Shown here piece by piece: positions 1 to 64,000 of a DNA stretch of 64,000 nt. Below the pieces are notes generated by a model. That model did no database searches. It saw nothing but the letters and a program-made list of their open reading frames with translations, and had not been told where the DNA came from. The DNA is taken from positions 92,163 to 156,162 of the forward strand of contig CACYWZ010000003.1 of the NCBI GenBank assembly GCA_902778325.1, read 5' to 3'. Numbering within the stretch: the first letter of the stretch is position 1; every line of letters begins with the position of its first letter. Source of the stretch: an uncultured Spirochaetaceae bacterium. GTDB taxonomy: Bacteria > Spirochaetota > Spirochaetia > Treponematales > Treponemataceae. The position numbers were made by a program, and so were the translations under genes.

Positions 1-1
1 T

Positions 2-466
2 TTGCGAAGCTCATCGGTGAAAGACGGGGAGAAGACGCTTTATCCGTTTGATTTGGTCGGACTTTATGACCGCCAGAAGTTTATGACTTTGGGCGGTTTT
101 GATTATACGATAGAATCTCCTTATTGGCAAAATATTGACCTTGCCGTGCGCTCTTGGCTTTGGGGCGAGTACACTTCTATTTCGACATCGTTTCAATTGA
201 TTTACGAGGATTCTCTTCCTGTTGAAGACCATACGGCGAACATGAGCGAATTGCGCTTTTATCTTAAAAACCTTGTTCCTATTTTCAAGTATGACCATGG
301 TGTTATTCCGTCTTCCTCGTTTGCGCGCTATCTTGTTCATTCATCAAGTGGTGTCGTGGAGGCTTTCAAGCGATTCAAAGACGCTCAGTTCTGGACGGAG
401 AAAAATAAATATCGGTTCAAAATGGATATTGTTGACCTCATAGAAAAATGGGGAAAGGAAGATTAA
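2..466 (+). CDS. Glycosyltransferase, C-terminal part (cut by the window edge)
   Basis: The reading frame is open to the left edge, so only the last ~154 residues are visible and the true start lies outside. The segment GGFD..SPYWQNIDLAVRSWLWG resembles the late conserved block of family-2 glycosyltransferases (GGFDE..., acidic residue, DL..R...G), where the acceptor and metal-binding end of the fold lies. No signal peptide or membrane segment is visible. The stop TAA touches the ATG of the next gene (TAAATG), so the two are surely co-transcribed. With a sugar-nucleotide enzyme fusion directly downstream, a role in building a surface or flagellar glycan is likely. The family call rests on one motif region only. 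Confidence 0.55.
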   Translation: MRSSSVKDGEKTLYPFDLVGLYDRQKFMTLGGFDYTIESPYWQNIDLAVRSWLWGEYTSISTSFQLIYEDSLPVEDHTANMSELRFYLKNLVPIFKYDHGVIPSSSFARYLVHSSSGVVEAFKRFKDAQFWTEKNKYRFKMDIVDLIEKWGKED

Positions 467-3004
467 ATGAAAATTTTTTCTGGTTTGTTTGAACATAAAA
501 ATAGTGCTGGCAAAGTTGTTCTTATCGTGCAGTGTCGGCTTTCTTCGACGCGCCTTCCCGGAAAAGCGCTCTTGGATTTGGGCGGAAAAACTGTCCTTGA
601 GTGGACTCTTCGCGCAATGAAAAAAGTGAGCGCTGATGAATATTATCTTGCGACTGACGACGCTTCTTTTTCTGAACTTTCGCCTGTTGCAAATATTTGC
701 GGCTTTAAGGCTTTTGCAGGCCCTCTTGATGATGTTCTTGAGCGATTTTGCCTTGTCATTGAAAAAAGCCGTGCAGACACAGTTATTCGCGCTACTGCGG
801 ATAACCCGTTTTTGTTCTATGAAGCCGCACAAGGTCTTTTGGACGCGTACAAAGAGCGCATTTCAGAAGAGCCTTGCGATTATATGACTTGGACAGGGCT
901 GCCTCATGGAAGCGGCGTTGAGATTTTCAACGCACATTCTCTTTTGAAAGCGCACGATTCTGACTTTTTGACGCCCTATGACCACGAGCATGTAGGACCT
1001 GCTCTTTATAAGCACCCTGACAAGTTCGTAAGCGTTATGACGAGTGCGCCTGAGCAATGGAATCACCCAGAACTGAGAACAACAATCGACACAAAAGCCG
1101 ATTATCGCCGTGCGCTTGCGCTTGTTCGCGCTGTTTCTGACGGAAAAGCTCTTGAAGAGCCTTATACAACAGAGCAGATTCTTGAGGGAATAAAGACCCC
1201 TGCTGTCTCAACTCCGATTTTGTTTGTGCCGAGCACAAAGAGCGGACACGGAACAGGACATTTTCGCCGTTGTGTTGATTTTGCGCTGAAAATCGGAGCA
1301 GATGTTTATATCCCAGAAGATTCGGATTTGAACGGAATCGATGATATTATTTCAGAGGCAAAATCTTTGGGATTTAAGGCTTGGCAGATAAAAAGGGAGT
1401 TGCCGTCTGAAGGCGAATACGCTCTGATAGTTTTGGATATGTTTGAGACAGACGAGGAGACTGCAAACAAATTGCGCTTGCTTTCACCACTTGCGGCTAT
1501 CGATGACGGTGCAAACGAGAGCGTTTCGCAATACTTTGATTATCTGCTGGATATAATCCCGTCGCCTCAAGTGACAAGGCGTGCAAACAAAGTTGAGCCA
1601 CATTTTGTTCCGCTACCTACAAACAGAAAAGCTCAAAAGCCATCTGAGATAAAAAGCGTTCTCGTTGCCATAGGCGGCGAAGACCCAGCTGGTTTTACGA
1701 CGGCTGTAGCAAATGCTTTTGCCTCTTCTGGTGTTGATGTTACGGCGATTTTGCCAAAAGAAAAACTTTCTGAGGCAAAAGCAGAGACAGAGAATGTGCA
1801 TTTTGTTCCTCCTGTTTTGAACCTCAAGGAAAAACTTGCAGATTATGACCTCGTCGTAACGCATTACGGTTTCACGGCATTTGAAGCGCTTTCTGCTGGC
1901 TGTGCTGTCGTCCTTGTTGCAACAAGCCCTCTTCACGAGCAACTTGCCGAAAAATACGGCTTCGTGTGCCTGAAGAAAAACGTCAGCGCTGAGAACGTGA
2001 AAAAATTGCTTTCAGAAAAGTCCTCGCTTTTCCCGCCGTCCCCGCTCGGAGAGGAAAATGGAGAGAGCAAAGACGCTTATTCTTTTGTGACATCGCTTTC
2101 TCGCGGACACAGATTTAGCTGTCCTGTTTGCGCTTCTTTCCCCGAAACTCCTGACAGTGTTGTCGCCAGAACTGAGCAAAGAACGTTCAGACGATGCTCA
2201 AAGTGCTCGATGATTTATATTTCTTGGACAAAAGCGCCTGAAAACACTGCTTACAACAAAAGCTATTTCTACGAAGATTATAAAGCGCAGTATGGAAAGA
2301 CATATCTTGAGGACTTTGCGTCAATAAAGGCGCAAGGCGTCAGGCGAATCACGAATATCGAGATGATTTTCAGAAGCGGAAAAAACAAGAGCGTAACGCC
2401 TTCTGTGCTTGATATAGGATGCGCGATGGGACCTTTCATCGATGCTGCTGCCGATTCAGGCTGGCAAGTTTACGGCACGGACATTTCATCTCAGGCTGTC
2501 GAATATGTGCAAAAGACGCTCCATTATCCTGCTGTCTGCTCGTCTTTCCCTGATTTTAATCCGTCAAAAAGTTTTGGTGTTCAGTCTTTTGATGCTGTAA
2601 CAATGTGGTACGTTATCGAGCATTTCCAGAACCTCGGCGAAGTCTTGCAGGCAGTTTCGCGTCTTGTGAAAAAAGACGGAATATTTGCTTTCTCAACGCC
2701 GTCCGCCTCTGGAGTTTCTGCGACTTTCAACAGACAAAGTTTCTTTGAGCAAAGTCCTGAGGACCATTACACGCTTTGGGAAAATGAAAATGCACAGAAA
2801 ATTCTTTCGCTTTACGGCTTCAAGGTCGTGAAAATTGTCAGCACAGGGCATCACCCAGAACGCTTCCCATATGCGAAAAAACATTCTCTCAAGGCGGGAA
2901 CGCTTCGCTTTGAGGCACTCAGAATGTTCAGCCGTGTGAAAAACTTGGGCGACACTTTCGAGGTGTATTGCAAGAAAATATCAGACGAGCCGATAAACAA
3001 ATAG
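467..3004 (+). CDS. Three-domain fusion: SpsF-like cytidylyltransferase, PseG-like sugar hydrolase/transferase, SAM methyltransferase
   Basis: An 845-aa protein of three recognisable parts. Residues ~14-240 match the CMP-sugar cytidylyltransferase (SpsF/NeuA-like) fold, with the nucleotide-binding stretch CRLSSTRLPGKALLDLGG near residue 23. Residues ~248-510 resemble PseG, the UDP-sugar hydrolase of pseudaminic acid synthesis: SGHGTGHFRRC near the start and THYGFTAFEALSAGCAVVL near the end. Residues ~550-830 start with a CPVC...CSKC pair, likely a zinc knuckle, followed by a class I SAM methyltransferase (VLDIGCAMGPFID, then WYVIEHFQNLGEVL). The protein is soluble. It sits directly behind a glycosyltransferase and ahead of an ATP-grasp enzyme. 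Making and modifying a nonulosonic-acid-like sugar for surface or flagellin glycosylation is an inference. Confidence 0.7.
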   Translation: MKIFSGLFEHKNSAGKVVLIVQCRLSSTRLPGKALLDLGGKTVLEWTLRAMKKVSADEYYLATDDASFSELSPVANICGFKAFAGPLDDVLERFCLVIEKSRADTVIRATADNPFLFYEAAQGLLDAYKERISEEPCDYMTWTGLPHGSGVEIFNAHSLLKAHDSDFLTPYDHEHVGPALYKHPDKFVSVMTSAPEQWNHPELRTTIDTKADYRRALALVRAVSDGKALEEPYTTEQILEGIKTPAVSTPILFVPSTKSGHGTGHFRRCVDFALKIGADVYIPEDSDLNGIDDIISEAKSLGFKAWQIKRELPSEGEYALIVLDMFETDEETANKLRLLSPLAAIDDGANESVSQYFDYLLDIIPSPQVTRRANKVEPHFVPLPTNRKAQKPSEIKSVLVAIGGEDPAGFTTAVANAFASSGVDVTAILPKEKLSEAKAETENVHFVPPVLNLKEKLADYDLVVTHYGFTAFEALSAGCAVVLVATSPLHEQLAEKYGFVCLKKNVSAENVKKLLSEKSSLFPPSPLGEENGESKDAYSFVTSLSRGHRFSCPVCASFPETPDSVVARTEQRTFRRCSKCSMIYISWTKAPENTAYNKSYFYEDYKAQYGKTYLEDFASIKAQGVRRITNIEMIFRSGKNKSVTPSVLDIGCAMGPFIDAAADSGWQVYGTDISSQAVEYVQKTLHYPAVCSSFPDFNPSKSFGVQSFDAVTMWYVIEHFQNLGEVLQAVSRLVKKDGIFAFSTPSASGVSATFNRQSFFEQSPEDHYTLWENENAQKILSLYGFKVVKIVSTGHHPERFPYAKKHSLKAGTLRFEALRMFSRVKNLGDTFEVYCKKISDEPINK

Positions 3005-3034
3005 TGTGTCATGCTGAACTTGATTCAGCATCTT
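3005..3034. repeat. Dispersed palindromic element (TGCTGAA...TTCAGCA)
   Basis: GTGTCATGCTGAACTTGATT followed by CAGCATC. The core TGCTGAA-CTTGA-TTCAGCA is a perfect 7-bp inverted repeat. A near-identical copy lies at 34312-34338, and related GTGTCAT elements occur at 26041, 45745 and 57990. The palindrome may also act as a weak terminator after the upstream gene. Confidence 0.6.
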
Positions 3035-3071
3035 GGAGATTGTTTTTTATATCAAGGAAATTTGATTTCCA

Positions 3072-3239
3072 AACTTGGAAATTGTTCCTCCGAACTCGGA
3101 AATTCTTCCTCCGAACTTGGAAATTGAATTTCCTAACTTGGAAATTGTTCTTCCGAACTCGGAAATAGAATTTCCTAACTCGGAAATAGAATTTCCTAAC
3201 TTGGAAACTGTTTATCCTAACTTGGAAATTGAATTTCCA
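3072..3239. repeat. Tandem array, eight units of exactly 21 bp
   Basis: Eight consecutive units of the form AACTYGGAAATtgNNTTYCY, each 21 bp, differing at a few positions. Each unit holds a small inverted repeat (GGAAAT / ATTTCC). The array fills nearly the whole gap between the fusion gene and the ATP-grasp gene. It has no spacers, so it is not CRISPR. Since 21 bp is seven codons, open reading frames run through it, but they have no start signal and are artefacts. Confidence 0.9.
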
Positions 3240-3271
3240 AAATAAAAAGAAAAATACTGAGGAAAAAATTT

Positions 3272-4888
3272 ATGTTTGAGACTTTTGAAAATAATCCGTG
3301 CGTTCTTATTTTGGGTGCAGGTCTTATGCAAATCCCTGCGATTGAGGCTGCAAAGAAAAACGGCTTCAAGGCTGTTGTTGTCGACGCAAATCCGAATGCT
3401 GTCGGAGTGCCTTGTGCGGACGCTTTTTCACCAGTTGACCTCAAGGACAAAGACGGGCTTCTTGCTTTTGCAAAGACAATTCCAAACTTGAAAGGCGTTT
3501 TTACGGCAGGCACTGATTTTTCTGCTTCTGTCGCCTTTGTTGCAAAATCGCTCGGTCTTTCGGGGCATGAGTATGAGGCTTGTTTGAATGCGAGCAATAA
3601 GGTTCGCATGCGCTCTTGCTTTGAAAAGTCAAAAGTCGGCTCTCCGTCTTTTGAGAGTGTGAAAAAAGAGGATATTGCAAACGTTTTGCGCCGCGCTGAG
3701 AATATGAAATATCCGCTGGTGATAAAGCCTTCGGATAATATGGGCGCGCGTGGCTGTCGAATGATTCGCGACAAGGGCGAGTTTGAAAGCGCTGTTCTGG
3801 ATGCTGTTGCTAACTCAAGAAGTTCGACTGCTATTCTTGAAGATTACATGGCAGGCTCTGAATATTCGATTGACTCGATTGTCTACAAAGGAACGCTGAC
3901 GATAACGGGATTTGCTGACAGGCATATTTTTTATCCGCCGTATTTTATTGAGACGGGGCATTCTATGCCGACGCTGCTTGACAGCGAGAAAAGGCGTGCG
4001 ATTATCGAGGTTTTTGCTCGCGGAGTTGCGTCTTTGGGCTTGACCGAAGGCTGTGCAAAAGGAGATGTCAAGTTCACTAAAAACGGCGCTATGATTGGAG
4101 AAATCGCCGCTCGTCTTTCTGGCGGATATATGAGCGGCTGGACTTATCCGTATGCCTCTGGCGTGAATCTTACGGAGCAGGCGCTTCTTGTCGCTGTGGG
4201 GAAAGAGCCTTCTGAATTGCTCAAGAAGCGTGTTCGCCTTGAAGTGAGCGCTGATTGTCCTTTTGAGGTTTATGACTTGCCTTGCGAGAAAGCAAGCGCC
4301 GAGCGTGCGTGGATCTCGATTCCGGGCGTGATAAAAGAGATTTGTGGCTTTGAAGAAGCGAAGAGCGTTCTTGGGGTGAAAGATGTTCTTCCTCGCAACA
4401 AAGAGGGCGATGCTGTGGATTTTCCTCGCAATAATGTGCAGAAATGTGGCAATGTGATTAGTGTCTCGGACACGTTTGAGAATGCGCAGATGAGTGCTCA
4501 CGAGGCAATCAGGAAAATCACGCTTCGCCTTGAGCCGAACAATAAAGAAACTGATGCGTTTTTGCGTGGTGAAGAGCGTGAGAGCGAGAAGGGGTTTCCT
4601 CCTTTTGCGTATCCAAACTTGAGTGCGAAAATAAAGGTCTTTGGCGATTCAGTTCCGCCAGTGCTTGAAGAAGGAAAAAAGGCTGTTGATTGGTTTATTC
4701 CTGAATTGCTTGATTTTGAGGAAGAAGATTGGAATCATTGTTCGATAAGGCAAACTCTTGAGCGTTTTGATACGCTTTGTCCAAATCACAAGAAAATAGA
4801 CTCTAAAACTTTCTTGAACGCTATTTTGCGTGGCGGAATACAAGGAGCGCTTTATATTGCTGATTGTGTATCTCAAGTGGATAAGTGA
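3272..4888 (+). CDS. ATP-grasp ligase (carbamoyl-phosphate synthase / biotin carboxylase-like)
   Basis: A 538-aa soluble protein; GAGGA lies 8-9 nt before the ATG. It opens with a pre-ATP-grasp Rossmann-like segment (VLILGAGLMQIPAIEAAKKNG, then VVVDANPNA). The ATP-grasp core follows at about residues 110-330, with the nucleotide-binding lysine in YPLVIKPSDNMGARGC and the metal-binding segment GEIAARLSGGYMSG. The remaining ~200 residues are not recognised. ATP-grasp enzymes join a carboxylate to an amine or thiol through an acyl-phosphate, so an amide-forming step on a sugar or peptide is possible. The substrate cannot be read from sequence. The glycan genes upstream suggest a surface-modification role. 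The stop overlaps the start region of the amidase gene. Confidence 0.75.
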   Translation: MFETFENNPCVLILGAGLMQIPAIEAAKKNGFKAVVVDANPNAVGVPCADAFSPVDLKDKDGLLAFAKTIPNLKGVFTAGTDFSASVAFVAKSLGLSGHEYEACLNASNKVRMRSCFEKSKVGSPSFESVKKEDIANVLRRAENMKYPLVIKPSDNMGARGCRMIRDKGEFESAVLDAVANSRSSTAILEDYMAGSEYSIDSIVYKGTLTITGFADRHIFYPPYFIETGHSMPTLLDSEKRRAIIEVFARGVASLGLTEGCAKGDVKFTKNGAMIGEIAARLSGGYMSGWTYPYASGVNLTEQALLVAVGKEPSELLKKRVRLEVSADCPFEVYDLPCEKASAERAWISIPGVIKEICGFEEAKSVLGVKDVLPRNKEGDAVDFPRNNVQKCGNVISVSDTFENAQMSAHEAIRKITLRLEPNNKETDAFLRGEERESEKGFPPFAYPNLSAKIKVFGDSVPPVLEEGKKAVDWFIPELLDFEEEDWNHCSIRQTLERFDTLCPNHKKIDSKTFLNAILRGGIQGALYIADCVSQVDK

Positions 4889-4896
4889 GGTTTAGA

Positions 4897-5946
4897 TTGG
4901 CTAAATTTTTGCTTCGAATATTTTTGACTTCTCTTTTTGCACTTTCGTTTGTGCAGTTTTCTTTTGCAGAGAATATAAATCTAATCGAAAATGCTCGAAA
5001 ATCTGGAATTGCTGTTTATTGGGACAGTATGAGTCGAAGCGGAATCCTTGAGAAAAACGGCAAGCAGCTTTCTTTTCAAGCAGACCAAAGTATTGTTCTT
5101 GAGGATTGTAAACGACTTGCAATTTGGGATGCTCCTGCAATAGAAAATGGAATTCTTGTTGTTTCAAGACAGTTTATGAATAAGGCAGAGTCGTTTTTTA
5201 GCACAAAGAAAAATGATACAGAGGTGTACAACATAGAGGCGATTTTGATTGACCCAGGTCATGGCGGAAAAGACCCAGGTGCGCAGGCAACTCACAAGAT
5301 AAATGGCAAAGATGTCATCGTCCGCGAAAAAGACATAACGCTCAGTGTCGGGAAATATCTTTATGATATGCTGAAAAAAGAATATCCGAATAAGCAGATT
5401 CTTATGACGCGAAATTCTGATACAACGCTTTCTCTGTCGCAAAGAACTGAAATTGCAAATGCTGTGCCACTAAAATCTAATGGTGCGATTTTGTATGTGT
5501 CTGTTCATGTCAACGCTTCTCTTGATAAAAAGGCATCAGGATTCGAAACATGGTATCTTTCTCCTAATTATAAGAGGCAAGTGTCTGCAAAAATAGATAA
5601 TTCTGAAAAAGTAGATAAATCGATTTTACCTATTTTGGATGCAATGACTGATGAGGAATATACAACAGAAAGTATTCTAATCGCTAATTTCATAAATGAC
5701 GGTTTGCTATCTAGCATAGGCTCTTCTACGACTTCTCGCGGGACAAAAGCAGAGGAGTGGTTTGTTGTGAAAAATGCAAAGATGCCTGCTGTTCTTGTGG
5801 AGATTGGATTTCTTACGAATTATAAAGAAGCATGCCTGATGAACGATAGCTCATACTTGAAAAAAGTTGCTAATGGAATATATAATGGGCTTGTTTCTTT
5901 TGTTACGTATTTTGAAAAATCAAAAGGCTTTACGGGCGTAAGATAA
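4897..5946 (+). CDS. N-acetylmuramoyl-L-alanine amidase (Amidase_3)
   Basis: About 349 aa. I prefer TTG at 4897, preceded by GTGAGG at a normal distance; GTG at 4885 would add four residues and overlap the previous stop. A signal peptide (LLRIFLTSLFALSFVQFSFA) sends it to the periplasm. The Amidase_3 catalytic domain spans about residues 115-345. Its zinc ligands are visible as the His of DPGHGGKDPGA, the Glu of REKDITLS and the His of SVHVNAS, with the catalytic Glu in LVEIGFLTN. The enzyme cleaves the bond between MurNAc and the stem peptide, usually at septa or during turnover. The N-terminal ~90 residues are a separate uncharacterised region. A GerMN-like gene follows 32 nt later. Confidence 0.88.
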   Translation: MAKFLLRIFLTSLFALSFVQFSFAENINLIENARKSGIAVYWDSMSRSGILEKNGKQLSFQADQSIVLEDCKRLAIWDAPAIENGILVVSRQFMNKAESFFSTKKNDTEVYNIEAILIDPGHGGKDPGAQATHKINGKDVIVREKDITLSVGKYLYDMLKKEYPNKQILMTRNSDTTLSLSQRTEIANAVPLKSNGAILYVSVHVNASLDKKASGFETWYLSPNYKRQVSAKIDNSEKVDKSILPILDAMTDEEYTTESILIANFINDGLLSSIGSSTTSRGTKAEEWFVVKNAKMPAVLVEIGFLTNYKEACLMNDSSYLKKVANGIYNGLVSFVTYFEKSKGFTGVR

Positions 5947-5978
5947 CTTTATTTTTTAATTTAGAACAGGATGGATTT

Positions 5979-6449
5979 TTGAAGATGTCAATTAAAAAAA
6001 ATTATTTTATATTTTTTTTGTTTTTTCTTGGTGTTTTCGTCTTTTCTGTTATACAATATAAACTAAGTAATAGAGGTATTCGCAGAATATTCTATTTTTC
6101 AACGCTAGATTCTGTCGATATATATAATGAGGTTCGATATGAGCCTTTTGAAATTGCTGAAAATAGCACAGAGCAAATAAAATATTTTGCTGATGAATTG
6201 TTGTTGGGTGCTGTTTCAAGTCGTTTTCGTCCTCTGTTTTCATTGGGAACGAAAGTGCTTTTTTGCCAATTAGATGGCGATGTTTTGTATGTGAATTTAT
6301 CTGAAGAAGCACTGCTTGAAAAGGGAATAGCGCTTCCAATTAAGGATGGTACGAAGTTTTTTAGAATGAATATTCTTAAAAACTTCGAAAATATAAATAC
6401 TGTCGTGATGTTTATTGGTGGTAAACAGGTATTCTATGACGAATTGTGA
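5979..6449 (+). CDS. GerMN-domain-like envelope protein
   Basis: A 156-aa protein with one N-terminal membrane segment (FIFFLFFLGVFVFSVIQY), anchored with its bulk outside the cytoplasm. The C-terminal part (ADELLLGAVSSRFRPLFSLGTKVLFCQLDGDVLYVNLSEEAL) resembles the GerMN fold, in which a short repeat precedes a conserved V-LS motif. GerMN proteins in Gram-positives act in spore and cell-wall processes. In non-sporeformers they often sit beside amidases, as here. TTG at 5979 is preceded by ACAGG; ATG at 5985 is an alternative two codons in. The exact function is unknown. Confidence 0.6.
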   Translation: MKMSIKKNYFIFFLFFLGVFVFSVIQYKLSNRGIRRIFYFSTLDSVDIYNEVRYEPFEIAENSTEQIKYFADELLLGAVSSRFRPLFSLGTKVLFCQLDGDVLYVNLSEEALLEKGIALPIKDGTKFFRMNILKNFENINTVVMFIGGKQVFYDEL

Positions 6450-6483
6450 TGTCAATGATAAAAAAAATGGGAATAAAAAGTCG

Positions 6484-6512
6484 TTGACAAAAAGCGTTTG
6501 TTAATAGATACT
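6484..6512 (+). promoter_or_regulatory. Sigma-70-type promoter of flaA
   Basis: A perfect -35 TTGACA (6484-6489), 17-bp spacer, and -10 GATACT (6507-6512; 4 of 6). This leaves a leader of about 40 nt carrying AAAGGAG before the flaA ATG. Confidence 0.8.
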
Positions 6513-6557
6513 GTAAACTATACAAGGCTACATCAAAGTGTATTAAAGGAGCTTCGA

Positions 6558-7595
6558 ATGAAGAGGACTTTCGTTTTAACAACAGCGGCAATGATGCTCG
6601 CAGGCGCATTCGCATTCGCAGAGGTGTCAACACTCATCGACTTCACATTGCTCAAAGCAGATGGCGGTGATGATGGCAATGGTAAACCAACTTTCAACAC
6701 TCATACAACAATGAACTATGCAGAGTCTGCTGGTACAACTTACACAGACGAGCAGAAAGAGCTTATGAAGACTTCTCTTGCTCTTGGCGAGTGGGAAATC
6801 GTTCTTAACTCATCTGCACGCAATGTACAGAGCGTTGGAATTTCTACTGTTCGTGAAGCACCTGTAACAGCAGGTCGCCATGCTGACGAGACAATTATGG
6901 GTGTACGCATTGAGTTCCCAACAACAGCAGTAAACGCAAATGCAAAAGTTGTTCCAGCTTTTAACATTCCTGCTTATGAGCCAGTTCGCTCAGAAGAGGG
7001 TGGAGAAGGTTCATCTGATAGCGCAGCTAATTTCAAGAGTCAGTTTGAGAATGGCTATGGTATCGTAAAGAATGTTGGAACTTTGAAATCAATCGCAGTT
7101 GAGACTCTCGGTGAGAATTTCCCACACAGACTTTATGTTCTTATGTCTGATACAGACGGTGTACAGCGCCGCTATGATATGGGTACTCTTAAGTTTGACG
7201 GTTGGAGAACTCTTACATGGAACAACCCAGATTACATCTCTGAGGTTCGCACACGTGAGATTCGTGTTGTACCACTTTACCCACGTGGACTTCCTTTCGT
7301 AAGATTCGACGGATTGCAGGTTAGCCGCGATGCAAGCGATGTTGGTGGAACATTTATTGGATACTTCCGCAATGTTCAGATTATGTACGACAAGGCATTG
7401 CTCACAACTGACCGTGACATCGTAGACGAGGATTTGTGGAACATCATTGGCGACAAGGAAAAGGCTCGCCAGAATGCTGAGATGGGACGCTTTGGTGCTA
7501 AGCAGGTTAACCGCTTCCTTGAGCAGCAGAAGATGGCTACAGAGACTTCTTTTGAGGAAGTTGGAGAAGGTGCTACTACAACACAGGCTGAGTAA
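6558..7595 (+). CDS. flaA: Flagellar filament outer layer (sheath) protein FlaA
   Basis: A 345-aa secreted protein. The start ATG 6558 follows AAAGGAGC at good spacing. A clear signal peptide (MKRTFVLTTAAMMLAGAFAFAE) is expected, since FlaA coats the periplasmic flagella of spirochaetes. The mature start (VSTLIDFTLLKADG) and the blocks around TAGRHADETIMGVRIEFP and NGYGIVKNVGTLKSIAVETLG fit the spirochaete FlaA family. Codon use is more regular than in neighbouring genes, as expected of an abundant protein. It stands alone between a strong promoter and a strong terminator. Whether it corresponds to FlaA1 or FlaA2 of other treponemes cannot be decided here. Confidence 0.88.
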   Translation: MKRTFVLTTAAMMLAGAFAFAEVSTLIDFTLLKADGGDDGNGKPTFNTHTTMNYAESAGTTYTDEQKELMKTSLALGEWEIVLNSSARNVQSVGISTVREAPVTAGRHADETIMGVRIEFPTTAVNANAKVVPAFNIPAYEPVRSEEGGEGSSDSAANFKSQFENGYGIVKNVGTLKSIAVETLGENFPHRLYVLMSDTDGVQRRYDMGTLKFDGWRTLTWNNPDYISEVRTREIRVVPLYPRGLPFVRFDGLQVSRDASDVGGTFIGYFRNVQIMYDKALLTTDRDIVDEDLWNIIGDKEKARQNAEMGRFGAKQVNRFLEQQKMATETSFEEVGEGATTTQAE

Positions 7596-7627
7596 TTCCC
7601 GCTTAGTTTGAGTTTATATCACTAGAG

Positions 7628-7666
7628 AAAAAGGTTGTCTATTTTATAATAGGCGACCTTTTTTGT
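7628..7666 (+). terminator. Rho-independent terminator of flaA
   Basis: The stem AAAGGTTGTCTATT pairs with AATAGGCGACCTTT across a TTAT loop, followed by a T-run. It ends flaA just before the next promoter. Confidence 0.88.
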
Positions 7667-7674
7667 TTTTATTG

Positions 7675-7703
7675 TTGTTTTCGCTAAAATGTTATGATAT
7701 AAT
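7675..7703 (+). promoter_or_regulatory. Promoter of the alarmone synthetase gene, apparently leaderless
   Basis: -35 TTGTTT, 17-bp spacer, and a perfect -10 TATAAT at 7698-7703. Only 7 nt separate the -10 from ATG 7711, so transcription would begin at or next to the A of ATG. There is no Shine-Dalgarno sequence. Confidence 0.72.
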
Positions 7704-7710
7704 CTTTTTT

Positions 7711-8988
7711 ATGGAATTTGAAACAAATGAAACAAATGGAAATCTTACATTGAGTTCAAAAGTCCCAGAAAAAGAAATTATATATCAGAAATATTTGTCT
7801 TATCAGCCATATTTTCATAGTATTCTTGAACTTATAGAAGCAAAATTAAAGCAAGTTTTGAAACTTTCGTCTAATCCGACATATAAATCACGAGTTAAAT
7901 CATTTGATTCGTATTACAAAAAAATTTTGAGAAAATTTCCTGATGCAGCGTCAAGAGGAGAATTGGTGCAACTTACTGATATGATGGGAATTCGTGTTAT
8001 TTGCCCATTCATGGAAGACCTTGCGGAAGTTGAACGCCAATTACTTGCTAATTTTGATGTTAGGGAAGTGGAGCGAAAGGGTGCTGAGCAAAGCTTTAGA
8101 GAATTTGGCTATGAATCAGTTCATGTGCTTATAAAAATACCTTCTGATTGCTATCCTGCAGATTCTGAGAAATATGCGTTAAAACCTGATACTGTTTGTG
8201 AAATACAAATCAGAACGATTTTGCAAGATGCATGGGCAGAAGTTGAGCATGAACTTGTTTATAAAGCAGATTTTTCTCCAGTGGATTTGCCTCTTCGCCG
8301 AAAACTTGCTTCCATAAATGCAAGTTTGACTCTTTCGGATATTATTTTCCAAGAGATTCGCGATTATCAAAAGAAAATGCAATCTGAGTTGGCGCTTCGA
8401 CGAAGCAGTTTTTATGAAAAAGCCGATGTTTTGACACGAGAGCAGTTTCCTGAGCAGCGAAAAATGGATTCGCCTATTAGTCGTCCGTCTCCGTATGTGA
8501 GAGGAACTCTTGATGATATGCTTCTTGAAGCGCTTCATGCTCATAATCAGGGTGAACTTGATTATGCGATAGTTATTTACACGAGAATTGTAAATGCAGA
8601 CCCCCAGCCGGCCGCAGCTGTTCTTTCTGTGATTTTGAAACATCGTGGTATGGCGTATTTTGCTCAAAGTAAATATGACGATGCTCTCAATGACTTCAAA
8701 GAAAGTTTTGCGTATGACCCAAAAAGTTTTAAGGCGCTTTATTACGAAGGAATCGTTTACAGCGTCAAAGGTGATGACCGTAAGGCTGTTGAGTGTTTTT
8801 CTGCTTCTCTCGATATGGATGCATTTCAATCGCATGTGCATTATCGCCGTGCTCTTGCATATTATAATCTTCAGGAATACTCAAAATCGATGTCTGATTT
8901 GACGGCTGCAAAGAAACTTGGGCTTGATGATGATGATTGCAAAAGTTTGCGAGAAAAACTTGTAAAAAAATTTGACATGAATATGTAA
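7711..8988 (+). CDS. RelA/SpoT-domain (p)ppGpp synthetase with C-terminal TPR repeats
   Basis: About 425 aa, soluble. Residues ~35-220 form a RelA/SpoT synthetase domain: FDSYYKKILRK, the core LTDMMGIRVICPFMEDL, the FGYESVHV motif, and the EIQIRTILQDAWAEVEHEL block. This enzyme moves pyrophosphate from ATP to GDP or GTP. No HD hydrolase, TGS or ACT domain is present, so it resembles a small alarmone synthetase. Residues ~270-415 carry at least three TPR units (VILKHRGMAYFAQSKYDDAL; KALYYEGIVYSVKGDDRKAV; VHYRRALAYYNLQEYSKS), a protein-binding module not usual in minimal synthetases. The start ATG lies 7 nt after a -10 box without an RBS. Confidence 0.85.
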   Translation: MEFETNETNGNLTLSSKVPEKEIIYQKYLSYQPYFHSILELIEAKLKQVLKLSSNPTYKSRVKSFDSYYKKILRKFPDAASRGELVQLTDMMGIRVICPFMEDLAEVERQLLANFDVREVERKGAEQSFREFGYESVHVLIKIPSDCYPADSEKYALKPDTVCEIQIRTILQDAWAEVEHELVYKADFSPVDLPLRRKLASINASLTLSDIIFQEIRDYQKKMQSELALRRSSFYEKADVLTREQFPEQRKMDSPISRPSPYVRGTLDDMLLEALHAHNQGELDYAIVIYTRIVNADPQPAAAVLSVILKHRGMAYFAQSKYDDALNDFKESFAYDPKSFKALYYEGIVYSVKGDDRKAVECFSASLDMDAFQSHVHYRRALAYYNLQEYSKSMSDLTAAKKLGLDDDDCKSLREKLVKKFDMNM

Positions 8989-8995
8989 AAAGGTA

Positions 8996-9024
8996 TTGAC
9001 TAAAAATATCATAGTCTATATACT
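8996..9024 (+). promoter_or_regulatory. Promoter of tRNA-Glu
   Basis: -35 TTGACT, exactly 17 bp, -10 TATACT. It lies 27 nt before the mature tRNA 5' end. Confidence 0.85.
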
Positions 9025-9051
9025 ACTAAACATAAGTCAGCAATGATTTAT

Positions 9052-9123
9052 GTCTCCTTCGTCTAGTGGTTAGGACATCGGGTTTTCATCCCGACAACAG
9101 CAGTTCAATTCTGCTAGGAGATG
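9052..9123 (+). tRNA. tRNA-Glu (anticodon TTC)
   Basis: A complete cloverleaf of 72 nt. The acceptor GTCTCCT pairs with AGGAGAT (first pair G-U). The D arm is GTCTAGTGGTTAGGAC, the anticodon stem TCGGG/CCCGA carries loop TTTTCAT (anticodon TTC), and the T stem is CAGCAG.../CTGCT with TTCAATT. The 5' half closely resembles bacterial tRNA-Glu. CCA is not encoded, so a CCA-adding enzyme must supply it. Confidence 0.95.
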
Positions 9124-9127
9124 AAAG

Positions 9128-9163
9128 AAGCCTATCGTTAAACGGTAGGCTTTATTTTTTTTA
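9128..9163 (+). terminator. Terminator of tRNA-Glu
   Basis: The hairpin AAGCCTATCGTT / ACGGTAGGCTT is followed by a T-rich run. Confidence 0.88.
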
Positions 9164-9245
9164 TGTCGTTTATTATTTTTTGCTCTTGCTTTTGAGCGGC
9201 AGAATCAGATAAAAAGAGTGTGATATAGTGCTGATTGCAAAATGA

Positions 9246-9480
9246 CTTCGCTAAAAACTTAGTGAGGTCATTTTTTTGTTTTTTCGCGCTCGCTAAAAAT
9301 TTTTTCAGTGAAACTTTTTTGTTGGCCTTGGTCGCTAAAAATTTAGTGTTGAAGTTTTTTAAGTTTTCTGACTCGCTAAAAATTTAGTGAAGGCGTTTTA
9401 CTCATTTTTCGTGCTCACTAAAAATTTTGTGAGGTCGTCTTTTTATTTTTTCTTGCTCGCTAAGTTTTGAGTGAGTGTCT
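9246..9480. repeat. Tandem array, about six palindromic units of ~41-43 bp
   Basis: Units begin with CTCGCTAAAAATTTAGTG, itself an imperfect palindrome (CGCTAAA / TTTAGTG), followed by a T-rich stretch ending in TTTTCTTG or similar. Six diverging copies are seen. The array lies between the tRNA-Glu terminator and a minus-strand gene and overlaps the last ~75 bp of that gene. Apart from this array, the gap from 9164 to 9401 shows nothing. Confidence 0.85.
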
Positions 9481-10448
9481 TTGGCTTTCTCACCGAAAGA
9501 AATGCGATATTCTGTTTCTGGAAGAGAATCGATTTTTACATAACCGCTGTCATCTGTCTTTGTTTCGATTGTGCCGAGAGTGCCGTCGGGAAAAAAGGCA
9601 TAGATAATGGCTTCGTAGCCTGCAAGACTGTTTCCGTCTTTGTCAACATATTGCGCTTCGATACTATTCTCGCCGTTTAGAGAAATGCCTTGTACGCGAA
9701 GTTTTTTATCGTTTTGTTCGATAAAAGTTCCGTATAAATATTTCATTTCGCGAAAATATTTTGCTTTGTAGGTGTATGTTTTTTCGACATTTGGCAAAAG
9801 GCTTTTGACTTTGATTTCAAGAACTGCGTCGTCCATGACGTCGGCTTTCGTCTTTTCGCTCTCGCTTTTCAAGAAAACTCTGCCAGAATCGTTTTGTTTC
9901 GTGATTGCAGCGCGGTTTTCTTTTTCTTTGTCGTAGTAAGAAATCGCCAAACTTTTCGCCTTTGGAGCGCTTGAAAGAATAAAAGCCTCGTCGGTTTCGC
10001 TTAGTTCTGCCTCTTTGAAAACGATTATTTCGTAGGCGTCTTCTTTTTGGTATTTGTCCAAATCCTCCCTCCATCGCATTGAAAGTCCTTGTGGCATGTC
10101 GAGGAAAATGCCTTTTTCTGCGCTGTCTTTTTCATTCACGCTTTCGTGAAATGAGCCGTAGGGAAGGCGAATGCGTTTTGTTTTTCCGATTGTCAGTGTT
10201 TTTGAGAATGTGTTTTCATAATCATCGAAATCGATTTTTATCTTTTTGCCGACTAAATCATCGTCGAGCACGTTCCAAACGATGTTGTAGACTGGTGCAG
10301 GCTCTTTTTCTGTCGTGATGTCCGAAACAAGTAGCGAAATAATAATTATGCTTGGCTTGGGAAATATCAAAAACAAAATAAGAGCAATCGCACCGGCAAC
10401 GCCAAGAAGGCTTAATAATTTTTTTTTCAGTAGCATGCGGGTTTTCAT
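9402..10448 (-). CDS. Membrane-anchored protein with a C-terminal prealbumin/carboxypeptidase-regulatory-like domain
   Basis: A 348-aa protein I do not recognise as a named family. An N-terminal membrane segment (LLSLLGVAGAIALILFLIF, then PSIIIISLLV) anchors it. The middle is charged and has no clear motif. Residues ~265-320 (VDKDGNSLAGYEAIIYAFFP...TKTDDSGYVKIDSLPETEYRISF) read like a beta-sandwich of the carboxypeptidase-regulatory or Cna-B type, common in surface proteins. The start overlaps the stop of the upstream Sel1 gene by 4 nt, so the two are translationally coupled. The last ~25 codons lie inside a tandem repeat array and encode a highly charged tail (KLSEQEKIKRRPHKIFSEHEK region), probably not original to the protein. 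Confidence 0.65.
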   Translation of the reverse strand: MKTRMLLKKKLLSLLGVAGAIALILFLIFPKPSIIIISLLVSDITTEKEPAPVYNIVWNVLDDDLVGKKIKIDFDDYENTFSKTLTIGKTKRIRLPYGSFHESVNEKDSAEKGIFLDMPQGLSMRWREDLDKYQKEDAYEIIVFKEAELSETDEAFILSSAPKAKSLAISYYDKEKENRAAITKQNDSGRVFLKSESEKTKADVMDDAVLEIKVKSLLPNVEKTYTYKAKYFREMKYLYGTFIEQNDKKLRVQGISLNGENSIEAQYVDKDGNSLAGYEAIIYAFFPDGTLGTIETKTDDSGYVKIDSLPETEYRISFGEKAKDTHSKLSEQEKIKRRPHKIFSEHEK

Positions 10449-11110
10449 TTGAACGCTTCTGATTCCAAAAACTTTTTTGCGGAATAGCTTCCTGCCTCTG
10501 CTTCTTTTTCAAGCCAATATTTTGCTTGAGCTTTGTCTTTCATTATGAAGAGGTAAAAAGTGGCAATATGGTTATAGGTGTGTTTCGCGATTTCGTTTGC
10601 ATCTCCAGCTGCATTCTCGCCCGCTTTTTTTAACCAGTACTCCGCTTTTGCTATGTCCTTTTTCACGCCAAAACCGTACCAGTATAGGTTTCCCAAATAC
10701 TCTTGTGCGTGATAATTGTTTTGCGCTACTGCTTTTTCAAAAAGTGTTTTTGCTTTTGCGTAATCTTGCTCAAAATAATACATTAAGCCGAGTTTATATT
10801 GTGCTTCTGAGTTTCCTTTTGAAGCGGCTTTTTTGTAATAATGAGCGGCTTTTTTGAAATTGTTCTTTTTATATTCTTTGTCGCCTTTTGTAATCCATTT
10901 TGCAGTATTGCCAAATGCAACGGCGTTGAGCGGTAGGCGCTCTATCTTTTTTGTTGTTGCAAAATCTGAAAAGTAAATTTCGTTTATCAGGGGTGCATGT
11001 GAGCCGAAGTTCTGCTCTTTTGCGTCGGCAATAAAAATCGTGTCACGAACATCTGCAAAGCAAGATAATGCCATCACAAAGGATAATGCAATACAAATGA
11101 TTTTCTTCAT
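10445..11110 (-). CDS. Secreted Sel1-like repeat protein
   Basis: A 221-aa protein with an N-terminal signal peptide (MKKIICIALSFVMALSCFA). Residues ~75-215 contain Sel1/TPR-like helical repeats: YKKAASKGNSEAQYKLGLMYYFEQDYAKA, then FEKAVAQNNYHAQEYLGNLYWYG, then YWLKKAGENAAGDANEIAKHTYNHIATFY and KYWLEKEAEAGSYSAKKFL. Sel1 proteins are periplasmic scaffolds or adaptors. The cysteine in LSCFAD could instead mark a lipobox, but its context is weak. TATAAT and GAGGAC lie upstream of the ATG. It forms an operon with the coupled membrane protein behind it. Confidence 0.82.
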   Translation of the reverse strand: MKKIICIALSFVMALSCFADVRDTIFIADAKEQNFGSHAPLINEIYFSDFATTKKIERLPLNAVAFGNTAKWITKGDKEYKKNNFKKAAHYYKKAASKGNSEAQYKLGLMYYFEQDYAKAKTLFEKAVAQNNYHAQEYLGNLYWYGFGVKKDIAKAEYWLKKAGENAAGDANEIAKHTYNHIATFYLFIMKDKAQAKYWLEKEAEAGSYSAKKFLESEAFK

Positions 11111-11135
11111 ATCTGTCCTCGGTTTTATTATAGCA

Positions 11136-11172
11136 TAAAAAAAGAGCCTGTCGATTTTGACAAGCTCTTTTC
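11136..11172 (-). terminator. Terminator of ilvC
   Basis: On the minus strand AAAAGAGCTTGTCA / CGACAGGCTCTTTT (with G-U pairs) is followed by a long T-run. It separates ilvC from the Sel1 gene promoter. Confidence 0.85.
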
Positions 11173-11194
11173 TTTTATATCGTTACTTCAAATC

Positions 11195-12670
11195 TCACAC
11201 CACAGGCTTCATTGCGGTCATGTAAGCGCGGAGCTTGCGACCAACAACTTCAATCGGGTGATTGCGGATTTCTGCGTTTACAGTAACAAGCTGCATATTC
11301 GGAACAGCAGTGCAGGCGTTTGAAAGCCCCTTTCCGATAACCTCAGTCGTAACACCAGCCATAAAGTCCTTCAAGAGCGGAACAGCAGCATTTGCGAACA
11401 AGTAGCAACCATATTCCGCAGTATCAGAAATAACGCGGTTCATCTCATAAAGGCGTTTGCGGTCGATGAGGTTTGCGATGAGAGGAACTTCGTGCAAACT
11501 TTCGTAGTATGCGCTCTCTTCCTTGATACCAGCGTCAACCATCGTCTCGAACGCAAGTTCACAGCCAGCCTTGACCATAGCAACAAGCAAAATGCCCTTG
11601 TCGAAATACTCCTGCTCGCTGATTTCCTCGCTACTTTCCGCTGTTGACTCGAAAGCAAGCTTTCCTGTCTCTTCGCGCCAAGTCAAGAGGTCGTGGTCTT
11701 TGTTCGCCCAGTCCTTCATCATCGTTGAGCTGAACTTTCCAGAGATAATGTCGTCCATGTGCTTCTGATAAAGAGGAGCAAGAATCTTCTTGAGCTCTTT
11801 TGAAAGCTCGTTCGCCTTGATTTTTGCAGGGTTAGAAAGTCTGTCCATCATGTTCGTGATGCCGCCCCACTTCAAAGCCTCGCTGACAACGTTCCAGCCG
11901 TGCATCAAGAGCTTTGTCGCATACTCAGGAGCGATGCCCTCGCTTACCATCTTGTCGTAGCAAAGAATTGTGCCTGTCTGGAGCATACCGCAAAGAATAG
12001 TCTGCTCGCCCATAAGGTCGCTCTTTACCTCAGCAACAAAAGAAGACTCAAGAACACCCGCTTTGCTTCCTCCCATACCTACAGCCAAAGCCTTGGCATA
12101 AGCCCAGCCCTTGCCCTCTGGGTCGTTTACAGGGTGAACAGCGATAAGGTCAGGAACACCGAAACCGCGCTCAAACTCGTGCCAAACCTCCGTTCCCGGT
12201 CCCTTTGGAGCGCACATCACAACAGTGATGTCCTTGCGGATTTGCATTCCCTCTTCAATCATATTGAAGCCGTGGCTGTACCAAAGAGCAGAGCCGTGCT
12301 TCATTCTCTTCATAACTTCTGTGATAACAGGAGTGTGCTGCTTGTCCGGAGTGAGGTTTCCGACGAGGTCAGCAGTCGGAATAAGCTCATCGTAAGTGCC
12401 TACCTTGAAACCGTTCTCAGTCGCGTTCTTCCAGCTCTGACGCTTTTCAGTGATTGCGCTCTCGCGAAGTGCATAGCTAACATCAAGACCAGAAGCGCGA
12501 AGACACATACCCTGATTCAAGCCCTGAGCACCGCAGCCGACAATAACGATTTTCTTTCCCTGCAATGCCTTAACGCCATCAGCGAATTCCTCTTTCGCCA
12601 TGCTTCTACAATGACCGAGCTGCAATCTTGCCTCTCTCCACGGAATTGAGTTGAAATAATTCTCACCCAT
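11195..12670 (-). CDS. ilvC: Ketol-acid reductoisomerase (class II, long form)
   Basis: A 491-aa enzyme, the same length as the E. coli-type class II form with a duplicated C-terminal domain. It carries out the NADPH-dependent isomeroreduction of acetolactate and acetohydroxybutyrate in branched-chain amino-acid synthesis. The Rossmann motif is [20 protein letters not shown]. Later catalytic blocks include [15 protein letters not shown] and [16 protein letters not shown], with a second acidic block near [20 protein letters not shown]. The gene is a single transcription unit with its own promoter and terminator; no other ilv genes are visible nearby. AGGAGTG precedes the ATG. Confidence 0.95.
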
Positions 12671-12707
12671 TTTGGTACACTCCTATAAAATTATTTTACA
12701 GTTTTGA

Positions 12708-12736
12708 AGTATAGCACAAGCACTGTAGTGCGTAAA
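12708..12736 (-). promoter_or_regulatory. Promoter of ilvC
   Basis: On the minus strand -35 TTTACG, 17 bp, -10 TATACT, then a ~37-nt leader containing AGGAGTG. No T-box or attenuator could be recognised in so short a leader. Confidence 0.65.
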
Positions 12737-12789
12737 GTGAAATGATTTCATCGCGGTATTGCACTTTTTGCAATATAGAAAATCCCAAA

Positions 12790-12958
12790 ATGCTGTCTGG
12801 ACGTTCGGACGACCTTTTGGGATTTGTGAATTGCTTGTCGGAACGTTCGGACGAGCTTTTGGGAAATGGAAAAACGCTGTCGGGACATTCGGACGAGCTT
12901 TTGGGATTTGGAAAAACGCTGTCGGGACATTCGGGCGAGCATTTTCCAATTTGAAAAA
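12790..12958. repeat. Tandem array, four units of ~41-43 bp
   Basis: Units of the form CGCTGTCGGGACATTCGGAC followed by GAGCTTTTGGGATTTGGAAAAA, four copies with point differences. It fills the gap between ilvC and the oxidoreductase gene. Open frames run through it in several phases (for example repeated ARPNVPTAFF), but none has a credible start, so they are not annotated as genes. Confidence 0.88.
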
Positions 12959-12979
12959 GTGAAAAACGTTGTTCTTTCT

Positions 12980-14098
12980 TTACGAAATCATATTTTTTAT
13001 TTCTTCGAGGATTGAAAGAGCGTCGATTCCGTTTTGCAACGTTGATTTCAGGCTCGCTTTTCCGTCAAGAAAATCGACTGCATTCTGAACCATATTCGAA
13101 AAATAAAGTGTCTGCTGCGGCATTTTGACGGCTGAGTCAGGAGAGAGCGATTTGAAGCCCGTGTAAAGCGTGGAAGGCGCACTTTTGAAAACGTTTAGAT
13201 AGCCGTTTCCGATGAGGATTCGACCTTGTGTGCCTCGAATGTCGATGTCGAAGCCAAAATAATTGCTCCTTCCGCTAAGTCCGATTGTAACAAGCGGGCA
13301 AACGCTCGTTTCAAAGACGGCGGTAAGATTTCTGACGCTGCCGTTCTCGTCTTTCCAGATTCCTCTGACTGTGGGTTTTTGGAGGATTGGACGGCGGAGC
13401 GTTTTTTGCGCTTTGCTCAAAAGCCCTGACTGCGCGACTTCTTCTTTTTTTGTTTCGTCTTCGTCCAAAAGTTCTTCGAGCAAGAACTGAACGATGTCGA
13501 CAAGATGCGTCCCGTCGTGGATTAGCGAATAGTTGCCCGTGCTTTCTTCGGCTTTGTCGTAAACTTTGAGAGAAGAGGAGAGCAGGGCGTTGACGCTTTG
13601 GATTTCGCCGATTTTTTTCATATACATTCGGGCAATCGCGTAATCTTCTGCAAAGCGGCGCTCGTGATTTATGAGGATTGGAACGCCGTTTTTCTCGGCT
13701 TCGTCTTTTATCAAAAGGGCGTCTTTGACGCAGAGTGCGACAGGTTTTTCCAAAATCAAAAGTTTTGGCTTTGCACTAATTGCTTCAAGCGCTACTTTGA
13801 GGTGATTGTCTTCGTTCACGGCGACTGTAACGATGTCGGGCTTGTGGCGGGCAAAAAGATTTGCTGTGTTCAGGTAGGCCGGGAGCGGATAATTTGCTGT
13901 GTGCCATTCTTCTGCGCGGCTCAAGTCGGTGTCGCAGCCAGCGATTAACTTGATTCTGTCGTTTTCTGCGAGCGCGGCTGTGTGGGACGCGGGCTGCTCT
14001 CGCTTTTTGTCGAGGGCGAGGCTGTAGCCGATTCGTCCCAAGCCGATTATTGCGGCGGTGTACGTTGGTCTTTTTGATTTAGAAAATATCGGAAACAT
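12980..14098 (-). CDS. Gfo/Idh/MocA-family NAD(P)-dependent oxidoreductase
   Basis: About 372 aa from ATG 14098; a TTG 27 nt upstream lies in the neighbouring terminator and is less likely. The N-terminal Rossmann domain begins YTAAIIGLGRIGYSLALD, and the family signature EKP is in KLLILEKPVALCVKDA. The second half is the alpha/beta substrate domain, with HDGTHLVDIVQFL carrying a conserved His. Such enzymes oxidise or reduce sugars, inositols or sugar nucleotides; the substrate is not deducible here. It is a monocistronic gene. A GATAAT hexamer 6 nt before the ATG and the lack of an RBS suggest a leaderless message. Confidence 0.82.
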   Translation of the reverse strand: MFPIFSKSKRPTYTAAIIGLGRIGYSLALDKKREQPASHTAALAENDRIKLIAGCDTDLSRAEEWHTANYPLPAYLNTANLFARHKPDIVTVAVNEDNHLKVALEAISAKPKLLILEKPVALCVKDALLIKDEAEKNGVPILINHERRFAEDYAIARMYMKKIGEIQSVNALLSSSLKVYDKAEESTGNYSLIHDGTHLVDIVQFLLEELLDEDETKKEEVAQSGLLSKAQKTLRRPILQKPTVRGIWKDENGSVRNLTAVFETSVCPLVTIGLSGRSNYFGFDIDIRGTQGRILIGNGYLNVFKSAPSTLYTGFKSLSPDSAVKMPQQTLYFSNMVQNAVDFLDGKASLKSTLQNGIDALSILEEIKNMIS

Positions 14099-14104
14099 AT
14101 TTTG

Positions 14105-14110
14105 ATTATC
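14105..14110 (-). promoter_or_regulatory. -10 element of the Gfo/Idh/MocA gene, apparently leaderless
   Basis: GATAAT on the minus strand, 6 nt before ATG 14098, with no Shine-Dalgarno between. The -35 is only a T-rich stretch, so the element is supported mainly by its position. Confidence 0.5.
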
Positions 14111-14123
14111 GGTTTTAGAAGGC

Positions 14124-14158
14124 AATAAAAAAAGGCTCTGCCTTATGGCAAAGCCTTC
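14124..14158 (-). terminator. Terminator of the small lipoprotein gene
   Basis: Minus-strand hairpin AAGGCTTTGCC-ATAA-GGCAGAGCCTT followed by T7. Confidence 0.9.
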
Positions 14159-14174
14159 GTAAAATCAAGAAGAT

Positions 14175-14369
14175 TTACTCCTCGACTACTGCTTCCTCTG
14201 CAGCTTCTTCAACAACAGCCTCTTCAGCAGCAGCTTCCTCTGTTGCCTCTTCTGCCTGAGCCTCTGCTGCAGGTGCTTCAGCTGCTGCTTCTTTTGTTGT
14301 TCCGCATGATGCGAAAGCAAGAACGCAAGCTGCTGCGCTAACCAAAGCGATAGATTTTACCAATTTCAT
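14175..14369 (-). CDS. Small Ala/Glu-rich lipoprotein
   Basis: A 64-aa precursor. ATG 14369 follows AAGGAG. The signal sequence MKLVKSIALVSAAACVLAFASCG ends in a lipobox (FASC), so the mature protein should begin with a lipidated Cys. The rest is low-complexity, made of Ala, Glu and Val in repeats such as AEEATEEAAAEEAVVEEAAEE. It resembles the small acidic lipoproteins common in spirochaetes. It has its own strong terminator, which suggests high expression. The function is unknown; the tail may be a spacer or coiled coil. Confidence 0.75.
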   Translation of the reverse strand: MKLVKSIALVSAAACVLAFASCGTTKEAAAEAPAAEAQAEEATEEAAAEEAVVEEAAEEAVVEE

Positions 14370-14589
14370 AACGTAACTCCTTATCAACAAGCCCTTAAAA
14401 AGGCTGTCAATAATTCGACTATACATCATATGCTTTTTTTGTTCAATAACCCCAAAGTTTATAGGTGTTTTTCAAGATGGCAGATTATGCATTGAAGGAC
14501 AACACGTTGACGGAAGACCCGAACGACAAGAGAAATCGTTTATATATTGCCTTGTAAGGTTGTGAAATTATAGAAATTTGTGTAGGGCT

Positions 14590-14658
14590 TGCAAAGATAT
14601 CGTTTGCAGCATTGCAAAGAGTGTGTGTGCAGTACTGCAAAGAGGTTGTTTGCAAGCC
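14590..14658. repeat. Tandem array, three units of exactly 23 bp
   Basis: Three units beginning TGCAAAGA and ending GTTTGCAGCAT, GTGTGCAGTAC or GTTTGCAAGCC. Each has a TGCAAA / TTTGCA type inverted repeat. The rest of the gap 14370-14589 shows no gene. Confidence 0.82.
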
Positions 14659-14681
14659 TTGCTCTGCTAAAAGGAGAAAGA

Positions 14682-14714
14682 ATGACAACAGATGAAGTGC
14701 TATGCCGTCTATGA
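14682..14714 (+). pseudogene. Ten-codon open frame with strong RBS, probable remnant of a lost gene
   Basis: AAAGGAGAAAG stands 2 nt before an ATG opening ten codons (MTTDEVLCRL) whose stop falls inside a terminator hairpin. The end of this sequence (GAAGTGCTATGCCGTCTATG) matches the sequence after each BspA-like gene. The simplest reading is that an upstream member of the tandem family was deleted, leaving a start region fused to its terminator. A functional micropeptide is less likely. Confidence 0.4.
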
Positions 14715-14739
14715 GAGAGACCATAGGCGGCTTTTTTTT
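14704..14739 (+). terminator. Terminator, copy 1 of the BspA-cassette family
   Basis: GCCGTCTATG-AGAGAGAC-CATAGGCGGC followed by T8. Three more copies follow the three BspA-like genes. Confidence 0.88.
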
Positions 14740-14767
14740 GCATAAGCGAGGGCTTTTCGGCTATATT
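14738..14767 (+). promoter_or_regulatory. Promoter of BspA-like gene 1
   Basis: -35 TTGCAT, 18 bp, -10 TATATT. The -35 begins within the T-run end of the preceding terminator. The leader has ATGGAGAG before the start codon. The same arrangement recurs before genes 2 and 3. Confidence 0.7.
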
Positions 14768-14798
14768 ATAGGCAATCAAATTTATGGAGAGTTTTTAG

Positions 14799-16511
14799 AT
14801 GGCTAATGAAGATGTGCTCAAAATCGAGAACGGCGTTGTGACGAAATGCGACGAAAACGCCGTAGACGTTGTTATTCCCGAGGGCGTGACGGAAATCGGC
14901 GGGTGGGCGTTCAATGGCTGCAAGTCGCTTACGTCCGTGGTTATCCCTGAGAGCGTGAAGAAAATCGGCTGGAATGCGTTCGAGGACTGCGAGTCGCTTT
15001 CGTCGGTGGTTATCCCTGCAAGCGTGACGGAAATCGGCGGGTGGGCGTTCAGTGGGTGCAAGTCGCTTTCGTCCGTGGTTATTCCTTCAAGCGTGACGGA
15101 AATCGGCAAGTGGGCGTTCGGGGGCTGCGAGTCGCTTTCGTCTGTGGTGATTGGCGAGGGCGTGACGAAAATCTGCGAGTATGCGTTCTGGGGCTGCAGG
15201 TCGCTTTCGTCGGTGGAGATTCCTTCGACCGTGACGTCAATCGGCGAAAAAGCGTTCGACGGTTGCAACGATGTGGAAAACGTCGTTTCCGCCTCCGCGT
15301 CGTTCCCGTTCAACGAGAAGACGCGAAAGCTCTACGACGCTACGAAAAAGACGAAGAAGATCATCCTTGTTCTGACTGCGGCAAAGGAAGAGGCGAAGAA
15401 GGCGAAAATCGAGCAGGTGCAGAACGCTTCCGCGAGTGCCGTTCTCGACTCCATCTTGAGCGAACACAAAGCGGAGACCGAGGTTGTCAGAAACAAGACG
15501 GACGCATACCTTCGCGTGAAGGCTTCTGACTCAGGCATTGAGATTTTGCTCCCCGACTCCAAGGTTCAGAAGTGGATGCAGACTCTCCCAAGGCTTCTCG
15601 ACCTTGCCGCGACTGGTGCGGACGCTGGTGCATTGAGAAAATACGCCGCCGACTCCTCCCTTGAGGACGCAAGCCGCAAGTACGTCACGGTCTCTAAGGA
15701 CGGAATCGTGAAGCTGAAGAAGGACGCGAAGCCCGTCTATCTTGTCATTGGTGAGGGCGTGACGGAAATTGGCTATTATGCGTTCAGTAACTGCGAGTCG
15801 CTTTCGTCTGTTGTAATCCCCGAGGGCGTGACGGAAATTGGCTATTATGCGTTCAAGGGCTGCGAGTCGCTTTCGTCGGTGGTTATTCCTGCGAGTGTGA
15901 CGGAAATCGGCGCGGAGGCGTTCCGTGAGTGCAGGTCGCTTTCGTCTGTGGTTATCCCCGAGGGCGTGAAGAAAATCGGCGATTGGACGTTCCGTGAGTG
16001 CTGGTCGCTTTCGTCTGTGGAGTTCGGCGGTACTATGGCACAGTGGGAATCCGTGAAGGACAAAGAATTGAATCTGCTCCGATACATTCCTGCAAAGACC
16101 GTGAAATGCAGTGACGGCGAATGGCAGAAGCCAGTTGTTTTTGTTAAAAACGGCGTGGCTGTGGAGTGCCTGGATAAGAGTGCGACGAGCGTCACAATTC
16201 CCGAGGGCGTGACGAAAATCGACGACGGTGCGTTCTATGGCTGCAAGTCGCTTACGTCCGTGGTTATTCATGCTGGCGTGACTAAAATCGGCTGGGGGGC
16301 GTTCAAGGGATGCGAGTCGCTTTCGTCTGTGGTTATCCCTGCTGGTGTGACGGAAATCGGCGAGAGGGCGTTCTTGGACTGCAAGTCGCTTTCGTCGGTG
16401 GAGTTCGGCGGCACTTTGGCGCAGTGGGAAGCAATTGAAAGAGGCGATGACTGGAACGAAGATGTTCCTGCAAAGACCGTGAAATGCACGGACGGGGAAG
16501 TGTCCCTGTAG
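14799..16511 (+). CDS. BspA-like leucine-rich-repeat protein 1 (LRR_5)
   Basis: A 570-aa protein made of LRR_5 units of ~23 residues with consensus V.IP.GVTEIG..AF.GC.SLSSV. Six units lie at residues ~25-155, four at ~318-410 and three or more at ~460-530. A non-repeat module at ~160-315 (rich in AKEEAKKAK, then VQKWMQTLPRLLDLA and VSKDGIVKLKKDAKPV) separates the blocks. EFGGT.AQW.....PAKTVKC modules cap the repeat blocks. There is no signal peptide, lipobox or anchor, unlike classical secreted BspA adhesins, so it may stay in the cytoplasm or use another export route. Repeat units are very similar at the DNA level, which favours recombination. First of three tandem paralogues. Confidence 0.9.
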   Translation: MANEDVLKIENGVVTKCDENAVDVVIPEGVTEIGGWAFNGCKSLTSVVIPESVKKIGWNAFEDCESLSSVVIPASVTEIGGWAFSGCKSLSSVVIPSSVTEIGKWAFGGCESLSSVVIGEGVTKICEYAFWGCRSLSSVEIPSTVTSIGEKAFDGCNDVENVVSASASFPFNEKTRKLYDATKKTKKIILVLTAAKEEAKKAKIEQVQNASASAVLDSILSEHKAETEVVRNKTDAYLRVKASDSGIEILLPDSKVQKWMQTLPRLLDLAATGADAGALRKYAADSSLEDASRKYVTVSKDGIVKLKKDAKPVYLVIGEGVTEIGYYAFSNCESLSSVVIPEGVTEIGYYAFKGCESLSSVVIPASVTEIGAEAFRECRSLSSVVIPEGVKKIGDWTFRECWSLSSVEFGGTMAQWESVKDKELNLLRYIPAKTVKCSDGEWQKPVVFVKNGVAVECLDKSATSVTIPEGVTKIDDGAFYGCKSLTSVVIHAGVTKIGWGAFKGCESLSSVVIPAGVTEIGERAFLDCKSLSSVEFGGTLAQWEAIERGDDWNEDVPAKTVKCTDGEVSL

Positions 16512-16539
16512 GCTTAAAATAGCGGATAGCAAAGAAGTG

Positions 16540-16575
16540 CTGTCTATGCGAAAGACCATAGGCGGTATTTTTTTT
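16540..16575 (+). terminator. Terminator, copy 2 of the BspA-cassette family
   Basis: CTGTCTATG-CGAAAGAC-CATAGGCGG followed by a T-run, right after BspA-like gene 1. Confidence 0.85.
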
Positions 16576-16602
16576 GCATAAGCGAGGGCTTTCGGATATA
16601 TT
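16574..16602 (+). promoter_or_regulatory. Promoter of BspA-like gene 2
   Basis: -35 TTGCAT, 17 bp, -10 TATATT; a copy of the promoter before gene 1. The leader carries AAAAGGAG. Confidence 0.7.
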
Positions 16603-16633
16603 ATAGACAATCAAACATAAAAGGAGATTTTAG

Positions 16634-17989
16634 ATGGCTAATGAAGATGTTCTCACAATCGAGAACGGTGTTGTGGAGGAATGCGACGAAAACGCCGTAG
16701 ACGTTGTTATCCCTGAGGGCGTGAAGAAAATCGGCAATAGTGCGTTCAGGGGCTGCAAGTCGCTTTTGTCTGTGGAGTTCGGCGGCTCTATTGCGCAGTG
16801 GGAAGCCGTGAAGGGCAAGCAGTGGCTTCTGAAATATGTTTCTGCAAAGACCGTGAAATGCAGTGACGGGGAATGGCAGAAGCCCTCTCTGTTGCTGGTT
16901 GAAAACGGCGTGCTGGCGAAGTGCCTCGATGAGAGTGCGCCGAGCATCACAATCCCTGAGAGCGTGACGGAAATCGGCAATGGGGCGTTCTTAACGTGCA
17001 AGTCGCTTTCGTCTGTGGTTATTCCTGCGAGCGTGAAGAAAATCGGCGTGAGGGCGTTCGCTGTCTGCAAGTCGCTTTCGTCTGTGGTTATTGGTGAGGG
17101 CGTGACGGAAATAGGCGAGGGTGCGTTCTATGGCTGCAAGTCGCTTACGTCTGTGGTTATTGGTGAGAGCGTGACGAAAATCGGCGATAGTGCGTTCTGG
17201 GACTGCGAGTCGCTTTCGTCTGTGGTTATTCCTGCGAGTGTGAAGGAAATCGGCGATAGTGCGTTCTGGGGCTGCGAGTCGCTTTCGTCTGTGGTTATTC
17301 CTGCGAGCGTGACGGAAATCGGCGATTGGGCGTTCAATGACTGCGAGTCGCTTTCGTCGGTGGAGTTCGGCGGAACGATGGCGCAGTGGGAAGCCGTGAA
17401 GGGCAAGCATAATCTTCTGGAATACGTTCCTGCAAAGACCGTGAAATGCAGTGACGACGAATGGCAGAAGCCTGCTGTTCTGGTTGAAAACGGCGTATTG
17501 ATGAAGTGCTTTGATAATAGTGCGACGAGTGTCACAATTCCTGAGGGCGTGACAGAAATCGGCTATGAGGCGTTCGCTTACTGCGATTCGCTTACGTCTG
17601 TGGTGATTGGCGAGGGCGTGACGAAAATCGGCAATAATGCGTTCTTAGAATGCACGTCGCTCAAGTCGGTGGTGATTGGTGAGGGCGTGACGGAAATTGG
17701 CGAGCATGCGTTCCGTAATTGCGAGTCGCTTACGTCTGTGGTTATTCCTGAGGGCGTGAAGGAAATCGGCGAGGAGGCGTTCTGTTGGTGCAAGTCGCTT
17801 GAGTCGGTGGTTATCCCCGAGGGCGTGACGGAAATCGGCGATGGTGCGTTCGAGGGCTGCGAGTCGCTTACGTCGTTGGAGTTCGGCGGAACGAGGGCGC
17901 AGTGGGAAGCAATTGACAGAGGCTATGACTGGCAAATAGGCGTTCTCGCAGAGACCGTGAAATGCACGGACGGGGAAGTGTCCCTGTAG
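16634..17989 (+). CDS. BspA-like leucine-rich-repeat protein 2 (LRR_5)
   Basis: A 451-aa paralogue of its two neighbours. It begins with the shared MANEDVL.IENGVV..CDENAVDVVIPEGV and ends with the shared KTVKCTDGEVSL. It consists almost only of LRR_5 units and EFGGT.AQWEA caps. The central AKEEAKKAK / WMQTLP module of paralogues 1 and 3 is missing, so that module is separable. No signal peptide or anchor is visible. The last ~60 bp of coding sequence and the sequence behind it match paralogue 1 almost exactly, evidence of recent duplication or gene conversion. Confidence 0.9.
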   Translation: MANEDVLTIENGVVEECDENAVDVVIPEGVKKIGNSAFRGCKSLLSVEFGGSIAQWEAVKGKQWLLKYVSAKTVKCSDGEWQKPSLLLVENGVLAKCLDESAPSITIPESVTEIGNGAFLTCKSLSSVVIPASVKKIGVRAFAVCKSLSSVVIGEGVTEIGEGAFYGCKSLTSVVIGESVTKIGDSAFWDCESLSSVVIPASVKEIGDSAFWGCESLSSVVIPASVTEIGDWAFNDCESLSSVEFGGTMAQWEAVKGKHNLLEYVPAKTVKCSDDEWQKPAVLVENGVLMKCFDNSATSVTIPEGVTEIGYEAFAYCDSLTSVVIGEGVTKIGNNAFLECTSLKSVVIGEGVTEIGEHAFRNCESLTSVVIPEGVKEIGEEAFCWCKSLESVVIPEGVTEIGDGAFEGCESLTSLEFGGTRAQWEAIDRGYDWQIGVLAETVKCTDGEVSL

Positions 17990-18018
17990 GCTTAAAATAG
18001 CGGATAGCAAAGAAGTGC

Positions 18019-18053
18019 TGTCTATGCGAAAGACCATAGGCGGCGTTTTTTTT
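18019..18053 (+). terminator. Terminator, copy 3 of the BspA-cassette family
   Basis: CTGTCTATG-CGAAAGAC-CATAGGCGG, then a T-run, right after BspA-like gene 2. Confidence 0.85.
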
Positions 18054-18081
18054 GCATAAGAGAGGGCTTTTCGGCTATATT
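18052..18081 (+). promoter_or_regulatory. Promoter of BspA-like gene 3
   Basis: -35 TTGCAT, 18 bp, -10 TATATT; the third copy of the same promoter, with ATGGAGAG in the leader. Confidence 0.7.
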
Positions 18082-18112
18082 ATAGACAATCAAATATATG
18101 GAGAGTTTTTAG

Positions 18113-19798
18113 ATGGCTAATGAAGATGTGCTAAAAATCACGAAGGGCGTTGTTACAGAATGCGACAGAAGCGCGAAGAACGTGGTTATTCCTGACGGCG
18201 TGACGGAAATCGGAGAGAGGGCGTTCAGCAAATGTTGGGAGCGTCTTGAGTCCGTGGTAATTCCAAAAAGCGTGACTAAAATCGACGGCAGTGCGTTTTA
18301 TGGCTGTGGGCATCTTAAGTCTGTGGTGATAGGCGAGGGCGTTACAGAAATCGGTGAATATGCGTTTATGGGCTGTCATTCGCTTGAGAGCGTGGTTATT
18401 CCTGATAGCGTGAAGCAAATTGGCTCTATGGCGTTTCAAGATTGCGCTGCGCTAAAGTCAATTGTGATTCCCAAGAACGTTGAGAAAATGGAAAACGAGA
18501 CCTTTAACGGGTGCTACAATCTGGAGAGCGTGGAGATTTGTGGTGGTGTGACAGAAGTCATTTCATGGGATGTATTTACGGGCTGCCATGCGCTTAAGTC
18601 TGTGGTGATAGGCGAGGGCGTGAAGCGTATTTTGGGTGATGCGTTCTGTGAGTGTATCGCGCTTAAGTCTTTGGTGCTTCCTTCAACCTTGACCCATATC
18701 GATAAAAGTGCGTTCAAAGACTGCAACGATGTTGAAGAGATTGTGTCTGCTTCTCCTCTCTTCCCGTTCGACGAGCAAAAAGGCATACTCTACGACGCGA
18801 CAAGTCAGAAAAAAGTGACTCTTATCACGTCGGCAAAAGCAAGAGCGAAGAAGGCGAAAATCCAGCAGGTGCAGAAAGCGGGTGCGACTGCGGTTCTCGA
18901 GTCGATTTTGAGCGAACACCACGTTGAGAACGTGCAGGTGAGAAATACAGGGAACGAGCAGTTCGTGGCTATTCCTGCTATTGACGGCGGAATTGAGGTG
19001 TGTTTGGGGAATGCAAATGTGTCAAAGTGGATGCAGACGCTTCCTGTTCTTTTGGACAAGGCAAATGCAAAGGGCAGTGCAAAGGAACTTCGTGAATATG
19101 CAAAAGCGAACGGTCTCCCTGACTCAACTAACAAACACCTGAAGATTTCTCAGGACGGCTCTATCAAGTTGAAAAAAGATGCAAAGCCTGTTCATATTGC
19201 CATTCCTGACGGTGTAGTAGATATTGGTGATTTGTTCAATGACTGCAAATCTCTTGTGTCAGTGGCGCTTGGCGAGGGTATGACGGAAATCAGTTCTCGT
19301 GCTTTTGACGGTTGCTCATCGCTTAAATTAGTGGTAATTCCTGCAAGCGTTACTAAAATCAGCTCTCGTGCTTTCTTTGAGTGCTCATCGCTTTCATCGG
19401 TGATACTTCCTGAGGGCGTAACGGAAATCGGTGGTTTTGCGTTTTCTCGTTGCGAATCGCTTAAGTCAATGGTAATTCCTAAAGGTGTTACTAAAATCGA
19501 CGAGGGTGAGTTCGAATTCTGCGAGTCGCTTTCGTCGGTGGTTATCCCTGCAAGCGTGACGGAAATCGGCGGGTGGGCGTTCAGTGGCTGCAAGTCGCTT
19601 GAGTCTGTGAAGTTACCAAAAAGCCTAAAGACTCTTGGTTCGTGGCTCTTTTATGATTGCACTTCGCTCACGGAAATCGTGTTCAGTGGCACGATGGCGC
19701 AATGGGAAGCAATAGAGAAAAAAGATGGTGAAATGGCATGGAATACTAGTTGTCCTGTGACTGTGGTGAAATGCAGTGACGGAAAAGTTTCGCTGTAA
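18113..19798 (+). CDS. BspA-like leucine-rich-repeat protein 3 (LRR_5)
   Basis: A 561-aa third paralogue with the same start (MANEDVLKI) and the same end (KCSDGKVSL). It has LRR_5 blocks at residues ~20-215 and ~365-520. Between them lies the same central module as in paralogue 1 (ARAKKAKIQQVQKAG, VSKWMQTLPVLLDKA, ISQDGSIKLKKDAKPV). Its repeats are more diverged in codon use and sequence than those of paralogues 1 and 2, so it seems to be the older copy. One stretch at 19516-19609 is nearly identical to paralogue 1, which suggests a conversion tract. No signal peptide is visible. Confidence 0.9.
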   Translation: MANEDVLKITKGVVTECDRSAKNVVIPDGVTEIGERAFSKCWERLESVVIPKSVTKIDGSAFYGCGHLKSVVIGEGVTEIGEYAFMGCHSLESVVIPDSVKQIGSMAFQDCAALKSIVIPKNVEKMENETFNGCYNLESVEICGGVTEVISWDVFTGCHALKSVVIGEGVKRILGDAFCECIALKSLVLPSTLTHIDKSAFKDCNDVEEIVSASPLFPFDEQKGILYDATSQKKVTLITSAKARAKKAKIQQVQKAGATAVLESILSEHHVENVQVRNTGNEQFVAIPAIDGGIEVCLGNANVSKWMQTLPVLLDKANAKGSAKELREYAKANGLPDSTNKHLKISQDGSIKLKKDAKPVHIAIPDGVVDIGDLFNDCKSLVSVALGEGMTEISSRAFDGCSSLKLVVIPASVTKISSRAFFECSSLSSVILPEGVTEIGGFAFSRCESLKSMVIPKGVTKIDEGEFEFCESLSSVVIPASVTEIGGWAFSGCKSLESVKLPKSLKTLGSWLFYDCTSLTEIVFSGTMAQWEAIEKKDGEMAWNTSCPVTVVKCSDGKVSL

Positions 19799-19823
19799 GC
19801 TTAAAATAACGGATAGCAAAGAA

Positions 19824-19866
19824 GTGCCGTCTATGAGAGAAAGACCATAGGCGGCACTTTTGTTTT
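19824..19866 (+). terminator. Terminator, copy 4 of the BspA-cassette family
   Basis: GTGCCGTCTATG-AGAGAAAGAC-CATAGGCGGCAC followed by T-rich DNA; ends BspA-like gene 3 before dnaE. Confidence 0.85.
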
Positions 19867-19889
19867 GGCAATAGTGAGTATAACTTTTG

Positions 19890-19919
19890 TTGCACCAAGA
19901 AAGCGTTTTACGCTACAAT
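19890..19919 (+). promoter_or_regulatory. Promoter of dnaE, apparently leaderless
   Basis: -35 TTGCAC, 18 bp, -10 TACAAT ending 7 nt before ATG 19927. No Shine-Dalgarno is present. Confidence 0.65.
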
Positions 19920-19926
19920 ATGTTGT

Positions 19927-22900
19927 ATGGCAGATATACATGTTTTTCCAGATGCACCAGAAGGGACACCAAAATCAAACTTCGTGCATCTTCACGTTCA
20001 TAGCGATTATTCGCTTCTTGACGGAGCGAGCAAACTAGATACATTGATTGCACGGGCTAAAGAGCTAAATATGCCAGCTCTTGCCCTAACCGACCACGGA
20101 AATATGTTCGGCGTGTTGAACTTCGAGCATATTTGCCACGCGAACGGCATAAATCCAATCGTAGGCGAAGAGTTCTATGTTGCCTATGGCTCACACCTCG
20201 AAAAAAACGACGTTCCATATTCCAAAAAAGGCGAATCGGGCGACAGACATGCCCATTATTTTCACTTGATTTTGCTTTGCGAAAACGAAACGGGCTATAA
20301 AAATCTCTCGTGGCTTTCCTCGATTGCCTACACAGAGGGCTTGTATTACGGAAAACCGCGCATTGACTTCGAGCTTTTGAAAAAATATCACGAGGGCTTG
20401 ATTTGTTTGTCTGCCTGTATTCAAGGCGAATTGCCGCAGCTTTTGCTCGCAGGATTAGACGATGAAGCGGAGAAACTCGCTCTTTCTTACAAAGAACTCT
20501 TCGGTAAAGACCATTATTACATCGAGTTGCAAGACCACGGACTTGAAGACCAAAAGAAAGTCGCCGTCAAGCTCATCGCCCTCGCGAAAAAGCTCGATAT
20601 TCCTATGGTCGTAACCAATGACGTGCATTATTGCTACAAGGAAGACGCGGAAGCACAAGACGCGCTGCGTTGTATCGGCTTTAAGAAGCTCCTAGACGAG
20701 CCGCATCAGACTATGGGAGAGGGAAGAAGCGAATGGTATTTAAAAGACGAAAGCGAAATGCGCGCTCTCTTCCCCGACTATCCAGAGATGATAGAAAACA
20801 CCGTGAAAATCGCCAATATGTGCGACCTCACGATTCACCAGTACAAAACACAGGAACTCAAGGCTTGTCTGCCGCGATTTGAGCTGCCAAAAGAGTTCCA
20901 GACCCACGGCGACGATTACACAAAAAATCAAGACGACTATGTGCGCTATCTCGTCGAAGAGGGCTTGAAAAAACGCTACAAGGAAATCACGCCAGAGATT
21001 CGAGAGCGCGCAGAGTACGAACTCGGAATTATTTTCAAGATGGGCTTTTCAGGATACTTCCTTATCGTTTGGGAATTCATCAACTGGGCAAAAGAACACA
21101 AAAAGCCAATCGGTCCTGGGCGCGGTTCGGGAGCAGGTTCGCTCGTTGCATATGCAATGACCATTACCGACATCGACCCTTTCAAATACAAACTTATTTT
21201 CGAACGATTCTTAAATCCTGAACGCGTGTCTATGCCTGACTTCGACGTTGATATGGACTTCGATTACCGCCAAGACATCATTCAGCACACTCGCGATTTG
21301 TACGGCGACGCGCAAGTCGGTCATATCGTTACTTTCGGTACTTTGAAACCAAAGCAAGCAATCGCCGACGTTGGTCGCGTTTTGGGAATTCCTCTCTCCG
21401 AAGTCAATATGCTCAAAGCCTGTATCCCCGACAGCCCCAAAGCAAAGCTCAAGGACGCTTTCGAGCCTCCGACAGAGAAGTTTCCAGACGGTGGCAAGCT
21501 AATTCCTTACAAAGACGACCCAAAATATGCGCGTCTTTTCAAGTTGGCAAAAAAACTCGAGAACGTCAACCGCAACACAGGTCTTCACGCGTCGGGAATG
21601 GTTATCGGCTTGACCGCTCTTCCAGATTGGGCTCCGATTTTCAAAGACCCAAAGACGGGAGAAGTCGGCGTGCAGTACACAATGGACATCATCGAGCCGT
21701 GCGGACTTGTTAAGTTCGATTACTTGGGTTTGAAAACTCTTTCTCTCATTCGCTACACAGAAAACATCATCAACAAACACAGAAAGGCAGGCGAGCCAGA
21801 ATTCAGCACAGAAAATGTTTCGGAAGAGGATTCTGCGACTTTTGACCTTTTCTGCCGCGGCGACACCGTTGCAGTTTTCCAGTTTGAGTCCCCAGGAATG
21901 CAGAAGATTCTTCGACAGGCAAAACCGCGCCGCCTTGAAGAGCTTGTTGCTTTAAACGCGCTTTATCGCCCAGGTCCGATGGATTATATCCCGAATTACA
22001 TCGACGGAAAGTGGAAACCAGAAACGGTTCACTATCCCGACCCTTGTCTTGAAGGCATTTTGAAAGAAACCTACGGCGTAATGGTTTATCAAGAGCAAGT
22101 TATGCAGGTTTCGCAAAAAATCGCGGGTTTCTCCCTCGGTGGAGCTGATATGCTGCGTCGTGCTATGGGAAAAAAGAAGCCTGAAGTCTTGATGGGCAAA
22201 AAAATCGAGTTTGAAGAGGGAGCTGTCAAGCAAGGCTTTACCAAAGAACACGCAGACGAGATTTTCGAGATTATGATTCCGTTCGCGGGCTACGGTTTCA
22301 ACAAGTCGCACGCGGCGGCGTATTCCGTTGTTGCTTATCGCACGGGCTGGCTCAAATGCCACTATCCTGCAGAATTTATGGCGGCAAACTTAACCAACGA
22401 AATCACTTCGACAGACGGACTTCCCGCCTACATCGCCGAAGCTCGCCGTATGGGTATCCCAGTTGACCCGCCAGACGTGAACCGCTCTGATTCAGATTTC
22501 GACGTAGTGGATGGACACATAATCTTCGGTTTCCGCGGCATTAACGGCATGGGTTCGGGCGCAGCGCAGGCTATCATCGACGAGCGCAACAAAAACGGGC
22601 CGTACAAGAGCTTCATTGATTTCTTGGAGCGAGTGGATAATTCTGCAATCAACAAGAAAGCAATCGAAGGCTTAATCAAAACAGGCGCTTTTGACGCTCT
22701 CGGACAAAACCGCCCGACATTGCTCCAAAACCTTGAGAGCGCCCTCCGCTATATCCTTTCGGTGAAGGAAAGCAACAACTTCGGACAGGCAGACCTTTTT
22801 GAAGAATCGGGCGAGGCGGTCATCGAAGAGTTCAAGTTCGAAGAGGCTCAAGATTGGTCAACGATGGAAAAGCTGAACCTCGAAAAAGACTTTATCGGCT

Positions 22901-23559
22901 GCTATCTTTCAGGACACCCTCTCGACGATTGGCGCGACGTTATCGAAAAACATTCCACTTGCTCGTCGCGGACGATAGACAGATGCGCAAAGCAGGCGAA
23001 AGCCGAAATCGACGCAAAGGCGGGAATGAAGACGAGAGGAGCAAAATCAAGCGACACCGTTTACACCGCAATCGGAATGATTAAGGACTTGAAGCCGTAC
23101 ACCACCAAAAAAGGCACGGATATGGCATGGGCAACATTGCAGGATTTCACGGGCGAGTTCGATGTGACGTTCTTTCCGGGAGTGTGGGAAAAGTGCAGAG
23201 GCAAAGTTCAAAATGAGCAAGTCGTAGCCCTTCGCGGAAAAGTTGACCCTCCGAACGAGCGCAATGATCACCCGTCATTCATCGTTGACGCCATCGCTGA
23301 CATCGAGGAAGTGAAGATGGAAGCCGCAAGAGAGTTCCATATCCGCGTTGAGAACAAAATCGAAAGCGCACGCGATATTGACCATCTTAAAGATATATTA
23401 TTCGACGCTACAGGCTCTTGTTCCGTATATTTTCATATAGACACTGAGAACGGCGAGTACATAGTTCAGGCAAACGATATGATGAAAGCGCCTCCGACAG
23501 AGGAGTTTTCTAACCGCATAAGAGATTTGCCTCTAGTTAGTGATGTTTGGATTTCTTAG
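19927..23559 (+). CDS. dnaE: DNA polymerase III alpha subunit
   Basis: A 1210-aa replicative polymerase subunit. An N-terminal PHP domain starts at residue ~22 (HLHVHSDYSLLDGASKL). The polymerase core includes GPGRGSGAGSLVAYAM and the catalytic aspartates in MPDFDVDMDFDYR (~residue 435). The helix-hairpin-helix and beta-clamp-binding region follow, then an OB fold (TAIGMIKDLKPYTTKKGTD, GEFDVTFFPGVW). The length fits the DnaE1 type, without the exonuclease of PolC. Its close -10 element and lack of an RBS imply a leaderless transcript. A YggT gene follows 20 nt later, probably co-transcribed. Confidence 0.95.
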   Translation: MADIHVFPDAPEGTPKSNFVHLHVHSDYSLLDGASKLDTLIARAKELNMPALALTDHGNMFGVLNFEHICHANGINPIVGEEFYVAYGSHLEKNDVPYSKKGESGDRHAHYFHLILLCENETGYKNLSWLSSIAYTEGLYYGKPRIDFELLKKYHEGLICLSACIQGELPQLLLAGLDDEAEKLALSYKELFGKDHYYIELQDHGLEDQKKVAVKLIALAKKLDIPMVVTNDVHYCYKEDAEAQDALRCIGFKKLLDEPHQTMGEGRSEWYLKDESEMRALFPDYPEMIENTVKIANMCDLTIHQYKTQELKACLPRFELPKEFQTHGDDYTKNQDDYVRYLVEEGLKKRYKEITPEIRERAEYELGIIFKMGFSGYFLIVWEFINWAKEHKKPIGPGRGSGAGSLVAYAMTITDIDPFKYKLIFERFLNPERVSMPDFDVDMDFDYRQDIIQHTRDLYGDAQVGHIVTFGTLKPKQAIADVGRVLGIPLSEVNMLKACIPDSPKAKLKDAFEPPTEKFPDGGKLIPYKDDPKYARLFKLAKKLENVNRNTGLHASGMVIGLTALPDWAPIFKDPKTGEVGVQYTMDIIEPCGLVKFDYLGLKTLSLIRYTENIINKHRKAGEPEFSTENVSEEDSATFDLFCRGDTVAVFQFESPGMQKILRQAKPRRLEELVALNALYRPGPMDYIPNYIDGKWKPETVHYPDPCLEGILKETYGVMVYQEQVMQVSQKIAGFSLGGADMLRRAMGKKKPEVLMGKKIEFEEGAVKQGFTKEHADEIFEIMIPFAGYGFNKSHAAAYSVVAYRTGWLKCHYPAEFMAANLTNEITSTDGLPAYIAEARRMGIPVDPPDVNRSDSDFDVVDGHIIFGFRGINGMGSGAAQAIIDERNKNGPYKSFIDFLERVDNSAINKKAIEGLIKTGAFDALGQNRPTLLQNLESALRYILSVKESNNFGQADLFEESGEAVIEEFKFEEAQDWSTMEKLNLEKDFIGCYLSGHPLDDWRDVIEKHSTCSSRTIDRCAKQAKAEIDAKAGMKTRGAKSSDTVYTAIGMIKDLKPYTTKKGTDMAWATLQDFTGEFDVTFFPGVWEKCRGKVQNEQVVALRGKVDPPNERNDHPSFIVDAIADIEEVKMEAAREFHIRVENKIESARDIDHLKDILFDATGSCSVYFHIDTENGEYIVQANDMMKAPPTEEFSNRIRDLPLVSDVWIS

Positions 23560-23579
23560 AAGAATAAAGGAGAAATATT

Positions 23580-24188
23580 ATGTATACAATCAGTCTTTTG
23601 ATTTCAGGAGCGCTGTCAATCTTCACGCTTCTTTGTTTCATCCGCATAATCCTCACATGGATTCCGGGCTCTGAATACACGCCTGTCGGACGCTTTTTCT
23701 GCTCGGTGTGCGACCCGTACCTGAACCTTTTCCGCCGCTTCTCTTTCTTGCGGATAGGCGCTTTTGATTTCTCGCCGACAGTCGCGCTCCTTGTGCTTGT
23801 CGGACTATCTTCCATCGTCTCAGGCATTTTCTCGATAGCACAAATAACGCTCTCTGGCATTCTTATCCTGATAATCTCGCTTGTCTGGTCGCTCCTTCGA
23901 AGCATTTTGCTCTTCATTGTTCTCATTATGGCTGTTCGCCTTATTGCGCTCTTGGTTTCCAGAGATTACTCGTCGAGTTTTTGGGACTTGCTTGACCGCA
24001 CGATAACGCCGCTCATCTACAGAATCACAGGCGCATTCTCGAAGACGACACTGCCATTCAAAAGCGCCCTCATCATTTCGATTGTCGTTCTTTTGCTCTT
24101 GACCGCCGGCTGCGGCGCTATGACAAATATCATATCCCGTTCTGAAAATCTCCCCTATAGGGAAGGACACATCTCCCCTATGCGGTAG
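23580..24188 (+). CDS. YggT-family integral membrane protein
   Basis: A 202-aa protein with four or more membrane segments and two YggT units. The first is ALSIFTLLCFIRIILTWIPGSE...RFFCSVCDPYLNLFRR; the second is LRSILLFIVLIMAVRLIALL...FWDLLDRTITPLIYRITG. YggT proteins are small inner-membrane proteins with a loose link to division, osmotic tolerance or cofactor handling; the role here is open. AAAGGAG lies before the ATG. The last ~13 residues (NLPYREGHISPMR) are coded by a tandem repeat array and so are probably a newly gained tail. Confidence 0.8.
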   Translation: MYTISLLISGALSIFTLLCFIRIILTWIPGSEYTPVGRFFCSVCDPYLNLFRRFSFLRIGAFDFSPTVALLVLVGLSSIVSGIFSIAQITLSGILILIISLVWSLLRSILLFIVLIMAVRLIALLVSRDYSSSFWDLLDRTITPLIYRITGAFSKTTLPFKSALIISIVVLLLLTAGCGAMTNIISRSENLPYREGHISPMR

Positions 24189-24257
24189 AACACATCTCCC
24201 CTATAGGGGAGGACACCACGACCCTATAGGGGAGAACACTACGACTCTATGGGGTCG
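24150..24257. repeat. Tandem array, ~4.5 units of 23 bp with CCCCTATAGGGG palindrome
   Basis: Units of CTCCCCTATAGGGGAGGACA plus a 3-nt end, drifting in sequence. The core CCCCTATAGGGG is a perfect palindrome. The array overlaps the 3' end of the YggT gene and ends in a T-run (24258-24265), so the last unit may also terminate transcription. Confidence 0.85.
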
Positions 24258-24285
24258 TTTTTTTTGTACTTGAGAAAAACAGGAA

Positions 24286-24315
24286 TTGAAAACGCTACGT
24301 AAAAAATGCTATAGT
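24286..24315 (+). promoter_or_regulatory. Promoter of gpmI
   Basis: -35 TTGAAA, 18 bp, -10 TATAGT, then a ~30-nt leader with TAGGAG. Confidence 0.68.
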
Positions 24316-24349
24316 AAAGGCGGAATTGCATTTTTATAGGAGTTTTACA

Positions 24350-26014
24350 ATGGCTGACACAATGCATGCTTTGGAAAAGAACCCGAATTGGAAGGGTCGT
24401 CGTGGTCCTGTAGTCCTCGTGATTATGGACGGCGTTGGATATGGAAAGTACGAAGAGGGAGACGCTGTTAAGGCTTCAAAGATGAAGTATCTCGACTGGT
24501 TCACAGCGAACTGCCCGCACACAAAGCTCAAGGCTCACGGAACAGCCGTAGGTTTGCCGAGCGATGACGATATGGGAAACAGCGAAGTCGGACACAACGC
24601 AATGGGCTGCGGTCGCGTATTCGCACAGGGCGCAAAGCTCGTCGGCGAGTCAATCGCTAACGGCTCAATGTTCGCGGCTGACACTTGGAAAAAGCTCATC
24701 AAGAACGTAAACGACAAATCAAGCACATTGCACTTCATCGGCTTGGTTTCTGACGGAAATGTTCACTCACACATCGACCACCTCAAAGCGATGGTTACAC
24801 AGGCACACAAAGACGGCGTGAAAAAGCTCCGCGTTCATGCTCTTCTTGACGGTCGCGACGTTGACCCAACTTCTGCTTTGAACTACATCACACCTCTTGA
24901 AGAGTTCCTCGCTTCATTCTCTGGCGTTGACTACAGAATAGCTTCTGGCGGCGGACGCATGTATCTTACAATGGATCGCTACAATGCGGACTGGAGCATG
25001 GTTGAGCGCGGCTGGAAGGCTCACGTTCTTGGCGAGGGAAGAATGTTCGAGAGCGCGACAAAGGCTATCGAGACATACCGCGCAGAAGTCCCTGGCATTC
25101 TTGACCAGGATATGCACGAGTTCGTTATCGCAAAAGACGGCAAGGCAGTCGGCACAATCGAAGACGGCGACAGCGTGATTTACTTCAACTTCCGCGGCGA
25201 CCGCGCTCTTGAGATGACTCGCGCATTTGAGACACCGAAGGGCGGCGATTTGCCATTCGACAGAAAGAGAGTACCAAGCGTTGAGTATGCTGGTATGATG
25301 GAGTACGACGGCGATGCGCACGTTCCAGCTCAGTACCTCGTGAACCCGCCTTCAATCGACAGAACAATGGGCGAGTATCTCACAAAGACAGGCGTGAAGC
25401 TCCTTGCTATCTCTGAGACACAGAAATACGGACACGTTACATACTTCTTCAATGGAAACAAGCAGGGCAAGTTCGACGAGAAGCTCGAAGACTACATCGA
25501 AGTGCCTTCTGATGTTGTTCCGTTCGAGCAGCGCCCATGGATGAAGTGCGCGGAGATTACCGACAAGGTTATCGAGGCTATTAAATCTGGCAAATACGAC
25601 CACATTCGCCTCAACTTCCCGAACGGAGATATGGTTGGACACACTGGAGTTTTCAACGCGGTTGTTTGCTCAATGGAGGGCATGGACTTGCAGCTCGGAC
25701 GCCTCAAGGCAGCAATCGACGAGGCTGGCGGTATTTTGTGCTTGACAGCAGACCACGGCAACTCAGATGATATGTATGAGCACGCAAAAGACGGCTCTGT
25801 GAAGATGGACAAGTCTGGCGAGCCAAAGGCAAAGACAAGCCACAGCTTGAACCCAGTTCCTGGTATCATCTACGACCCAGAGTACAAGGGCGAGTACGAC
25901 ACAGAGAAGCTTAACGAAGGTCTTGGCATTTCTTCATGGCCTGCAACACTCATGACACTCATGGGCTATGTTCCGCCGACAGACTACGACAAGAGCATCA
26001 TCAACTTGAAATAG
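24350..26014 (+). CDS. gpmI: 2,3-bisphosphoglycerate-independent phosphoglycerate mutase
   Basis: A 554-aa glycolytic enzyme interconverting 3- and 2-phosphoglycerate. It belongs to the alkaline-phosphatase superfamily, with two metal ions (Mn). Visible sites are the metal-binding Asp in VVLVIMDGVGYG, the catalytic Ser in MGNSEVGHNAMG, the substrate loop SDGNVHSHIDHL, DGRDVDP, and the late metal ligands in LTADHGNSDDMYEH. The start ATG 24350 follows TAGGAG at 8 nt. The reading frame is open further upstream, but that extension lacks an RBS. It is a single-gene unit. Confidence 0.95.
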   Translation: MADTMHALEKNPNWKGRRGPVVLVIMDGVGYGKYEEGDAVKASKMKYLDWFTANCPHTKLKAHGTAVGLPSDDDMGNSEVGHNAMGCGRVFAQGAKLVGESIANGSMFAADTWKKLIKNVNDKSSTLHFIGLVSDGNVHSHIDHLKAMVTQAHKDGVKKLRVHALLDGRDVDPTSALNYITPLEEFLASFSGVDYRIASGGGRMYLTMDRYNADWSMVERGWKAHVLGEGRMFESATKAIETYRAEVPGILDQDMHEFVIAKDGKAVGTIEDGDSVIYFNFRGDRALEMTRAFETPKGGDLPFDRKRVPSVEYAGMMEYDGDAHVPAQYLVNPPSIDRTMGEYLTKTGVKLLAISETQKYGHVTYFFNGNKQGKFDEKLEDYIEVPSDVVPFEQRPWMKCAEITDKVIEAIKSGKYDHIRLNFPNGDMVGHTGVFNAVVCSMEGMDLQLGRLKAAIDEAGGILCLTADHGNSDDMYEHAKDGSVKMDKSGEPKAKTSHSLNPVPGIIYDPEYKGEYDTEKLNEGLGISSWPATLMTLMGYVPPTDYDKSIINLK

Positions 26015-26040
26015 TGGCTGTCTAATAAGTTCGTTGCATA

Positions 26041-26110
26041 GTGTCATTCCGAACTCGTTTCGGAATCTACAATATGCAGCGTAGATGATGAAATAAGTTC
26101 AGCATGACAG
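26041..26110. mobile_element. MITE-like dispersed element with GTGTCAT inverted ends
   Basis: The ~70-bp element runs from GTGTCATTCCGAAC to GTTCAGCATGACAG; 11 of 14 end positions are complementary. Inside, TTCCGAACTCGTTTCGGAA is a further hairpin. Related copies lie at 45745-45880 and, in part, at 3005, 34312 and 57990. No coding capacity. Confidence 0.5.
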
Positions 26111-26162
26111 CACAAAATCCCGCGAACCTTAAATACAAAGGCACGCGGGATTTTTTCTTGCA
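26108..26162. repeat. Direct repeat (left copy) flanking a transposase/nuclease remnant
   Basis: Begins CAGCACAAAATCCCGCGAAC and ends with GCACGCGGGATTTTTT. It matches 26411-26464 with only a few differences. Each copy forms a hairpin (AAATCCCGCG / CGCGGGATTT) before a T-run, so each can also terminate transcription from the left. Confidence 0.75.
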
Positions 26163-26167
26163 AGAAG

Positions 26168-26404
26168 GCTAGTGACATTAAGAGCGATATACTTTCGGAC
26201 AAAGTGCGCCATCTAAAAGAAAGCGAAAAGGGGGTTGGATATATGTGCAGAATTATGCAAGACTTTGCAAAAGAAGAGCGAGCAGCAGAAAGAGCCGAAC
26301 TCGCCAAGAAACTGCTCAAACAAAACAAAATGACACTGGAGGAAATCGCCGAGATAACAGAGATTCCTCTAGAAACCGTAAAGCAGCTTTCGGAAAACCT
26401 ATAA
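26168..26404 (+). pseudogene. C-terminal remnant of an Rpn-type PD-(D/E)XK nuclease / putative transposase
   Basis: An open frame of ~78 codons without a proper start reads ASDIKSDILSDKVRHLKESE, then KGVGYMCRIMQDFAKEERAAERAELAKKLL and TLEEIAEITEIPLETVKQL. This is the typical end of Rpn-family recombination-promoting nucleases (Lys/Glu-rich, ...MC..M...., then a short helix-turn-helix-like tail). The nuclease core is absent. The remnant is bracketed by a ~54-bp direct repeat. It is a decayed mobile-type gene rather than a working one; a short independent antitoxin-like protein from GTG 26204 is a weaker alternative. Confidence 0.6.
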
Positions 26405-26410
26405 TTCCAC

Positions 26411-26464
26411 CAGCACAAAATCCCGCGAACCTTAAACACAAAGGCACGCGAGATTTTTTTTGCG
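26411..26464. repeat. Direct repeat (right copy) flanking the remnant
   Basis: Near-identical to 26108-26162; ends in T8 and acts as a likely terminator hairpin (AAAATCCCGCG / CGCGAGATTTT). Confidence 0.75.
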
Positions 26465-26467
26465 CAC

Positions 26468-26497
26468 TTGTCTTTTTCGCTCTTTTTCTGTTATACT
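26468..26497 (+). promoter_or_regulatory. Promoter of the 40-residue basic protein
   Basis: -35 TTGTCT, 18 bp, -10 TATACT, then a ~22-nt leader with CAAGGAGA. Confidence 0.65.
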
Positions 26498-26525
26498 GCC
26501 CACATATTTTTTCAAGGAGAACTCT

Positions 26526-26648
26526 ATGAGACTTGCACAGAGATTCAGACCACGCGTAAGCACAAAGCTCACAAGAGCTAACGGAAAGAAGCAGGCAAAA
26601 AGAATGGCTGCTAACCATGCTCTCGTTGCTTCATTGCTCAAGAAATAA
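26526..26648 (+). CDS. Small basic protein, 40 aa, unknown (ribosomal-protein-like composition)
   Basis: ATG 26526 follows CAAGGAGA. The 40 residues include 13 Lys or Arg and almost no acidic residues, with blocks LAQRFRPRVSTKL and ANGKKQAKRMAANHALVASLL. This looks like a nucleic-acid-binding or ribosomal small protein. It does not match bL34, bL36, bS20, bS21 or Thx as I know them. It has its own promoter, a strong RBS and its own terminator, so it is a real and probably highly expressed gene. The function is unknown. Confidence 0.7.
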   Translation: MRLAQRFRPRVSTKLTRANGKKQAKRMAANHALVASLLKK

Positions 26649-26660
26649 GCGTTTTTCAAA

Positions 26661-26692
26661 GTCCTGCGCCAACAATGCGCGGGCTTTTTTTT
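26661..26692 (+). terminator. Terminator of the small basic protein gene
   Basis: CCTGCGC-loop-GCGCGGG followed by T8. Confidence 0.8.
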
Positions 26693-26761
26693 GCCCGCAC
26701 AAAAAAAGGCAAGAGGCTGGACACCACTTGCCAGAATAAAAACATTTTGATGCTTTCGACG

Positions 26762-26850
26762 TCCATTGTGAACATCTCACAACGAACATCGAACGATATT
26801 CACAACGGACAATGTGAAAGACTCACAAAGCCCATTGTGAAACAATCATT
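26762..26850. repeat. Tandem array, four units of ~23 bp
   Basis: Units like GTCCATTGTGAACATCTCAC plus AAC, with drift. CATTGTGA and TCACAATG-like halves face each other. The array reaches the stop codon of the minus-strand HU-like gene. Confidence 0.72.
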
Positions 26851-27583
26851 ATTTTTTAGCAGTCAATTTGTAGTTGTATTTGAGTTCGCGAGGAGCTTTC
26901 AAAACAGCTCCACCCGTCGTGTACTTCGTCTTTATCACGAGCGAAACAGCGCCCTCGGCAACATCGGAGGGAACTTTCACCATAATCTGAGAAGGCTTGT
27001 TGAGCGCAAGACGCTTGTCAGCGCGGCGGGAGACACCCTTTTCGTCAATGAAGAAAACACCTTGGCTTTCGTCCTTCTCGTCCTGAATCTTGATTTTGTC
27101 CCCCTCAATCAAGACCATCTCGCCAACCGTGAGCGTGTCCTTGTCGCCAGTCTCAACGTCCGTAACAGAACTGATTTTCGCTCCTCCTGCGTCCTTCTCG
27201 CCGAGGATTTTCACACCGACGTTTGAAAGCTCTGAGCGAAGGACAGTGCCTGCACACATATCAACCGTGCATTTGTGAACTGCAGGGTCAAACTGAGCGC
27301 TCGTGCTTTCAAAAACGCCTGTGATGCGAGGCTGCATCTGAACAAAGTCGTTCGAGTACGCATAGCCGCTGAGAACGCGCTTTGCGACCGTTCTCTCGTA
27401 GCGCTTGATAACGTCGCAGAGCGTCTCCTTTTTGAGTTCGATACCTTCTTCGATGATGTCGTTTGCGATGTCGTCATCTCGAACGCTACCCAGAATCTGA
27501 ACATCGACCAACTGGTCGCGCTCGTTGTCCGGGGTAAACATATTCGGGCGGTACATTCCCGTCCAGTTGTACTTAGAAGCCAT
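26849..27583 (-). CDS. HU/IHF-like DNA-binding protein with C-terminal beta domain (HU-HIG / DUF4469 type)
   Basis: A 244-aa soluble protein. Residues ~1-125 resemble the HU/IHF-type fold of large HU-like proteins (YNWTGMYRPN, then IIEEGIELKKETLCDVIKRYE, and VFESTSAQFDP). Residues ~130-244 look like the Ig-like or DUF4469 extension (VTDVETGDKDTLTVGEMVLIEGDKIKI, then MVKVPSDVAEGAVSLVIKT). This two-domain architecture is known mainly from Bacteroidetes and some spirochaetes. A nucleoid or DNA-structuring role is expected from the family. GGGAGGG precedes the ATG at a slightly long spacing. Monocistronic. Confidence 0.65.
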   Translation of the reverse strand: MASKYNWTGMYRPNMFTPDNERDQLVDVQILGSVRDDDIANDIIEEGIELKKETLCDVIKRYERTVAKRVLSGYAYSNDFVQMQPRITGVFESTSAQFDPAVHKCTVDMCAGTVLRSELSNVGVKILGEKDAGGAKISSVTDVETGDKDTLTVGEMVLIEGDKIKIQDEKDESQGVFFIDEKGVSRRADKRLALNKPSQIMVKVPSDVAEGAVSLVIKTKYTTGGAVLKAPRELKYNYKLTAKK

Positions 27584-27618
27584 TTGAACAGCCCTCCCAA
27601 CTGATAAAATATACGAAT

Positions 27619-27647
27619 GGTATAAACCCTCGTATTTTGTTTGTCAA
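27619..27647 (-). promoter_or_regulatory. Promoter of the HU-like gene
   Basis: Minus strand: perfect -35 TTGACA, 17 bp, -10 TATACC. Confidence 0.75.
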
Positions 27648-27724
27648 TGTGTTTATATAGCATTTTTTTATCAATAGGGAGCGGAAAATCTATAGTGTTT
27701 TTTGTGGAAATCCCTTGCTTAGTG

Positions 27725-27754
27725 TTGCATAAATATAACAAGAAAATGTATAAT
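27725..27754 (+). promoter_or_regulatory. Promoter of the TAXI-TRAP operon
   Basis: -35 TTGCAT, 18 bp, perfect -10 TATAAT, then a ~25-nt leader with AAAGGGG. Confidence 0.72.
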
Positions 27755-27784
27755 TATTTATATTTTAGACAAAGGGGTTACAAC

Positions 27785-28729
27785 ATGAAGAAACTCTCAA
27801 CAGCGGTTTTGGGCATTTTGGCTGTCGCTTTTCTTGGCGGCTGTGAGAAGAGCGCGAACAAGAACTTTATTCTCGCGACAGGCGGAACGAGCGGAACTTA
27901 TTATCCGTTCGGCGGTGCTATCGCGAACATATGGAACACAAATGTTGACGGCATGAACGTTACGGCCCAGGCAACTGGCGCTTCTGCGGAAAACCTCCGT
28001 CTTATCAGCAAAGGAGAAGCGGAGTTTGCTATCGTGCAGAACGATGTTATGGATTACGCTTACAACGGAAGCGATATGTTTGAGACCCCGCTCGGCAATC
28101 TGGCGACAATCGGAACGCTTTATCCTGAGGTTGTCCATATTGCTGCGAGCAAGAATAGCGGCATAACAAGCGTTCGTGACCTTAAAGGAAAGAGAGTTTC
28201 TGTCGGAGATGCGGGGAGCGGTGTTGAGTTCAACGCAAAGCAGATACTCGAAGGCTACGGGCTTTCGTTCAGTGATATTCAGAAAGCTAATCTTTCATTC
28301 AAGGAAAGCGCGGAGGCTATTCAGAACGGCACTCTTGACGCTTGTTTTGTGACTAACGGTGTTCCGAACTCTGCTCTTCAGGAGCTTGCATTCACGGCTG
28401 GTCTTTCGCTCATCGCTGTTGACGGCGAAGAGGCGGACAAAATCTGCGCTGAGCATGGCTTTTACACAAAGACTGTGATTCCTGCCGGCACTTACAGCGG
28501 AAGCGATGTTGACACACCAGCGCTTGCGGTGAAGGCGACTCTTGCGGTAAGCGCAAAACTCGATGAGCAGACAGTCTATGATATGACGAAGGCTCTTTTC
28601 GAGCATCTCGACTCTCTCGGAACGGCGCACGCAAAGGGAAAAGAGGTGAGTGCAGAGATGGCTGTTACAGGCGTTTCTGTTCCGTTCCACCCAGGCGCAA
28701 AGAAGTATTTTAGCGAGAAAGGTCTGTAA
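27785..28729 (+). CDS. TAXI-family TRAP transporter solute-binding lipoprotein
   Basis: A 314-aa lipoprotein. Signal MKKLSTAVLGILAVAFLGGC ends in a lipobox (LGGC), so it is tethered outside the inner membrane. The TAXI signature is clear: ILATGGTSGTYYPFGGAIANIWN near the start, then LISKGEAEFAIVQNDVMDYAYNG and SVGDAGSGVEFNAKQILEGYGL. TAXI proteins capture a carboxylate such as glutamate or 2-oxo acids and deliver it to a TRAP permease. The permease lies two genes downstream with a DUF1850 gene between, which is a classic TAXI-TRAP order. AAAGGGG precedes the start. Confidence 0.93.
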   Translation: MKKLSTAVLGILAVAFLGGCEKSANKNFILATGGTSGTYYPFGGAIANIWNTNVDGMNVTAQATGASAENLRLISKGEAEFAIVQNDVMDYAYNGSDMFETPLGNLATIGTLYPEVVHIAASKNSGITSVRDLKGKRVSVGDAGSGVEFNAKQILEGYGLSFSDIQKANLSFKESAEAIQNGTLDACFVTNGVPNSALQELAFTAGLSLIAVDGEEADKICAEHGFYTKTVIPAGTYSGSDVDTPALAVKATLAVSAKLDEQTVYDMTKALFEHLDSLGTAHAKGKEVSAEMAVTGVSVPFHPGAKKYFSEKGL

Positions 28730-28735
28730 GGCGTC

Positions 28736-29227
28736 TTGAAGAAGATGGTTGTTCTGGCGGCGCTTCTCGTATGCGCCGCCACATTGTTGTTGCCTGCTGT
28801 GCAATGTGTTTCAATCAGCAATCGGAAAAATCCCTCTGAGCGCGTTCTTTCGCGTTCTGCTCTTTCGGGGTTTTGCATTTCCTACACACATTCGGTGAAC
28901 AAAGGAAGAATCCGAGATGTTTATGAGTGTGACGGAAATGAGATTGTTCTTGTGCAGACGCATTTTGTTTCTTATGGCGCAGGCATTAGCGAAGCGAGCG
29001 AGACTGAGGGCGCGTTCTTTGAGGTGGAAGAGGACGGCTATGCGATAAAAAATCTTGACAGGCGACTAAAAAAAATGGTGATGGCGGTCGGCGTCATCGC
29101 TGAGCACAGTATTTCAATTGGAAATCGCGAGGTGTTTTTGAAGTCGCTTTTCAAGGAGCAGACGAGTCTTGTTTTTGAGATAAAACGTGTTTCGCTACTT
29201 TGGTATATTTTTTCAAATCACATATAA
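28736..29227 (+). CDS. DUF1850 protein of the TAXI-TRAP system
   Basis: A 163-aa protein starting with TTG 28736, 6 nt after the upstream stop. An N-terminal membrane segment (MVVLAALLVCAATLLLPAV) is followed by a compact soluble domain with the DUF1850 pattern FCISYTHSVNKGRIRDVYECDG, in which a His-Ser pair precedes an acidic region. Genes of this family lie almost always between a TAXI binding protein and its permease, as here. The role is probably accessory to uptake but is not proven. An RBS for the TTG is weak, so coupling to the previous gene is likely. Confidence 0.78.
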   Translation: MKKMVVLAALLVCAATLLLPAVQCVSISNRKNPSERVLSRSALSGFCISYTHSVNKGRIRDVYECDGNEIVLVQTHFVSYGAGISEASETEGAFFEVEEDGYAIKNLDRRLKKMVMAVGVIAEHSISIGNREVFLKSLFKEQTSLVFEIKRVSLLWYIFSNHI

Positions 29228-29239
29228 AAAGGGGTGTCT

Positions 29240-31219
29240 ATGAACGAAACTTTTGTTGACGATATGCTTCCTACGACGAACGAAGACGAGATGAAGCAGT
29301 TGATGAAAGAGCTCGACAAAGAGCAGTCTTACCGCGAGCACAAGTGCTGGAGACAGTATATCACTGTGATTATTTCTGTGGCGTTCGTGCTCTTTCAGCT
29401 TTATGCGACTCTTTCGGGGCGCATAACGGCGCAGATTCTTCGAGCCAGCCATCTTGCGTTCGTGCAGGCTCTGGCGTTTTTGCTTTTTCCTGCCTCAAAG
29501 CGCCTTCCTCGAAACACGCTTCCGCTCTATGATGTGGTGCTTGCTTTCCTTGGCGCTGCTTGCTGGCTTTATATTGTGATTAACTTTCAGCAGCTTGTCA
29601 GAAGAACTGGCGCTTACACTATGCAAGATATTGCAGTCGGCGCTCTCGGCATTTTGATTCTCATCGAAAGTTGCCGTCGCATTGTTGGCTTGCCGATTCT
29701 CATTATCGCTTGCTCTTTTATTGTCTACGCGTTTGCAGGTCCATATCTTCCAGGCTTTTTCAACCATCGCGGATATTCCTTCGAGCGTGTTGTGAGCCAT
29801 CTTTTTTATAACACAGAAGGCATTATGGGCACGCCTATTGGCGCTTGCTCGACGTTTATCTTTTTGTTTATTCTCTTTGGCGCTCTTCTTGAAAGCACTG
29901 GTATCGGTCAGTTTTTCATCGATGTCTGTAACGCAATCGCTGGCGGTGCGTCAGGCGGTCCTGCGAAGGTCGCTGTTCTTTCGAGCGCGCTTTTGGGCAC
30001 TGTGTCTGGAAGTTCTGTCTCAAACACAGTCGGCTCTGGAAGTTTTACAATCCCGATGATGAAAAAACTCGGCTATCGTGGCGAGTTTGCTGGCGCTGTC
30101 GAGGCTGCGGCAAGCACGGGCGGTCAACTTATGCCTCCGATTATGGGAGCGGCTGCGTTCTTGATGGCTGAAAGTCTTGGACTTCCGTATATCACGATTG
30201 TGAAAGCGGCTGTTCTTCCTGCTCTTTTGTATTTTGCGGGCATTTTCATTACTGTCCACCTCGAAGCAAAAAAACTTGGGCTTAAAGGTCTTCCGCGCGA
30301 GGAACTTCCGCGTTTTTTGCCGCTTTTCCTCAAAAAAGGCTATATGGTTTTGCCGCTTTTAATCATCATTGTGTTCTTGTGCATTGGAAAAACTGCGGTT
30401 TATGCGGCTCTTATGGGCATTGTGTCTGTCGTTGCAATCGGAATTGTTTCATCGTTCGTTGACTTGGCGAATGGCAATAAGCCGCGCTTTACGGCGAAAG
30501 AAATCATCAACATTATGTGTGCCGCAGCCAGAAATATCATAAGCGTTGCAATCGCGTGCGCAATGGCTGGCATCATTATCGGAATCGTAACGCTTACGGG
30601 AATCGGTTTGAAGTTCGGCGCTGGTCTTATTTCGATTTCTCACGGAATTGTGTTTATCACGCTTTTCCTCACGATGATTTCGTCGATTATTCTTGGAATG
30701 GGAGCGCCTACAACCGCGAATTATCTCATCACGTCAACGATTACGGCAGGTGCTATTATTGGGCTTGGCATCGAGCCGTTGGCAGCTCATATGTTTGCGT
30801 TCTATTTCGGTATCATCGCCGATGTAACGCCGCCTGTCGCCCTTGCAGCAATCGCAGGCGCGGCAATCGCAAAAGCAAAGCCTATCCGCACGGCGTTTCA
30901 GGCGACAAAACTGGCGATTGGCGCTTTTATCATTCCGTATATGTTCGTCTTCAATCCGAAAATGCTTATGATAGGCGCAAGCGTTCCAAGCCTTTTGATG
31001 ATTTCGCTTACGGCTCTTATTGGAATGTTTGGAATTAGCGCAGGTCTTGAAGGCTATGCTTTCAAAAAGACATCTGTTGTTGAGCGCGTTCTTTTCATTT
31101 TTGGCGGGCTTTTGTGCATTTTGCCAGAAAGCCGAAGCGATGTTGCAGGACTCGTGATTATCGCTGCTCTTATAACAGCACAAATCGTTATGAATCGCCG
31201 AAGTGCGAAAGGAGAATAA
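29240..31219 (+). CDS. TRAP transporter fused permease (4TM plus 12TM)
   Basis: A ~660-aa polytopic inner-membrane protein with about 16-18 hydrophobic segments. It combines the small (DctQ-like) and large (DctM-like) TRAP subunits in one chain, as in TIGR02123 permeases. The DctM signature is around residues 250-300: GTVSGSSVSNTVGSGSFTIPMMKK, then AAASTGGQLMPPIMGAAAFLMAE. A matching second half carries ILGMGAPTTANYLI and ADVTPPVALAAIAGAAIA. It drives substrate uptake with a sodium or proton gradient. ATG 29240 is preceded by AAAGGGG; GTG 29234 is an alternative. hisC starts just after its stop. Confidence 0.93.
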   Translation: MNETFVDDMLPTTNEDEMKQLMKELDKEQSYREHKCWRQYITVIISVAFVLFQLYATLSGRITAQILRASHLAFVQALAFLLFPASKRLPRNTLPLYDVVLAFLGAACWLYIVINFQQLVRRTGAYTMQDIAVGALGILILIESCRRIVGLPILIIACSFIVYAFAGPYLPGFFNHRGYSFERVVSHLFYNTEGIMGTPIGACSTFIFLFILFGALLESTGIGQFFIDVCNAIAGGASGGPAKVAVLSSALLGTVSGSSVSNTVGSGSFTIPMMKKLGYRGEFAGAVEAAASTGGQLMPPIMGAAAFLMAESLGLPYITIVKAAVLPALLYFAGIFITVHLEAKKLGLKGLPREELPRFLPLFLKKGYMVLPLLIIIVFLCIGKTAVYAALMGIVSVVAIGIVSSFVDLANGNKPRFTAKEIINIMCAAARNIISVAIACAMAGIIIGIVTLTGIGLKFGAGLISISHGIVFITLFLTMISSIILGMGAPTTANYLITSTITAGAIIGLGIEPLAAHMFAFYFGIIADVTPPVALAAIAGAAIAKAKPIRTAFQATKLAIGAFIIPYMFVFNPKMLMIGASVPSLLMISLTALIGMFGISAGLEGYAFKKTSVVERVLFIFGGLLCILPESRSDVAGLVIIAALITAQIVMNRRSAKGE

Positions 31220-31220
31220 T

Positions 31221-32378
31221 ATGCTTTCAAAACGATTGGACAATTTGCACCCGTACGTTCCAGGTGAGCAGCCGAAAGACCGCGATTATATAAAGTTGAA
31301 CGCAAACGAAAACCCATACCCGCCTTCTGAAGCGGTGGAGGAAGCGGTGAGGGCTCTTGTTTCAAAAAAGCGGATGAGCCTTGCTCTTTATCCTGACCCA
31401 GCCTCCGAAAAACTCAGGGACGCGATTGCGTCGATGATAAATTGCACGGGCGGCGTTCTTTGTCGCGCTGTTGGAAAAGATGGTGATGAGTTTGCATGCG
31501 AGCCTTGTGAGAGCGACAAGCTGCCGTTTGAAGTCACGCGCGATATGGTGTTTTGCGGAAACGGCTCTGACGAAGTGCTTTCTCTTGTGTTTTATACGTT
31601 CTTCGATTCTGACCGTCCGCTTATATCACCAGAGCACTCTTACAGCTTTTATCCTGTTTATGCAGGATATTACGGCATTCCGCTCAAAAAAATCCCGCTC
31701 AATGCGGATTGGACGCTGGACAAAAAGGCAATGCTAAAAAGCGCTCTTGAAACTGACAGCCCGATTATCTTTGCAAATCCGAATGCACCAACAGGGCGTG
31801 CTCTTACTCGCGACGAAATCCGAAAGATGCTTGAAAGCGCTCCGAAAGACCGTGCTTTTATTGTTGATGAGGCATATGTTGACTTTGGAGGAGAGAGCGC
31901 TATTTCTCTTCTTGGCGAGTTCAAGAACCTTGTAATCGTGAGAACGTTCAGCAAAAGCATGAGCCTTGCAGGTCTTCGCATCGGCTATGTTATCGCAAAT
32001 CCCGAAGTTATCCGTGCGATTGAGACAGTGAAAAACTCCTTTAACCACTTCCCGATTGACGTTATCGCTCAGACTGCGGGAATTGCTGCTTGCCGCTCTT
32101 GTGCGTATAGCGCAAAAAATGCCAGAGCAATCGCAGATGAGCGCGATTCGTTTTCAGCGTGGCTTGAAAAACACGGCTGGACAGTCATTCCGTCATCGAC
32201 AAACTTTGTCTTTGCGAAAAAAGACGGAAAGAGCGGCGAGAGCCTTTATCGCGCGATAAAAGAGAAAGGGCTTCTTGTCCGCCATTTTGCGACAGCGGGC
32301 ATCGACGATTATCTTCGCATAACGATTGGAACAAGCGAGCAGATGAATGCGCTGAAAACTGCTATGGAAACGCTTTAA
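31221..32378 (+). CDS. hisC: Histidinol-phosphate aminotransferase-like PLP enzyme
   Basis: A 385-aa fold-type I aminotransferase, with GAAAGGAG before ATG 31221. Key segments are KLNANENPYPPS, GNGSDEVL, the Asn-Pro-Asn block IIFANPNAPTG, the Asp of VDEAYVDFGG, and the PLP-binding lysine in RTFSKSMSLAGLRIGY. HisC moves an amino group from glutamate to imidazole-acetol phosphate in histidine synthesis; some relatives act on aromatic amino acids. A ~35-residue stretch (CRAVGKDGDEFACEPCESDKL) seems inserted before GNGSDEV. hisH-hisF lie about 4 kb downstream in a separate unit. It begins 1 nt after the TRAP permease, so it shares that operon. Confidence 0.85.
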   Translation: MLSKRLDNLHPYVPGEQPKDRDYIKLNANENPYPPSEAVEEAVRALVSKKRMSLALYPDPASEKLRDAIASMINCTGGVLCRAVGKDGDEFACEPCESDKLPFEVTRDMVFCGNGSDEVLSLVFYTFFDSDRPLISPEHSYSFYPVYAGYYGIPLKKIPLNADWTLDKKAMLKSALETDSPIIFANPNAPTGRALTRDEIRKMLESAPKDRAFIVDEAYVDFGGESAISLLGEFKNLVIVRTFSKSMSLAGLRIGYVIANPEVIRAIETVKNSFNHFPIDVIAQTAGIAACRSCAYSAKNARAIADERDSFSAWLEKHGWTVIPSSTNFVFAKKDGKSGESLYRAIKEKGLLVRHFATAGIDDYLRITIGTSEQMNALKTAMETL

Positions 32379-32406
32379 TTCGCCGAAAATGCAAACGGGG
32401 GAACTA

Positions 32407-33075
32407 ATGAGATTTCTTGTTATTTCAGACATTCATGGAAATTTGGAAAACATCGAAAAGTTGTCGCCTGAGTTTGAGAAAGCAGACGCAGTCCTTTTTG
32501 CAGGAGATTTTGCTGAGTTTGGCAAGGCAGAAACAGGCGAGCCAGCTCTTAATCTTTTGTGCAAAAAACATGACCAGATTTTTTCAGTGCTTGGAAATTG
32601 CGATGAGCCTGAGTTTTTGAGCGCGCTTGAAGGAAAAGACATCAGCGTCCAGAAAATGATTGCGTTTTTTGAAGGGCTTTCAGTTTGCGGCTCAGGCGGC
32701 GGCTCAAAGTTTACGGGAACGACGCCTTTTGAGCGCACAGACGAAGAGCTCGTGTCGGATTTTTCTTGCGTGGATTCAGGCGAAAAGTGGCACAACCTCA
32801 TTGCCATTATGCACAATCCGCCAAAAGACACAGCTTGCGATATGATTTCAAACGGAATGCACGTCGGCTCGCCGCTTCTTCGCGAATTCATCGAAAAGAC
32901 AGAGCCGCTCGCTGTCATCACAGGACACATTCACGAAAGCGCCGGAATCGAAACGCTTTCAAACACGATTGTGATAAATCCGGGTGCTCTTGCGGAAGGA
33001 AAATATGCAATCCTTGAAGTTTCAAAAGAAAATGGAAACTGGAAAGTCGATTCTGCGGTGCTCAAAAATCTGTAA
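32407..33075 (+). CDS. Calcineurin-like metallophosphoesterase (YfcE/MJ0936 type)
   Basis: A 222-aa cytoplasmic hydrolase. Metal ligands are seen in order: D and H in ISDIHGN, D in FAGDFAEFG, N in LGNCDEPEF, H in IAIMHNPP, and the final pair in VITGHIHESA. This is the pattern of small phosphodiesterases of the YfcE group, which cleave phosphodiesters or cyclic nucleotides with Mn or similar metal. ATG 32407 follows GGGGGAA; an ATG at 32389 is possible but has no RBS. It lies behind hisC and 3 nt ahead of the OmpA gene; co-transcription is likely. The natural substrate is unknown. Confidence 0.82.
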   Translation: MRFLVISDIHGNLENIEKLSPEFEKADAVLFAGDFAEFGKAETGEPALNLLCKKHDQIFSVLGNCDEPEFLSALEGKDISVQKMIAFFEGLSVCGSGGGSKFTGTTPFERTDEELVSDFSCVDSGEKWHNLIAIMHNPPKDTACDMISNGMHVGSPLLREFIEKTEPLAVITGHIHESAGIETLSNTIVINPGALAEGKYAILEVSKENGNWKVDSAVLKNL

Positions 33076-33078
33076 GAT

Positions 33079-34293
33079 ATGAAAAAGACGATTGCGGTAA
33101 TTTTTGCATTTATAGCGTTTGTTTCGTGCGCCAGCGCTGAAAAGTTTTTGTTCAAGTACAAAAAAGGCGACACGTACAGAGTTCTCACGAGTGTTGAAGA
33201 AGACGTAATCTACAACGGCGTTTTTTCGCATCACGCGCGCATATTGAACCGTGTTTCCGTTGAAGTGACAGACGTTTTGAGCGACGGCACAGGCGTTCAT
33301 TCGGCGACCTTTATGGCAAGCGATGAAAGTTCAAGCGTGAGCGGAAAACATTTTTCGTGGGGAAACACATACAAAAGCATTTATCAAAAATCTCCGCAAG
33401 GCGTTTTTTCAATCGCTGACGAGTATTTCATGCCCGTTATCCGAAACCTTCCTGTTTTTCCAGACACGGACGTAACAAAAGGGCAAAAGTGGAGCGCAGA
33501 CGGCTATGAAGCCGAAGATTTGCGACGCGCGTTCAAAATGCAAAAGCCGTTCGCAGTCCCGTTCTCTGCCCAATACACCTATGCTGGAAAGCAAAAAGGA
33601 GCGGACGGGCGCGAATTGCACGAGTTTCACGTGTCTTACAACATCTACTATGACTCTCCGACACCGAAAGGAGAGCTTTCGCTAGTGGATTATCCTGCAA
33701 AAACAATGGGACACAGCGAGCAAGTTTTGTTTTTTGACGCCGAAAAAGGCGCTCTCGACCACTACAGCGAAGTTTTCAGAATCGTAATCGAGACCTCTTT
33801 TGGAAACCGCTACGATTTTCGCGGAAAATCAAATTCACAAGTGCAAGATTTCGTGAGAACAGCGGACGAAAAGACAGTTGAGGACGTGAAAGAAATCGTT
33901 GAGAACCTCGGAATCGAAAACGTCAATGTCGTTTCAAGCGAAAACGGACTTGTCATTTCAATGGAGAACATCAAGTTCTATCCAGATTCCGACAGACTTC
34001 TTGAATCTGAAACAGAAAAACTAAAATCAATCGCAGAGATTTTGAAAAAATACCCGAACAATGACCTTTTGATAACAGGACACACCGCCCGCGCAGGCAG
34101 CGTTGAAAGTCAGGAGCAGCTCTCTGTTGAGCGAGCCGACGCCGTTGCAGAACTCTTGATAAAAATGGGCGTTCGCGAGCAAAACCAGATTTTCACGCGC
34201 GGAATGGGAAGCCGCGAGCCTGTCGCTCCGAGCGACACCGAAGAGAACAAGGCGCGAAACCGCCGCGTCGAAATCACGATTTTGGACAAATGA
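33079..34293 (+). CDS. OmpA-family envelope protein
   Basis: A 404-aa secreted protein with signal peptide MKKTIAVIFAFIAFVSCASA; the Cys lies in SCAS, so a lipobox is also possible. Residues ~20-260 form a domain I do not recognise (beta-rich, ending near FRIVIETSFGNRYDF). Residues ~285-400 are an OmpA/MotB peptidoglycan-binding domain: NIKFYPDSDRLLESE, DLLITGHTARAGS, RADAVAELLIKMG, and the end motif NRRVEITIL. Such proteins tether the outer membrane to the cell wall. Start is 3 nt after the phosphoesterase stop. Orthologues of this architecture are common in treponemes. Confidence 0.88.
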   Translation: MKKTIAVIFAFIAFVSCASAEKFLFKYKKGDTYRVLTSVEEDVIYNGVFSHHARILNRVSVEVTDVLSDGTGVHSATFMASDESSSVSGKHFSWGNTYKSIYQKSPQGVFSIADEYFMPVIRNLPVFPDTDVTKGQKWSADGYEAEDLRRAFKMQKPFAVPFSAQYTYAGKQKGADGRELHEFHVSYNIYYDSPTPKGELSLVDYPAKTMGHSEQVLFFDAEKGALDHYSEVFRIVIETSFGNRYDFRGKSNSQVQDFVRTADEKTVEDVKEIVENLGIENVNVVSSENGLVISMENIKFYPDSDRLLESETEKLKSIAEILKKYPNNDLLITGHTARAGSVESQEQLSVERADAVAELLIKMGVREQNQIFTRGMGSREPVAPSDTEENKARNRRVEITILDK

Positions 34294-34311
34294 TTTTCTT
34301 TCTAAAACATT

Positions 34312-34338
34312 GTGTCATGCTGAACTTGATTCAGCATC
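34312..34338. repeat. Dispersed palindromic element, second copy
   Basis: TGTCATGCTGAACTTGATTC followed by AGCATCC; the same sequence as at 3005-3034. The gap 34294-34639 also contains a degraded GATTCCGAAACGAG segment (34360-34373) related to the same family, and repeated TCAATGTACATTTAAGA-type units (34490-34550). No gene is supported there. Confidence 0.6.
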
Positions 34339-34429
34339 CGCATTTTAGGCTTTTGCAGATTCCGAAACGAGTTCGCCAATGACATTTCGTTTGCTTGGCG
34401 AATTTTGCGCTTCGAACAAACAAAATTTG

Positions 34430-34557
34430 CTTTGCTGAGTGTCAGGGAAGCTTTTAACAAACAAAATTTCGTCCGCTGAGCCTCAGGCTTCAATGTACAT
34501 TTAAGACATTGCTCCGCTGAGTGTCAGCGGTCAATGTACATTTAAGATATTCGTTTG
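34430..34557. repeat. Irregular tandem repeats (GCTGAGTGTCAG and CAATGTACATTTAAGA units)
   Basis: Two motifs alternate: GCTGAGTGTCAG or GCTGAGCCTCAG, and TCAATGTACATTTAAGA (twice). CCGCTGAGTGTCAGCGG is itself a short hairpin. Unit lengths vary, so this array is more decayed than the others. Confidence 0.6.
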
Positions 34558-34593
34558 CTGTGTGAAATCAAAGGAAATATATCGCGTTTCAAT

Positions 34594-34634
34594 GAAAAAA
34601 GAGTCTATTCCAAAAGAATGCCTCTTCTTTTTTC
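34594..34634. terminator. Probable bidirectional terminator
   Basis: GAAAAAAGAG ... CTCTTCTTTTTTC can pair with a large loop, with A- and T-runs on either side. It lies at the 3' end of the minus-strand small membrane protein and downstream of the OmpA unit. Confidence 0.5.
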
Positions 34635-34639
34635 GCCCG

Positions 34640-34849
34640 CTATTCTTCTGCGGCTGCTTCTTCGCCTTCGGCGCTCGGTGCGGGAGCTGGCGGCTGCTCG
34701 ACAGGTGCTTTTCGGATAGTCGCTTTTCGCACAGTCTTTTTCTTTTTGTATGATGCGACAAAACTCACGAACTCAAGGTAAATCACGACTATTATAAAAA
34801 TGGTGATGACGCGATAGTCTGCTATAACTTTGTGAATCAAATCGAACAC
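34640..34849 (-). CDS. Small single-span membrane protein with Lys- then Pro/Ala/Glu-rich tail
   Basis: About 69 aa. GTG 34849 is the best start because TAAGGAG lies 6-7 nt ahead; the upstream ATG 34897 has no good RBS. One membrane helix (YRVITIFIIVVIYLEFVSFVA) is followed by a basic stretch (YKKKKTVRKATIRKAP) and a flexible acidic tail (EQPPAPAPSAEGEEAAAEE). The basic stretch suggests the tail is cytoplasmic. I know no family for it. The acidic Ala/Glu tail resembles that of the small lipoprotein at 14175-14369. Confidence 0.6.
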   Translation of the reverse strand: MFDLIHKVIADYRVITIFIIVVIYLEFVSFVASYKKKKTVRKATIRKAPVEQPPAPAPSAEGEEAAAEE

Positions 34850-34970
34850 GGCTTTCTCCTTAGAAACAATATCGGCAGTTTTCTCAAAAAAGCGCATTGG
34901 CGCTCTTTTGTTTGTTGAAGGGCGGAACTTTGTTTTGTTTTGCGTTAGAATTACGGCTAAAGGGGTGTTT

Positions 34971-34994
34971 ATGCCTTATTTATTCGAGTTTTAG
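34971..34994 (+). other. Possible seven-codon leader peptide (MPYLFEF)
   Basis: AAAGGGGTG lies before an ATG that opens seven codons and stops with a TAG. That TAG is embedded in the RBS (TAGGAGTG) of the transglutaminase gene 10 nt later. Translation of the leader could affect access to the gene's RBS. It may also be chance. Confidence 0.35.
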
Positions 34995-35003
34995 GAGTGA
35001 CAA

Positions 35004-36515
35004 ATGCTAAAAAGATTTTTGTGTTCAGTTATTTTGCTTGCTTGTTTTTCCGCTGTTTTTGCTTCGTCAATGGACAAAAGAGTCCGAAGTGTCCCGAAAG
35101 AGATAAGAGAAGCGGTTTTCAAAAAGCCAAAGGACAATTTGCCTTCTCTTGTGAAGGCACTGACAAACGGGCTTGGCACAGATGCGAAGGTCAAGGTGAT
35201 TCACGATTGGATTTGCGACAATATCGCCTATGACTCGGATATGTATTTTAGCGGGCGCATTTCAAAGCAGGACAGCGCAAGTGTATTGAAAAAGCAAAAG
35301 GCTGTTTGCTCAGGCTACAGCAATTTGATGGCTGATATGTGCAATCTTGCGGGTGTTGAGGCAATTGTCATTGATGGGTATTCAAAGGGCTTTGGCTACA
35401 CGGGAAAGCTTGGGGACAAGAGTGACCACGCTTGGAATGCTGTGAAAAAGAGCGGCGGCTGGCAACTTATTGATGTTACATGGGACGCAGGCTATTTGGA
35501 TTACAAGGCGTTCATAAAGCAATATTCGACTCAGTGGCTTTCTCTCACACCATCGCAATTTATCTATTCGCATTTGCCTCTTGAAAGCGAAATGCAGCTT
35601 TTGCCGAAAGAAAAGCAGCGATCGAAAGAGATGTTCGTGAAAGAGCCGTATCTTTCGGGTGTGTTTTTTGAAAACGGCTTGAGTCTTGGAAAGAACGCTT
35701 GTGATTACACGAACGAAATAAATGGGGCGACGACGTTTGATTTTGGCATTTCAAAGCAGAATCTGCTTCTTGTCAGCGATTTGGTTGACAGGGAAGGTGG
35801 CTCTTCGGTGAAAAATGCGACGTGGATTGACCACAAAGGAAGCACTTTTAGCGTGAATGTTGATATTCCGACTGCGAAAAAATATCGCGCCCGCCTTCTT
35901 TGTCGTCCGCGAAACGCTTTGCAAAATCCGCAGTTTTTCACTGAGAACGAGTTTGAGCAGAGTATAAGACCTCGCGTCTTGCAGCTTTTGTCTGAAAAGA
36001 AAATCACTGAGAAGGAAAAGGAGTTTTTCGGTGAGGCTTTTTTCAAGGTTGATGAGAACCGCCGTTATTATCCTGCCGAAGACCTTTTTGCGACTGAGCG
36101 GAACAATGCTGTCACGAAGATTTTGAAGCTTTTGGACGAAAATACGGGAAGTTATGCTGAAGTGATGTATTTTGATGTTGTGCCAGCTTCTGGTTATGCG
36201 GGCTTTGGCTCTGATGTCCTGCGCTTTCCGACGACGTTCAGAAGTTATGGCGAAACGCTGAATACAAAACTCGTCTCTCCGCTTGGCGCTGTTTTGAAAG
36301 CGGGGGAGGAAGTGAGGTTTGAGATTCAGTCGAAAGATTTTCTGTCTATGGCTGTTGTCGTAAATGACGCTCTTCAAGTCATGAGCAAAAATGCCAAAGC
36401 AGGCTCTTTTGAGCTGACGCTGACTGTTCCGCACGCTCAAGACACTCTTGAGGTTATGGCGTCAAAGGACGGCAAGCGTTTCGATGGCTTGTGGTTTTAC
36501 GAAATCGAGCAATAG
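35004..36515 (+). CDS. Secreted transglutaminase-like cysteine peptidase protein
   Basis: A 503-aa protein with signal peptide MLKRFLCSVILLACFSAVFAS. The transglutaminase-like core spans residues ~50-165. All three catalytic residues are visible: Cys in KKQKAVCSGYSNLMADMCNLAG, His in KSDHAWNAVKKSGGW and Asp in LIDVTWDAGY. The family (bacterial Transglut_core3 type) acts as cysteine peptidases or amidases in the periplasm or outside. The C-terminal ~330 residues are not recognised and seem beta-rich. TAGGAGTG precedes ATG 35004. The gene is monocistronic or shares a short leader with the seven-codon frame. Confidence 0.82.
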   Translation: MLKRFLCSVILLACFSAVFASSMDKRVRSVPKEIREAVFKKPKDNLPSLVKALTNGLGTDAKVKVIHDWICDNIAYDSDMYFSGRISKQDSASVLKKQKAVCSGYSNLMADMCNLAGVEAIVIDGYSKGFGYTGKLGDKSDHAWNAVKKSGGWQLIDVTWDAGYLDYKAFIKQYSTQWLSLTPSQFIYSHLPLESEMQLLPKEKQRSKEMFVKEPYLSGVFFENGLSLGKNACDYTNEINGATTFDFGISKQNLLLVSDLVDREGGSSVKNATWIDHKGSTFSVNVDIPTAKKYRARLLCRPRNALQNPQFFTENEFEQSIRPRVLQLLSEKKITEKEKEFFGEAFFKVDENRRYYPAEDLFATERNNAVTKILKLLDENTGSYAEVMYFDVVPASGYAGFGSDVLRFPTTFRSYGETLNTKLVSPLGAVLKAGEEVRFEIQSKDFLSMAVVVNDALQVMSKNAKAGSFELTLTVPHAQDTLEVMASKDGKRFDGLWFYEIEQ

Positions 36516-36526
36516 CGTGTTTTCGC

Positions 36527-36556
36527 TTGAAAGAACAGTGTACTTTCTGCTAGAAT
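36527..36556 (+). promoter_or_regulatory. Promoter of hisHF, apparently leaderless
   Basis: -35 TTGAAA, 18 bp, -10 TAGAAT ending 6 nt before ATG 36563. No RBS. Confidence 0.62.
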
Positions 36557-36562
36557 TGCCGT

Positions 36563-37219
36563 ATGACAGGTATCGTAGATTATAATGCAGGAAACATTAA
36601 AAGCGTGGAGCGGGCTTTGCTTTCTTTGGGTGCGGAATATGTGCGCTCGAAAAATCCAAAGGAACTGGAGAATTGCGACAGACTGATTTTCCCAGGCGTG
36701 GGTGAAGCCGCGTATGCAATGGAGCAACTCAAAAAAACTGGCTTTGACTCTTTCTTGAAAGATTGGACTGCTGCAAATAAGCGGCTTTTGGGCATTTGCT
36801 TGGGGTCTCAAATCATCTTTGAGCACTCAGAAGAGGGCGACGTTGAGTGCTTGGGGATTTTGAAAGGCTCTATCCGACACTTCAAAAACGTCTGGAAGGA
36901 CTTGGAGGATTTTTCTCAAAGCACTGCTTCTCCTATGCAGGCCGTGAGCTTAAAAGTGCCGCATATGGGCTGGAACAACTTGGCTTTTGCAAATGGCGGC
37001 TGCCGCTTGTTTGAGGGCGTTGATGAAAACAGCGATTTCTACTTTGTTCACTCCTATCTTATTCAGCCGTCTGATGAGACAATCGTAAAAGCATACGCGG
37101 ATTATGGTTGTCGCGTGCCTGCTTGCGTTGAAAGCGGCTCTGTTACGGCATTTCAGTTTCACCCAGAAAAATCAGGGGAAGCTGGCTTGAGATTATTGAA
37201 AAACTTCGTGAATGAATAA
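36563..37219 (+). CDS. hisH: Imidazole glycerol phosphate synthase, glutaminase subunit
   Basis: A 218-aa class I glutamine amidotransferase. It begins with the HisH signature GIVDYNAGNIKSVERAL and PGVGEAAYAMEQL. The catalytic Cys is in LLGICLGSQIIFEHSEE and the His-Glu pair in FQFHPEKSGEAG. It releases ammonia from glutamine and passes it to HisF for ring closure in histidine synthesis. hisF follows 33 nt later; the two products form the IGP synthase. No other his genes sit directly next to them. A -10 box 6 nt ahead of the ATG and no RBS imply leaderless expression. Confidence 0.93.
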   Translation: MTGIVDYNAGNIKSVERALLSLGAEYVRSKNPKELENCDRLIFPGVGEAAYAMEQLKKTGFDSFLKDWTAANKRLLGICLGSQIIFEHSEEGDVECLGILKGSIRHFKNVWKDLEDFSQSTASPMQAVSLKVPHMGWNNLAFANGGCRLFEGVDENSDFYFVHSYLIQPSDETIVKAYADYGCRVPACVESGSVTAFQFHPEKSGEAGLRLLKNFVNE

Positions 37220-37252
37220 TTTTGACAAACCGCTTGTGGCGGAGGAGAAAAA

Positions 37253-38017
37253 ATGCTTAAAAAGAGAATAATCGTTTGCCTTGACGTGAAAGACGGAAGA
37301 ACGACGAAGGGCGTGAAGTTTCAGAACAATATCGACATCGGCGACCCTGTGGATATGGCAGAAGAATATTACAAGCAGGGCGTTGACGAACTTGTTTTCT
37401 ACGATATCATCGCTTCAGCCCGAGGGCGCGGTCCAATCCTTGATTTGATTTCACGAGTGGCGGAAAGGGTGTTTATTCCATTCTGCGTGGGCGGCGGCAT
37501 TGGCTCAATCGAGGACATTCGCTCTACGATTTTGGCGGGCGCGGAGAAAATCAGCTTGAACTCGCAGGCGGTGAAAAATCCCGATTTAATCAGAGAGGGC
37601 GCGCGGGTGTTCGGCAATCAGTGCATTGTGCTTGGAATGGACGCGAAAAAAGATGAAACAACGCCTTCGGGATACCGTGTTTACATCAACGGCGGCAGAG
37701 TGAAAACCGACCTCGACGCGCTTGAGTGGGCAAAGAAAGCCGTAGATTTAGGCGCGGGCGAAATCGTTTTGAACTCGATGGACGCTGACGGAATGAAGAC
37801 GGGCTATGAAATAAACCTCACGCGAATGATTGCAGAAAATGTGTCTGTCCCTGTCATAGCGTCAGGCGGAGGCGGAAAGAGCGAGCATTTGGTCGACGTG
37901 TTGCGAGAGGGAAAGGCTGACGCGGCTTTAATCGCGAGCATGGTTCACTCTGGCGAATACACCGTAGGACGCATAAAGAGCGAGCTTAATTCTGCGGGTA
38001 TTCCTGTAAGGCTGTAA
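37253..38017 (+). CDS. hisF: Imidazole glycerol phosphate synthase, cyclase subunit
   Basis: A 254-aa (beta-alpha)8 barrel. N-terminal KKRIIVCLDVKDGRTTKGVKF holds the conserved catalytic Asp; the phosphate loops are CVGGGIGSIED and ASGGGGKSEHL; the second acidic site is in NSMDADGMKTGYE. HisF joins ammonia to PRFAR, giving IGP and AICAR. GCGGAGGAG lies before the ATG. It pairs with hisH upstream and ends at a strong bidirectional terminator. Confidence 0.95.
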   Translation: MLKKRIIVCLDVKDGRTTKGVKFQNNIDIGDPVDMAEEYYKQGVDELVFYDIIASARGRGPILDLISRVAERVFIPFCVGGGIGSIEDIRSTILAGAEKISLNSQAVKNPDLIREGARVFGNQCIVLGMDAKKDETTPSGYRVYINGGRVKTDLDALEWAKKAVDLGAGEIVLNSMDADGMKTGYEINLTRMIAENVSVPVIASGGGGKSEHLVDVLREGKADAALIASMVHSGEYTVGRIKSELNSAGIPVRL

Positions 38018-38021
38018 GATG

Positions 38022-38079
38022 AAAAAAAGTGGGGGATTACGCTTTTACAATGCTGTAAAATGACGCTCCCCCTTTTTTT
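38022..38079. terminator. Bidirectional terminator between hisF and a small minus-strand gene
   Basis: A long hairpin: GTGGGGGATTACG-CTTTTACA pairs with TGTAAAA-TGACGCTCCCCC, flanked by A7 on the left and T7 on the right, so it works in both directions. Confidence 0.85.
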
Positions 38080-38218
38080 ATTGGTTGCTGTCCCAAACAA
38101 AGCCTTTGTTATCAAGGATTTCAACAAAGAGCTTTTGTAAATCCCCTCTTGTAATCACTGCCCAAACAGCCAAATTATCAAGCATTGCTTCTCTAAAACA
38201 CTGTGCAGTCTTTTTCAT
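38078..38218 (-). CDS. Unknown 46-aa protein
   Basis: ATG 38218 follows the very strong GAAGGAGGG. The 46 residues begin MKKTAQCFREAMLDNLAVWA and end NKGFVWDSNQ. They are amphipathic, with two short helical stretches (CFREAMLDNLAVWAVITR; DLQKLFVEILDN). No membrane segment or signal is present. A clear promoter, strong RBS and terminator surround it, so I take it as a real gene. The stop codon overlaps the terminator T-run. No family is recognised; a small regulatory or toxin/antitoxin-like role would be speculation. Confidence 0.7.
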   Translation of the reverse strand: MKKTAQCFREAMLDNLAVWAVITRGDLQKLFVEILDNKGFVWDSNQ

Positions 38219-38250
38219 TGCACCCTCCTTCAAAATTGATTTACGATGTA

Positions 38251-38279
38251 ACTATATCGCCTGAAAGATTGGCGAACAA
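38251..38279 (-). promoter_or_regulatory. Promoter of the 46-aa protein gene
   Basis: Minus strand: -35 TTGTTC, 17 bp, -10 TATAGT, then a ~30-nt leader with GAAGGAGGG. Confidence 0.68.
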
Positions 38280-38330
38280 GGAAAAATATAGCCGAAAATG
38301 TGTAATATCTGGACTTGAGAGGAATGAAGA

Positions 38331-39221
38331 ATGGCAATGGTGGACTTAAAGATACGCTCTATCGACAGAGAAACAAAACTTGAGACTGTGGAAACAGAAA
38401 CGCCCGATTTTCCGTATCGAGCCGACATCGTGGATATAAATGCGCTTCACAAAAGCACTTATCCTTGGCACTATCACGACGACGTGGAGTTTTTTTATAT
38501 GAAAGAAGGCTCTATCGAATACGACGTGCCGGGAAAATCCGTCGTCTTTGCAGAGGGCGAGGCGGGATTTGTGAACACTGCCGTAATGCACCAGACGAGA
38601 GCAAAGACTCTTCATTGCATTCAAGAAGAGCATATTTTCACATCTGCCTTGCTCTCTTCTCCTGCCACGCACAGAGCCGACAGCCTTTATATTTTGCCGC
38701 TGATTTCCGCTTCGGGCTTGGACATCGTGAAGTTTGAGAAAGATGTGAGTGAGAGGGCGATAGAGATAATGCAAAGAGCGATGAAGATTTTTGACGAAAA
38801 GGCGTTTGGCTATGAACTTGAAATCCGCTCGCTGATGACGAGTTTGTGGCTTTTGACATTGAAAGAATGCAAAGAAAAGTCGCTTTTGGAGAAAAAAGAA
38901 AGCGCAGACTCCATTCGCATTCGAAAGATGGCGCTCTTTATCGACGAGCATTTTGGCGAAAGCCTTTCGCTTTCAGACATCGCCTCTGCTGCCGACATTG
39001 GCGAGCGGGAATGTTGCCGCTGCTTTTCGAGAATGCTTAAAACAAGCCCGATGGAGTATCTTTTGGGCGTTCGCGTAAATAAGGCGCAAATCCTCCTTTG
39101 CTCCTCGTCTGACACTGTGGAAAGCATTGCCGAGCAGTGCGGCTTTTCGAGCGGAAGCTATTTTAGCAAGGTGTTCAAGGCGAGAACTTCCCTTTCTCCG
39201 CGCGAGTTCAGAAAGAGCTGA
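38331..39221 (+). CDS. AraC-family transcriptional regulator with N-terminal cupin
   Basis: A 296-aa regulator. Residues ~35-100 are a cupin sensor (TYPWHYHDDVEFFYMKEGSIEYDVPG, then EGEAGFVNTAVMHQT). The C-terminal ~100 residues are the double helix-turn-helix of the AraC family: FIDEHFGESLSLSDIASAADIGERECCRCFSRMLKTSPMEYL, then VESIAEQCGFSSGSYFSKVFKARTSLSPREFRKS. Such proteins usually bind a sugar or small ligand and activate nearby genes. The target is not evident. GAGAGGA precedes ATG 38331. A tandem array starts right at the stop codon. Confidence 0.92.
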   Translation: MAMVDLKIRSIDRETKLETVETETPDFPYRADIVDINALHKSTYPWHYHDDVEFFYMKEGSIEYDVPGKSVVFAEGEAGFVNTAVMHQTRAKTLHCIQEEHIFTSALLSSPATHRADSLYILPLISASGLDIVKFEKDVSERAIEIMQRAMKIFDEKAFGYELEIRSLMTSLWLLTLKECKEKSLLEKKESADSIRIRKMALFIDEHFGESLSLSDIASAADIGERECCRCFSRMLKTSPMEYLLGVRVNKAQILLCSSSDTVESIAEQCGFSSGSYFSKVFKARTSLSPREFRKS

Positions 39222-39340
39222 CTCATGCGGTAGTGCTTGATTACGCTCATGCGGTAGTGCTTGATTATGCCCCCGCGGTGGTGCGGGATTACGCTCCCGC
39301 AGTGGTGCGGGATTATGCTCCCGCGGTGGTGCGGGGGTAC
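39221..39340. repeat. Tandem array, five units of exactly 24 bp
   Basis: Units such as CTCATGCGGTAGTGCTTGAT plus TACG and CTCCCGCGGTGGTGCGGGAT plus TATG. Two sub-types (CATGCGG...GCTTG and CCCGCGG...GCGGG) succeed each other; the second is a better hairpin. It starts at the AraC stop codon. Confidence 0.9.
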
Positions 39341-39365
39341 GGCTTTTCATATTGCGCTTTTTTGC

Positions 39366-39371
39366 TATAAT
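39366..39371 (+). promoter_or_regulatory. -10 element of pgeF, apparently leaderless
   Basis: Perfect TATAAT, 6 nt before ATG 39378, with no RBS. The -35 region is poor (TTTTCA at 16 bp). Confidence 0.58.
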
Positions 39372-39377
39372 CACAAT

Positions 39378-40166
39378 ATGAATCATCTTTCAATATTGGA
39401 CATGGATATTTTTGAAAATCAGGCTGTAAAATCGCATTTCTTCAAAGACGGAAAGGCTGTCGAAGATTCGCCTGTGTGGGGAATGAGCCTGCTTGAAGCC
39501 TCTTCAATGCGCTTTCGATACAACGAGACGAACGATAACCGAAGAGCTTTTTTTGAAAAACTTTTTGCGGGAAGAGAGAGGACTGTGACTCCCGTTGAGC
39601 TAATCCATTCAAAAATTGTCTATGCTGTTTCATCTTCTTCTGAAATTGCACGTCGCACGGGAGACGGCGTCATCACGAAAAACGCTTGTCTTTGCCCGAC
39701 TGTTACTGTTGCCGACTGTATGCCGCTTTTCCTTTTTGACCCCGAAACTCGCGTCTTTGGCGCTCTTCATTCGGGCTGGAAAGGCACGGGCATCATAGAG
39801 GAGGCTCTGAAGACTGCAAGCGAGAAATATGGCGCAAAGGCAAAGGATTTTCTTGTGGCAATCGGCGCTCACATAAAAAGCTGCTGCTACGAGGTGGACT
39901 GTGAGCGCGCTTGTTTTTTCCGCACCCAGTTCGGCGATAATGCGGCTGTGGCGAGAGACGGCAAATGGTATTTGAGTCTTCTTGACGCTAACTTGAACAT
40001 TCTTGAGCGGGCGGGTGTCAAAGATGAGAATATAACGGTTTTGGACAACTGCACTTGTTGCACGAAGATGGCGGGAAAGAGCGTATTCGGCTCTTATCGT
40101 CGCGAGACGCGCTCGACTGCTGGCGTTCCGTTTACTGTGCAGGCGGCGTTCTGCTATTGGGAATAA
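39378..40166 (+). CDS. PgeF/YfiH-type multicopper-fold protein (purine nucleoside phosphorylase / peptidoglycan editing factor)
   Basis: A 262-aa cytoplasmic protein of the YfiH (Cu-oxidase_4) family. Zinc-binding and catalytic residues are seen in VTVADCMPLFLFD, ALHSGWKGT and the GAHIKSCCYEV region. Relatives act on purine nucleosides (LACC1-like) and remove wrong amino acids from peptidoglycan precursors in E. coli. The reading frame is open upstream through the tandem array, but ATG 39378 is best supported because a TATAAT lies 6 nt ahead. A pseudouridine synthase gene follows 21 nt later. Confidence 0.85.
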   Translation: MNHLSILDMDIFENQAVKSHFFKDGKAVEDSPVWGMSLLEASSMRFRYNETNDNRRAFFEKLFAGRERTVTPVELIHSKIVYAVSSSSEIARRTGDGVITKNACLCPTVTVADCMPLFLFDPETRVFGALHSGWKGTGIIEEALKTASEKYGAKAKDFLVAIGAHIKSCCYEVDCERACFFRTQFGDNAAVARDGKWYLSLLDANLNILERAGVKDENITVLDNCTCCTKMAGKSVFGSYRRETRSTAGVPFTVQAAFCYWE

Positions 40167-40187
40167 TTTGGATAAGGAGATTATTTT

Positions 40188-40937
40188 ATGGAACGATTGG
40201 ACAAGGTTCTTTCGCACGCAGGTTTTGGAACTAGAAAGGACGTTAAGGCGCTTTTGAAGGAAGGCGCTGTTTGTGTGAACGGCGAGGTTGTCAAAGACAG
40301 CGCGTCAAAGATTGATTTGGACAAGGACACGCTCAGCGTCGACGGTGAGAAAATCGTCATCAAAGAGAACATTTACCTTATGATGAACAAGGCTCAAGAT
40401 TATGTTTGCTCTTCGAAGGAGGGCGACCATGCGACTGTTTTCGATTGTGTTGACGAGGAATATTTGCACTCTTATCTTGGCGGTGATTTGCATCTTGTCG
40501 GGCGGCTCGACATCGACACGGAAGGGCTTTTGATATTGACTAGTGACGGGGAAATGACGCATCGCCTCACGTCCCCGAAATCGCACTGCACGAAAAAGTA
40601 TCTCGTTCATCTTCGCTCTTCTTTGTCTGACGATGAGTTTGACTCTTATCGCGAAAAGCTCGAAAAGGGCGTTCATATCAGCGCTGAGGGCGACGACGGC
40701 GAATGGGACTGCGCCAGTGCCGTTTTGGAGAGGGCTGGAAGCGAGGTCAATGCGGTCTTTCTCACGATTACGGAGGGGAGATTTCATCAGGTGAAGCGAA
40801 TGTTCCGCGCTCTTTCAAACGAGGTTGTTTTCTTGAAGCGAGTGGCAATCGGGGAACTGGTACTGGACGAATCGCTTGCAGCTGGCGAGTGCCGAGAACT
40901 TACGGCGGACGAACTTTCGCTTCTCAAAGCAATTTGA
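40188..40937 (+). CDS. RsuA/RluB-family 16S/23S rRNA pseudouridine synthase
   Basis: A 249-aa enzyme. Residues ~1-55 form an S4 RNA-binding domain (ERLDKVLSHAGFGTRKDVKALLKEGAVCVNG). The catalytic domain carries the family motif VGRLDIDTEGLLILTSDGEMTHRL with the nucleophilic Asp, then KKYLVHL and the late GRFHQVKRMF. It isomerises a specific uridine in rRNA. Whether it is the RsuA or the RluB/RluE/RluF type cannot be decided from sequence alone. AAGGAG precedes the ATG. Probably in one unit with pgeF. Confidence 0.88.
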   Translation: MERLDKVLSHAGFGTRKDVKALLKEGAVCVNGEVVKDSASKIDLDKDTLSVDGEKIVIKENIYLMMNKAQDYVCSSKEGDHATVFDCVDEEYLHSYLGGDLHLVGRLDIDTEGLLILTSDGEMTHRLTSPKSHCTKKYLVHLRSSLSDDEFDSYREKLEKGVHISAEGDDGEWDCASAVLERAGSEVNAVFLTITEGRFHQVKRMFRALSNEVVFLKRVAIGELVLDESLAAGECRELTADELSLLKAI

Positions 40938-40947
40938 TTTTTGCCAA

Positions 40948-40982
40948 AAAAAAGAAGCCCCCACGACGAAAAGGGGCTTCGG
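40948..40982 (-). terminator. Terminator of tRNA-Arg
   Basis: Minus strand: GAAGCCCC-TTTTCGTCGTG-GGGGCTTC followed by T8. It also lies after the rRNA pseudouridine synthase gene on the other strand. Confidence 0.85.
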
Positions 40983-41024
40983 AGAAAAATGAAGCAAAAA
41001 ATCTTACGGAGGATTTTGCTCATT

Positions 41025-41098
41025 CGACCCATACACGATTCGAACGTGCTACCTACAGCTTAGGAGGCTATCGCTCTATCCAAGTGAGCTAATGGGTC
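41025..41098 (-). tRNA. tRNA-Arg (anticodon CCT)
   Basis: A 74-nt cloverleaf on the minus strand. Acceptor GACCCAT / ATGGGTC; D arm GCTC...GAGC; anticodon stem ATAGC / GCTGT with loop CTCCTAA (anticodon CCT); T arm CACG-TTCGAAT-CGTG. The discriminator is G. CCA is not encoded. Confidence 0.95.
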
Positions 41099-41111
41099 AT
41101 TCACGAATCAA

Positions 41112-41140
41112 AATCTATCATACATTACTTGATTTTTCAA
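41112..41140 (-). promoter_or_regulatory. Possible promoter of tRNA-Arg inside the end of radC
   Basis: -35 TTGAAA, 17 bp, -10 TAGATT on the minus strand, 13 nt before the tRNA 5' end. Read-through from radC is an alternative. Confidence 0.5.
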
Positions 41141-41798
41141 GTGCCTGTACTTCCTTGAACAAAATGCCGTGTTCCATAAAGCTGTAGTACGAGTTTCTCG
41201 TGAGTATTATGTGGTCAAGGATTGTTATTCCAAGTATTTTTGAGGCGTCAATGAGTTTCTTTGTGGTTTCGATGTCCTGCTCTGATGGATATTTGTTGCC
41301 TGACGGGTGATTGTGGCAAAACAAGACGGCTGAGGCGTTGTCGCGGATTGCGTTCGAGAAAATCTCGCGTGCGGAAATAAGCGCTTTGTTGCTTGCTCCT
41401 GCTGATACTGTTCTGATTTTCAAAATCTCGTTTGCTCCGTTTAGTGTTGCACAAAGAAAATATTCTTGATTTTCCATCGTTATGTATTTTACATACGGAA
41501 TCAAATCTTGGGGGCATTTGATTTTCACTCCGAGAACGCTCATTCTTCTTCTTCCCAATTCGAGCGCGGCGGCTATTGAAAGCGCCTTTGTCATTCCGAT
41601 TCCATTTATTTTCAAAAGCGGCTTTACGCAATCATCGCTCCCTGCTTTGTTGATGACTGCGATTACCTTTTGCGACAGTTCCCTGAGGCTTGTTTTCTTT
41701 GTGCCCGTTCCAAGAATGAGCATTATCAACTCTTCGTCGCTCGGATATCTCAAGCCGTTTTTCAATGTCGTTTCTCGTATTGTTAGTTTTTCTTCCAT
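41118..41798 (-). CDS. radC: RadC-family JAB/MPN-domain protein
   Basis: A 226-aa protein. The N-terminal helix-hairpin-helix-like region (PLLKINGIGMTKALSIAAALELGRR) is followed by the JAB domain at residues ~105-226, with the metal-binding HNHPSGNKYPSEQDIE and the upstream Glu in SAREIFSNAI. Despite the old name, it is not firmly linked to DNA repair; the zinc-hydrolase fold is clear but its substrate is unknown. AAGGAG lies 7 nt before ATG 41798. The tRNA-Arg gene follows directly on the same strand. Confidence 0.9.
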   Translation of the reverse strand: MEEKLTIRETTLKNGLRYPSDEELIMLILGTGTKKTSLRELSQKVIAVINKAGSDDCVKPLLKINGIGMTKALSIAAALELGRRRMSVLGVKIKCPQDLIPYVKYITMENQEYFLCATLNGANEILKIRTVSAGASNKALISAREIFSNAIRDNASAVLFCHNHPSGNKYPSEQDIETTKKLIDASKILGITILDHIILTRNSYYSFMEHGILFKEVQALEKSSNV

Positions 41799-41904
41799 GT
41801 GGAAAGTCTCCTTTGTAAAATACCGATACTTTTATAGTGCGAAGAAAATGATTTTTCTTTGCTTTGCGATTGAATTGCAAAAATCTTATTTATCAGGGTG
41901 TTGT

Positions 41905-42516
41905 ATGAAAAACATTTTCCGATTGGCTTTTGTTTTGCTTGCTGTTGTTTCAATTTTTTCTTGTGCCACAAGCAAAGGTATGCGCCGTCATGAAGTTCGT
42001 CCGATTTCGCGTGACCTTCGAGAAAAAGGAACGCGAACAGCCGCTGAACTTGCTGCTTTTTTCATGGCGAATGAACCGGGAGCAGACCGCGATGAAGTTG
42101 CGCGCTTGGCTGCGTTGTATGTGAAAGAATCTGGTATCGAGGGCATCAATTCTGATTGCGCTTTCGCTCAGATGTGCCATGAAACAGGCTTTTTGAAGTT
42201 TGGAAATCTTGTTGTAAAAGAGATGCACAATTACGCGGGTCTTGGAGCAATGAACGCGGAAAATCCTGGCGAGTGGTTCGAAACTGAGGAACTCGGCGTT
42301 CGCGCTCAAATCCAGCATTTGAAGGCGTATGCTTATCCTGAAGGAACGCCTTTGCACAATGAACTTGTTGATAATCGCTATAAGTGGGTGAAAAAGGGAA
42401 GTGCGACCACGATTTTTGAACTTGCTGGACGTTGGGCTGGCGACAAGGAATACGGAGAAAAACTTGACCGAATTCTAAAGCGCATGGAAGAGTTTGAAGT
42501 CGGTCAGTCTTGGTGA
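41905..42516 (+). CDS. Lipoprotein with glucosaminidase (peptidoglycan hydrolase) domain
   Basis: A 203-aa lipoprotein. Signal MKNIFRLAFVLLAVVSIFSC ends in a lipobox (IFSC). The mature part is a GH73-type glucosaminidase: Glu in INSDCAFAQMCHETGFLKFGN, then YAGLGAMNA and the late Tyr/Trp block YKWVKKGSATTIFELAGRWA. It would cut glycan strands of peptidoglycan from the outer face of the inner membrane or from the outer membrane. The frame is open upstream, but ATG 41905 with CAGGGTG ahead and a signal peptide directly after is the right start. It is divergent from radC. Confidence 0.85.
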   Translation: MKNIFRLAFVLLAVVSIFSCATSKGMRRHEVRPISRDLREKGTRTAAELAAFFMANEPGADRDEVARLAALYVKESGIEGINSDCAFAQMCHETGFLKFGNLVVKEMHNYAGLGAMNAENPGEWFETEELGVRAQIQHLKAYAYPEGTPLHNELVDNRYKWVKKGSATTIFELAGRWAGDKEYGEKLDRILKRMEEFEVGQSW

Positions 42517-42517
42517 G

Positions 42518-44011
42518 TCAAGGATTCTGCCATGCTCTTGAGCGCTCAACAGCGCGCTTCCACTCGTTGTAGCGCGCTTGACGCTCTGTTTCGTCCATTC
42601 CTGGCGTGAACACCTTTTCAACACGCCACTTTGAACGAAGTTCGTCCTTGCTTTGCCAGAATCCAGTTGCAAGCCCCGCAAGAAAAGCGGCTCCAGTTAC
42701 ACTCGATTCTGTGTTTTCAGGGCGATAAATCGGCGTGTTGAGTATATCCGCCTGAAACTGAAGCATAAGATTGCTGACACAAGCGCCACCGTCCACTTTG
42801 AGCGACGGCAATTTTATCAGCGAATCTTCCTGCATACAAACGAGTTCGTCTTTGACTTGGAACGCGATTGCTTCAAGAACAGCGCGGCAAATATGCGCTT
42901 TGCTTGTTCCTCGCGTAAGCCCGATTATCGTGCCGCGCGCGTAAGAATCCCAGTATGGCGCTCCAAGCCCTGTGAACGCAGGAACAACAACGACGCCGCC
43001 TGAAGTTTCCACACTCTCGGCAAGCATATCCGTCTCATGAGCGCTCTTGATTATTCCGAGCTGGTCACGAAGCCATTTTACAAGCGCGCCTCCCATAAAA
43101 ACGCTTCCCTCAAGCGCGTATTCCACTTGCCCGTTGATTGAAAGCGCTATCGTTGTGAGAAGTTTGTGCTTTGACGAAACAGCGTTTTTCCCAGTGTTCA
43201 TCAAAAGAAAACAGCCCGTGCCATAAGTGACCTTCGTTTCTCCCTCTTCAAAGCACCCCTGACCAAAAAGCGCAGCCTGCTGGTCGCCGACCGCAGAGGC
43301 AATAGGAGACTCGAAGCCGCAGACGCTTTTGTCAGTGAGCGCGTAAACACAAGACGTGTCACAGACTTTCGGGAGAATACATTTTGGAATCGACAAAAGC
43401 GAAAGCAATTCGTCGTCCCATTCAAGAGTTCTGATATTAAAAAGCATCGTTCGGCTTGCGTTGGTGAAGTCCGTCACATGCGCCTTTCTTCCGCTCAAGT
43501 TCCAGATGAGCCAAGTGTCGATTGTGCCAGCAAGGATTTCGCCTTTTTCAGCCCGTTCTCTGACACCTGTAATATTGTCGAGAATCCACTTGATTTTTGT
43601 TCCCGAAAAATATGCGTCAGGAAAAAGCCCTGTTTTCGCCTGAATCATCTCGCCATAGCCGCCCTTGATGAGCGAATCCGCCATCTCAGCGGTTCTTCGG
43701 CATTGCCAGACAATCGCAGGACAAACAGGCCGCCCTGTGTTTTTGTCCCAAAGCACGACAGTCTCTCTCTGGTTTGAAATCCCCACAGAATCGATTTGCT
43801 CAGCGCTAATCCCTGCCTTGACAATCGCTTCGTTAATCACGGAGTAAATGCTTCTCAAGATGTCATAAGGATTATGCTCAACCCAGCCCGGAGCGGGAAA
43901 ATGCTGCGGAAACTCGCGCTGGGCAAAAGCGACTTTGTTTAGAGAGCGGTCAAAAAGCACAGCGCGCGAAGACGTTGTGCCTTGGTCTAAAGCCAGAACG
44001 TACTTTTCCAT
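42518..44011 (-). CDS. glpK: Glycerol kinase
   Basis: A 497-aa FGGY-family kinase, nearly full family length. ATP-dependent phosphorylation of glycerol to glycerol 3-phosphate. N-terminal ATP site LALDQGTTSSRAVLFD; substrate site residues in GISNQRETVVLWDKNTG and WILDN; catalytic Asp and phosphate loop in SAVGDQQAALFGQGCFEEGETKVTYGTG; C-terminal signature KVDGGACVSNLMLQFQAD. It starts 2 nt after argC stops, so the two form an operon, an unusual pairing of arginine synthesis and glycerol use. No glpF or glpD is visible. Confidence 0.95.
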   Translation of the reverse strand: MEKYVLALDQGTTSSRAVLFDRSLNKVAFAQREFPQHFPAPGWVEHNPYDILRSIYSVINEAIVKAGISAEQIDSVGISNQRETVVLWDKNTGRPVCPAIVWQCRRTAEMADSLIKGGYGEMIQAKTGLFPDAYFSGTKIKWILDNITGVRERAEKGEILAGTIDTWLIWNLSGRKAHVTDFTNASRTMLFNIRTLEWDDELLSLLSIPKCILPKVCDTSCVYALTDKSVCGFESPIASAVGDQQAALFGQGCFEEGETKVTYGTGCFLLMNTGKNAVSSKHKLLTTIALSINGQVEYALEGSVFMGGALVKWLRDQLGIIKSAHETDMLAESVETSGGVVVVPAFTGLGAPYWDSYARGTIIGLTRGTSKAHICRAVLEAIAFQVKDELVCMQEDSLIKLPSLKVDGGACVSNLMLQFQADILNTPIYRPENTESSVTGAAFLAGLATGFWQSKDELRSKWRVEKVFTPGMDETERQARYNEWKRAVERSRAWQNP

Positions 44012-44013
44012 AA

Positions 44014-45063
44014 TCAGAACGCCGTCGGAACGAAGTCAATTCCCTCAGTCTCGGCAAAACCGCACATCAAGTTCATATTCTGAACCGCTTGCCCTGCGCT
44101 TCCCTTGACCATATTGTCGATGACCGACACGACCTCGAGCGTTTTTCCGCCATTGACCGCATAAACTTGAATGTCGCAGTAATTTGTGTAGCGAACGCTT
44201 CTCGTTGTCGCTGCCGTTCCCTCTGGAAGCACGCGGACAAAATGCTCTGTCTTATAAAAGTCTGCATAAATCTTGTGAATCTCGGCTGTCGTCATCGCCT
44301 TTTTGAGCGGAATATAGACAGTTGAAAGAATACCGCGGTTTTGCGGAATCAAGTGCGGAGTGAAAATAATGCCCGTTTCCTTTCCAGAGAACTCGCGGCA
44401 GTTTCTCGCGATTTCTGGCTGATGGCGGTGAGAGCCGACCTTGTAAGCGCTGAAAGACTCGCCGCACTCGCAGAACTGGTTCGTCATCGTCGGATTTCGA
44501 CCAGCGCCCGTGACACCACTTTTTGCGTCGACAATGATGAGAGAAGTCTCGGCGATATCCGCCTTTAGTGCGGGAAGAATCGCCAAAGTGCTAGCCGTGA
44601 CGTAACAGCCAGGATTTCCGATGATAGAAGCGCCCTTGATTTTGTCGCGGTTCATCTCTGGAAGCCCGTAAACCGCCTTTTCGTGCAATTCCTTGTGCTC
44701 CCAGTTCTTTTTGTAATACTCAACATAAGTGTCTTCATCATTACCAAAGCGGAAATCAGCGCTCAAGTCAACAAACTTTTTGCCGTGCTCCTCGCAGTAA
44801 AGCGCGTAAGGCTCAGCAAGCCCGTTCGGGAGAGCCGCAAAAACAACATCGCTTGCCTCAAGAACTTTGTCCGCGTTTATCAAAAGCCCGTCAGTTTTTC
44901 CAGCAAGCTGTCCGATGAGGTTCGGATATACCTCCGTGATGTTCTTGCCCTCAAAACTCACCGAACTCAAAAACAACTTTTCGACTTCGCTGTGCTTCAG
45001 CAAAATACGAACGAGCTCAACACCTGCATAACCTGTTGCACCGATAATTCCAGCCTTAATCAT
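44014..45063 (-). CDS. argC: N-acetyl-gamma-glutamyl-phosphate reductase
   Basis: A 349-aa NADPH-dependent enzyme of arginine synthesis. ATG 45063 follows CGGAGGACG; the upstream in-frame codon is unlikely. N-terminal Rossmann IKAGIIGATGYAGVELVRIL; catalytic Cys in IIGNPGCYVTAS; later conserved SGVTGAGRNP and HRHQPEIARN. It reduces N-acetylglutamyl phosphate to the semialdehyde. No other arg genes are in the window. Upstream lies a divergently read small lipoprotein gene. glpK follows 2 nt behind. Confidence 0.94.
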   Translation of the reverse strand: MIKAGIIGATGYAGVELVRILLKHSEVEKLFLSSVSFEGKNITEVYPNLIGQLAGKTDGLLINADKVLEASDVVFAALPNGLAEPYALYCEEHGKKFVDLSADFRFGNDEDTYVEYYKKNWEHKELHEKAVYGLPEMNRDKIKGASIIGNPGCYVTASTLAILPALKADIAETSLIIVDAKSGVTGAGRNPTMTNQFCECGESFSAYKVGSHRHQPEIARNCREFSGKETGIIFTPHLIPQNRGILSTVYIPLKKAMTTAEIHKIYADFYKTEHFVRVLPEGTAATTRSVRYTNYCDIQVYAVNGGKTLEVVSVIDNMVKGSAGQAVQNMNLMCGFAETEGIDFVPTAF

Positions 45064-45101
45064 TTCGTCCTCCGACACTGTATTTTTATCGCTTAAAATG
45101 A

Positions 45102-45107
45102 TACACT
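45102..45107 (+). promoter_or_regulatory. -10 element of the small TPR-like lipoprotein gene, apparently leaderless
   Basis: TACACT, 6 nt before ATG 45114, no RBS between. No good -35 is visible at 16-18 bp. Confidence 0.45.
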
Positions 45108-45113
45108 ACAGAT

Positions 45114-45524
45114 ATGAAACATTCAAGATTTACAACAGTCGCAGTTCTTGTTGCTGCACTCATTTTTTCATCATGCCAGAGCGTGAAGAACGTTTCTGAG
45201 GACACAACGCCTCAGGAACTTTTGAGAATGGCTCAGAATGCGTATGACCACGGTTCTGCAAGAAAAGCCCTTGCATATTATGATTTGCTTGCCGAGCGAT
45301 TTGGCTCTGATGCGGGCGCGTATGTTGTCGCGCGCTACGAAGCGGCGCACATTTATATAAAAAAGCACAAATGGGCGAAAGCCGAGCCGATTTTGCAGGA
45401 AGTCGTCGAGATTTACCGCAATATGCCGGCAGGAACGCTTCCTGGCTCATATTTGAAGATGGCTGAGGCGGACTTGGAAAAAATCCCTCAGAAAAAGAGT
45501 GCTGAAACACAAGCAGCCGAATAA
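45114..45524 (+). CDS. Small TPR-like lipoprotein
   Basis: A 136-aa lipoprotein with signal MKHSRFTTVAVLVAALIFSSC ending in a lipobox (FSSC). Residues ~35-125 are helical and TPR-like: PQELLRMAQNAYDHGSARKALAYYDLLAERFG, then VARYEAAHIYIKKHKWAKAEPILQEVVEIY and GSYLKMAEADLEKI. The arrangement resembles BamD-like or Tol-Pal-associated helper lipoproteins in small form. The partner is unknown. It is divergent from argC. The start sits 6 nt after a TACACT box without RBS. Confidence 0.75.
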   Translation: MKHSRFTTVAVLVAALIFSSCQSVKNVSEDTTPQELLRMAQNAYDHGSARKALAYYDLLAERFGSDAGAYVVARYEAAHIYIKKHKWAKAEPILQEVVEIYRNMPAGTLPGSYLKMAEADLEKIPQKKSAETQAAE

Positions 45525-45591
45525 AAATCGACTTTGACTAAAAAAAAAGCGCTTTTGTGCAAAATCAAAATGTACATAATCGCTTTTTTTG

Positions 45592-45736
45592 TTTTCCCCT
45601 CGTGTACAAATTGACATTGCATGACTCGGAGCGTTTTCCTCTCGTGTACAAATTGACATTGCACGACTTGGAGCGTTTTCCTCTCGTGGACAAATTGACT
45701 TTACTTGGCTTGGAGCGTTTTCCTCTCGTGGACAAA
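45592..45736. repeat. Tandem array, ~3.5 units of exactly 42 bp
   Basis: Units TTTTCCTCTCGTGTACAAAT plus TGACATTGCACGACTTGGAGCG, drifting. Each first-type unit contains TTGACA, but with no matching -10 at fixed distance, so these are not promoters. Confidence 0.88.
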
Positions 45737-45744
45737 TTTTTTTT

Positions 45745-45880
45745 GTGTCATTCTGAGCGTAGTGAGTGAATACGAACGAAGTCGAAGAATCTACTTCTCC
45801 CAAACAAACGCTGCTGACAATGTTTTAGCAGATTTTTCGACTTCAAACGGCTAATCGCCGTTTTCCGCTCAAAATGACAC
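45745..45880. mobile_element. MITE-like element with 15-bp terminal inverted repeats
   Basis: Left end GTGTCATTCTGAGCG; right end CGCTCAAAATGACAC; 14 of 15 positions pair. Total 136 bp, no coding capacity. Inside are further short inverted pieces (ACGGCTAATCGCCGT). T-rich DNA flanks both sides and may hide a small target duplication. Related ends occur at 26041-26110. Confidence 0.6.
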
Positions 45881-45890
45881 TTTTCTACAC

Positions 45891-45921
45891 AAAAAAATTG
45901 GGTATCTTTTTCAAGATACCC
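45891..45921 (-). terminator. Terminator of the 26-codon peptide unit
   Basis: Minus strand: GGGTATCTTG-AA-AAGATACCC followed by AATTTTTTT. Confidence 0.85.
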
Positions 45922-45930
45922 GTTTAGCTC

Positions 45931-46011
45931 TTAAAGTGATGTGCATGTAACTAAGAGCGGAATAAGCAAAAGCAAAAGCTCAATAACGACCGCTCGGGAA
46001 ATTTTCCCCAT
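45931..46011 (-). CDS. 26-aa hydrophobic peptide (toxin- or lipoprotein-like)
   Basis: ATG 46011 follows AGGGGGAA. The peptide starts MGKISRAVVIELLLLLIPLL and ends VTCTSL: a basic start, a hydrophobic core of ~14 residues, then a Cys in LVTC that looks like a lipobox. The unit has a perfect promoter, RBS and terminator, giving a ~160-nt transcript. Its size, composition and self-contained transcript resemble type I toxins and small membrane peptides; a minimal lipoprotein or an sRNA with a chance frame are alternatives. No antisense RNA promoter was identified. Confidence 0.55.
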   Translation of the reverse strand: MGKISRAVVIELLLLLIPLLVTCTSL

Positions 46012-46053
46012 AAGATTCCCCCTAAAAAGTACTACGTTATTAAATATTCGACG

Positions 46054-46082
46054 ATTTTAGCAACAAAATATCGAATTGTCAA
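46054..46082 (-). promoter_or_regulatory. Promoter of the 26-codon peptide unit
   Basis: Minus strand: perfect -35 TTGACA, 17 bp, -10 TAAAAT, leader of ~37-40 nt. Confidence 0.78.
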
Positions 46083-46088
46083 ATCCCC

Positions 46089-47441
46089 CTAAAACGGACT
46101 GTCCTCCCATCGTCCTCTGTCGCTTTTTCGGTCAGGAACAATGATTGCATCAATCGTAATTCCTTTTTTATCCGCAAGCGCCTTTACATTGTCTTTTGTG
46201 TATTTTTTGTTTCCGCGCGGACTTGGGTGCGGCGGTGCGTCTCCGATGAGGATGACTTTGCGCTGCGCCTTTTTGTCCCACGGGTAAAAATCGATTGAGC
46301 CATAAAGCGCCTCATAGACTGCTTCCGGAATGTCCCCGCCTTCTGTTCCGTGGATAACGAATGAGTTTAGATTGCGCTCGAATTGCGTCAAATCTGTTGT
46401 GAACGGATACATTTTCACAGGGATTCCCTTGTAACTAAAATCACCTCCGTAATCGCGATAGAGCAACAGCGCCACGCGCACTTTCTCGAATTTCTTGAAC
46501 TCTTCTTTGAGGCGCGGCATAAGCTCTTTTCGAAGCACTTCCATATCGTCTTTCATGCTGCCTGTGGCGTCGATTGCAAAAACGATGTCGGCGTCTTCTT
46601 TTGGGTCGATTTTCTCGATTGAGTCGATAATTGCGTCAGGCAAAATTGAGGCGCGGGAGTAAATGAGCCGTCCTTTTCCCATATCAGCGATGTTCTTGAA
46701 CGAATCGGCTGTTGTTGAGTTGTAATCGTCGGTGAGAACAGGCACTTTTTCTTCTTCTTCCTCTTTTTTCTCTTCGACTTTCGGCTCTTCTTTCTTGGGC
46801 TCTTCAGCCTTAACTTCTTCTTTTGGCTCTTCCTTCTTGCTCTCTTCGACTTTCTCTTCTTCCTTCGGACTTGCAATCACAGGGGAAGGAGGCTCGTCTT
46901 CTTCTGGAATGCCCAAATCGAACATAAACGGATTGTCTGCGAAATCGCCTGAATAATCGCCGTATTTTTCTTGGAATGTTCGGATGTTGATGAAAGTTCC
47001 CTGCTTTATGTGAATGATGCCGTTTCGTGTCCAAGGGTATCCGTACTGCATGTATGCCGGGATAAAGATGTGGAAGCACTCTCCGAGTTCTTCGTGCATT
47101 TCTGTTGTGGAATCGATGAGCGAGAATCTAGCGCCTTCGCTCAAAAGAGGCTTTCCGTTCAAGAATCGCACTTCATCTCCGTTGATGGAATTGTATTCGA
47201 GGGCGCGGAATGCGTAATTGTCGGCAATGCCGTCTGGGTCTTTTGTTGTCTCCGTGAGCATTACGGACTGCACTCCGTCCTTTTTCCTGATGTAAAGATG
47301 ATAGCCGGAAACGGTGTCGAAAGTGTTGCCGCCAACGTAATCAAGGCGAATATCAGAGGCATATATAAGCATGTCTTCCTCGGCTGCGAAAGCGCTTGCG
47401 GCAAGCACGAGAAAAGCAAAAAAAGCGGTCAATTTCTTCAT
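46089..47441 (-). CDS. Secreted von Willebrand factor type A domain protein with Lys/Glu-rich linker
   Basis: About 450 aa from ATG 47441, directly starting the signal peptide MKKLTAFFAFLVLAASAFAA; an upstream ATG at 47474 would put 11 residues before it. Residues ~25-180 are an unrecognised domain. Residues ~185-235 are a low-complexity Lys/Glu/Pro stretch (repeats of EEPKKEEPK). Residues ~285-445 are a VWA fold whose metal site DATGSM lies in VFAIDATGSMKDDM, with later GTEGGDIPEAV and VILIGDAPPHPS. VWA proteins bind partners through a metal ion. No clear RBS precedes either start. Confidence 0.82.
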   Translation of the reverse strand: MKKLTAFFAFLVLAASAFAAEEDMLIYASDIRLDYVGGNTFDTVSGYHLYIRKKDGVQSVMLTETTKDPDGIADNYAFRALEYNSINGDEVRFLNGKPLLSEGARFSLIDSTTEMHEELGECFHIFIPAYMQYGYPWTRNGIIHIKQGTFINIRTFQEKYGDYSGDFADNPFMFDLGIPEEDEPPSPVIASPKEEEKVEESKKEEPKEEVKAEEPKKEEPKVEEKKEEEEEKVPVLTDDYNSTTADSFKNIADMGKGRLIYSRASILPDAIIDSIEKIDPKEDADIVFAIDATGSMKDDMEVLRKELMPRLKEEFKKFEKVRVALLLYRDYGGDFSYKGIPVKMYPFTTDLTQFERNLNSFVIHGTEGGDIPEAVYEALYGSIDFYPWDKKAQRKVILIGDAPPHPSPRGNKKYTKDNVKALADKKGITIDAIIVPDRKSDRGRWEDSPF

Positions 47442-47534
47442 AATACAAATAATCGGCGCATTGATTTCAAACATTGAATTTTCATTTTTTTTGATGCTGT
47501 CAAACGTTACGGGAATGAAATAACAGCGCGTCTA

Positions 47535-47562
47535 TTGAAACGGCAAATGAGCCTTGTATAAT
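47535..47562 (+). promoter_or_regulatory. Promoter of the MATE gene, apparently leaderless
   Basis: -35 TTGAAA, 16 bp, perfect -10 TATAAT ending 6 nt before ATG 47569. AAGGA overlaps the gap but is too close to the ATG to serve as RBS. Confidence 0.65.
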
Positions 47563-47568
47563 AAGGAT

Positions 47569-48927
47569 ATGGCTAAATCCAATCAAATCGACATGACAGA
47601 AGGCTCTGTCTTTTTTAAGCTCTTGCAGTTTTCTATCCCGCTCATCTTTTCATCTGTGTTGCAGCTCTTTTTCAATGCGGCTGATGTTGTTGTGGTAGGG
47701 CGGTTTGCTGGCGTGAACTCTTTGGCGGCTGTCGGCTCTACGAGTTCTCTTATCAATTTGCTTGTCAATCTTTTTCTTGGTCTTTCGGTCGGCACAAACG
47801 TTATCGCCGCAAATTACTTTGGCTCTGGAAAAAACAAAAAACTTTCTCAAACCGTGCATACAGCGATTTTGCTTTCTGTATATTCAGGCGTGATTTTGAC
47901 AGTAGTCGGTGTGTTCGGGGCAAAATACATCTTGCGCTTGATGGGCTCTCCTGATGAGGTCTTGAGCCTTGCGACACTGTATTTGCAGATTTATTTTGCG
48001 GGAATCACGGCTTCCATGGTCTACAACTTCGGAAGCGCGCTCCTCCGCAGCAAAGGCGACACAAAGCGACCGATGTATATCCTTTTTGCGGCAGGCTTGA
48101 TTAACGTCGTCTTGAACTTGATTTTCGTTATCCCGCTCAAAATGGACGTGGCGGGCGTTGCGCTTGCGACAGTGATTTCTCAAGTATTCTCGGCTTTTAT
48201 GGTTATCCGCTGCCTCGTCAAAGAAAGTGACTATTTCAAGCTCTATTTCTCAAAGCTCAAGATTGACCGCGAAATCTTTATCGATATTCTAAAAATCGGT
48301 CTTCCCGCAGGCTTTCAGGGCATTTTGTTCTCGTTTTCAAACGTCATCATTCAGTCGTCGGTCAACTCGTTCGGCAACATCATGATTGCAGGCTCTTCCG
48401 CGGCGGCGAACATCGAAGGCTTTGTCTACATCTCGATGAACGGCTTTGCACAAGGCTCTCTGACTTTTGTGTCGCAAAACTATGGCGCAAAAAAGATGGA
48501 CAGAATCAAAAAAGTTGTCCGCATTGCCCTTTTGTGCGCGCTCGTTGCAGGAACTGTGCTCGGAAACTTGGCGTATTTGTTCGGACGAAATCTCATCGCG
48601 ATTTACAACGACAACCCCGACGTAATCGAAGCGGGCTTGCTGAGAATGAGCGTGATTATGACGACATACGCACTTTGCGGCATTATGGACGTGATGGCGA
48701 ACAGCGTGCGCGGCATCGGGCACTCGCTCTTGCCTATGGTCGTCTCTCTTTTGGGCGCGTGCGGTTTGCGCTTGGTGTGGCTTGCGACGGCGTTCCAGAT
48801 TCCCGCCTTTCACACTTGCCGCACAGTCTTCTTGTCCTATCCGATTTCGTGGGCAATCACCTTCGCGGCTCACGTTGTGTGTTTCTTCGTGATTTTGAAA
48901 AATTTAAAAGCGCAAAAAGAGCTTTAG
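47569..48927 (+). CDS. MATE-family efflux transporter
   Basis: A 452-aa inner-membrane protein with about 12 hydrophobic segments in two homologous halves. Conserved pieces are MTEGSVFFKLLQFSIPLIFSSVLQLFFNAADVVVVGRFAG at the start, GLSVGTNVIAANYFG, and the second-half NAFGNIM-like SVNSFGNIMIAGSSAAANIEGF. MATE pumps export drugs or metabolites using sodium or proton gradients; the substrate is not deducible. TATAAT lies 6 nt before ATG 47569. Monocistronic, with an AT-rich repeat region behind it. Confidence 0.92.
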   Translation: MAKSNQIDMTEGSVFFKLLQFSIPLIFSSVLQLFFNAADVVVVGRFAGVNSLAAVGSTSSLINLLVNLFLGLSVGTNVIAANYFGSGKNKKLSQTVHTAILLSVYSGVILTVVGVFGAKYILRLMGSPDEVLSLATLYLQIYFAGITASMVYNFGSALLRSKGDTKRPMYILFAAGLINVVLNLIFVIPLKMDVAGVALATVISQVFSAFMVIRCLVKESDYFKLYFSKLKIDREIFIDILKIGLPAGFQGILFSFSNVIIQSSVNSFGNIMIAGSSAAANIEGFVYISMNGFAQGSLTFVSQNYGAKKMDRIKKVVRIALLCALVAGTVLGNLAYLFGRNLIAIYNDNPDVIEAGLLRMSVIMTTYALCGIMDVMANSVRGIGHSLLPMVVSLLGACGLRLVWLATAFQIPAFHTCRTVFLSYPISWAITFAAHVVCFFVILKNLKAQKEL

Positions 48928-48939
48928 AAAATCACGCTT

Positions 48940-49066
48940 TAAATTTAATTGCTCGCCTAGAAGAAAAGGAGCTGATTAAATTTAAAGCGCGTCAATCCTA
49001 TTTTAAGGGAAGGGAATTAAATTTAAATCATGTCAATCCTATTTTAAGAGAAGATGATTAAATTTA
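48940..49066. repeat. Tandem array, about three units of ~41 bp ending in GATTAAATTTAA
   Basis: Units contain GTCAATCCTATTTTAAGGGA and end GATTAAATTTAA; the first unit is more diverged. TTAAATTTAA is a perfect palindrome. It fills the gap between MATE and the UMP kinase gene. Confidence 0.75.
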
Positions 49067-49110
49067 AATCTTTGCTTCCTTTTGTCAAAATCTGCTTTTA
49101 AATTTGCTTC

Positions 49111-49797
49111 TTAGCCGATAACTGTGCCGACGAAATCTTTTTCGTCAAGGATTTTGCGGATATTTTCGATGTTCTTGCCGCCTGCGCAAATGACCTTCAA
49201 GCCCATCTCGCGAGCCTTCTTGCTTGCAATCGGGTCAAACGGGCAGTTCTTTCCTGGCTCCCATTCATCTCCGACCATAGCGCAGAAATCCGCCCATGAA
49301 ATCGAGTCAATCGGCTTTGCGTCGGGATTCTTGCGCGGGTCATCGGTGTAGACTTTCTCGATGTTAGAAAGATTTACAACCGTGTCTGCGCTGAACTTTT
49401 CCGCGAGCAAAACTGCGTCGTTGTCGGTTGAGAATCCTGGCTTCCAGCCCGCCGCGAGCAAAATCTTTCCTGTGAACTCATTCGCTTGTGTCGGGTTTGT
49501 AACAACGTCTTCTTTGCACAAATCGCCGAAAATCGCCTTTACGAGCTGCGCGTTCAAGCGAGTCGCCATAATGCCAATCCAGTCGCAAGCGTTGTTTTCA
49601 ACGTCTGAATAAACTTCGCGGCATGCGTTTTGATAAATGCGGGCAGGCGCGCCGCCTCCTACAACGAGGATAAGGCGTCTGTCGTCGCTTTTTGAAAGCC
49701 AGTCTTTGACCATCGCAGAAAAAGATGTCAAAAATGCTGTGTCCGGCTTTTCTGGCGCAACGATTGAGCCGCCGACTGATAAAACCTTTGTAACCAT
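49111..49797 (-). CDS. pyrH: UMP kinase, archaeal-type amino-acid-kinase fold
   Basis: A 228-aa kinase. Start motif VTKVLSVGGSIVAPEKPD and phosphate loop LILVVGGGAPARIY mark the amino-acid-kinase fold. Residues such as WKPGFSTDNDAVLLAEKF and VVNLSNIEKVYTDDPRKNPDAKPID match the short UMP kinases of archaea and spirochaetes better than the ~240-aa bacterial type. It phosphorylates UMP to UDP. TGGAGGAAA lies before the ATG. The gene symbol is by function. Confidence 0.85.
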   Translation of the reverse strand: MVTKVLSVGGSIVAPEKPDTAFLTSFSAMVKDWLSKSDDRRLILVVGGGAPARIYQNACREVYSDVENNACDWIGIMATRLNAQLVKAIFGDLCKEDVVTNPTQANEFTGKILLAAGWKPGFSTDNDAVLLAEKFSADTVVNLSNIEKVYTDDPRKNPDAKPIDSISWADFCAMVGDEWEPGKNCPFDPIASKKAREMGLKVICAGGKNIENIRKILDEKDFVGTVIG

Positions 49798-49903
49798 AAT
49801 TTCCTCCAGAAATCTTCAAAATCTTAATTTATGCTATCATTCATTTTTGGAATTGTATAGGCGAACTTGATTTTGACCTTCGGACTTTCCCCCGAAAAGC
49901 GCT

Positions 49904-51583
49904 TTAGTAAATGCCAAGGATTACGGGATTGTTCCAAAGAGAGCTGTAGCTCACGTCTGCCGAAGAGGATTCTTCCCAAATCGATTGCAAGGCGTAAAAG
50001 CGCGGTTTGTAGACCGTCTGGCTGTTGACGATGACGGGCTTGACTTCGTTCCAGCCTCGTGAAAAGGCGATGTGCTGGCTGTCGAGATTGCCAAAATAAT
50101 ACTCTTTGCTGTCTTTTTGCTGGATAAAAGGCGCGAACTCCAATCCGGCTCCAAGCGCCGTGTCGGCAGGAACCCAGCCGAAGCCCTCGATGTAGAACTC
50201 TGTCCACCAGTGCTTTTTGCTCTGTGAATTGCTGTCAGAAAGAATGCCTCCAATCGGGACGGCAGGAACTCCCGAAGCGCGAAGAAGCGCGGTGTAGAGG
50301 AGCGCAAAGTCGTAAGCGTCTCCTTCTTTTTTCTCGATGACTTGTGAAATCGCAACGCTTTCGCTTCGTGGACTTTTGAGCAATTTGAACTCGCTTGTCA
50401 AAAACTCATAGATGGCTTTTGCCTTGTAATACGGATTTGTCTCTTTTCCGACGATTGACTTTGCAAGGGCGATAACAGCGCTGTCTGTGCTCAAAACGCA
50501 TTTGTCTGCGGCTGTGTATGTCTTGAAAAGTTTCCGCTCTTTTTCGCTGTAAGGTCTTACTTTTCGCGCGTTTATGTCGGTCGCGATTGAATAAACTGTG
50601 ATGATGAAGTTGTGGCTGAACTTTACGCGATTGTGAGGAGATGTTGAAAGCTGGAGCTGATGGACAATCGTGTTTTTGTAATTTTCGATTACAGGGGTTG
50701 GAATGCACTCGGAAAGCTCTGTTTTCGGCTGTGAGGAAAACTCGGCCGGGCGCGGAACTCGAAGCGTAATCGTGCTGTTTTCTGTTGTTGAAAGAGCGTT
50801 TGCGATGTCGGCTGTGAGCTGGACGACGTATGTGTGTTTGTTTGAATATTTCTTTTGTCCAAGATTTTGCGACACAGAAAGCGAAATGCGGTTGCTTTGT
50901 CCTTTGTCTGTCACGACGTAGCAGCTTCCGCTTCTGGCGCCGTCCGGGACGTGCACTTGAATTTCTGTGTCGCTCCAAAGCTCATAATCAAAATCGTTGT
51001 CGGTTGCACAAATGTACTCGTCTTGCGTCACGTCTGTGGTCTCGTGGTTTGCTGTGAAATACACTGCTGACGAGCCGCGGGCGTTTCCGTAATTGCTGCC
51101 TTCGATTGTGATGATGTCGCCGATTGCCGCTGTCGTCTTCGACAACGACGTGATTATCGGGATTGACTTTTTCGGGTCTGGGCGCACAGGGGAAGGAATG
51201 TCGTTTTCGTTTGCGAAAAAGAGATGATTGGATTTTTCGTGTGTGCTGACGAAAACAAGCCCGTCTTGCACGTTTGACGGGATAATGACCTTTATTTCGT
51301 TGTCTTTCCAGTCAAGGTAGCAGCTTGAGGTGAGCTTGCTTCCGCCGATTTCCACGAATGAAGAGGAAGTGCGGCTGTTTCCGAAATTGGAGCCTGTGAT
51401 AATCATTATATCGCCGGGCGCGCCGATTTGCGGATTTATTGACGAAAGAACCGGCGTTTTTTGTGCTTGCTTGTTCATTGCCCTCGTTGCGATTACAAAG
51501 ATTGCTATTACAAGCACCCAAAGCGCCGTTCTGAATAGGGGAGAGCCCCTGAAGAGAAGTGAAAATCGTTTGTTGAAACTCAA
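49904..51583 (-). CDS. TIG-domain and transglutaminase-like membrane protein lacking the catalytic Cys
   Basis: About 559 aa from TTG 51583, which overlaps the anti-sigma stop (TTGA); a start at 51616 would overlap more. One membrane segment (LFRTALWVLVIAIFVIA), then two IPT/TIG beta domains (SSINPQIGAPGDIMIITGSNFG; ITSLSKTTAAIGDIITIEGSNYG). A transglutaminase-like core lies at ~residue 420-515. Its His and Asp remain in KHWWTEFYIEGFGWVPADTA, but the usual GDC.DFA reads GDAYDFA, so the nucleophilic Cys is Ala. It is likely a binding or scaffold protein rather than an enzyme. It is the last gene of the cysS-sigma-anti-sigma operon. Confidence 0.78.
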   Translation of the reverse strand: MSFNKRFSLLFRGSPLFRTALWVLVIAIFVIATRAMNKQAQKTPVLSSINPQIGAPGDIMIITGSNFGNSRTSSSFVEIGGSKLTSSCYLDWKDNEIKVIIPSNVQDGLVFVSTHEKSNHLFFANENDIPSPVRPDPKKSIPIITSLSKTTAAIGDIITIEGSNYGNARGSSAVYFTANHETTDVTQDEYICATDNDFDYELWSDTEIQVHVPDGARSGSCYVVTDKGQSNRISLSVSQNLGQKKYSNKHTYVVQLTADIANALSTTENSTITLRVPRPAEFSSQPKTELSECIPTPVIENYKNTIVHQLQLSTSPHNRVKFSHNFIITVYSIATDINARKVRPYSEKERKLFKTYTAADKCVLSTDSAVIALAKSIVGKETNPYYKAKAIYEFLTSEFKLLKSPRSESVAISQVIEKKEGDAYDFALLYTALLRASGVPAVPIGGILSDSNSQSKKHWWTEFYIEGFGWVPADTALGAGLEFAPFIQQKDSKEYYFGNLDSQHIAFSRGWNEVKPVIVNSQTVYKPRFYALQSIWEESSSADVSYSSLWNNPVILGIY

Positions 51584-52290
51584 TTTCCGAAACCTTGCAT
51601 TTCGTTTTCGCCGCAATACTCGATTATGACAGGGACTTTTTGAATACTCTCTGTGTTGTTCATATCTGCAAACGGAGAAAGCGTGATTTTTATTGACAGT
51701 GGTTTGTCAGGAAAATTTGGTCTGAAGACATCGACTGATGTTAGTGAATCTTGGATTGTCCTCAGGCTTTCCTGCTCGTCTTTTGCTGCAAAACTTGCAG
51801 TGTGCGATAGTGTATTTTGCTCTGATGAGATAAGCGATGTAAGATGTGTGTTTGGAATTGCTGCCTGCGGAATTTTTGGCATTTTTATGCTTTCAAACTC
51901 CTCTTTTGCTGCGATTTCGCTCTCATTTTCAGGCATTGCTGTTGTGTTTTTTATACGAAGCGGCAATACAACTGCAAAAACAAGGGCTGCAGCTGCTGCT
52001 CCCGCTGTCCATTTCGAAATCGAAAAAGAATGAATGTTTTTGTTGTTTGCAACTTTTGCATAGCTCATTCTCACTTTCAGACGCTCAAAACTTTCATCGA
52101 GGTCTTTTTGTGAAAAATCAAGGCTTTTGCTGTCGGCTCTGAGGCTTTCTTGCAATGCTTTCATCTGCGAAAGTTCTGCGCGGCATTTTGGGCATTGATT
52201 TAAATGCGCTTCGTATTCTGCAATATAAACGGGTGGCAGTTCGTTATCAAGGTAAATAGAATGAATATCTTTTTCAGGACAAGTAGACAT
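51580..52290 (-). CDS. Anti-sigma factor with N-terminal zinc finger (ZAS) and one membrane segment
   Basis: A 236-aa protein. Residues ~2-40 carry the zinc-binding anti-sigma pattern with H-x3-C-x2-C in YEAHLNQCPKCRAEL. A transmembrane helix at ~105-125 (WTAGAAAAALVFAVVLPLRI) is followed by an unrecognised outer domain. It should hold the ECF sigma factor encoded just upstream (17-bp overlap) at the membrane and release it on an envelope signal. The TIG/transglutaminase protein behind it may be the sensor partner or a target. Confidence 0.82.
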   Translation of the reverse strand: MSTCPEKDIHSIYLDNELPPVYIAEYEAHLNQCPKCRAELSQMKALQESLRADSKSLDFSQKDLDESFERLKVRMSYAKVANNKNIHSFSISKWTAGAAAAALVFAVVLPLRIKNTTAMPENESEIAAKEEFESIKMPKIPQAAIPNTHLTSLISSEQNTLSHTASFAAKDEQESLRTIQDSLTSVDVFRPNFPDKPLSIKITLSPFADMNNTESIQKVPVIIEYCGENEMQGFGN

Positions 52291-52834
52291 TATCTTCTCC
52301 TATAAGTTTAGAAAGTTGCGTTCTGGCACGGAAAACTCTCACTTTCACATTACCTTCGGTGATGCCTAAGACTTTTCCAATCTCCTTGTAGTTCAACTCT
52401 CCATATTCTCTCAGAACAATTACTTCTTTTAGATTCTTCGGCAACTTATCTAGTGCTTTTTTAGCACGTTCGACAGCGTCTTTTTTTAACAAATCTATTT
52501 CGCCTGATTCTTGATGCCTTTGTTCTTCATATTTTGCTTTTTCATATGCCTTGCGTTCCCTTGTTTTTCGCTTGGCATAATTAAGCGAGGCATTTTTTAC
52601 GACTCTGATAAGCCAGTATTTAGCATCGTCAATCGATGGAAAAACGAGCTTCTTTTCGTTTGCCTTTATATATGAATCGTGCACCAAATCTTCAGCTGCT
52701 TCTTCATCGCATACAATTTTGTATGAAATCTTGTACAGCAACTGCATTGTTGCGTTGTAAATTGTTCTGAAATCTTTCGGGTCTGCCGCATTCACACTTT
52801 GAATCGGCGAGCCCGTTTCTATTGCGCTAAACAC
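52274..52834 (-). CDS. ECF-type (sigma-70 family group 4) RNA polymerase sigma factor
   Basis: About 186 aa from GTG 52834, chosen because TTGGAG lies 5 nt ahead. A GTG at 52873 would overlap cysS and has no RBS. Region 2: FRTIYNATMQLLYKISYKIVCDEEAAEDLVHDSYIKANEK, with the DNA-melting part WLIRVVKNASLNYAKR. Region 4: LPKNLKEVIVLREYGELNYKEIGKVLGITEGNVKVRVFRARTQL. It starts 24 nt after cysS and overlaps the anti-sigma gene, a typical sigma/anti-sigma pair. Confidence 0.87.
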   Translation of the reverse strand: MFSAIETGSPIQSVNAADPKDFRTIYNATMQLLYKISYKIVCDEEAAEDLVHDSYIKANEKKLVFPSIDDAKYWLIRVVKNASLNYAKRKTRERKAYEKAKYEEQRHQESGEIDLLKKDAVERAKKALDKLPKNLKEVIVLREYGELNYKEIGKVLGITEGNVKVRVFRARTQLSKLIGEDNVYLS

Positions 52835-52857
52835 AAAATCTCCAATATGGTTACATT

Positions 52858-54411
52858 TTATTTTCGAACCCACACAGTTCCGTTCGGAGTATCAATGATT
52901 TCAATTCCCTTTGCTGCAAGTTCATTGCGGATTTCATCAGCGCGTGCAAAATTTTTTGCTTTCTTTGCTTCTTTTCGCTCATTGACAAGAGCATCTATTA
53001 CAGGCGCTTCTTCATCTCCTTCGTGTGTGTTTTCTGGAGTTGCTTCTGCTTGATTTTTCAGTGCTTGACTTGCACTTTCTATAAGACGAAGCCCTAATAC
53101 ACAATCCATAATCTTGATTAAAGTTACAATTTCTTTTGGCTCACAATGAGTATCTTTCACAGCTTTTTGCAACAGCGACAATGCTTTCGGTGTTGCAAGG
53201 TCTGTTTCAATTGCTTGTGCAAATTGTTCAAGAAATGCTGCACCTTTTTCGCTTACGAGTGTTTTTGCTTTTTCAAAGGTGATAATTTCGTCGTCGTTGT
53301 TTTCTTTGCTGATATCGAAATTTGCTGCTTTCAAGACTTTTGCAATGCGCTGAACCAAAGCCGCACGAGAGTTTTTTGCGCTCTCCATTCCGTCTTCTGA
53401 AAAAACAAGCGGTTTTCTGTAATGCCCACCAAGCAAGAAGAAACGATAATCAAGAGGCTCAAAGCCCTTGCTTTTGAGAGAATAACCTTTTCCCTCTGGC
53501 ATGTCTGTCTGAAGAGTAATGAAGCGACCTGATGATTTTGCCATCTTACCACCTTCAAGAAGCAAAAATTCATTGTGCATCCAATAGTTTACCCAAGGTC
53601 CTTCCTTTCGCTCCTCTGAACTAAATGCGCCCTCTGATTGCGCAATTTCGTTTGTGTGATGAATTGGAACGTGGTCAATGCCGCCTGTGTGAATGTCAAA
53701 ATGACGTCCAAGATATTTCATACTCATAGCAGAGCACTCGATATGCCAGCCAGGATAACCTCGTCCCCAAGGACTATCCCAAGTAAGCGCCTGATTTTCA
53801 AACTTAGACTTTGTGAACCACAAAACAAAGTCGTGAGGATTTCGCTTGTTCTCATCGACAACGACAACATTTCGTCTTCCTGCTCCTGCAATTTGCTCGT
53901 CAAGTTGCAAATTTGCTAGCTTTCCGTAATCAGGATAAGTCGTGATGTCGTAGTAAAGATTGCCACCAGCCATATATGTGTGACCATTCGCTTCAATCTG
54001 CTTGATAAGCTCAATCATATCATTAACATGCTCTGTTGCCTTGCAAATCACATCAGGGTGGCGGATATTGAGAGCGTCAAGGTCAGCCATAAATGCGTCT
54101 GTGTAGAACTTTGCGATTTCAAGAACACTCTGATGACGCGCTTCTGCTTGTTTTACCATTTTGTCTTCGCCGTCATCAGAATCACCTGAAAGATGTCCGA
54201 TGTCTGTTATGTTCATAACGTGCTTTGTCTCATATCCCAAGAAATGAAGAGTACGGTCAAGAATATCCCAACAAACATATGCTCTCAAATTTCCGATATG
54301 AGCATAATTATAGACCGTAGGACCACAGCCGTAAAATCCTGCAAACCCCTCTCGGAGCGGCTTAAAATCCTGCATCGTATGTCCCATTGTGTTGTAAAGA
54401 CGTAATCCCAT
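52858..54411 (-). CDS. cysS: Cysteinyl-tRNA synthetase
   Basis: About 517 aa from ATG 54411, preceded by CGGAGGAAA. Class I synthetase with HIGH-like CGPTVYNYAHIGNLRAYV, zinc-binding Cys/His residues in the GWHIECSAM region, and the KMSKS loop as LEGGKMAKSSGRF. It loads cysteine onto tRNA-Cys. The C-terminal helical anticodon region has an acidic insert (NQAEATPENTHEGDEEAPV). First gene of the operon with the sigma and anti-sigma genes behind it. Confidence 0.95.
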   Translation of the reverse strand: MGLRLYNTMGHTMQDFKPLREGFAGFYGCGPTVYNYAHIGNLRAYVCWDILDRTLHFLGYETKHVMNITDIGHLSGDSDDGEDKMVKQAEARHQSVLEIAKFYTDAFMADLDALNIRHPDVICKATEHVNDMIELIKQIEANGHTYMAGGNLYYDITTYPDYGKLANLQLDEQIAGAGRRNVVVVDENKRNPHDFVLWFTKSKFENQALTWDSPWGRGYPGWHIECSAMSMKYLGRHFDIHTGGIDHVPIHHTNEIAQSEGAFSSEERKEGPWVNYWMHNEFLLLEGGKMAKSSGRFITLQTDMPEGKGYSLKSKGFEPLDYRFFLLGGHYRKPLVFSEDGMESAKNSRAALVQRIAKVLKAANFDISKENNDDEIITFEKAKTLVSEKGAAFLEQFAQAIETDLATPKALSLLQKAVKDTHCEPKEIVTLIKIMDCVLGLRLIESASQALKNQAEATPENTHEGDEEAPVIDALVNERKEAKKAKNFARADEIRNELAAKGIEIIDTPNGTVWVRK

Positions 54412-54500
54412 AATTTCCTCCGACAAAATTTTGTATCTATCATGAGTTGTTTTTATCAAACTCTTAATCGTTAGAATTCCGTATTTTAATGAAAATTTGC

Positions 54501-54529
54501 TCGAAATTCTTTGATTGTTAGTTTATAAT
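54501..54529 (+). promoter_or_regulatory. Promoter of murB, apparently leaderless
   Basis: -35 TCGAAA (4 of 6), 17 bp, perfect -10 TATAAT ending 6 nt before GTG 54536. Confidence 0.65.
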
Positions 54530-54535
54530 AGTATC

Positions 54536-55459
54536 GTGTACACAATACGAGAAATAGGCGAAAATATCAAGGACTGCGATGATTTCAAAGGTGATGTGCT
54601 TTTTGATTTCCCCATGCACAAGCGTACAACAATGCGTGTTGGTGGAAATGCAAGCCTAATAATTGAGCCTGCGGATGAAAAATCGTTGGCTTATGTTTTG
54701 AAATTGTTGTCTACTGAAAAACTTGGATTTTTTGTTTTAGGTGGCGGAAGCAATCTTGTTGTTTCTGACGATGGCGTAGATATTCCTGTTGTATCGCTTA
54801 GAAGATTGAAAAGCGATATTGTTTTGACCGAAAGAGAAGACGGAGATTTGCTTCTAAAATGTTCAAGCGGCACTAGTTGGGGAGAGATTTTAAATTTCTG
54901 TACTGAAAATAATATTTCTGGTTTGCTTGAGTTTGCGGGGCTTCCCGGAACTGTTGGGGGCGCTGTTTTCATGAATGCAGGTTGCTTTGGCAATTCGATT
55001 TCAAAAGTGCTGAAAAAAGCAGAGTACATGACAGAAAACGGAGATAAAGGCACTTATGAAATGAATGATGCTGATTGGGCGTATAAAAAAAGTCCGTTTC
55101 AGGATAAAAAATGGATTGCAACATCAGTATTTCTTCGAGTTTCAAAGAGCAATGATGATGTTAAAAATATTGCTCTTTCATATATCGAACAGAGAAAGGC
55201 AAAAGGGCACTTCAAAAAGCCTTGCGCTGGAAGTGTTTTTAGAAATCCTGAAGGAGTTAGTGCAGGGCTTCTTATTGATGAATGTGGGCTGAAAGGTTTT
55301 TCAATCGGAGGCGCAAAAATTGCTCCATGGCATGCAAATATAATAATAAATGAGGATAATGCTACACAGAAAGATATAAAATCGCTTGTTGATTATATAA
55401 AAACTGTTGTAAAGCAGAAGAAGAATGTGTTGTTAGAGCCAGAAATTATATTTTGGTGA
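54536..55459 (+). CDS. murB: UDP-N-acetylenolpyruvoylglucosamine reductase
   Basis: About 307 aa from GTG 54536. FAD-dependent enzyme of peptidoglycan precursor synthesis that reduces UDP-GlcNAc-enolpyruvate to UDP-MurNAc. FAD-binding pieces TTMRVGGNASLIIEPAD, FVLGGGSNLVVSDDG and FAGLPGTVGGAVFMNAGCFG are visible; catalytic Ser in CAGSVFRNPEG and the late Glu in LLEPEIIFW. The GTG lies 6 nt after a TATAAT, with no RBS, so the message is probably leaderless. An upstream TTG at 54515 would lie ahead of the promoter. Confidence 0.92.
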   Translation: MYTIREIGENIKDCDDFKGDVLFDFPMHKRTTMRVGGNASLIIEPADEKSLAYVLKLLSTEKLGFFVLGGGSNLVVSDDGVDIPVVSLRRLKSDIVLTEREDGDLLLKCSSGTSWGEILNFCTENNISGLLEFAGLPGTVGGAVFMNAGCFGNSISKVLKKAEYMTENGDKGTYEMNDADWAYKKSPFQDKKWIATSVFLRVSKSNDDVKNIALSYIEQRKAKGHFKKPCAGSVFRNPEGVSAGLLIDECGLKGFSIGGAKIAPWHANIIINEDNATQKDIKSLVDYIKTVVKQKKNVLLEPEIIFW

Positions 55460-55511
55460 TTATGCAGATTTTTTAGATACCGATAAAATAGTATTAGGTT
55501 AAGAGGGATAT

Positions 55512-56708
55512 ATGTTACAACTATCAATGGTAAAGTTTTCTCGCGGTTCCTACATTCTCATGGAAGGCAATCCGGCGAACGACCGTATTTATATTATCAG
55601 ACAGGGACAAGTTCTCTGTTCGCGAGAAAATTCTCAGGTTGGAGAAGCTCCGTATGTTCTTGGACCGGGCGATTTTATCGGCGTTGTTCCGTGTATGTCT
55701 GAGCATACTCAAATCGAGTCGGTTCTTGCTGAAACAGATACTATTTGTATTAGCGTAAAAAGAGAGCAATATCCTGAACTTATAATGTCAAATGTTGCAG
55801 TTGCTCTAAAAATCATAAAAGGCTTTGCAAAGCGAATGCGTTCTTTGAACAGCATGCTTGCACAGCTCACGTTGAAGAATGATATTTCATCTTCTGCTGA
55901 GCATCTTTTTGAGATTGCATCTTATTATGAAGAAATCGGAAAAATGAATTGTGCGTTCTTTGGCTTTTACCATTATTTGAAAGCATGTCCTAATGGTGAT
56001 AACTTTGAGAAAGCAAAGAAAAAGTTTGCCAGAATGAAACCTCACGTTCTTCCTGCTGAGCAACTTCATCTTGAGCCGACAGCGGAACTTTTGAAGACTT
56101 ACCCAAAAGACACAATGATTATGGCAGAGTGTCAGGGTGGAAACGAAATGTATATCGTCCAAAGTGGTGAAGTTCATATCACCAAAGTTGTTGATGACCA
56201 CGAAGTGACTCTTGCGATGCTCAAGAAAGGCGATATGTTTGGCGAAATGGCGCTTCTTGAAAACAAGCCACGTTCTGCAAACGCCGTTGCTCACACTGAC
56301 TGCCAGCTTATGACCGTAAACCGCGCGAACTTCGACAAGATGGTTGCTTCTCAGCCGCAGCTTGTTGCACGCCTTACAACAACACTCGCAGACCGCATTT
56401 GGTCAATGAACAGACAGCTTTCGAATGCGCTTCTCACAGACCCATACAACAGAATGGTTGATATGTTGGCTCTTCAACTTGAAAAATCCCGCAATATTGG
56501 AAATGCTTCTTACACGACTCCATTCACAATTATGGATTTGGCTGCAATGTGCGCTATCGATTCAGGTGCTGTTCGCACATGCCTTGTGAAAATCAAAAAT
56601 GACACAAGACTCAAACTTAATGCACAGAACAAAATTGTCGTTTCAAGTTGCAAATCTATTATTGAAACAGCCGCAACGTTCAGGAAGCAGATGTATGCAA
56701 AAAAATAG
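55512..56708 (+). CDS. Crp-like regulator with two cyclic-nucleotide-binding domains
   Basis: A 398-aa cytoplasmic protein. First cNMP fold at residues ~10-110 (SRGSYILMEGNPANDRIYIIRQGQVLC...VLGPGDFIGVV). Second at ~200-310 (YPKDTMIMAECQGGNEMYIVQSGEVHITK...LKKGDMFGEMALLENKPRSA), which keeps the phosphate-binding cassette GEMALLENKPRSA; the first lacks it. The end (PFTIMDLAAMCAIDSGAVRTCLVKIK) is a Crp-like winged helix. It may bind cAMP, c-di-AMP or another ligand only in the second domain. AAGAGGG precedes the ATG. A small secreted protein gene overlaps its end. Confidence 0.8.
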   Translation: MLQLSMVKFSRGSYILMEGNPANDRIYIIRQGQVLCSRENSQVGEAPYVLGPGDFIGVVPCMSEHTQIESVLAETDTICISVKREQYPELIMSNVAVALKIIKGFAKRMRSLNSMLAQLTLKNDISSSAEHLFEIASYYEEIGKMNCAFFGFYHYLKACPNGDNFEKAKKKFARMKPHVLPAEQLHLEPTAELLKTYPKDTMIMAECQGGNEMYIVQSGEVHITKVVDDHEVTLAMLKKGDMFGEMALLENKPRSANAVAHTDCQLMTVNRANFDKMVASQPQLVARLTTTLADRIWSMNRQLSNALLTDPYNRMVDMLALQLEKSRNIGNASYTTPFTIMDLAAMCAIDSGAVRTCLVKIKNDTRLKLNAQNKIVVSSCKSIIETAATFRKQMYAKK

Positions 56709-57234
56709 ATTTGTTATTGCAGTCCTTGCCAGCCTCGTCTCTGCACTTCTTTTCGCAGAGACACTTCCGACAGGCTATGGAAATGTCAAACTTGGAATGG
56801 ACGTTGACAGCGTGAAAAAAGCTCTGAAAAGCGTTCCTGATTTTGGCTATCGCGGAGAGCGCGATGTGTCGCTTTCCCCATCGAACAGCGAAGTCATCAT
56901 AGAAACAGATGCCACAAGGCTTTCTGCGTCGTTCTTTGACCGCTGCTGGTTTCAGTTTTACGAGAAAAATCTTTACATAATCACGCTCAACTTGAATCCA
57001 TCTCGAATCGATTACGGTTCAGTGTTCAAGAAACTTTGTGAAAAATACGGAAACCCCGATACCTTGAGCCCAGATAAATCTGTTTGGCAGTCTGACAGCG
57101 TGATATTGAGCCTTGAAAAGCCACTTGCGCTAAAATACGTCGATGCCGCGAAGTTCAAAAAATTGCAAGATTCGTCAAATGTCGAAAAAAGCGAGAGCGA
57201 AAAAAGTCGCGATAAATTCCTTGAAGGTCTGTGA
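56695..57234 (+). CDS. Secreted protein of unknown function
   Basis: A 179-aa protein from ATG 56695, inside the end of the cNMP gene, with CAGGAAG ahead. The signal peptide is MQKNRFVIAVLASLVSALLFA. The mature start LPTGYGNVKLGMDVDSVKKALKS resembles the beginning of several treponemal periplasmic proteins that have a short G..LGM....V...L motif, as in SmpA/OmlA-like or DUF4223-type domains. No catalytic residue can be named. It is translationally coupled to the DUF192 gene behind it (TGATG). Confidence 0.62.
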   Translation: MQKNRFVIAVLASLVSALLFAETLPTGYGNVKLGMDVDSVKKALKSVPDFGYRGERDVSLSPSNSEVIIETDATRLSASFFDRCWFQFYEKNLYIITLNLNPSRIDYGSVFKKLCEKYGNPDTLSPDKSVWQSDSVILSLEKPLALKYVDAAKFKKLQDSSNVEKSESEKSRDKFLEGL

Positions 57235-57695
57235 TGAAAGGTTTTTCAAAAAAAATTTTTTTTGTATTGATGATATTTTGTGCTTCTTTGTCGTTTTCAA
57301 AAGCAAAAAAGTTTGATTTGCCAAAAAAAGAGCTCGTCGTAACATGCAAAAACGGTGAGAAAATTACGATTACAGCTGAAATCGCGCGCTCAACAGAGGC
57401 TCGCAACTACGGTTTTATGGAGCGTGAGAATATTCCCGACGGCACAGGAATGCTTTTCGTGTTCGAAAACGACCAGATTTTGCGATTTTGGATGAAGAAC
57501 ACCCCAAGCCCTCTTTCGATTGCCTACATCGACAAGAGCGGCAGAATCAACGAGATTTTTGACATGAAACCATACAGCCTTGAGTCTGTCGAAGGCACGC
57601 GCTACGCCCGCTACGCGCTAGAAGTCCCTCAGGGCTACTTTTCCCGCGCAGGAATAAAGGCAGGCGATGTTATTGACTTGTCGTTCTTGAAATAA
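57234..57695 (+). CDS. Secreted DUF192 protein
   Basis: A 153-aa protein; ATG 57234 overlaps the previous stop (TGATG), with an adjacent GTG 57231 as alternative. Signal KKIFFVLMIFCASLSFSKA. The rest is one DUF192 domain: EIARSTEARNYGFMERENIPDGTGMLFVFENDQILRFWMKNTPSPLSIAYIDKSGRI, then LEVPQGYFSRAGIKAGDVIDL. The domain is found in small extracytoplasmic proteins of many bacteria; its role is unknown. Terminator follows at once. It is the last gene before the direct repeats. Confidence 0.88.
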   Translation: MKGFSKKIFFVLMIFCASLSFSKAKKFDLPKKELVVTCKNGEKITITAEIARSTEARNYGFMERENIPDGTGMLFVFENDQILRFWMKNTPSPLSIAYIDKSGRINEIFDMKPYSLESVEGTRYARYALEVPQGYFSRAGIKAGDVIDLSFLK

Positions 57696-57710
57696 TTTTT
57701 TTATCGATAG

Positions 57711-57756
57711 ATAGCCGCAGTTTTTCTTTCAAAAGAGAACTGCGGTATTTTTTTGT
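57711..57756 (+). terminator. Terminator of the DUF192 operon
   Basis: CCGCAGTTTTTCTTT ... AAAGAGAACTGCGG followed by T-rich DNA. Confidence 0.82.
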
Positions 57757-57771
57757 CTTTTGAAACTTTTT

Positions 57772-57963
57772 CCAAAAAAAACGAAATCTGAAATGAGCAT
57801 TGAAGCCTGACGAAAAAGGAGGTTATTTATTGAATGAGTATTGAAGCCTGAGCAAAAAAGAGGCGATTTATTGAATGAGTATTGAAGCCTGGCAAAAAAG
57901 GAAGCAATGTCAACTTGAATTTTGTCTCCTTTTTTAAAAAGGAAGCAAACTCAACTTTTTCAT
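57772..57963. repeat. Left direct repeat flanking the DdmDE-like cassette
   Basis: A 192-bp segment from CC-A8-CGAAATCTG to AACTTTTTCAT. It matches 63850-64000 almost base for base except for one extra internal 41-bp unit. It contains tandem pieces (ATTGAATGAGTATTGAAGCC) and a hairpin CTCCTTTTTT / AAAAAAGGAG-like. The remaining gap 57964-58123 holds a GACATTCCGAACTTGTTGCG dispersed-element fragment (57990) and no gene. Confidence 0.9.
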
Positions 57964-58100
57964 TCATTGTCTGCGCATGATGTTTTTTGACATTCCGAAC
58001 TTGTTGCGGAATCTATGCTTGCTTTCTTTGCATTACAGTATGGAGGCTCTTGGTATTTCTCTTTCGGAAAAAAGCAAAGTATGAATGTATGATGAACTGC

Positions 58101-58129
58101 TTACTAAAAATAGCAAAGCATTGTAAAAT
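58101..58129 (+). promoter_or_regulatory. Promoter of the DdmDE-like operon, apparently leaderless
   Basis: -10 TAAAAT (58124-58129) ends 6 nt before ATG 58136; weak -35 TTACTA at 17 bp. No RBS. Confidence 0.5.
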
Positions 58130-58135
58130 TAAAAT

Positions 58136-61100
58136 ATGTTACAATCAATTACTGATTTTATGAAAGCCAAAGAAGAAAATGGTCTTCTTTTAATAGACCC
58201 AAATACTGGAAGCGGAAAAACATATTCTGCTTGCCAAGCTATTTATAATTATGTTCATAATACTAAAAATCCAAAGAAAGTATATTTTACAACTACTCTT
58301 TTAAAGAATTTGCCTATTAAGGAATTAGAAAACTGCTATAACGAAAATAAAAATAGCAATTTTAGAAAAGAAGTTCTTGTGATAAAAGCAAATGTTAACT
58401 TTGTAAAAGAGAATCTTGAAAATGCAAATGTTCCTGAAGAGTATAAAAATGAAGAATACGAATATTTGCTTAATCTTGTAAAAGAAGCTACTTCAAAAGG
58501 GTTTGAAAATAAAAATCCAATTTATAAAGCTGAAATTGAGAAGCAACTTGAAAGTGCAGAACGTGCTTTTAGAAAACATTTAAAAGATATTGTTTCTAAG
58601 ATTGAAGGAACTCATGAAGAGAAAAAAAATAAAATCAGATATGATAAACGTTATAAATGGATAGGAGAGATTTATCCTACAGTTTTTACTGATGATTACA
58701 AAGTATATCTTCTTTCTGTAAAGAAACTTTTAACAAGAAATGATACTTTGATAAAGCGTAGCTATCATTTTATTTCTGCTGATAATTTGAAAAATGCTAT
58801 TATTTTTATTGACGAATTTGATGCAACAAAGAAAACAATACAGGATTCGCTTATAGAACAAGTAAAAAATACTGAGAATGATTATCTTGAGATAGTGAAA
58901 GAACTTCATTCAAAGCTGCACGACCATATACCTACAACAACTTCTTACGAGCCGTACAGAGCTTATGCAAAAAACAAGCCGAATCTTGATACTATTGAGT
59001 CGTTGCAAAAAAAAGCAGATTTGATTTTTGAAAAATATGCGCTTAATTTTAATTACAAAACAGAAAACGTTGATAGAAAAAGAGCTTTTTTGTTTTTTGA
59101 TGGCACATTTAGAAGTTATTTGAAGAATAATTGTCATTACATTAGAACTGTTATAGATAAAGAGAATAATAAAGTAAGTATTTTCTTTGAAACCAAATGT
59201 GATTACAATAAAAATAAGAATACTGAAACAGATATAAATATTTATTCCTTACTTAGAGATATTACAAGCTTCCTAAATGCTTTTGCAAAATTTGTTGAGC
59301 GTTGGGCAAGTGTATATGAAAGAGATGAAAATGAAAGAAGAAAGAAAAACTCTAAACTTTCAGAACTCTTTACAAATGAAAATGCGATAAAGACAATTTG
59401 TAACAATTATATAAAAGATGAGCATTTAAATGCTATTTTGCAAGATTTAGTGAAGTCTACGACTTTGAGAAATCGCAATGATAATAATATTGATGACATA
59501 ATTGGAGATGTTTCTTTTTACAATCGAGGTTTTAAATTCTTTGAATTTATAGACAGCGACAGCCATAATGAAGAAACAAAAATTCACTTTATTCAGCAAA
59601 ATGATACTCCTGAAAAAATTTTGCTCTTTATGGCGAATTATTGCAAAGTTATAGGTCTTTCTGCAACAGCAAAGATAGATTCTGTACTTTCTAATTATTC
59701 GCTTGACTATTTAGAAAACGAATTAAAAAAGAATTATATAGAGCTTTCTGAAAACGCATATAAAAGATTAAATGATGAGCAGCAAAAAAAATGGACTTTG
59801 TATAAAGCAGGCAAAATAAAAGTCAATGTTTTATCTGTTGATAAAGATGTAGAAAATAAAACTGTAAAAGATAGGTTGAAGCTTATCGCAGAAGATTCTG
59901 ATGTTGCTCAAAATATGCTAACAAAGCTGAACAATCTTGATTTGTCAGACAAAGATAACAATAAGAATTATTATCTCAGGCGATATTGTAATGTTTTTTC
60001 TGTGATAAAAGAATTTATTGAGAATGATGATATAAAATCTTTTCTATGCTTAAATATGGCATTGCCTAAAACTGACAATGAGAAGTTTGGCTTAAACATA
60101 TTCAAAGATTTTTCAGAACAGTATTGTGAAGTTCACGATAAGGAAAAACTTAATATAAGAGTGCTTGAGAGCAAAAACTTTGAAACGGAAAAGAATTCTG
60201 TTTTGGAAGATCTTGCTGCTGGAAAGAAAATATTTGTATTTTCGTCTTATCAAACAATTGGTGCGGGGCAAAACCTGCAATACAAACTTCCAGATACAGA
60301 AAAAGACAAGATTATTTCTCTTTGCTGTGATAGAGGTGATGATAAAGAAAAAGATTTTGACGCAATTTATCTAGGTGATGTTACAAACGTAATAACTAAT
60401 TTTAGCGAGAAAAAAGATTTGACAGAGCTTTTGACATTCTTGTTTGAGATACGCTATCTGTATGAGAATAATGAAATCAGTCCAAGAGAGTTGAAGGAAC
60501 TTGTTGAATTTGGCTTCAAGGCGTATTCAAAAGAAAAGAATTGCTATAATCCTGTTGATATTATTAATACTGCAAGTGCAAGAAGAAAACTTACGAGGGA
60601 TGTAATTCAAGCTATTGGCAGACTTTGCAGAACGAACAACAAAAAAGAGAATATCTATATTTACACAGACAATGATTTGCTTTCTAAACTTGATATAAAC
60701 TGTGTGAAAACAGATTATATGAATCCAGAACTAAAAGCATTGTTTGATTTTGCAAAGGGATGTTCTCAGCCGCTTCCAAGTGAAAAAACTAAACTTGAAA
60801 ATGAGGCTTGCAGAAAATCAGAGCTGGCAAATCATTATATAAAGGCAATGCTCCAACGTGATTGGACAGACAGAAGTATGCAGCTGTGGAAAGAGCTTCG
60901 AAAATGTGTTTTGAAATATCCGACCGCTTCAAAGGAGATTTTTGATACAAACGACATTGTAAAGAATTTTTACATTCCGAATTATGAAAATAAATCTGTT
61001 TATCATTATGCACAAAGAGGCGATTTCCAAGAGATAAAAATAAACTTGTTCCAAGATTATTCAGAGTTCAAAAAAGAGCTTGACGATGATTATATGCCTA

Positions 61101-61615
61101 TGATTGTAAGTGAAGACTCTGCAAGATTGAAAAAGCTTTTCACATATAAGGGGCTAAAACAATTTTTTGAGCAAAGAGGATTTGCAACAGAATTTGGAAA
61201 TGAAGATTTTATTCTTTGCCCTGTGTTGTTTAACAATATCTATAAAGGTGCATTAGGAGAAGTTACAGGTAAGTTTGTTCTTGATAAAGAATTGAATACA
61301 GAGATAAAAGAAATTACAAATCCTGATTATTTTGAGTTCTTTGATTTTGAGCTTAAAGACGGGATTTATATTGATTTCAAGCACTGGAAAACAGCTTTGC
61401 TCATAGGAAAAGAGAGTTATATAAAGCATATTGCTAACAAGCTGGAAAAAATTGGTGGCAAAAAAGCGTATGTGATAAACATTCTAAAAGAAGCCGATTA
61501 TGAAATAAAGCAAATCGGCAGTATTGTAGAGATTCCATATCTTATCGATGATAATGGAACGGTTAACGAAAAAGCTATAAAAAAGATTGCAGAGGATATG
61601 ATAAATGAAAAATAA
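58136..61615 (+). CDS. ddmD: DdmD-like SF2 helicase with C-terminal PD-(D/E)XK-like nuclease
   Basis: A 1159-aa protein. Helicase motifs in order: Walker A DPNTGSGKT (Lys28), motif II DEFD in IIFIDEFDATK (~226), motif III GLSATAK (~508), motif V-like FSSYQTIGAGQNLQ (~700), motif VI QAIGRLCRT (~825). Near the end, GALGEVTG (~1042) and GIYIDFKHWK (Asp1080, Lys1082) form a PD-(D/E)XK-like site 77 residues from the C-terminus. Helicase plus nuclease of this size, followed by an Argonaute-like partner, matches DdmD of the Vibrio cholerae plasmid-elimination system; that its nuclease Lys lies similarly close to the end is from memory. Very AT-rich compared with its neighbours, suggesting transfer. 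Other helicase-nuclease defence proteins remain possible. Confidence 0.68.
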   Translation: MLQSITDFMKAKEENGLLLIDPNTGSGKTYSACQAIYNYVHNTKNPKKVYFTTTLLKNLPIKELENCYNENKNSNFRKEVLVIKANVNFVKENLENANVPEEYKNEEYEYLLNLVKEATSKGFENKNPIYKAEIEKQLESAERAFRKHLKDIVSKIEGTHEEKKNKIRYDKRYKWIGEIYPTVFTDDYKVYLLSVKKLLTRNDTLIKRSYHFISADNLKNAIIFIDEFDATKKTIQDSLIEQVKNTENDYLEIVKELHSKLHDHIPTTTSYEPYRAYAKNKPNLDTIESLQKKADLIFEKYALNFNYKTENVDRKRAFLFFDGTFRSYLKNNCHYIRTVIDKENNKVSIFFETKCDYNKNKNTETDINIYSLLRDITSFLNAFAKFVERWASVYERDENERRKKNSKLSELFTNENAIKTICNNYIKDEHLNAILQDLVKSTTLRNRNDNNIDDIIGDVSFYNRGFKFFEFIDSDSHNEETKIHFIQQNDTPEKILLFMANYCKVIGLSATAKIDSVLSNYSLDYLENELKKNYIELSENAYKRLNDEQQKKWTLYKAGKIKVNVLSVDKDVENKTVKDRLKLIAEDSDVAQNMLTKLNNLDLSDKDNNKNYYLRRYCNVFSVIKEFIENDDIKSFLCLNMALPKTDNEKFGLNIFKDFSEQYCEVHDKEKLNIRVLESKNFETEKNSVLEDLAAGKKIFVFSSYQTIGAGQNLQYKLPDTEKDKIISLCCDRGDDKEKDFDAIYLGDVTNVITNFSEKKDLTELLTFLFEIRYLYENNEISPRELKELVEFGFKAYSKEKNCYNPVDIINTASARRKLTRDVIQAIGRLCRTNNKKENIYIYTDNDLLSKLDINCVKTDYMNPELKALFDFAKGCSQPLPSEKTKLENEACRKSELANHYIKAMLQRDWTDRSMQLWKELRKCVLKYPTASKEIFDTNDIVKNFYIPNYENKSVYHYAQRGDFQEIKINLFQDYSEFKKELDDDYMPMIVSEDSARLKKLFTYKGLKQFFEQRGFATEFGNEDFILCPVLFNNIYKGALGEVTGKFVLDKELNTEIKEITNPDYFEFFDFELKDGIYIDFKHWKTALLIGKESYIKHIANKLEKIGGKKAYVINILKEADYEIKQIGSIVEIPYLIDDNGTVNEKAIKKIAEDMINEK

Positions 61616-63758
61616 TTTTGCTCAGAACAAATATCCTATTTATACAAATAATTTTGATATTCATATTAACAGGGAGAATGTTGCTGAACAATATACGATT
61701 TTCCAAATAGGAACAAAAGAATCTTTTTTCAAGACAAACGTGCTTGATATTGCAGTTGATAAATTTAAAGCTCAATCTGTTGCGTATTATAATAGCAATC
61801 GCTGGTTTGCTATGTTTAATAAAGCTTCGATATCTTTTAATGAGTTTAGAACTTCAGTACAAGAAATAGATGATACTTCGATTGTGAATGAAGTTGATTT
61901 ATTTGATACAGATAAAGATAGTCATAAAAATATACAAGATGTTGAATTAGCACAACTTTTAGTTAATTCTCTAAAGAACAGAAAAAGAGATAAGTTCTCT
62001 TATAATAATATTACAGGCTCTTTATTTTATACTTTTGATAGAAATGAAAATTCAAAGTCGATTAAAATGTTAAAACTTAGGTTTTATAAGCCAAGTCAAG
62101 CAAGTATGATTATAGCTTTGCAGGCAGAAATTAAAACATTTTCTGAATATAATGCTCTTAAAAAGTATCATAGAAATACAAAGAAGAATTATACTTTTGA
62201 TACAAAGACAGGAGAATTTAGACATGCTTTGAAATCTGATACTGATAAAGATTTAAAGTTCTATGATGAAGGTGTATTGTCAAGAAATAAAGATAGAACA
62301 AAATTTCTTGATTTTTCATCGAATACTAACTTTTCTAATTCAAAAGTTGGAAAAATCGCAAGTTTCTTAAAAGATACAAAAGAAAAAATCGGAAATTTTA
62401 TACAAATATCTCAAATACCAATCTATGAATATAATTCATATGAAGAGCCTTTGAATGATTATGAAAATAAAGATTATGCAGTATTTTTGCAAAACAGAGG
62501 CATTTGTGTTGTTGATACAATAAAAGATGCCGACTCAAAAGCGAAAAGAAAGCTTATTTGTGACTTTTTAAAGAAGAATTATAATGTACAAAAAATCTCT
62601 AAAGTTCGTGAGCAGGGGAAATACGTTATTGAAATCATTCACGAGAAAGACAGTGATTATTACACTCCCAAAGCAGATGAATTGAATATAAAATTAGACC
62701 AGCATAATTTTTTCTCAAGCGATGATATTATTCAGCACATAACCGTAGAGAATTTTGAGATCAAGTATAAAAAAGATATTTTACAGAAATCTATACAGGA
62801 GTTGATTATAAAAGGAGATATATACGATAGACAAATTTCTATTACAAATTGGAGAGAATCTAAAGAATGGAATTTTGTTTGTTGTGGAACTGGACAAGGA
62901 ACAAAGCCGTATTCATTTACATATTATAAGTTAAATATCACCAAAACTGGAAAATTGTCTATTGAAACTTTTGATACAAAGAAATTTTCTGAAGCAACAG
63001 AAGAATGGAAATGTATTGATTATGTTTTCAGTCATTACAATGAGGGTAATAAGAATAAAAACACATGTGTAGAATCTATTATCTATAACAATATTGATGA
63101 AATCAATGTAATTTGCGGAACTGGACAATTTACTCTTCCGAATATTGAGAACATTTCAAAGGAACTTGATTTGTCTGATAATAAAAAAACTATTGAAAAA
63201 AATGAATTAAAAGATTATATCAACGAATTTGCGAAATCAAGAAATTTCTCAGAAGAAGAAAAAGAACCTTTAAAAAAGATTTTGGAAAATATTGAAAGCT
63301 GTTGTAGCAACAGAATTTCATACTCTGATATTTTTCGCAACTATGAAGACAAAAATAAATCTCTATACAGAAAAAAGATTGTTCAAGAGTTTAATGAATG
63401 GGTAAAACTTTCAAAAGGAATTCTTTTGCATGAACAATTACGAGGAAAAAATGCATATAAGAATTTCAATTCATTTTTATGGATAAAATCGACGGAATTA
63501 AATGGAATTTTCAAATATTTCGTTGGAAAGAAAAAAAATTCAGTTCAATTATCACTAGCAACTACATGCAGAATTTATGATGTGATTCCGTGGAATAAAG
63601 AGGGAATAAATCTTGACGGAAAGATTCTTTTTGATGAATTTGCACATATGCTTACAGTTGAGTTTGTGAGAAATGGGCAGTATACTGTTTTACCTTTCCC
63701 TGTAAAGTACTTGAGAGAATATATCCGTTTCTGTGAGAAAGATATTGATTTTGACTGA
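61605..63758 (+). CDS. ddmE: DdmE-like (inactive prokaryotic Argonaute-like) protein
   Basis: A 717-aa soluble protein overlapping the helicase gene by 11 nt, with AGAGGA before ATG 61605. Most of the chain has no motif I recognise. The last ~100 residues (LSLATTCRIYDV, then FAHMLTVEFVRNGQYTVLPFPVKYLREYIRF) resemble the end of PIWI domains, where a LP.P..YA-like segment closes the fold. No convincing catalytic DEDX tetrad is visible. Size, position directly after a DdmD-like helicase-nuclease and the PIWI-like end fit DdmE, which binds guide DNA and recruits DdmD to plasmids. The assignment rests mainly on context. Confidence 0.55.
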   Translation: MKNNFAQNKYPIYTNNFDIHINRENVAEQYTIFQIGTKESFFKTNVLDIAVDKFKAQSVAYYNSNRWFAMFNKASISFNEFRTSVQEIDDTSIVNEVDLFDTDKDSHKNIQDVELAQLLVNSLKNRKRDKFSYNNITGSLFYTFDRNENSKSIKMLKLRFYKPSQASMIIALQAEIKTFSEYNALKKYHRNTKKNYTFDTKTGEFRHALKSDTDKDLKFYDEGVLSRNKDRTKFLDFSSNTNFSNSKVGKIASFLKDTKEKIGNFIQISQIPIYEYNSYEEPLNDYENKDYAVFLQNRGICVVDTIKDADSKAKRKLICDFLKKNYNVQKISKVREQGKYVIEIIHEKDSDYYTPKADELNIKLDQHNFFSSDDIIQHITVENFEIKYKKDILQKSIQELIIKGDIYDRQISITNWRESKEWNFVCCGTGQGTKPYSFTYYKLNITKTGKLSIETFDTKKFSEATEEWKCIDYVFSHYNEGNKNKNTCVESIIYNNIDEINVICGTGQFTLPNIENISKELDLSDNKKTIEKNELKDYINEFAKSRNFSEEEKEPLKKILENIESCCSNRISYSDIFRNYEDKNKSLYRKKIVQEFNEWVKLSKGILLHEQLRGKNAYKNFNSFLWIKSTELNGIFKYFVGKKKNSVQLSLATTCRIYDVIPWNKEGINLDGKILFDEFAHMLTVEFVRNGQYTVLPFPVKYLREYIRFCEKDIDFD

Positions 63759-63784
63759 TGTTTTATGCACTAAAAACAAACGAA

Positions 63785-63815
63785 AAGCGCTCCGAGAATA
63801 TCGGGGCGTTTTTTT
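63785..63815 (+). terminator. Terminator of the DdmDE-like operon
   Basis: CGCTCCGA-GAATA-TCGGGGCG followed by T7, 27 nt after the stop. Confidence 0.85.
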
Positions 63816-63849
63816 GTGCCTTTTTGAAAACTGAAAACGAGGGCGGAAG

Positions 63850-64000
63850 CCAAAAAAAACGAAATCTGAAATGAGCATTGAAGCCTGACGAAAAAGGAAG
63901 TGATTTATTGAATGAGTATTGAAGCCTGGCAAAAAAGGAAGCAATGTCAACTTGAATTTTGTCTCCTTTTTTAAAAAGGAAGCAAACTCAACTTTTTCAT
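63850..64000. repeat. Right direct repeat flanking the DdmDE-like cassette (cut by window end)
   Basis: 151 bp to the window edge, matching 57772-57963 but lacking one 41-bp internal unit. The match runs to the last base seen, so the repeat may continue. Confidence 0.9.

Follow-up and report, generated by a model that had tools for sequence, protein, structure and literature searches.

The window analysed here is a 64,000-nucleotide stretch of contig CACYWZ010000003.1 from an uncultured Spirochaetaceae bacterium, and towards its right end two intact genes follow one another on the forward strand. The first, ddmD (58136-61615), encodes a protein of 1159 aa, assigned from PADLOC, PDB and motif-column comparisons as an SF2 helicase with a C-terminal PD-(D/E)XK nuclease, and the second, ddmE (61605-63758), encodes an Argonaute-like protein of 717 aa, assigned from its match to PDB 9iw3 and from a family profile. 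The two reading frames lie where the preliminary description had placed them and overlap by 11 nt, which makes it probable that ddmD and ddmE are translated together. The sequence AGAGGA (61591-61596, forward strand), within the 3' end of ddmD and 8 nt before the ddmE ATG, is the likely ribosome-binding site of ddmE. When the bases of the operon were shuffled 200 times, the longest stop-free run in any of the six frames was 176 codons, as against the 1159 and 717 observed. When the window was compared with two Treponema relatives in turn, differences were in both cases most frequent at third codon positions and least frequent at second positions, which suggests that the operon genes are under purifying selection. 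A hairpin resembling an intrinsic terminator lies 24 bp past ddmE (63782-63814, forward strand); one such hairpin was found against 1.7 expected by chance, which is weak by itself, and the segment 63775-63815 is 95% identical to positions 19468-19508 of another contig of the same genome (C42), just past the end of a gene there. An Rfam scan of 57000-64000 returned no family at the gathering score.

The window DdmD matches the PADLOC DdmD model at 1.6e-48. As a single sequence it matches the solved DdmD of PDB 9ix4 with E 4.2e-71 and that of V. cholerae with about 7e-43. Profile matches to solved DdmD (1.1e-172 and 1e-118) cover positions 6-1136 and 4-1148 of 1150, extending through the C-terminal nuclease part. 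The helicase motifs I, II, III, V and VI and the C-terminal E...D-x-K nuclease site that the preliminary description had read in this protein are present and conserved: the N-terminal SF2 helicase carries K28 (motif I), IDEFD at 225-229 (II), SAT at 509-511 (III) and QAIGRLCR at 825-832 (VI), and the C-terminal PD-(D/E)XK nuclease carries E1042, E1067, D1070 and D1080-F-K1082. Fifteen motif columns were compared in 82 DdmDs (the window and 81 related loci), and K28, D226, E227, S509, A510, Q825, R829 and R832 of the helicase, together with E1042, E1067, D1070, D1080 and K1082 of the nuclease, are identical in every one; G27 and T511 are identical in 81. Motif V, around G711 and N713, is invariant across a 41-row alignment (A4, the window and 40 hand-picked loci of the 81). 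In the alignment with V. cholerae DdmD, K28 stands opposite residue 55 and K1082 opposite residue 1102, as counted by eye. A DNA-repair or restriction helicase, such as DinG or a type III Res subunit, standing beside an unrelated gene would account for the matches of this protein to ResIII (0.003), DEAD (0.03) and DinG (0.8) in Pfam and NCBIfam, all of which fall under the cut-off. However, the matches to DdmD exceed these by tens of orders and extend across the nuclease, and the helicase-Argonaute gene pair is found again in loci whose names point to several phyla, leaving such a reading with a very small probability. PADLOC and PDB agree on DdmD as the top match, the outcome that the preliminary description had named as support for its reading.

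As a single sequence, the window DdmE matches the solved DdmE of PDB 9iw3 at 5.3e-12 and V. cholerae DdmE at 1.4e-5, and all four of its PDB matches at E up to 1 are DdmE. A profile of the 62-sequence DdmE family matches 9iw3 at 1.8e-73 over positions 2-672 of 678. Besides the window, the DdmE alignment (A3) takes in 61 of the 70 DdmE-bearing loci, leaving out L026 (truncated), L075 (split) and L045, L080, L084, L087, L088, L089 and L092 (near-copies by eye). The PIWI-like end that had been proposed for this protein corresponds to a C-terminal TVxPFPxKYLREY block, a family signature common to the solved DdmE, and the MID-PIWI fold sought there is assigned through homology to that Argonaute-fold protein (the PDB matches and the profile on 9iw3), that is, from sequence rather than from a structure of its own. 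Past residue 405 just one acidic column exceeds 71%, that of E705 near the C-terminus, as would fit an inactive Argonaute; an inactive PIWI domain is supported but not proven, and the ddmE product probably binds guides and has no nuclease activity. At some conserved columns the window protein departs from the consensus: N is replaced by V341, P by K447, F by S462 and R by Y658. Nor is it picked up by the PADLOC DdmE model, which at E 0.01 finds 21 of the 62 DdmEs and misses 41; the PADLOC DdmD model finds 40 of 41 DdmDs.

The ApsAB system of E. coli is similarly built from a related helicase-nuclease, ApsA, and an Argonaute-like partner, ApsB, and destabilises plasmids, and the window DdmE can be matched to a loose Y-x3-K..QG..K pattern that resembles the motif of ApsB. 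That pattern is found in only six of 62 relatives, and the column of K330 is lysine in nine of the 62, so it is no family motif. ApsA is longer than the window DdmD, with its nuclease lysine at residue 1435, and ApsAB is set apart by its published description: its authors report that ApsB shows no sequence similarity to DdmE (PMC11096173), whereas the second window protein is homologous by sequence to the solved DdmE. We hold an ApsAB-like system to be highly improbable here.

Among known systems, the best match for both window proteins is the DdmDE of PDB 9ix4/9iw3/9ixm, which we take to be that of L. casei; it resembles the window pair in size (1192 and 715 aa), helicase motifs and the C-terminal block of DdmE, yet is distant in sequence, and the window pair differs from it in having a spirochaete host and in lying between repeats. 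The V. cholerae DdmDE (8u0u, 8u3k, 9bf1, 9ezy) shares its architecture and motif residues and is more distant than 9ix4/9iw3; 8u0u, 8u3k, 9bf1 and others are presumably from V. cholerae, the species being given in the record only for chain B of 9ezy. According to PMC12409362, V. cholerae ddmDE lies on VPI-2 with a WYL-domain gene upstream, whereas neither that gene nor any other regulator gene adjoins the window operon on its left, the right side being the contig end. Two Treponema bins carry the closest relatives, one of them well inside a 123-kb contig. Treponema sp. RGIG6705 (L022) shares 60% identity in DdmD and 52% in DdmE with the window pair and an uncultured Treponema (L023) 56% and 47%, and these two and the window form one group in the DdmD tree (SH-aLRT 100). 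With both proteins matching solved DdmD and DdmE, the operon is, as had been supposed, a divergent member of the known DdmDE family, and not a new kind of system.

An alignment query of the genome-contig collection gave 148 relatives, of which 80 were kept; a single-sequence scan of that collection with the window DdmD gave no match. The viral-contig collection yielded one relative to the alignment query, a pattern-based scan, and none to a single-sequence scan with the window DdmE, and tblastn of a phage collection with the window DdmD found no match; this near-absence gives no indication that DdmDE is carried by phages. The order ddmD then ddmE seen in the window is kept in its relatives: of the 81 related loci, 70 have a DdmE, and in 69 of these the gap that separates it from the preceding ddmD is -71 to +3 bp. 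Five of the other 11 have less than 600 bp of sequence after ddmD, and in the remaining six, all from bins, no DdmE was found despite about 8 kb after a catalytically intact DdmD, from which it follows that the pairing is not universal. Within the genus, strong matches to DdmD or DdmE occur in six of 201 genomes, the window's own included, with strong DdmD in five (one partial, G547) and strong DdmE in five (a sixth, at 8.6e-4, is not counted). The genus matches, 57 of 201, include 52 genomes with weak matches only (E above 1e-6), mostly to the Walker A region of other helicases. The record of T. bryantii NK4A124 holds three DdmDE operons. The suggestion that the system extends to treponemes was right, but the window is not a lone case.

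The treponeme copies take up several positions in the DdmD tree, a pattern that suggests repeated acquisition of DdmDE by treponemes. This tree, built from 73 of the 81 loci, the window and L016 (leaving out L030, L045, L080, L084, L087, L088, L092 and L102), is a quick one with a single support measure and a midpoint root; the program flagged some rows for their long branches and their odd composition, and warned that label changes of this kind are no proof of transfer.

The GC content of ddmD and ddmE is 0.299 and 0.277, as against 0.457 for positions 1-57695 of the window, and the operon was probably acquired horizontally. It is bracketed by two copies of a dispersed repeat that occurs elsewhere in the same genome, over many contigs. 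The left copy (57772-58014), upstream of ddmD, starts with units of about 41 bp; the right copy (63850-64000) is direct relative to it (97% identity over 79 bp, 95% over 131 bp) and is truncated where the contig ends; its final 93 bp are identical to the first 93 bp of C42. An integron-like cassette was considered by eye for the flanking repeats, whose copies are spread over many contigs, and dropped. The repeat was not found in the stretches examined around L022 and L023. Only the left copy connects the operon to the chromosome, the right copy stands at the contig end and base composition differs, as would be expected had assembly or binning joined the operon to Treponema DNA through the repeat. 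Against such a misplacement, the flanking repeat recurs elsewhere in this genome, both of the closest relatives come from Treponema bins, one of them far from its contig ends, and a strain record, that of T. bryantii, has operons of its own; we consider it very unlikely.

An empty site was sought in eight Treponema relatives, the neighbouring genes being matched by eye on their opening residues. In six, a DUF192 gene lies on the forward strand and the gene directly after it, of 381-384 aa, runs the other way; in L118 the next two genes are both on the forward strand and in the other order, and in L120 DUF192 is on the reverse strand with the 381-384 aa gene adjoining. No clean empty site could be drawn from these eight. 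The genome's own copy of the 381-384 aa gene encodes a TPR protein (C42, 16387-17550) and lies 16 kb from the end of C42 that overlaps the window contig, which makes it probable that rearrangement as well as insertion took place.

We hold it very probable that the gene pair is a DdmDE operon for the guided destruction of plasmids, probably of horizontal origin and set between repeats. From the characterised systems, as set out in PMC12409362, we infer that DdmE, an Argonaute probably without a nuclease of its own, would bind short DNA guides, locate matching plasmid DNA and recruit DdmD, which would load on the displaced strand, move 5' to 3' by means of its SF2 helicase and cut with its PD-(D/E)XK nuclease, so that the plasmid is lost. 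A DdmDE operon might instead act mainly on other mobile DNA, such as phages and conjugative elements, and ddmD relatives do occur on plasmids themselves, in one case beside a clear ddmE, as might be expected if such elements compete with one another. Small plasmids are, however, the main target of the characterised DdmDE (PMC12409362), and plasmids are acted on by the related ApsAB as well; a main role against other elements appears unlikely.

Plasmid destruction by this pair would place an anti-plasmid Argonaute system in spirochaetes, into which plasmids are hard to introduce. The window and its relatives offer several divergent DdmDE pairs that can be compared, including three from a single strain record. 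As about two thirds of the DdmEs collected escape the PADLOC DdmE model, counts based on that model probably understate how widespread DdmDE is. A broader and rather doubtful proposal is that DdmDE of gut treponemes is a movable cassette, taken up repeatedly from other phyla and parked between repeats, with a solo-DdmD branch elsewhere in the family, that of L095 and L100, that works without DdmE. If this is true, recombination from repeat to repeat could gain or drop the DdmDE cassette.

By sequence, the operon is a member of the known DdmDE kind, its first protein being DdmD and its second DdmE. The first protein matched the PADLOC DdmD model at 1.6e-48 and, in line with the assignment in the preliminary description, its top PDB chain is one named DdmD (9ix4, 4.2e-71), the next match after the DdmD chains standing at 0.05. 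The second PDB group (~7e-43) carries the name 'Helicase/UvrB N-terminal domain-containing protein'; these chains, which we take to be V. cholerae DdmD, sit in the same entries as chains named DdmE. Pfam gave only weak matches under the cut-off, including ResIII and DEAD. Counted by eye, K28 of the window protein aligns with V. cholerae residue 55 and K1082 with residue 1102, and 13 of the 15 motif columns checked are identical in all 82 sequences, the remaining two (G27 and T511) being identical in 81/82.

The second protein was matched by neither NCBIfam nor PADLOC, and Pfam returned only a weak EF-hand match under the cut-off. Its earlier assignment to the DdmE type is borne out by a phmmer search of the PDB (E up to 1), where the four sequences matched are all DdmE, and by a profile from 62 DdmE relatives, which matched 9iw3 at 1.8e-73 (positions 2-672 of 678 covered) and V. 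cholerae DdmE at 5e-44, with the next PDB match beyond DdmE at 0.07. Past residue 405 of the DdmE alignment no Argonaute catalytic tetrad is evident, because E705, near the C-terminus, is the sole acidic column above 71%. The chances of DdmDE membership are unaffected by the results on a putatively inactive PIWI domain and on the motif of ApsB, from the related E. coli ApsAB pair, because membership rests on sequence matches. By homology with characterised systems, DdmE carrying short DNA guides would locate the plasmid and then recruit DdmD, which would unwind and cut it; guide-loaded DdmE, DdmD recruitment, unwinding and cutting are reported for those systems (PMC12409362; PMC12904381), one sentence of the latter swapping the names DdmD and DdmE.

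The ddmD frame (58136-61615, + strand) is overlapped by ddmE (61605-63758, + strand), whose start lies within the end of ddmD and is preceded, 8 nt upstream on the same strand, by a candidate ribosome-binding sequence. Both frames are far longer than the longest open run in shuffled sequence (176 codons, 200 shuffles), and third codon positions hold most of the differences between the window genes and two relatives. A terminator-like hairpin lies 24 bp past the ddmE stop, in a scan that found no more hairpins than expected by chance. The operon genes have 28-30% GC, against 46% in the neighbourhood, and to their left are ordinary chromosomal genes, among them DUF192 and, presumably, a CRP-type regulator, murB and cysS. 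A dispersed repeat has a left copy at 57772-58014, starting with units of ~41 bp, and a direct right copy at 63850-64000, inside which the contig ends. It recurs on contigs C42, C13, C54, C50, C32, C25 and others of the same genome, and was not found in the available stretches of the closest relatives, Treponema sp. RGIG6705 and an uncultured Treponema. Because the last 93 bases of the contig are the first 93 of C42, it is suggested that C42 continues it; the next gene would then encode a DeoR-type regulator, and the genes after it resemble, by eye, fructose-uptake genes. The gene block adjoining DUF192 in relatives is found on C42 in reversed order.

When the species genomes of GTDB were searched with an alignment query, 148 relatives came up; the 80 that were retained and one from a further search make up 81 related loci. 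Going by the titles of its records, the DdmD tree spans Bacillota, Bacteroidota, Cyanobacteriota, Spirochaetota, Fibrobacterota, Pseudomonadota, Mycoplasmatota and archaea labelled Methanobacteriota, and many of its rows are metagenome bins. A DdmE was found in 70/81 loci, nearly always directly after ddmD. Six loci (L085, L095, L096, L100, L097, L041) encode DdmD with catalytic residues intact and no DdmE beside it, within ~8 kb of sequence available after ddmD, and a profile search of their genomes found no DdmE (controls, 2/2 found); this absence is not certain, since all six are, by title, metagenome bins of 1.5-2.0 Mb. The first four form one group (support 100), and in L097 ddmD is immediately preceded by a type III Res-like gene.

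Several loci have unusual arrangements. In L016, L017 and L018 ddmD lies on annotated plasmids, an anti-plasmid system borne by plasmids; it is accompanied by a clear ddmE in L016 and adjoins parA/parB and a replication gene in L018. At L021:5634-10918, in a genome from another family of the phylum, ddmD occupies two reading frames and is followed by ddmE. At L075:11452-16094 ddmE is seemingly split by two opposite-strand genes resembling, by eye, an insertion-sequence pair. Treponema bryantii NK4A124 has three DdmDE operons (L052, L054, L072) in at least two separate branches. The L054 operon has a gene for a YhcG-type nuclease on one side and, on the other, a gene whose product combines PLD-like and helicase domains.

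Of the 62 aligned DdmEs, 21 were recognised by the PADLOC DdmE model at E 0.01, the window protein not among them, whereas the DdmD model matched 40/41 DdmDs. Searches requiring both could therefore miss many systems, and DdmDE is probably under-counted. In the open literature searched we found no paper joining DdmDE with Treponema or spirochaetes, and among the matches listed for Treponema and Argonaute none was on DdmDE by title; a first report is not claimed, the key DdmDE literature being covered in part. A published ApsA/DdmD tree gives its taxa in a figure and supplement (PMC11096173).

In the DdmD tree the window protein and two Treponema bins make up one group (support 100), which joins Anaerobium (Lachnospiraceae; support 80). 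One T. bryantii copy falls with Clostridia (support 100); the other two sit with one bin each of Alphaproteobacteria and Bacteroidia (support 99-100). Given the starred branches, the Spirochaetota label, carried by five rows, must change at least three times; four changes were observed, and 37/500 shuffles gave a count as low as that. Strong DdmD or DdmE occurs, on our own reading of E-values, in 6/201 genomes of the genus; the PADLOC DdmD model has a match in 3/392 genomes of the phylum, and the window protein as query in 1/147 related genomes, namely its own. The system is therefore rare and patchy in the group, and repeated acquisition is the simplest reading.
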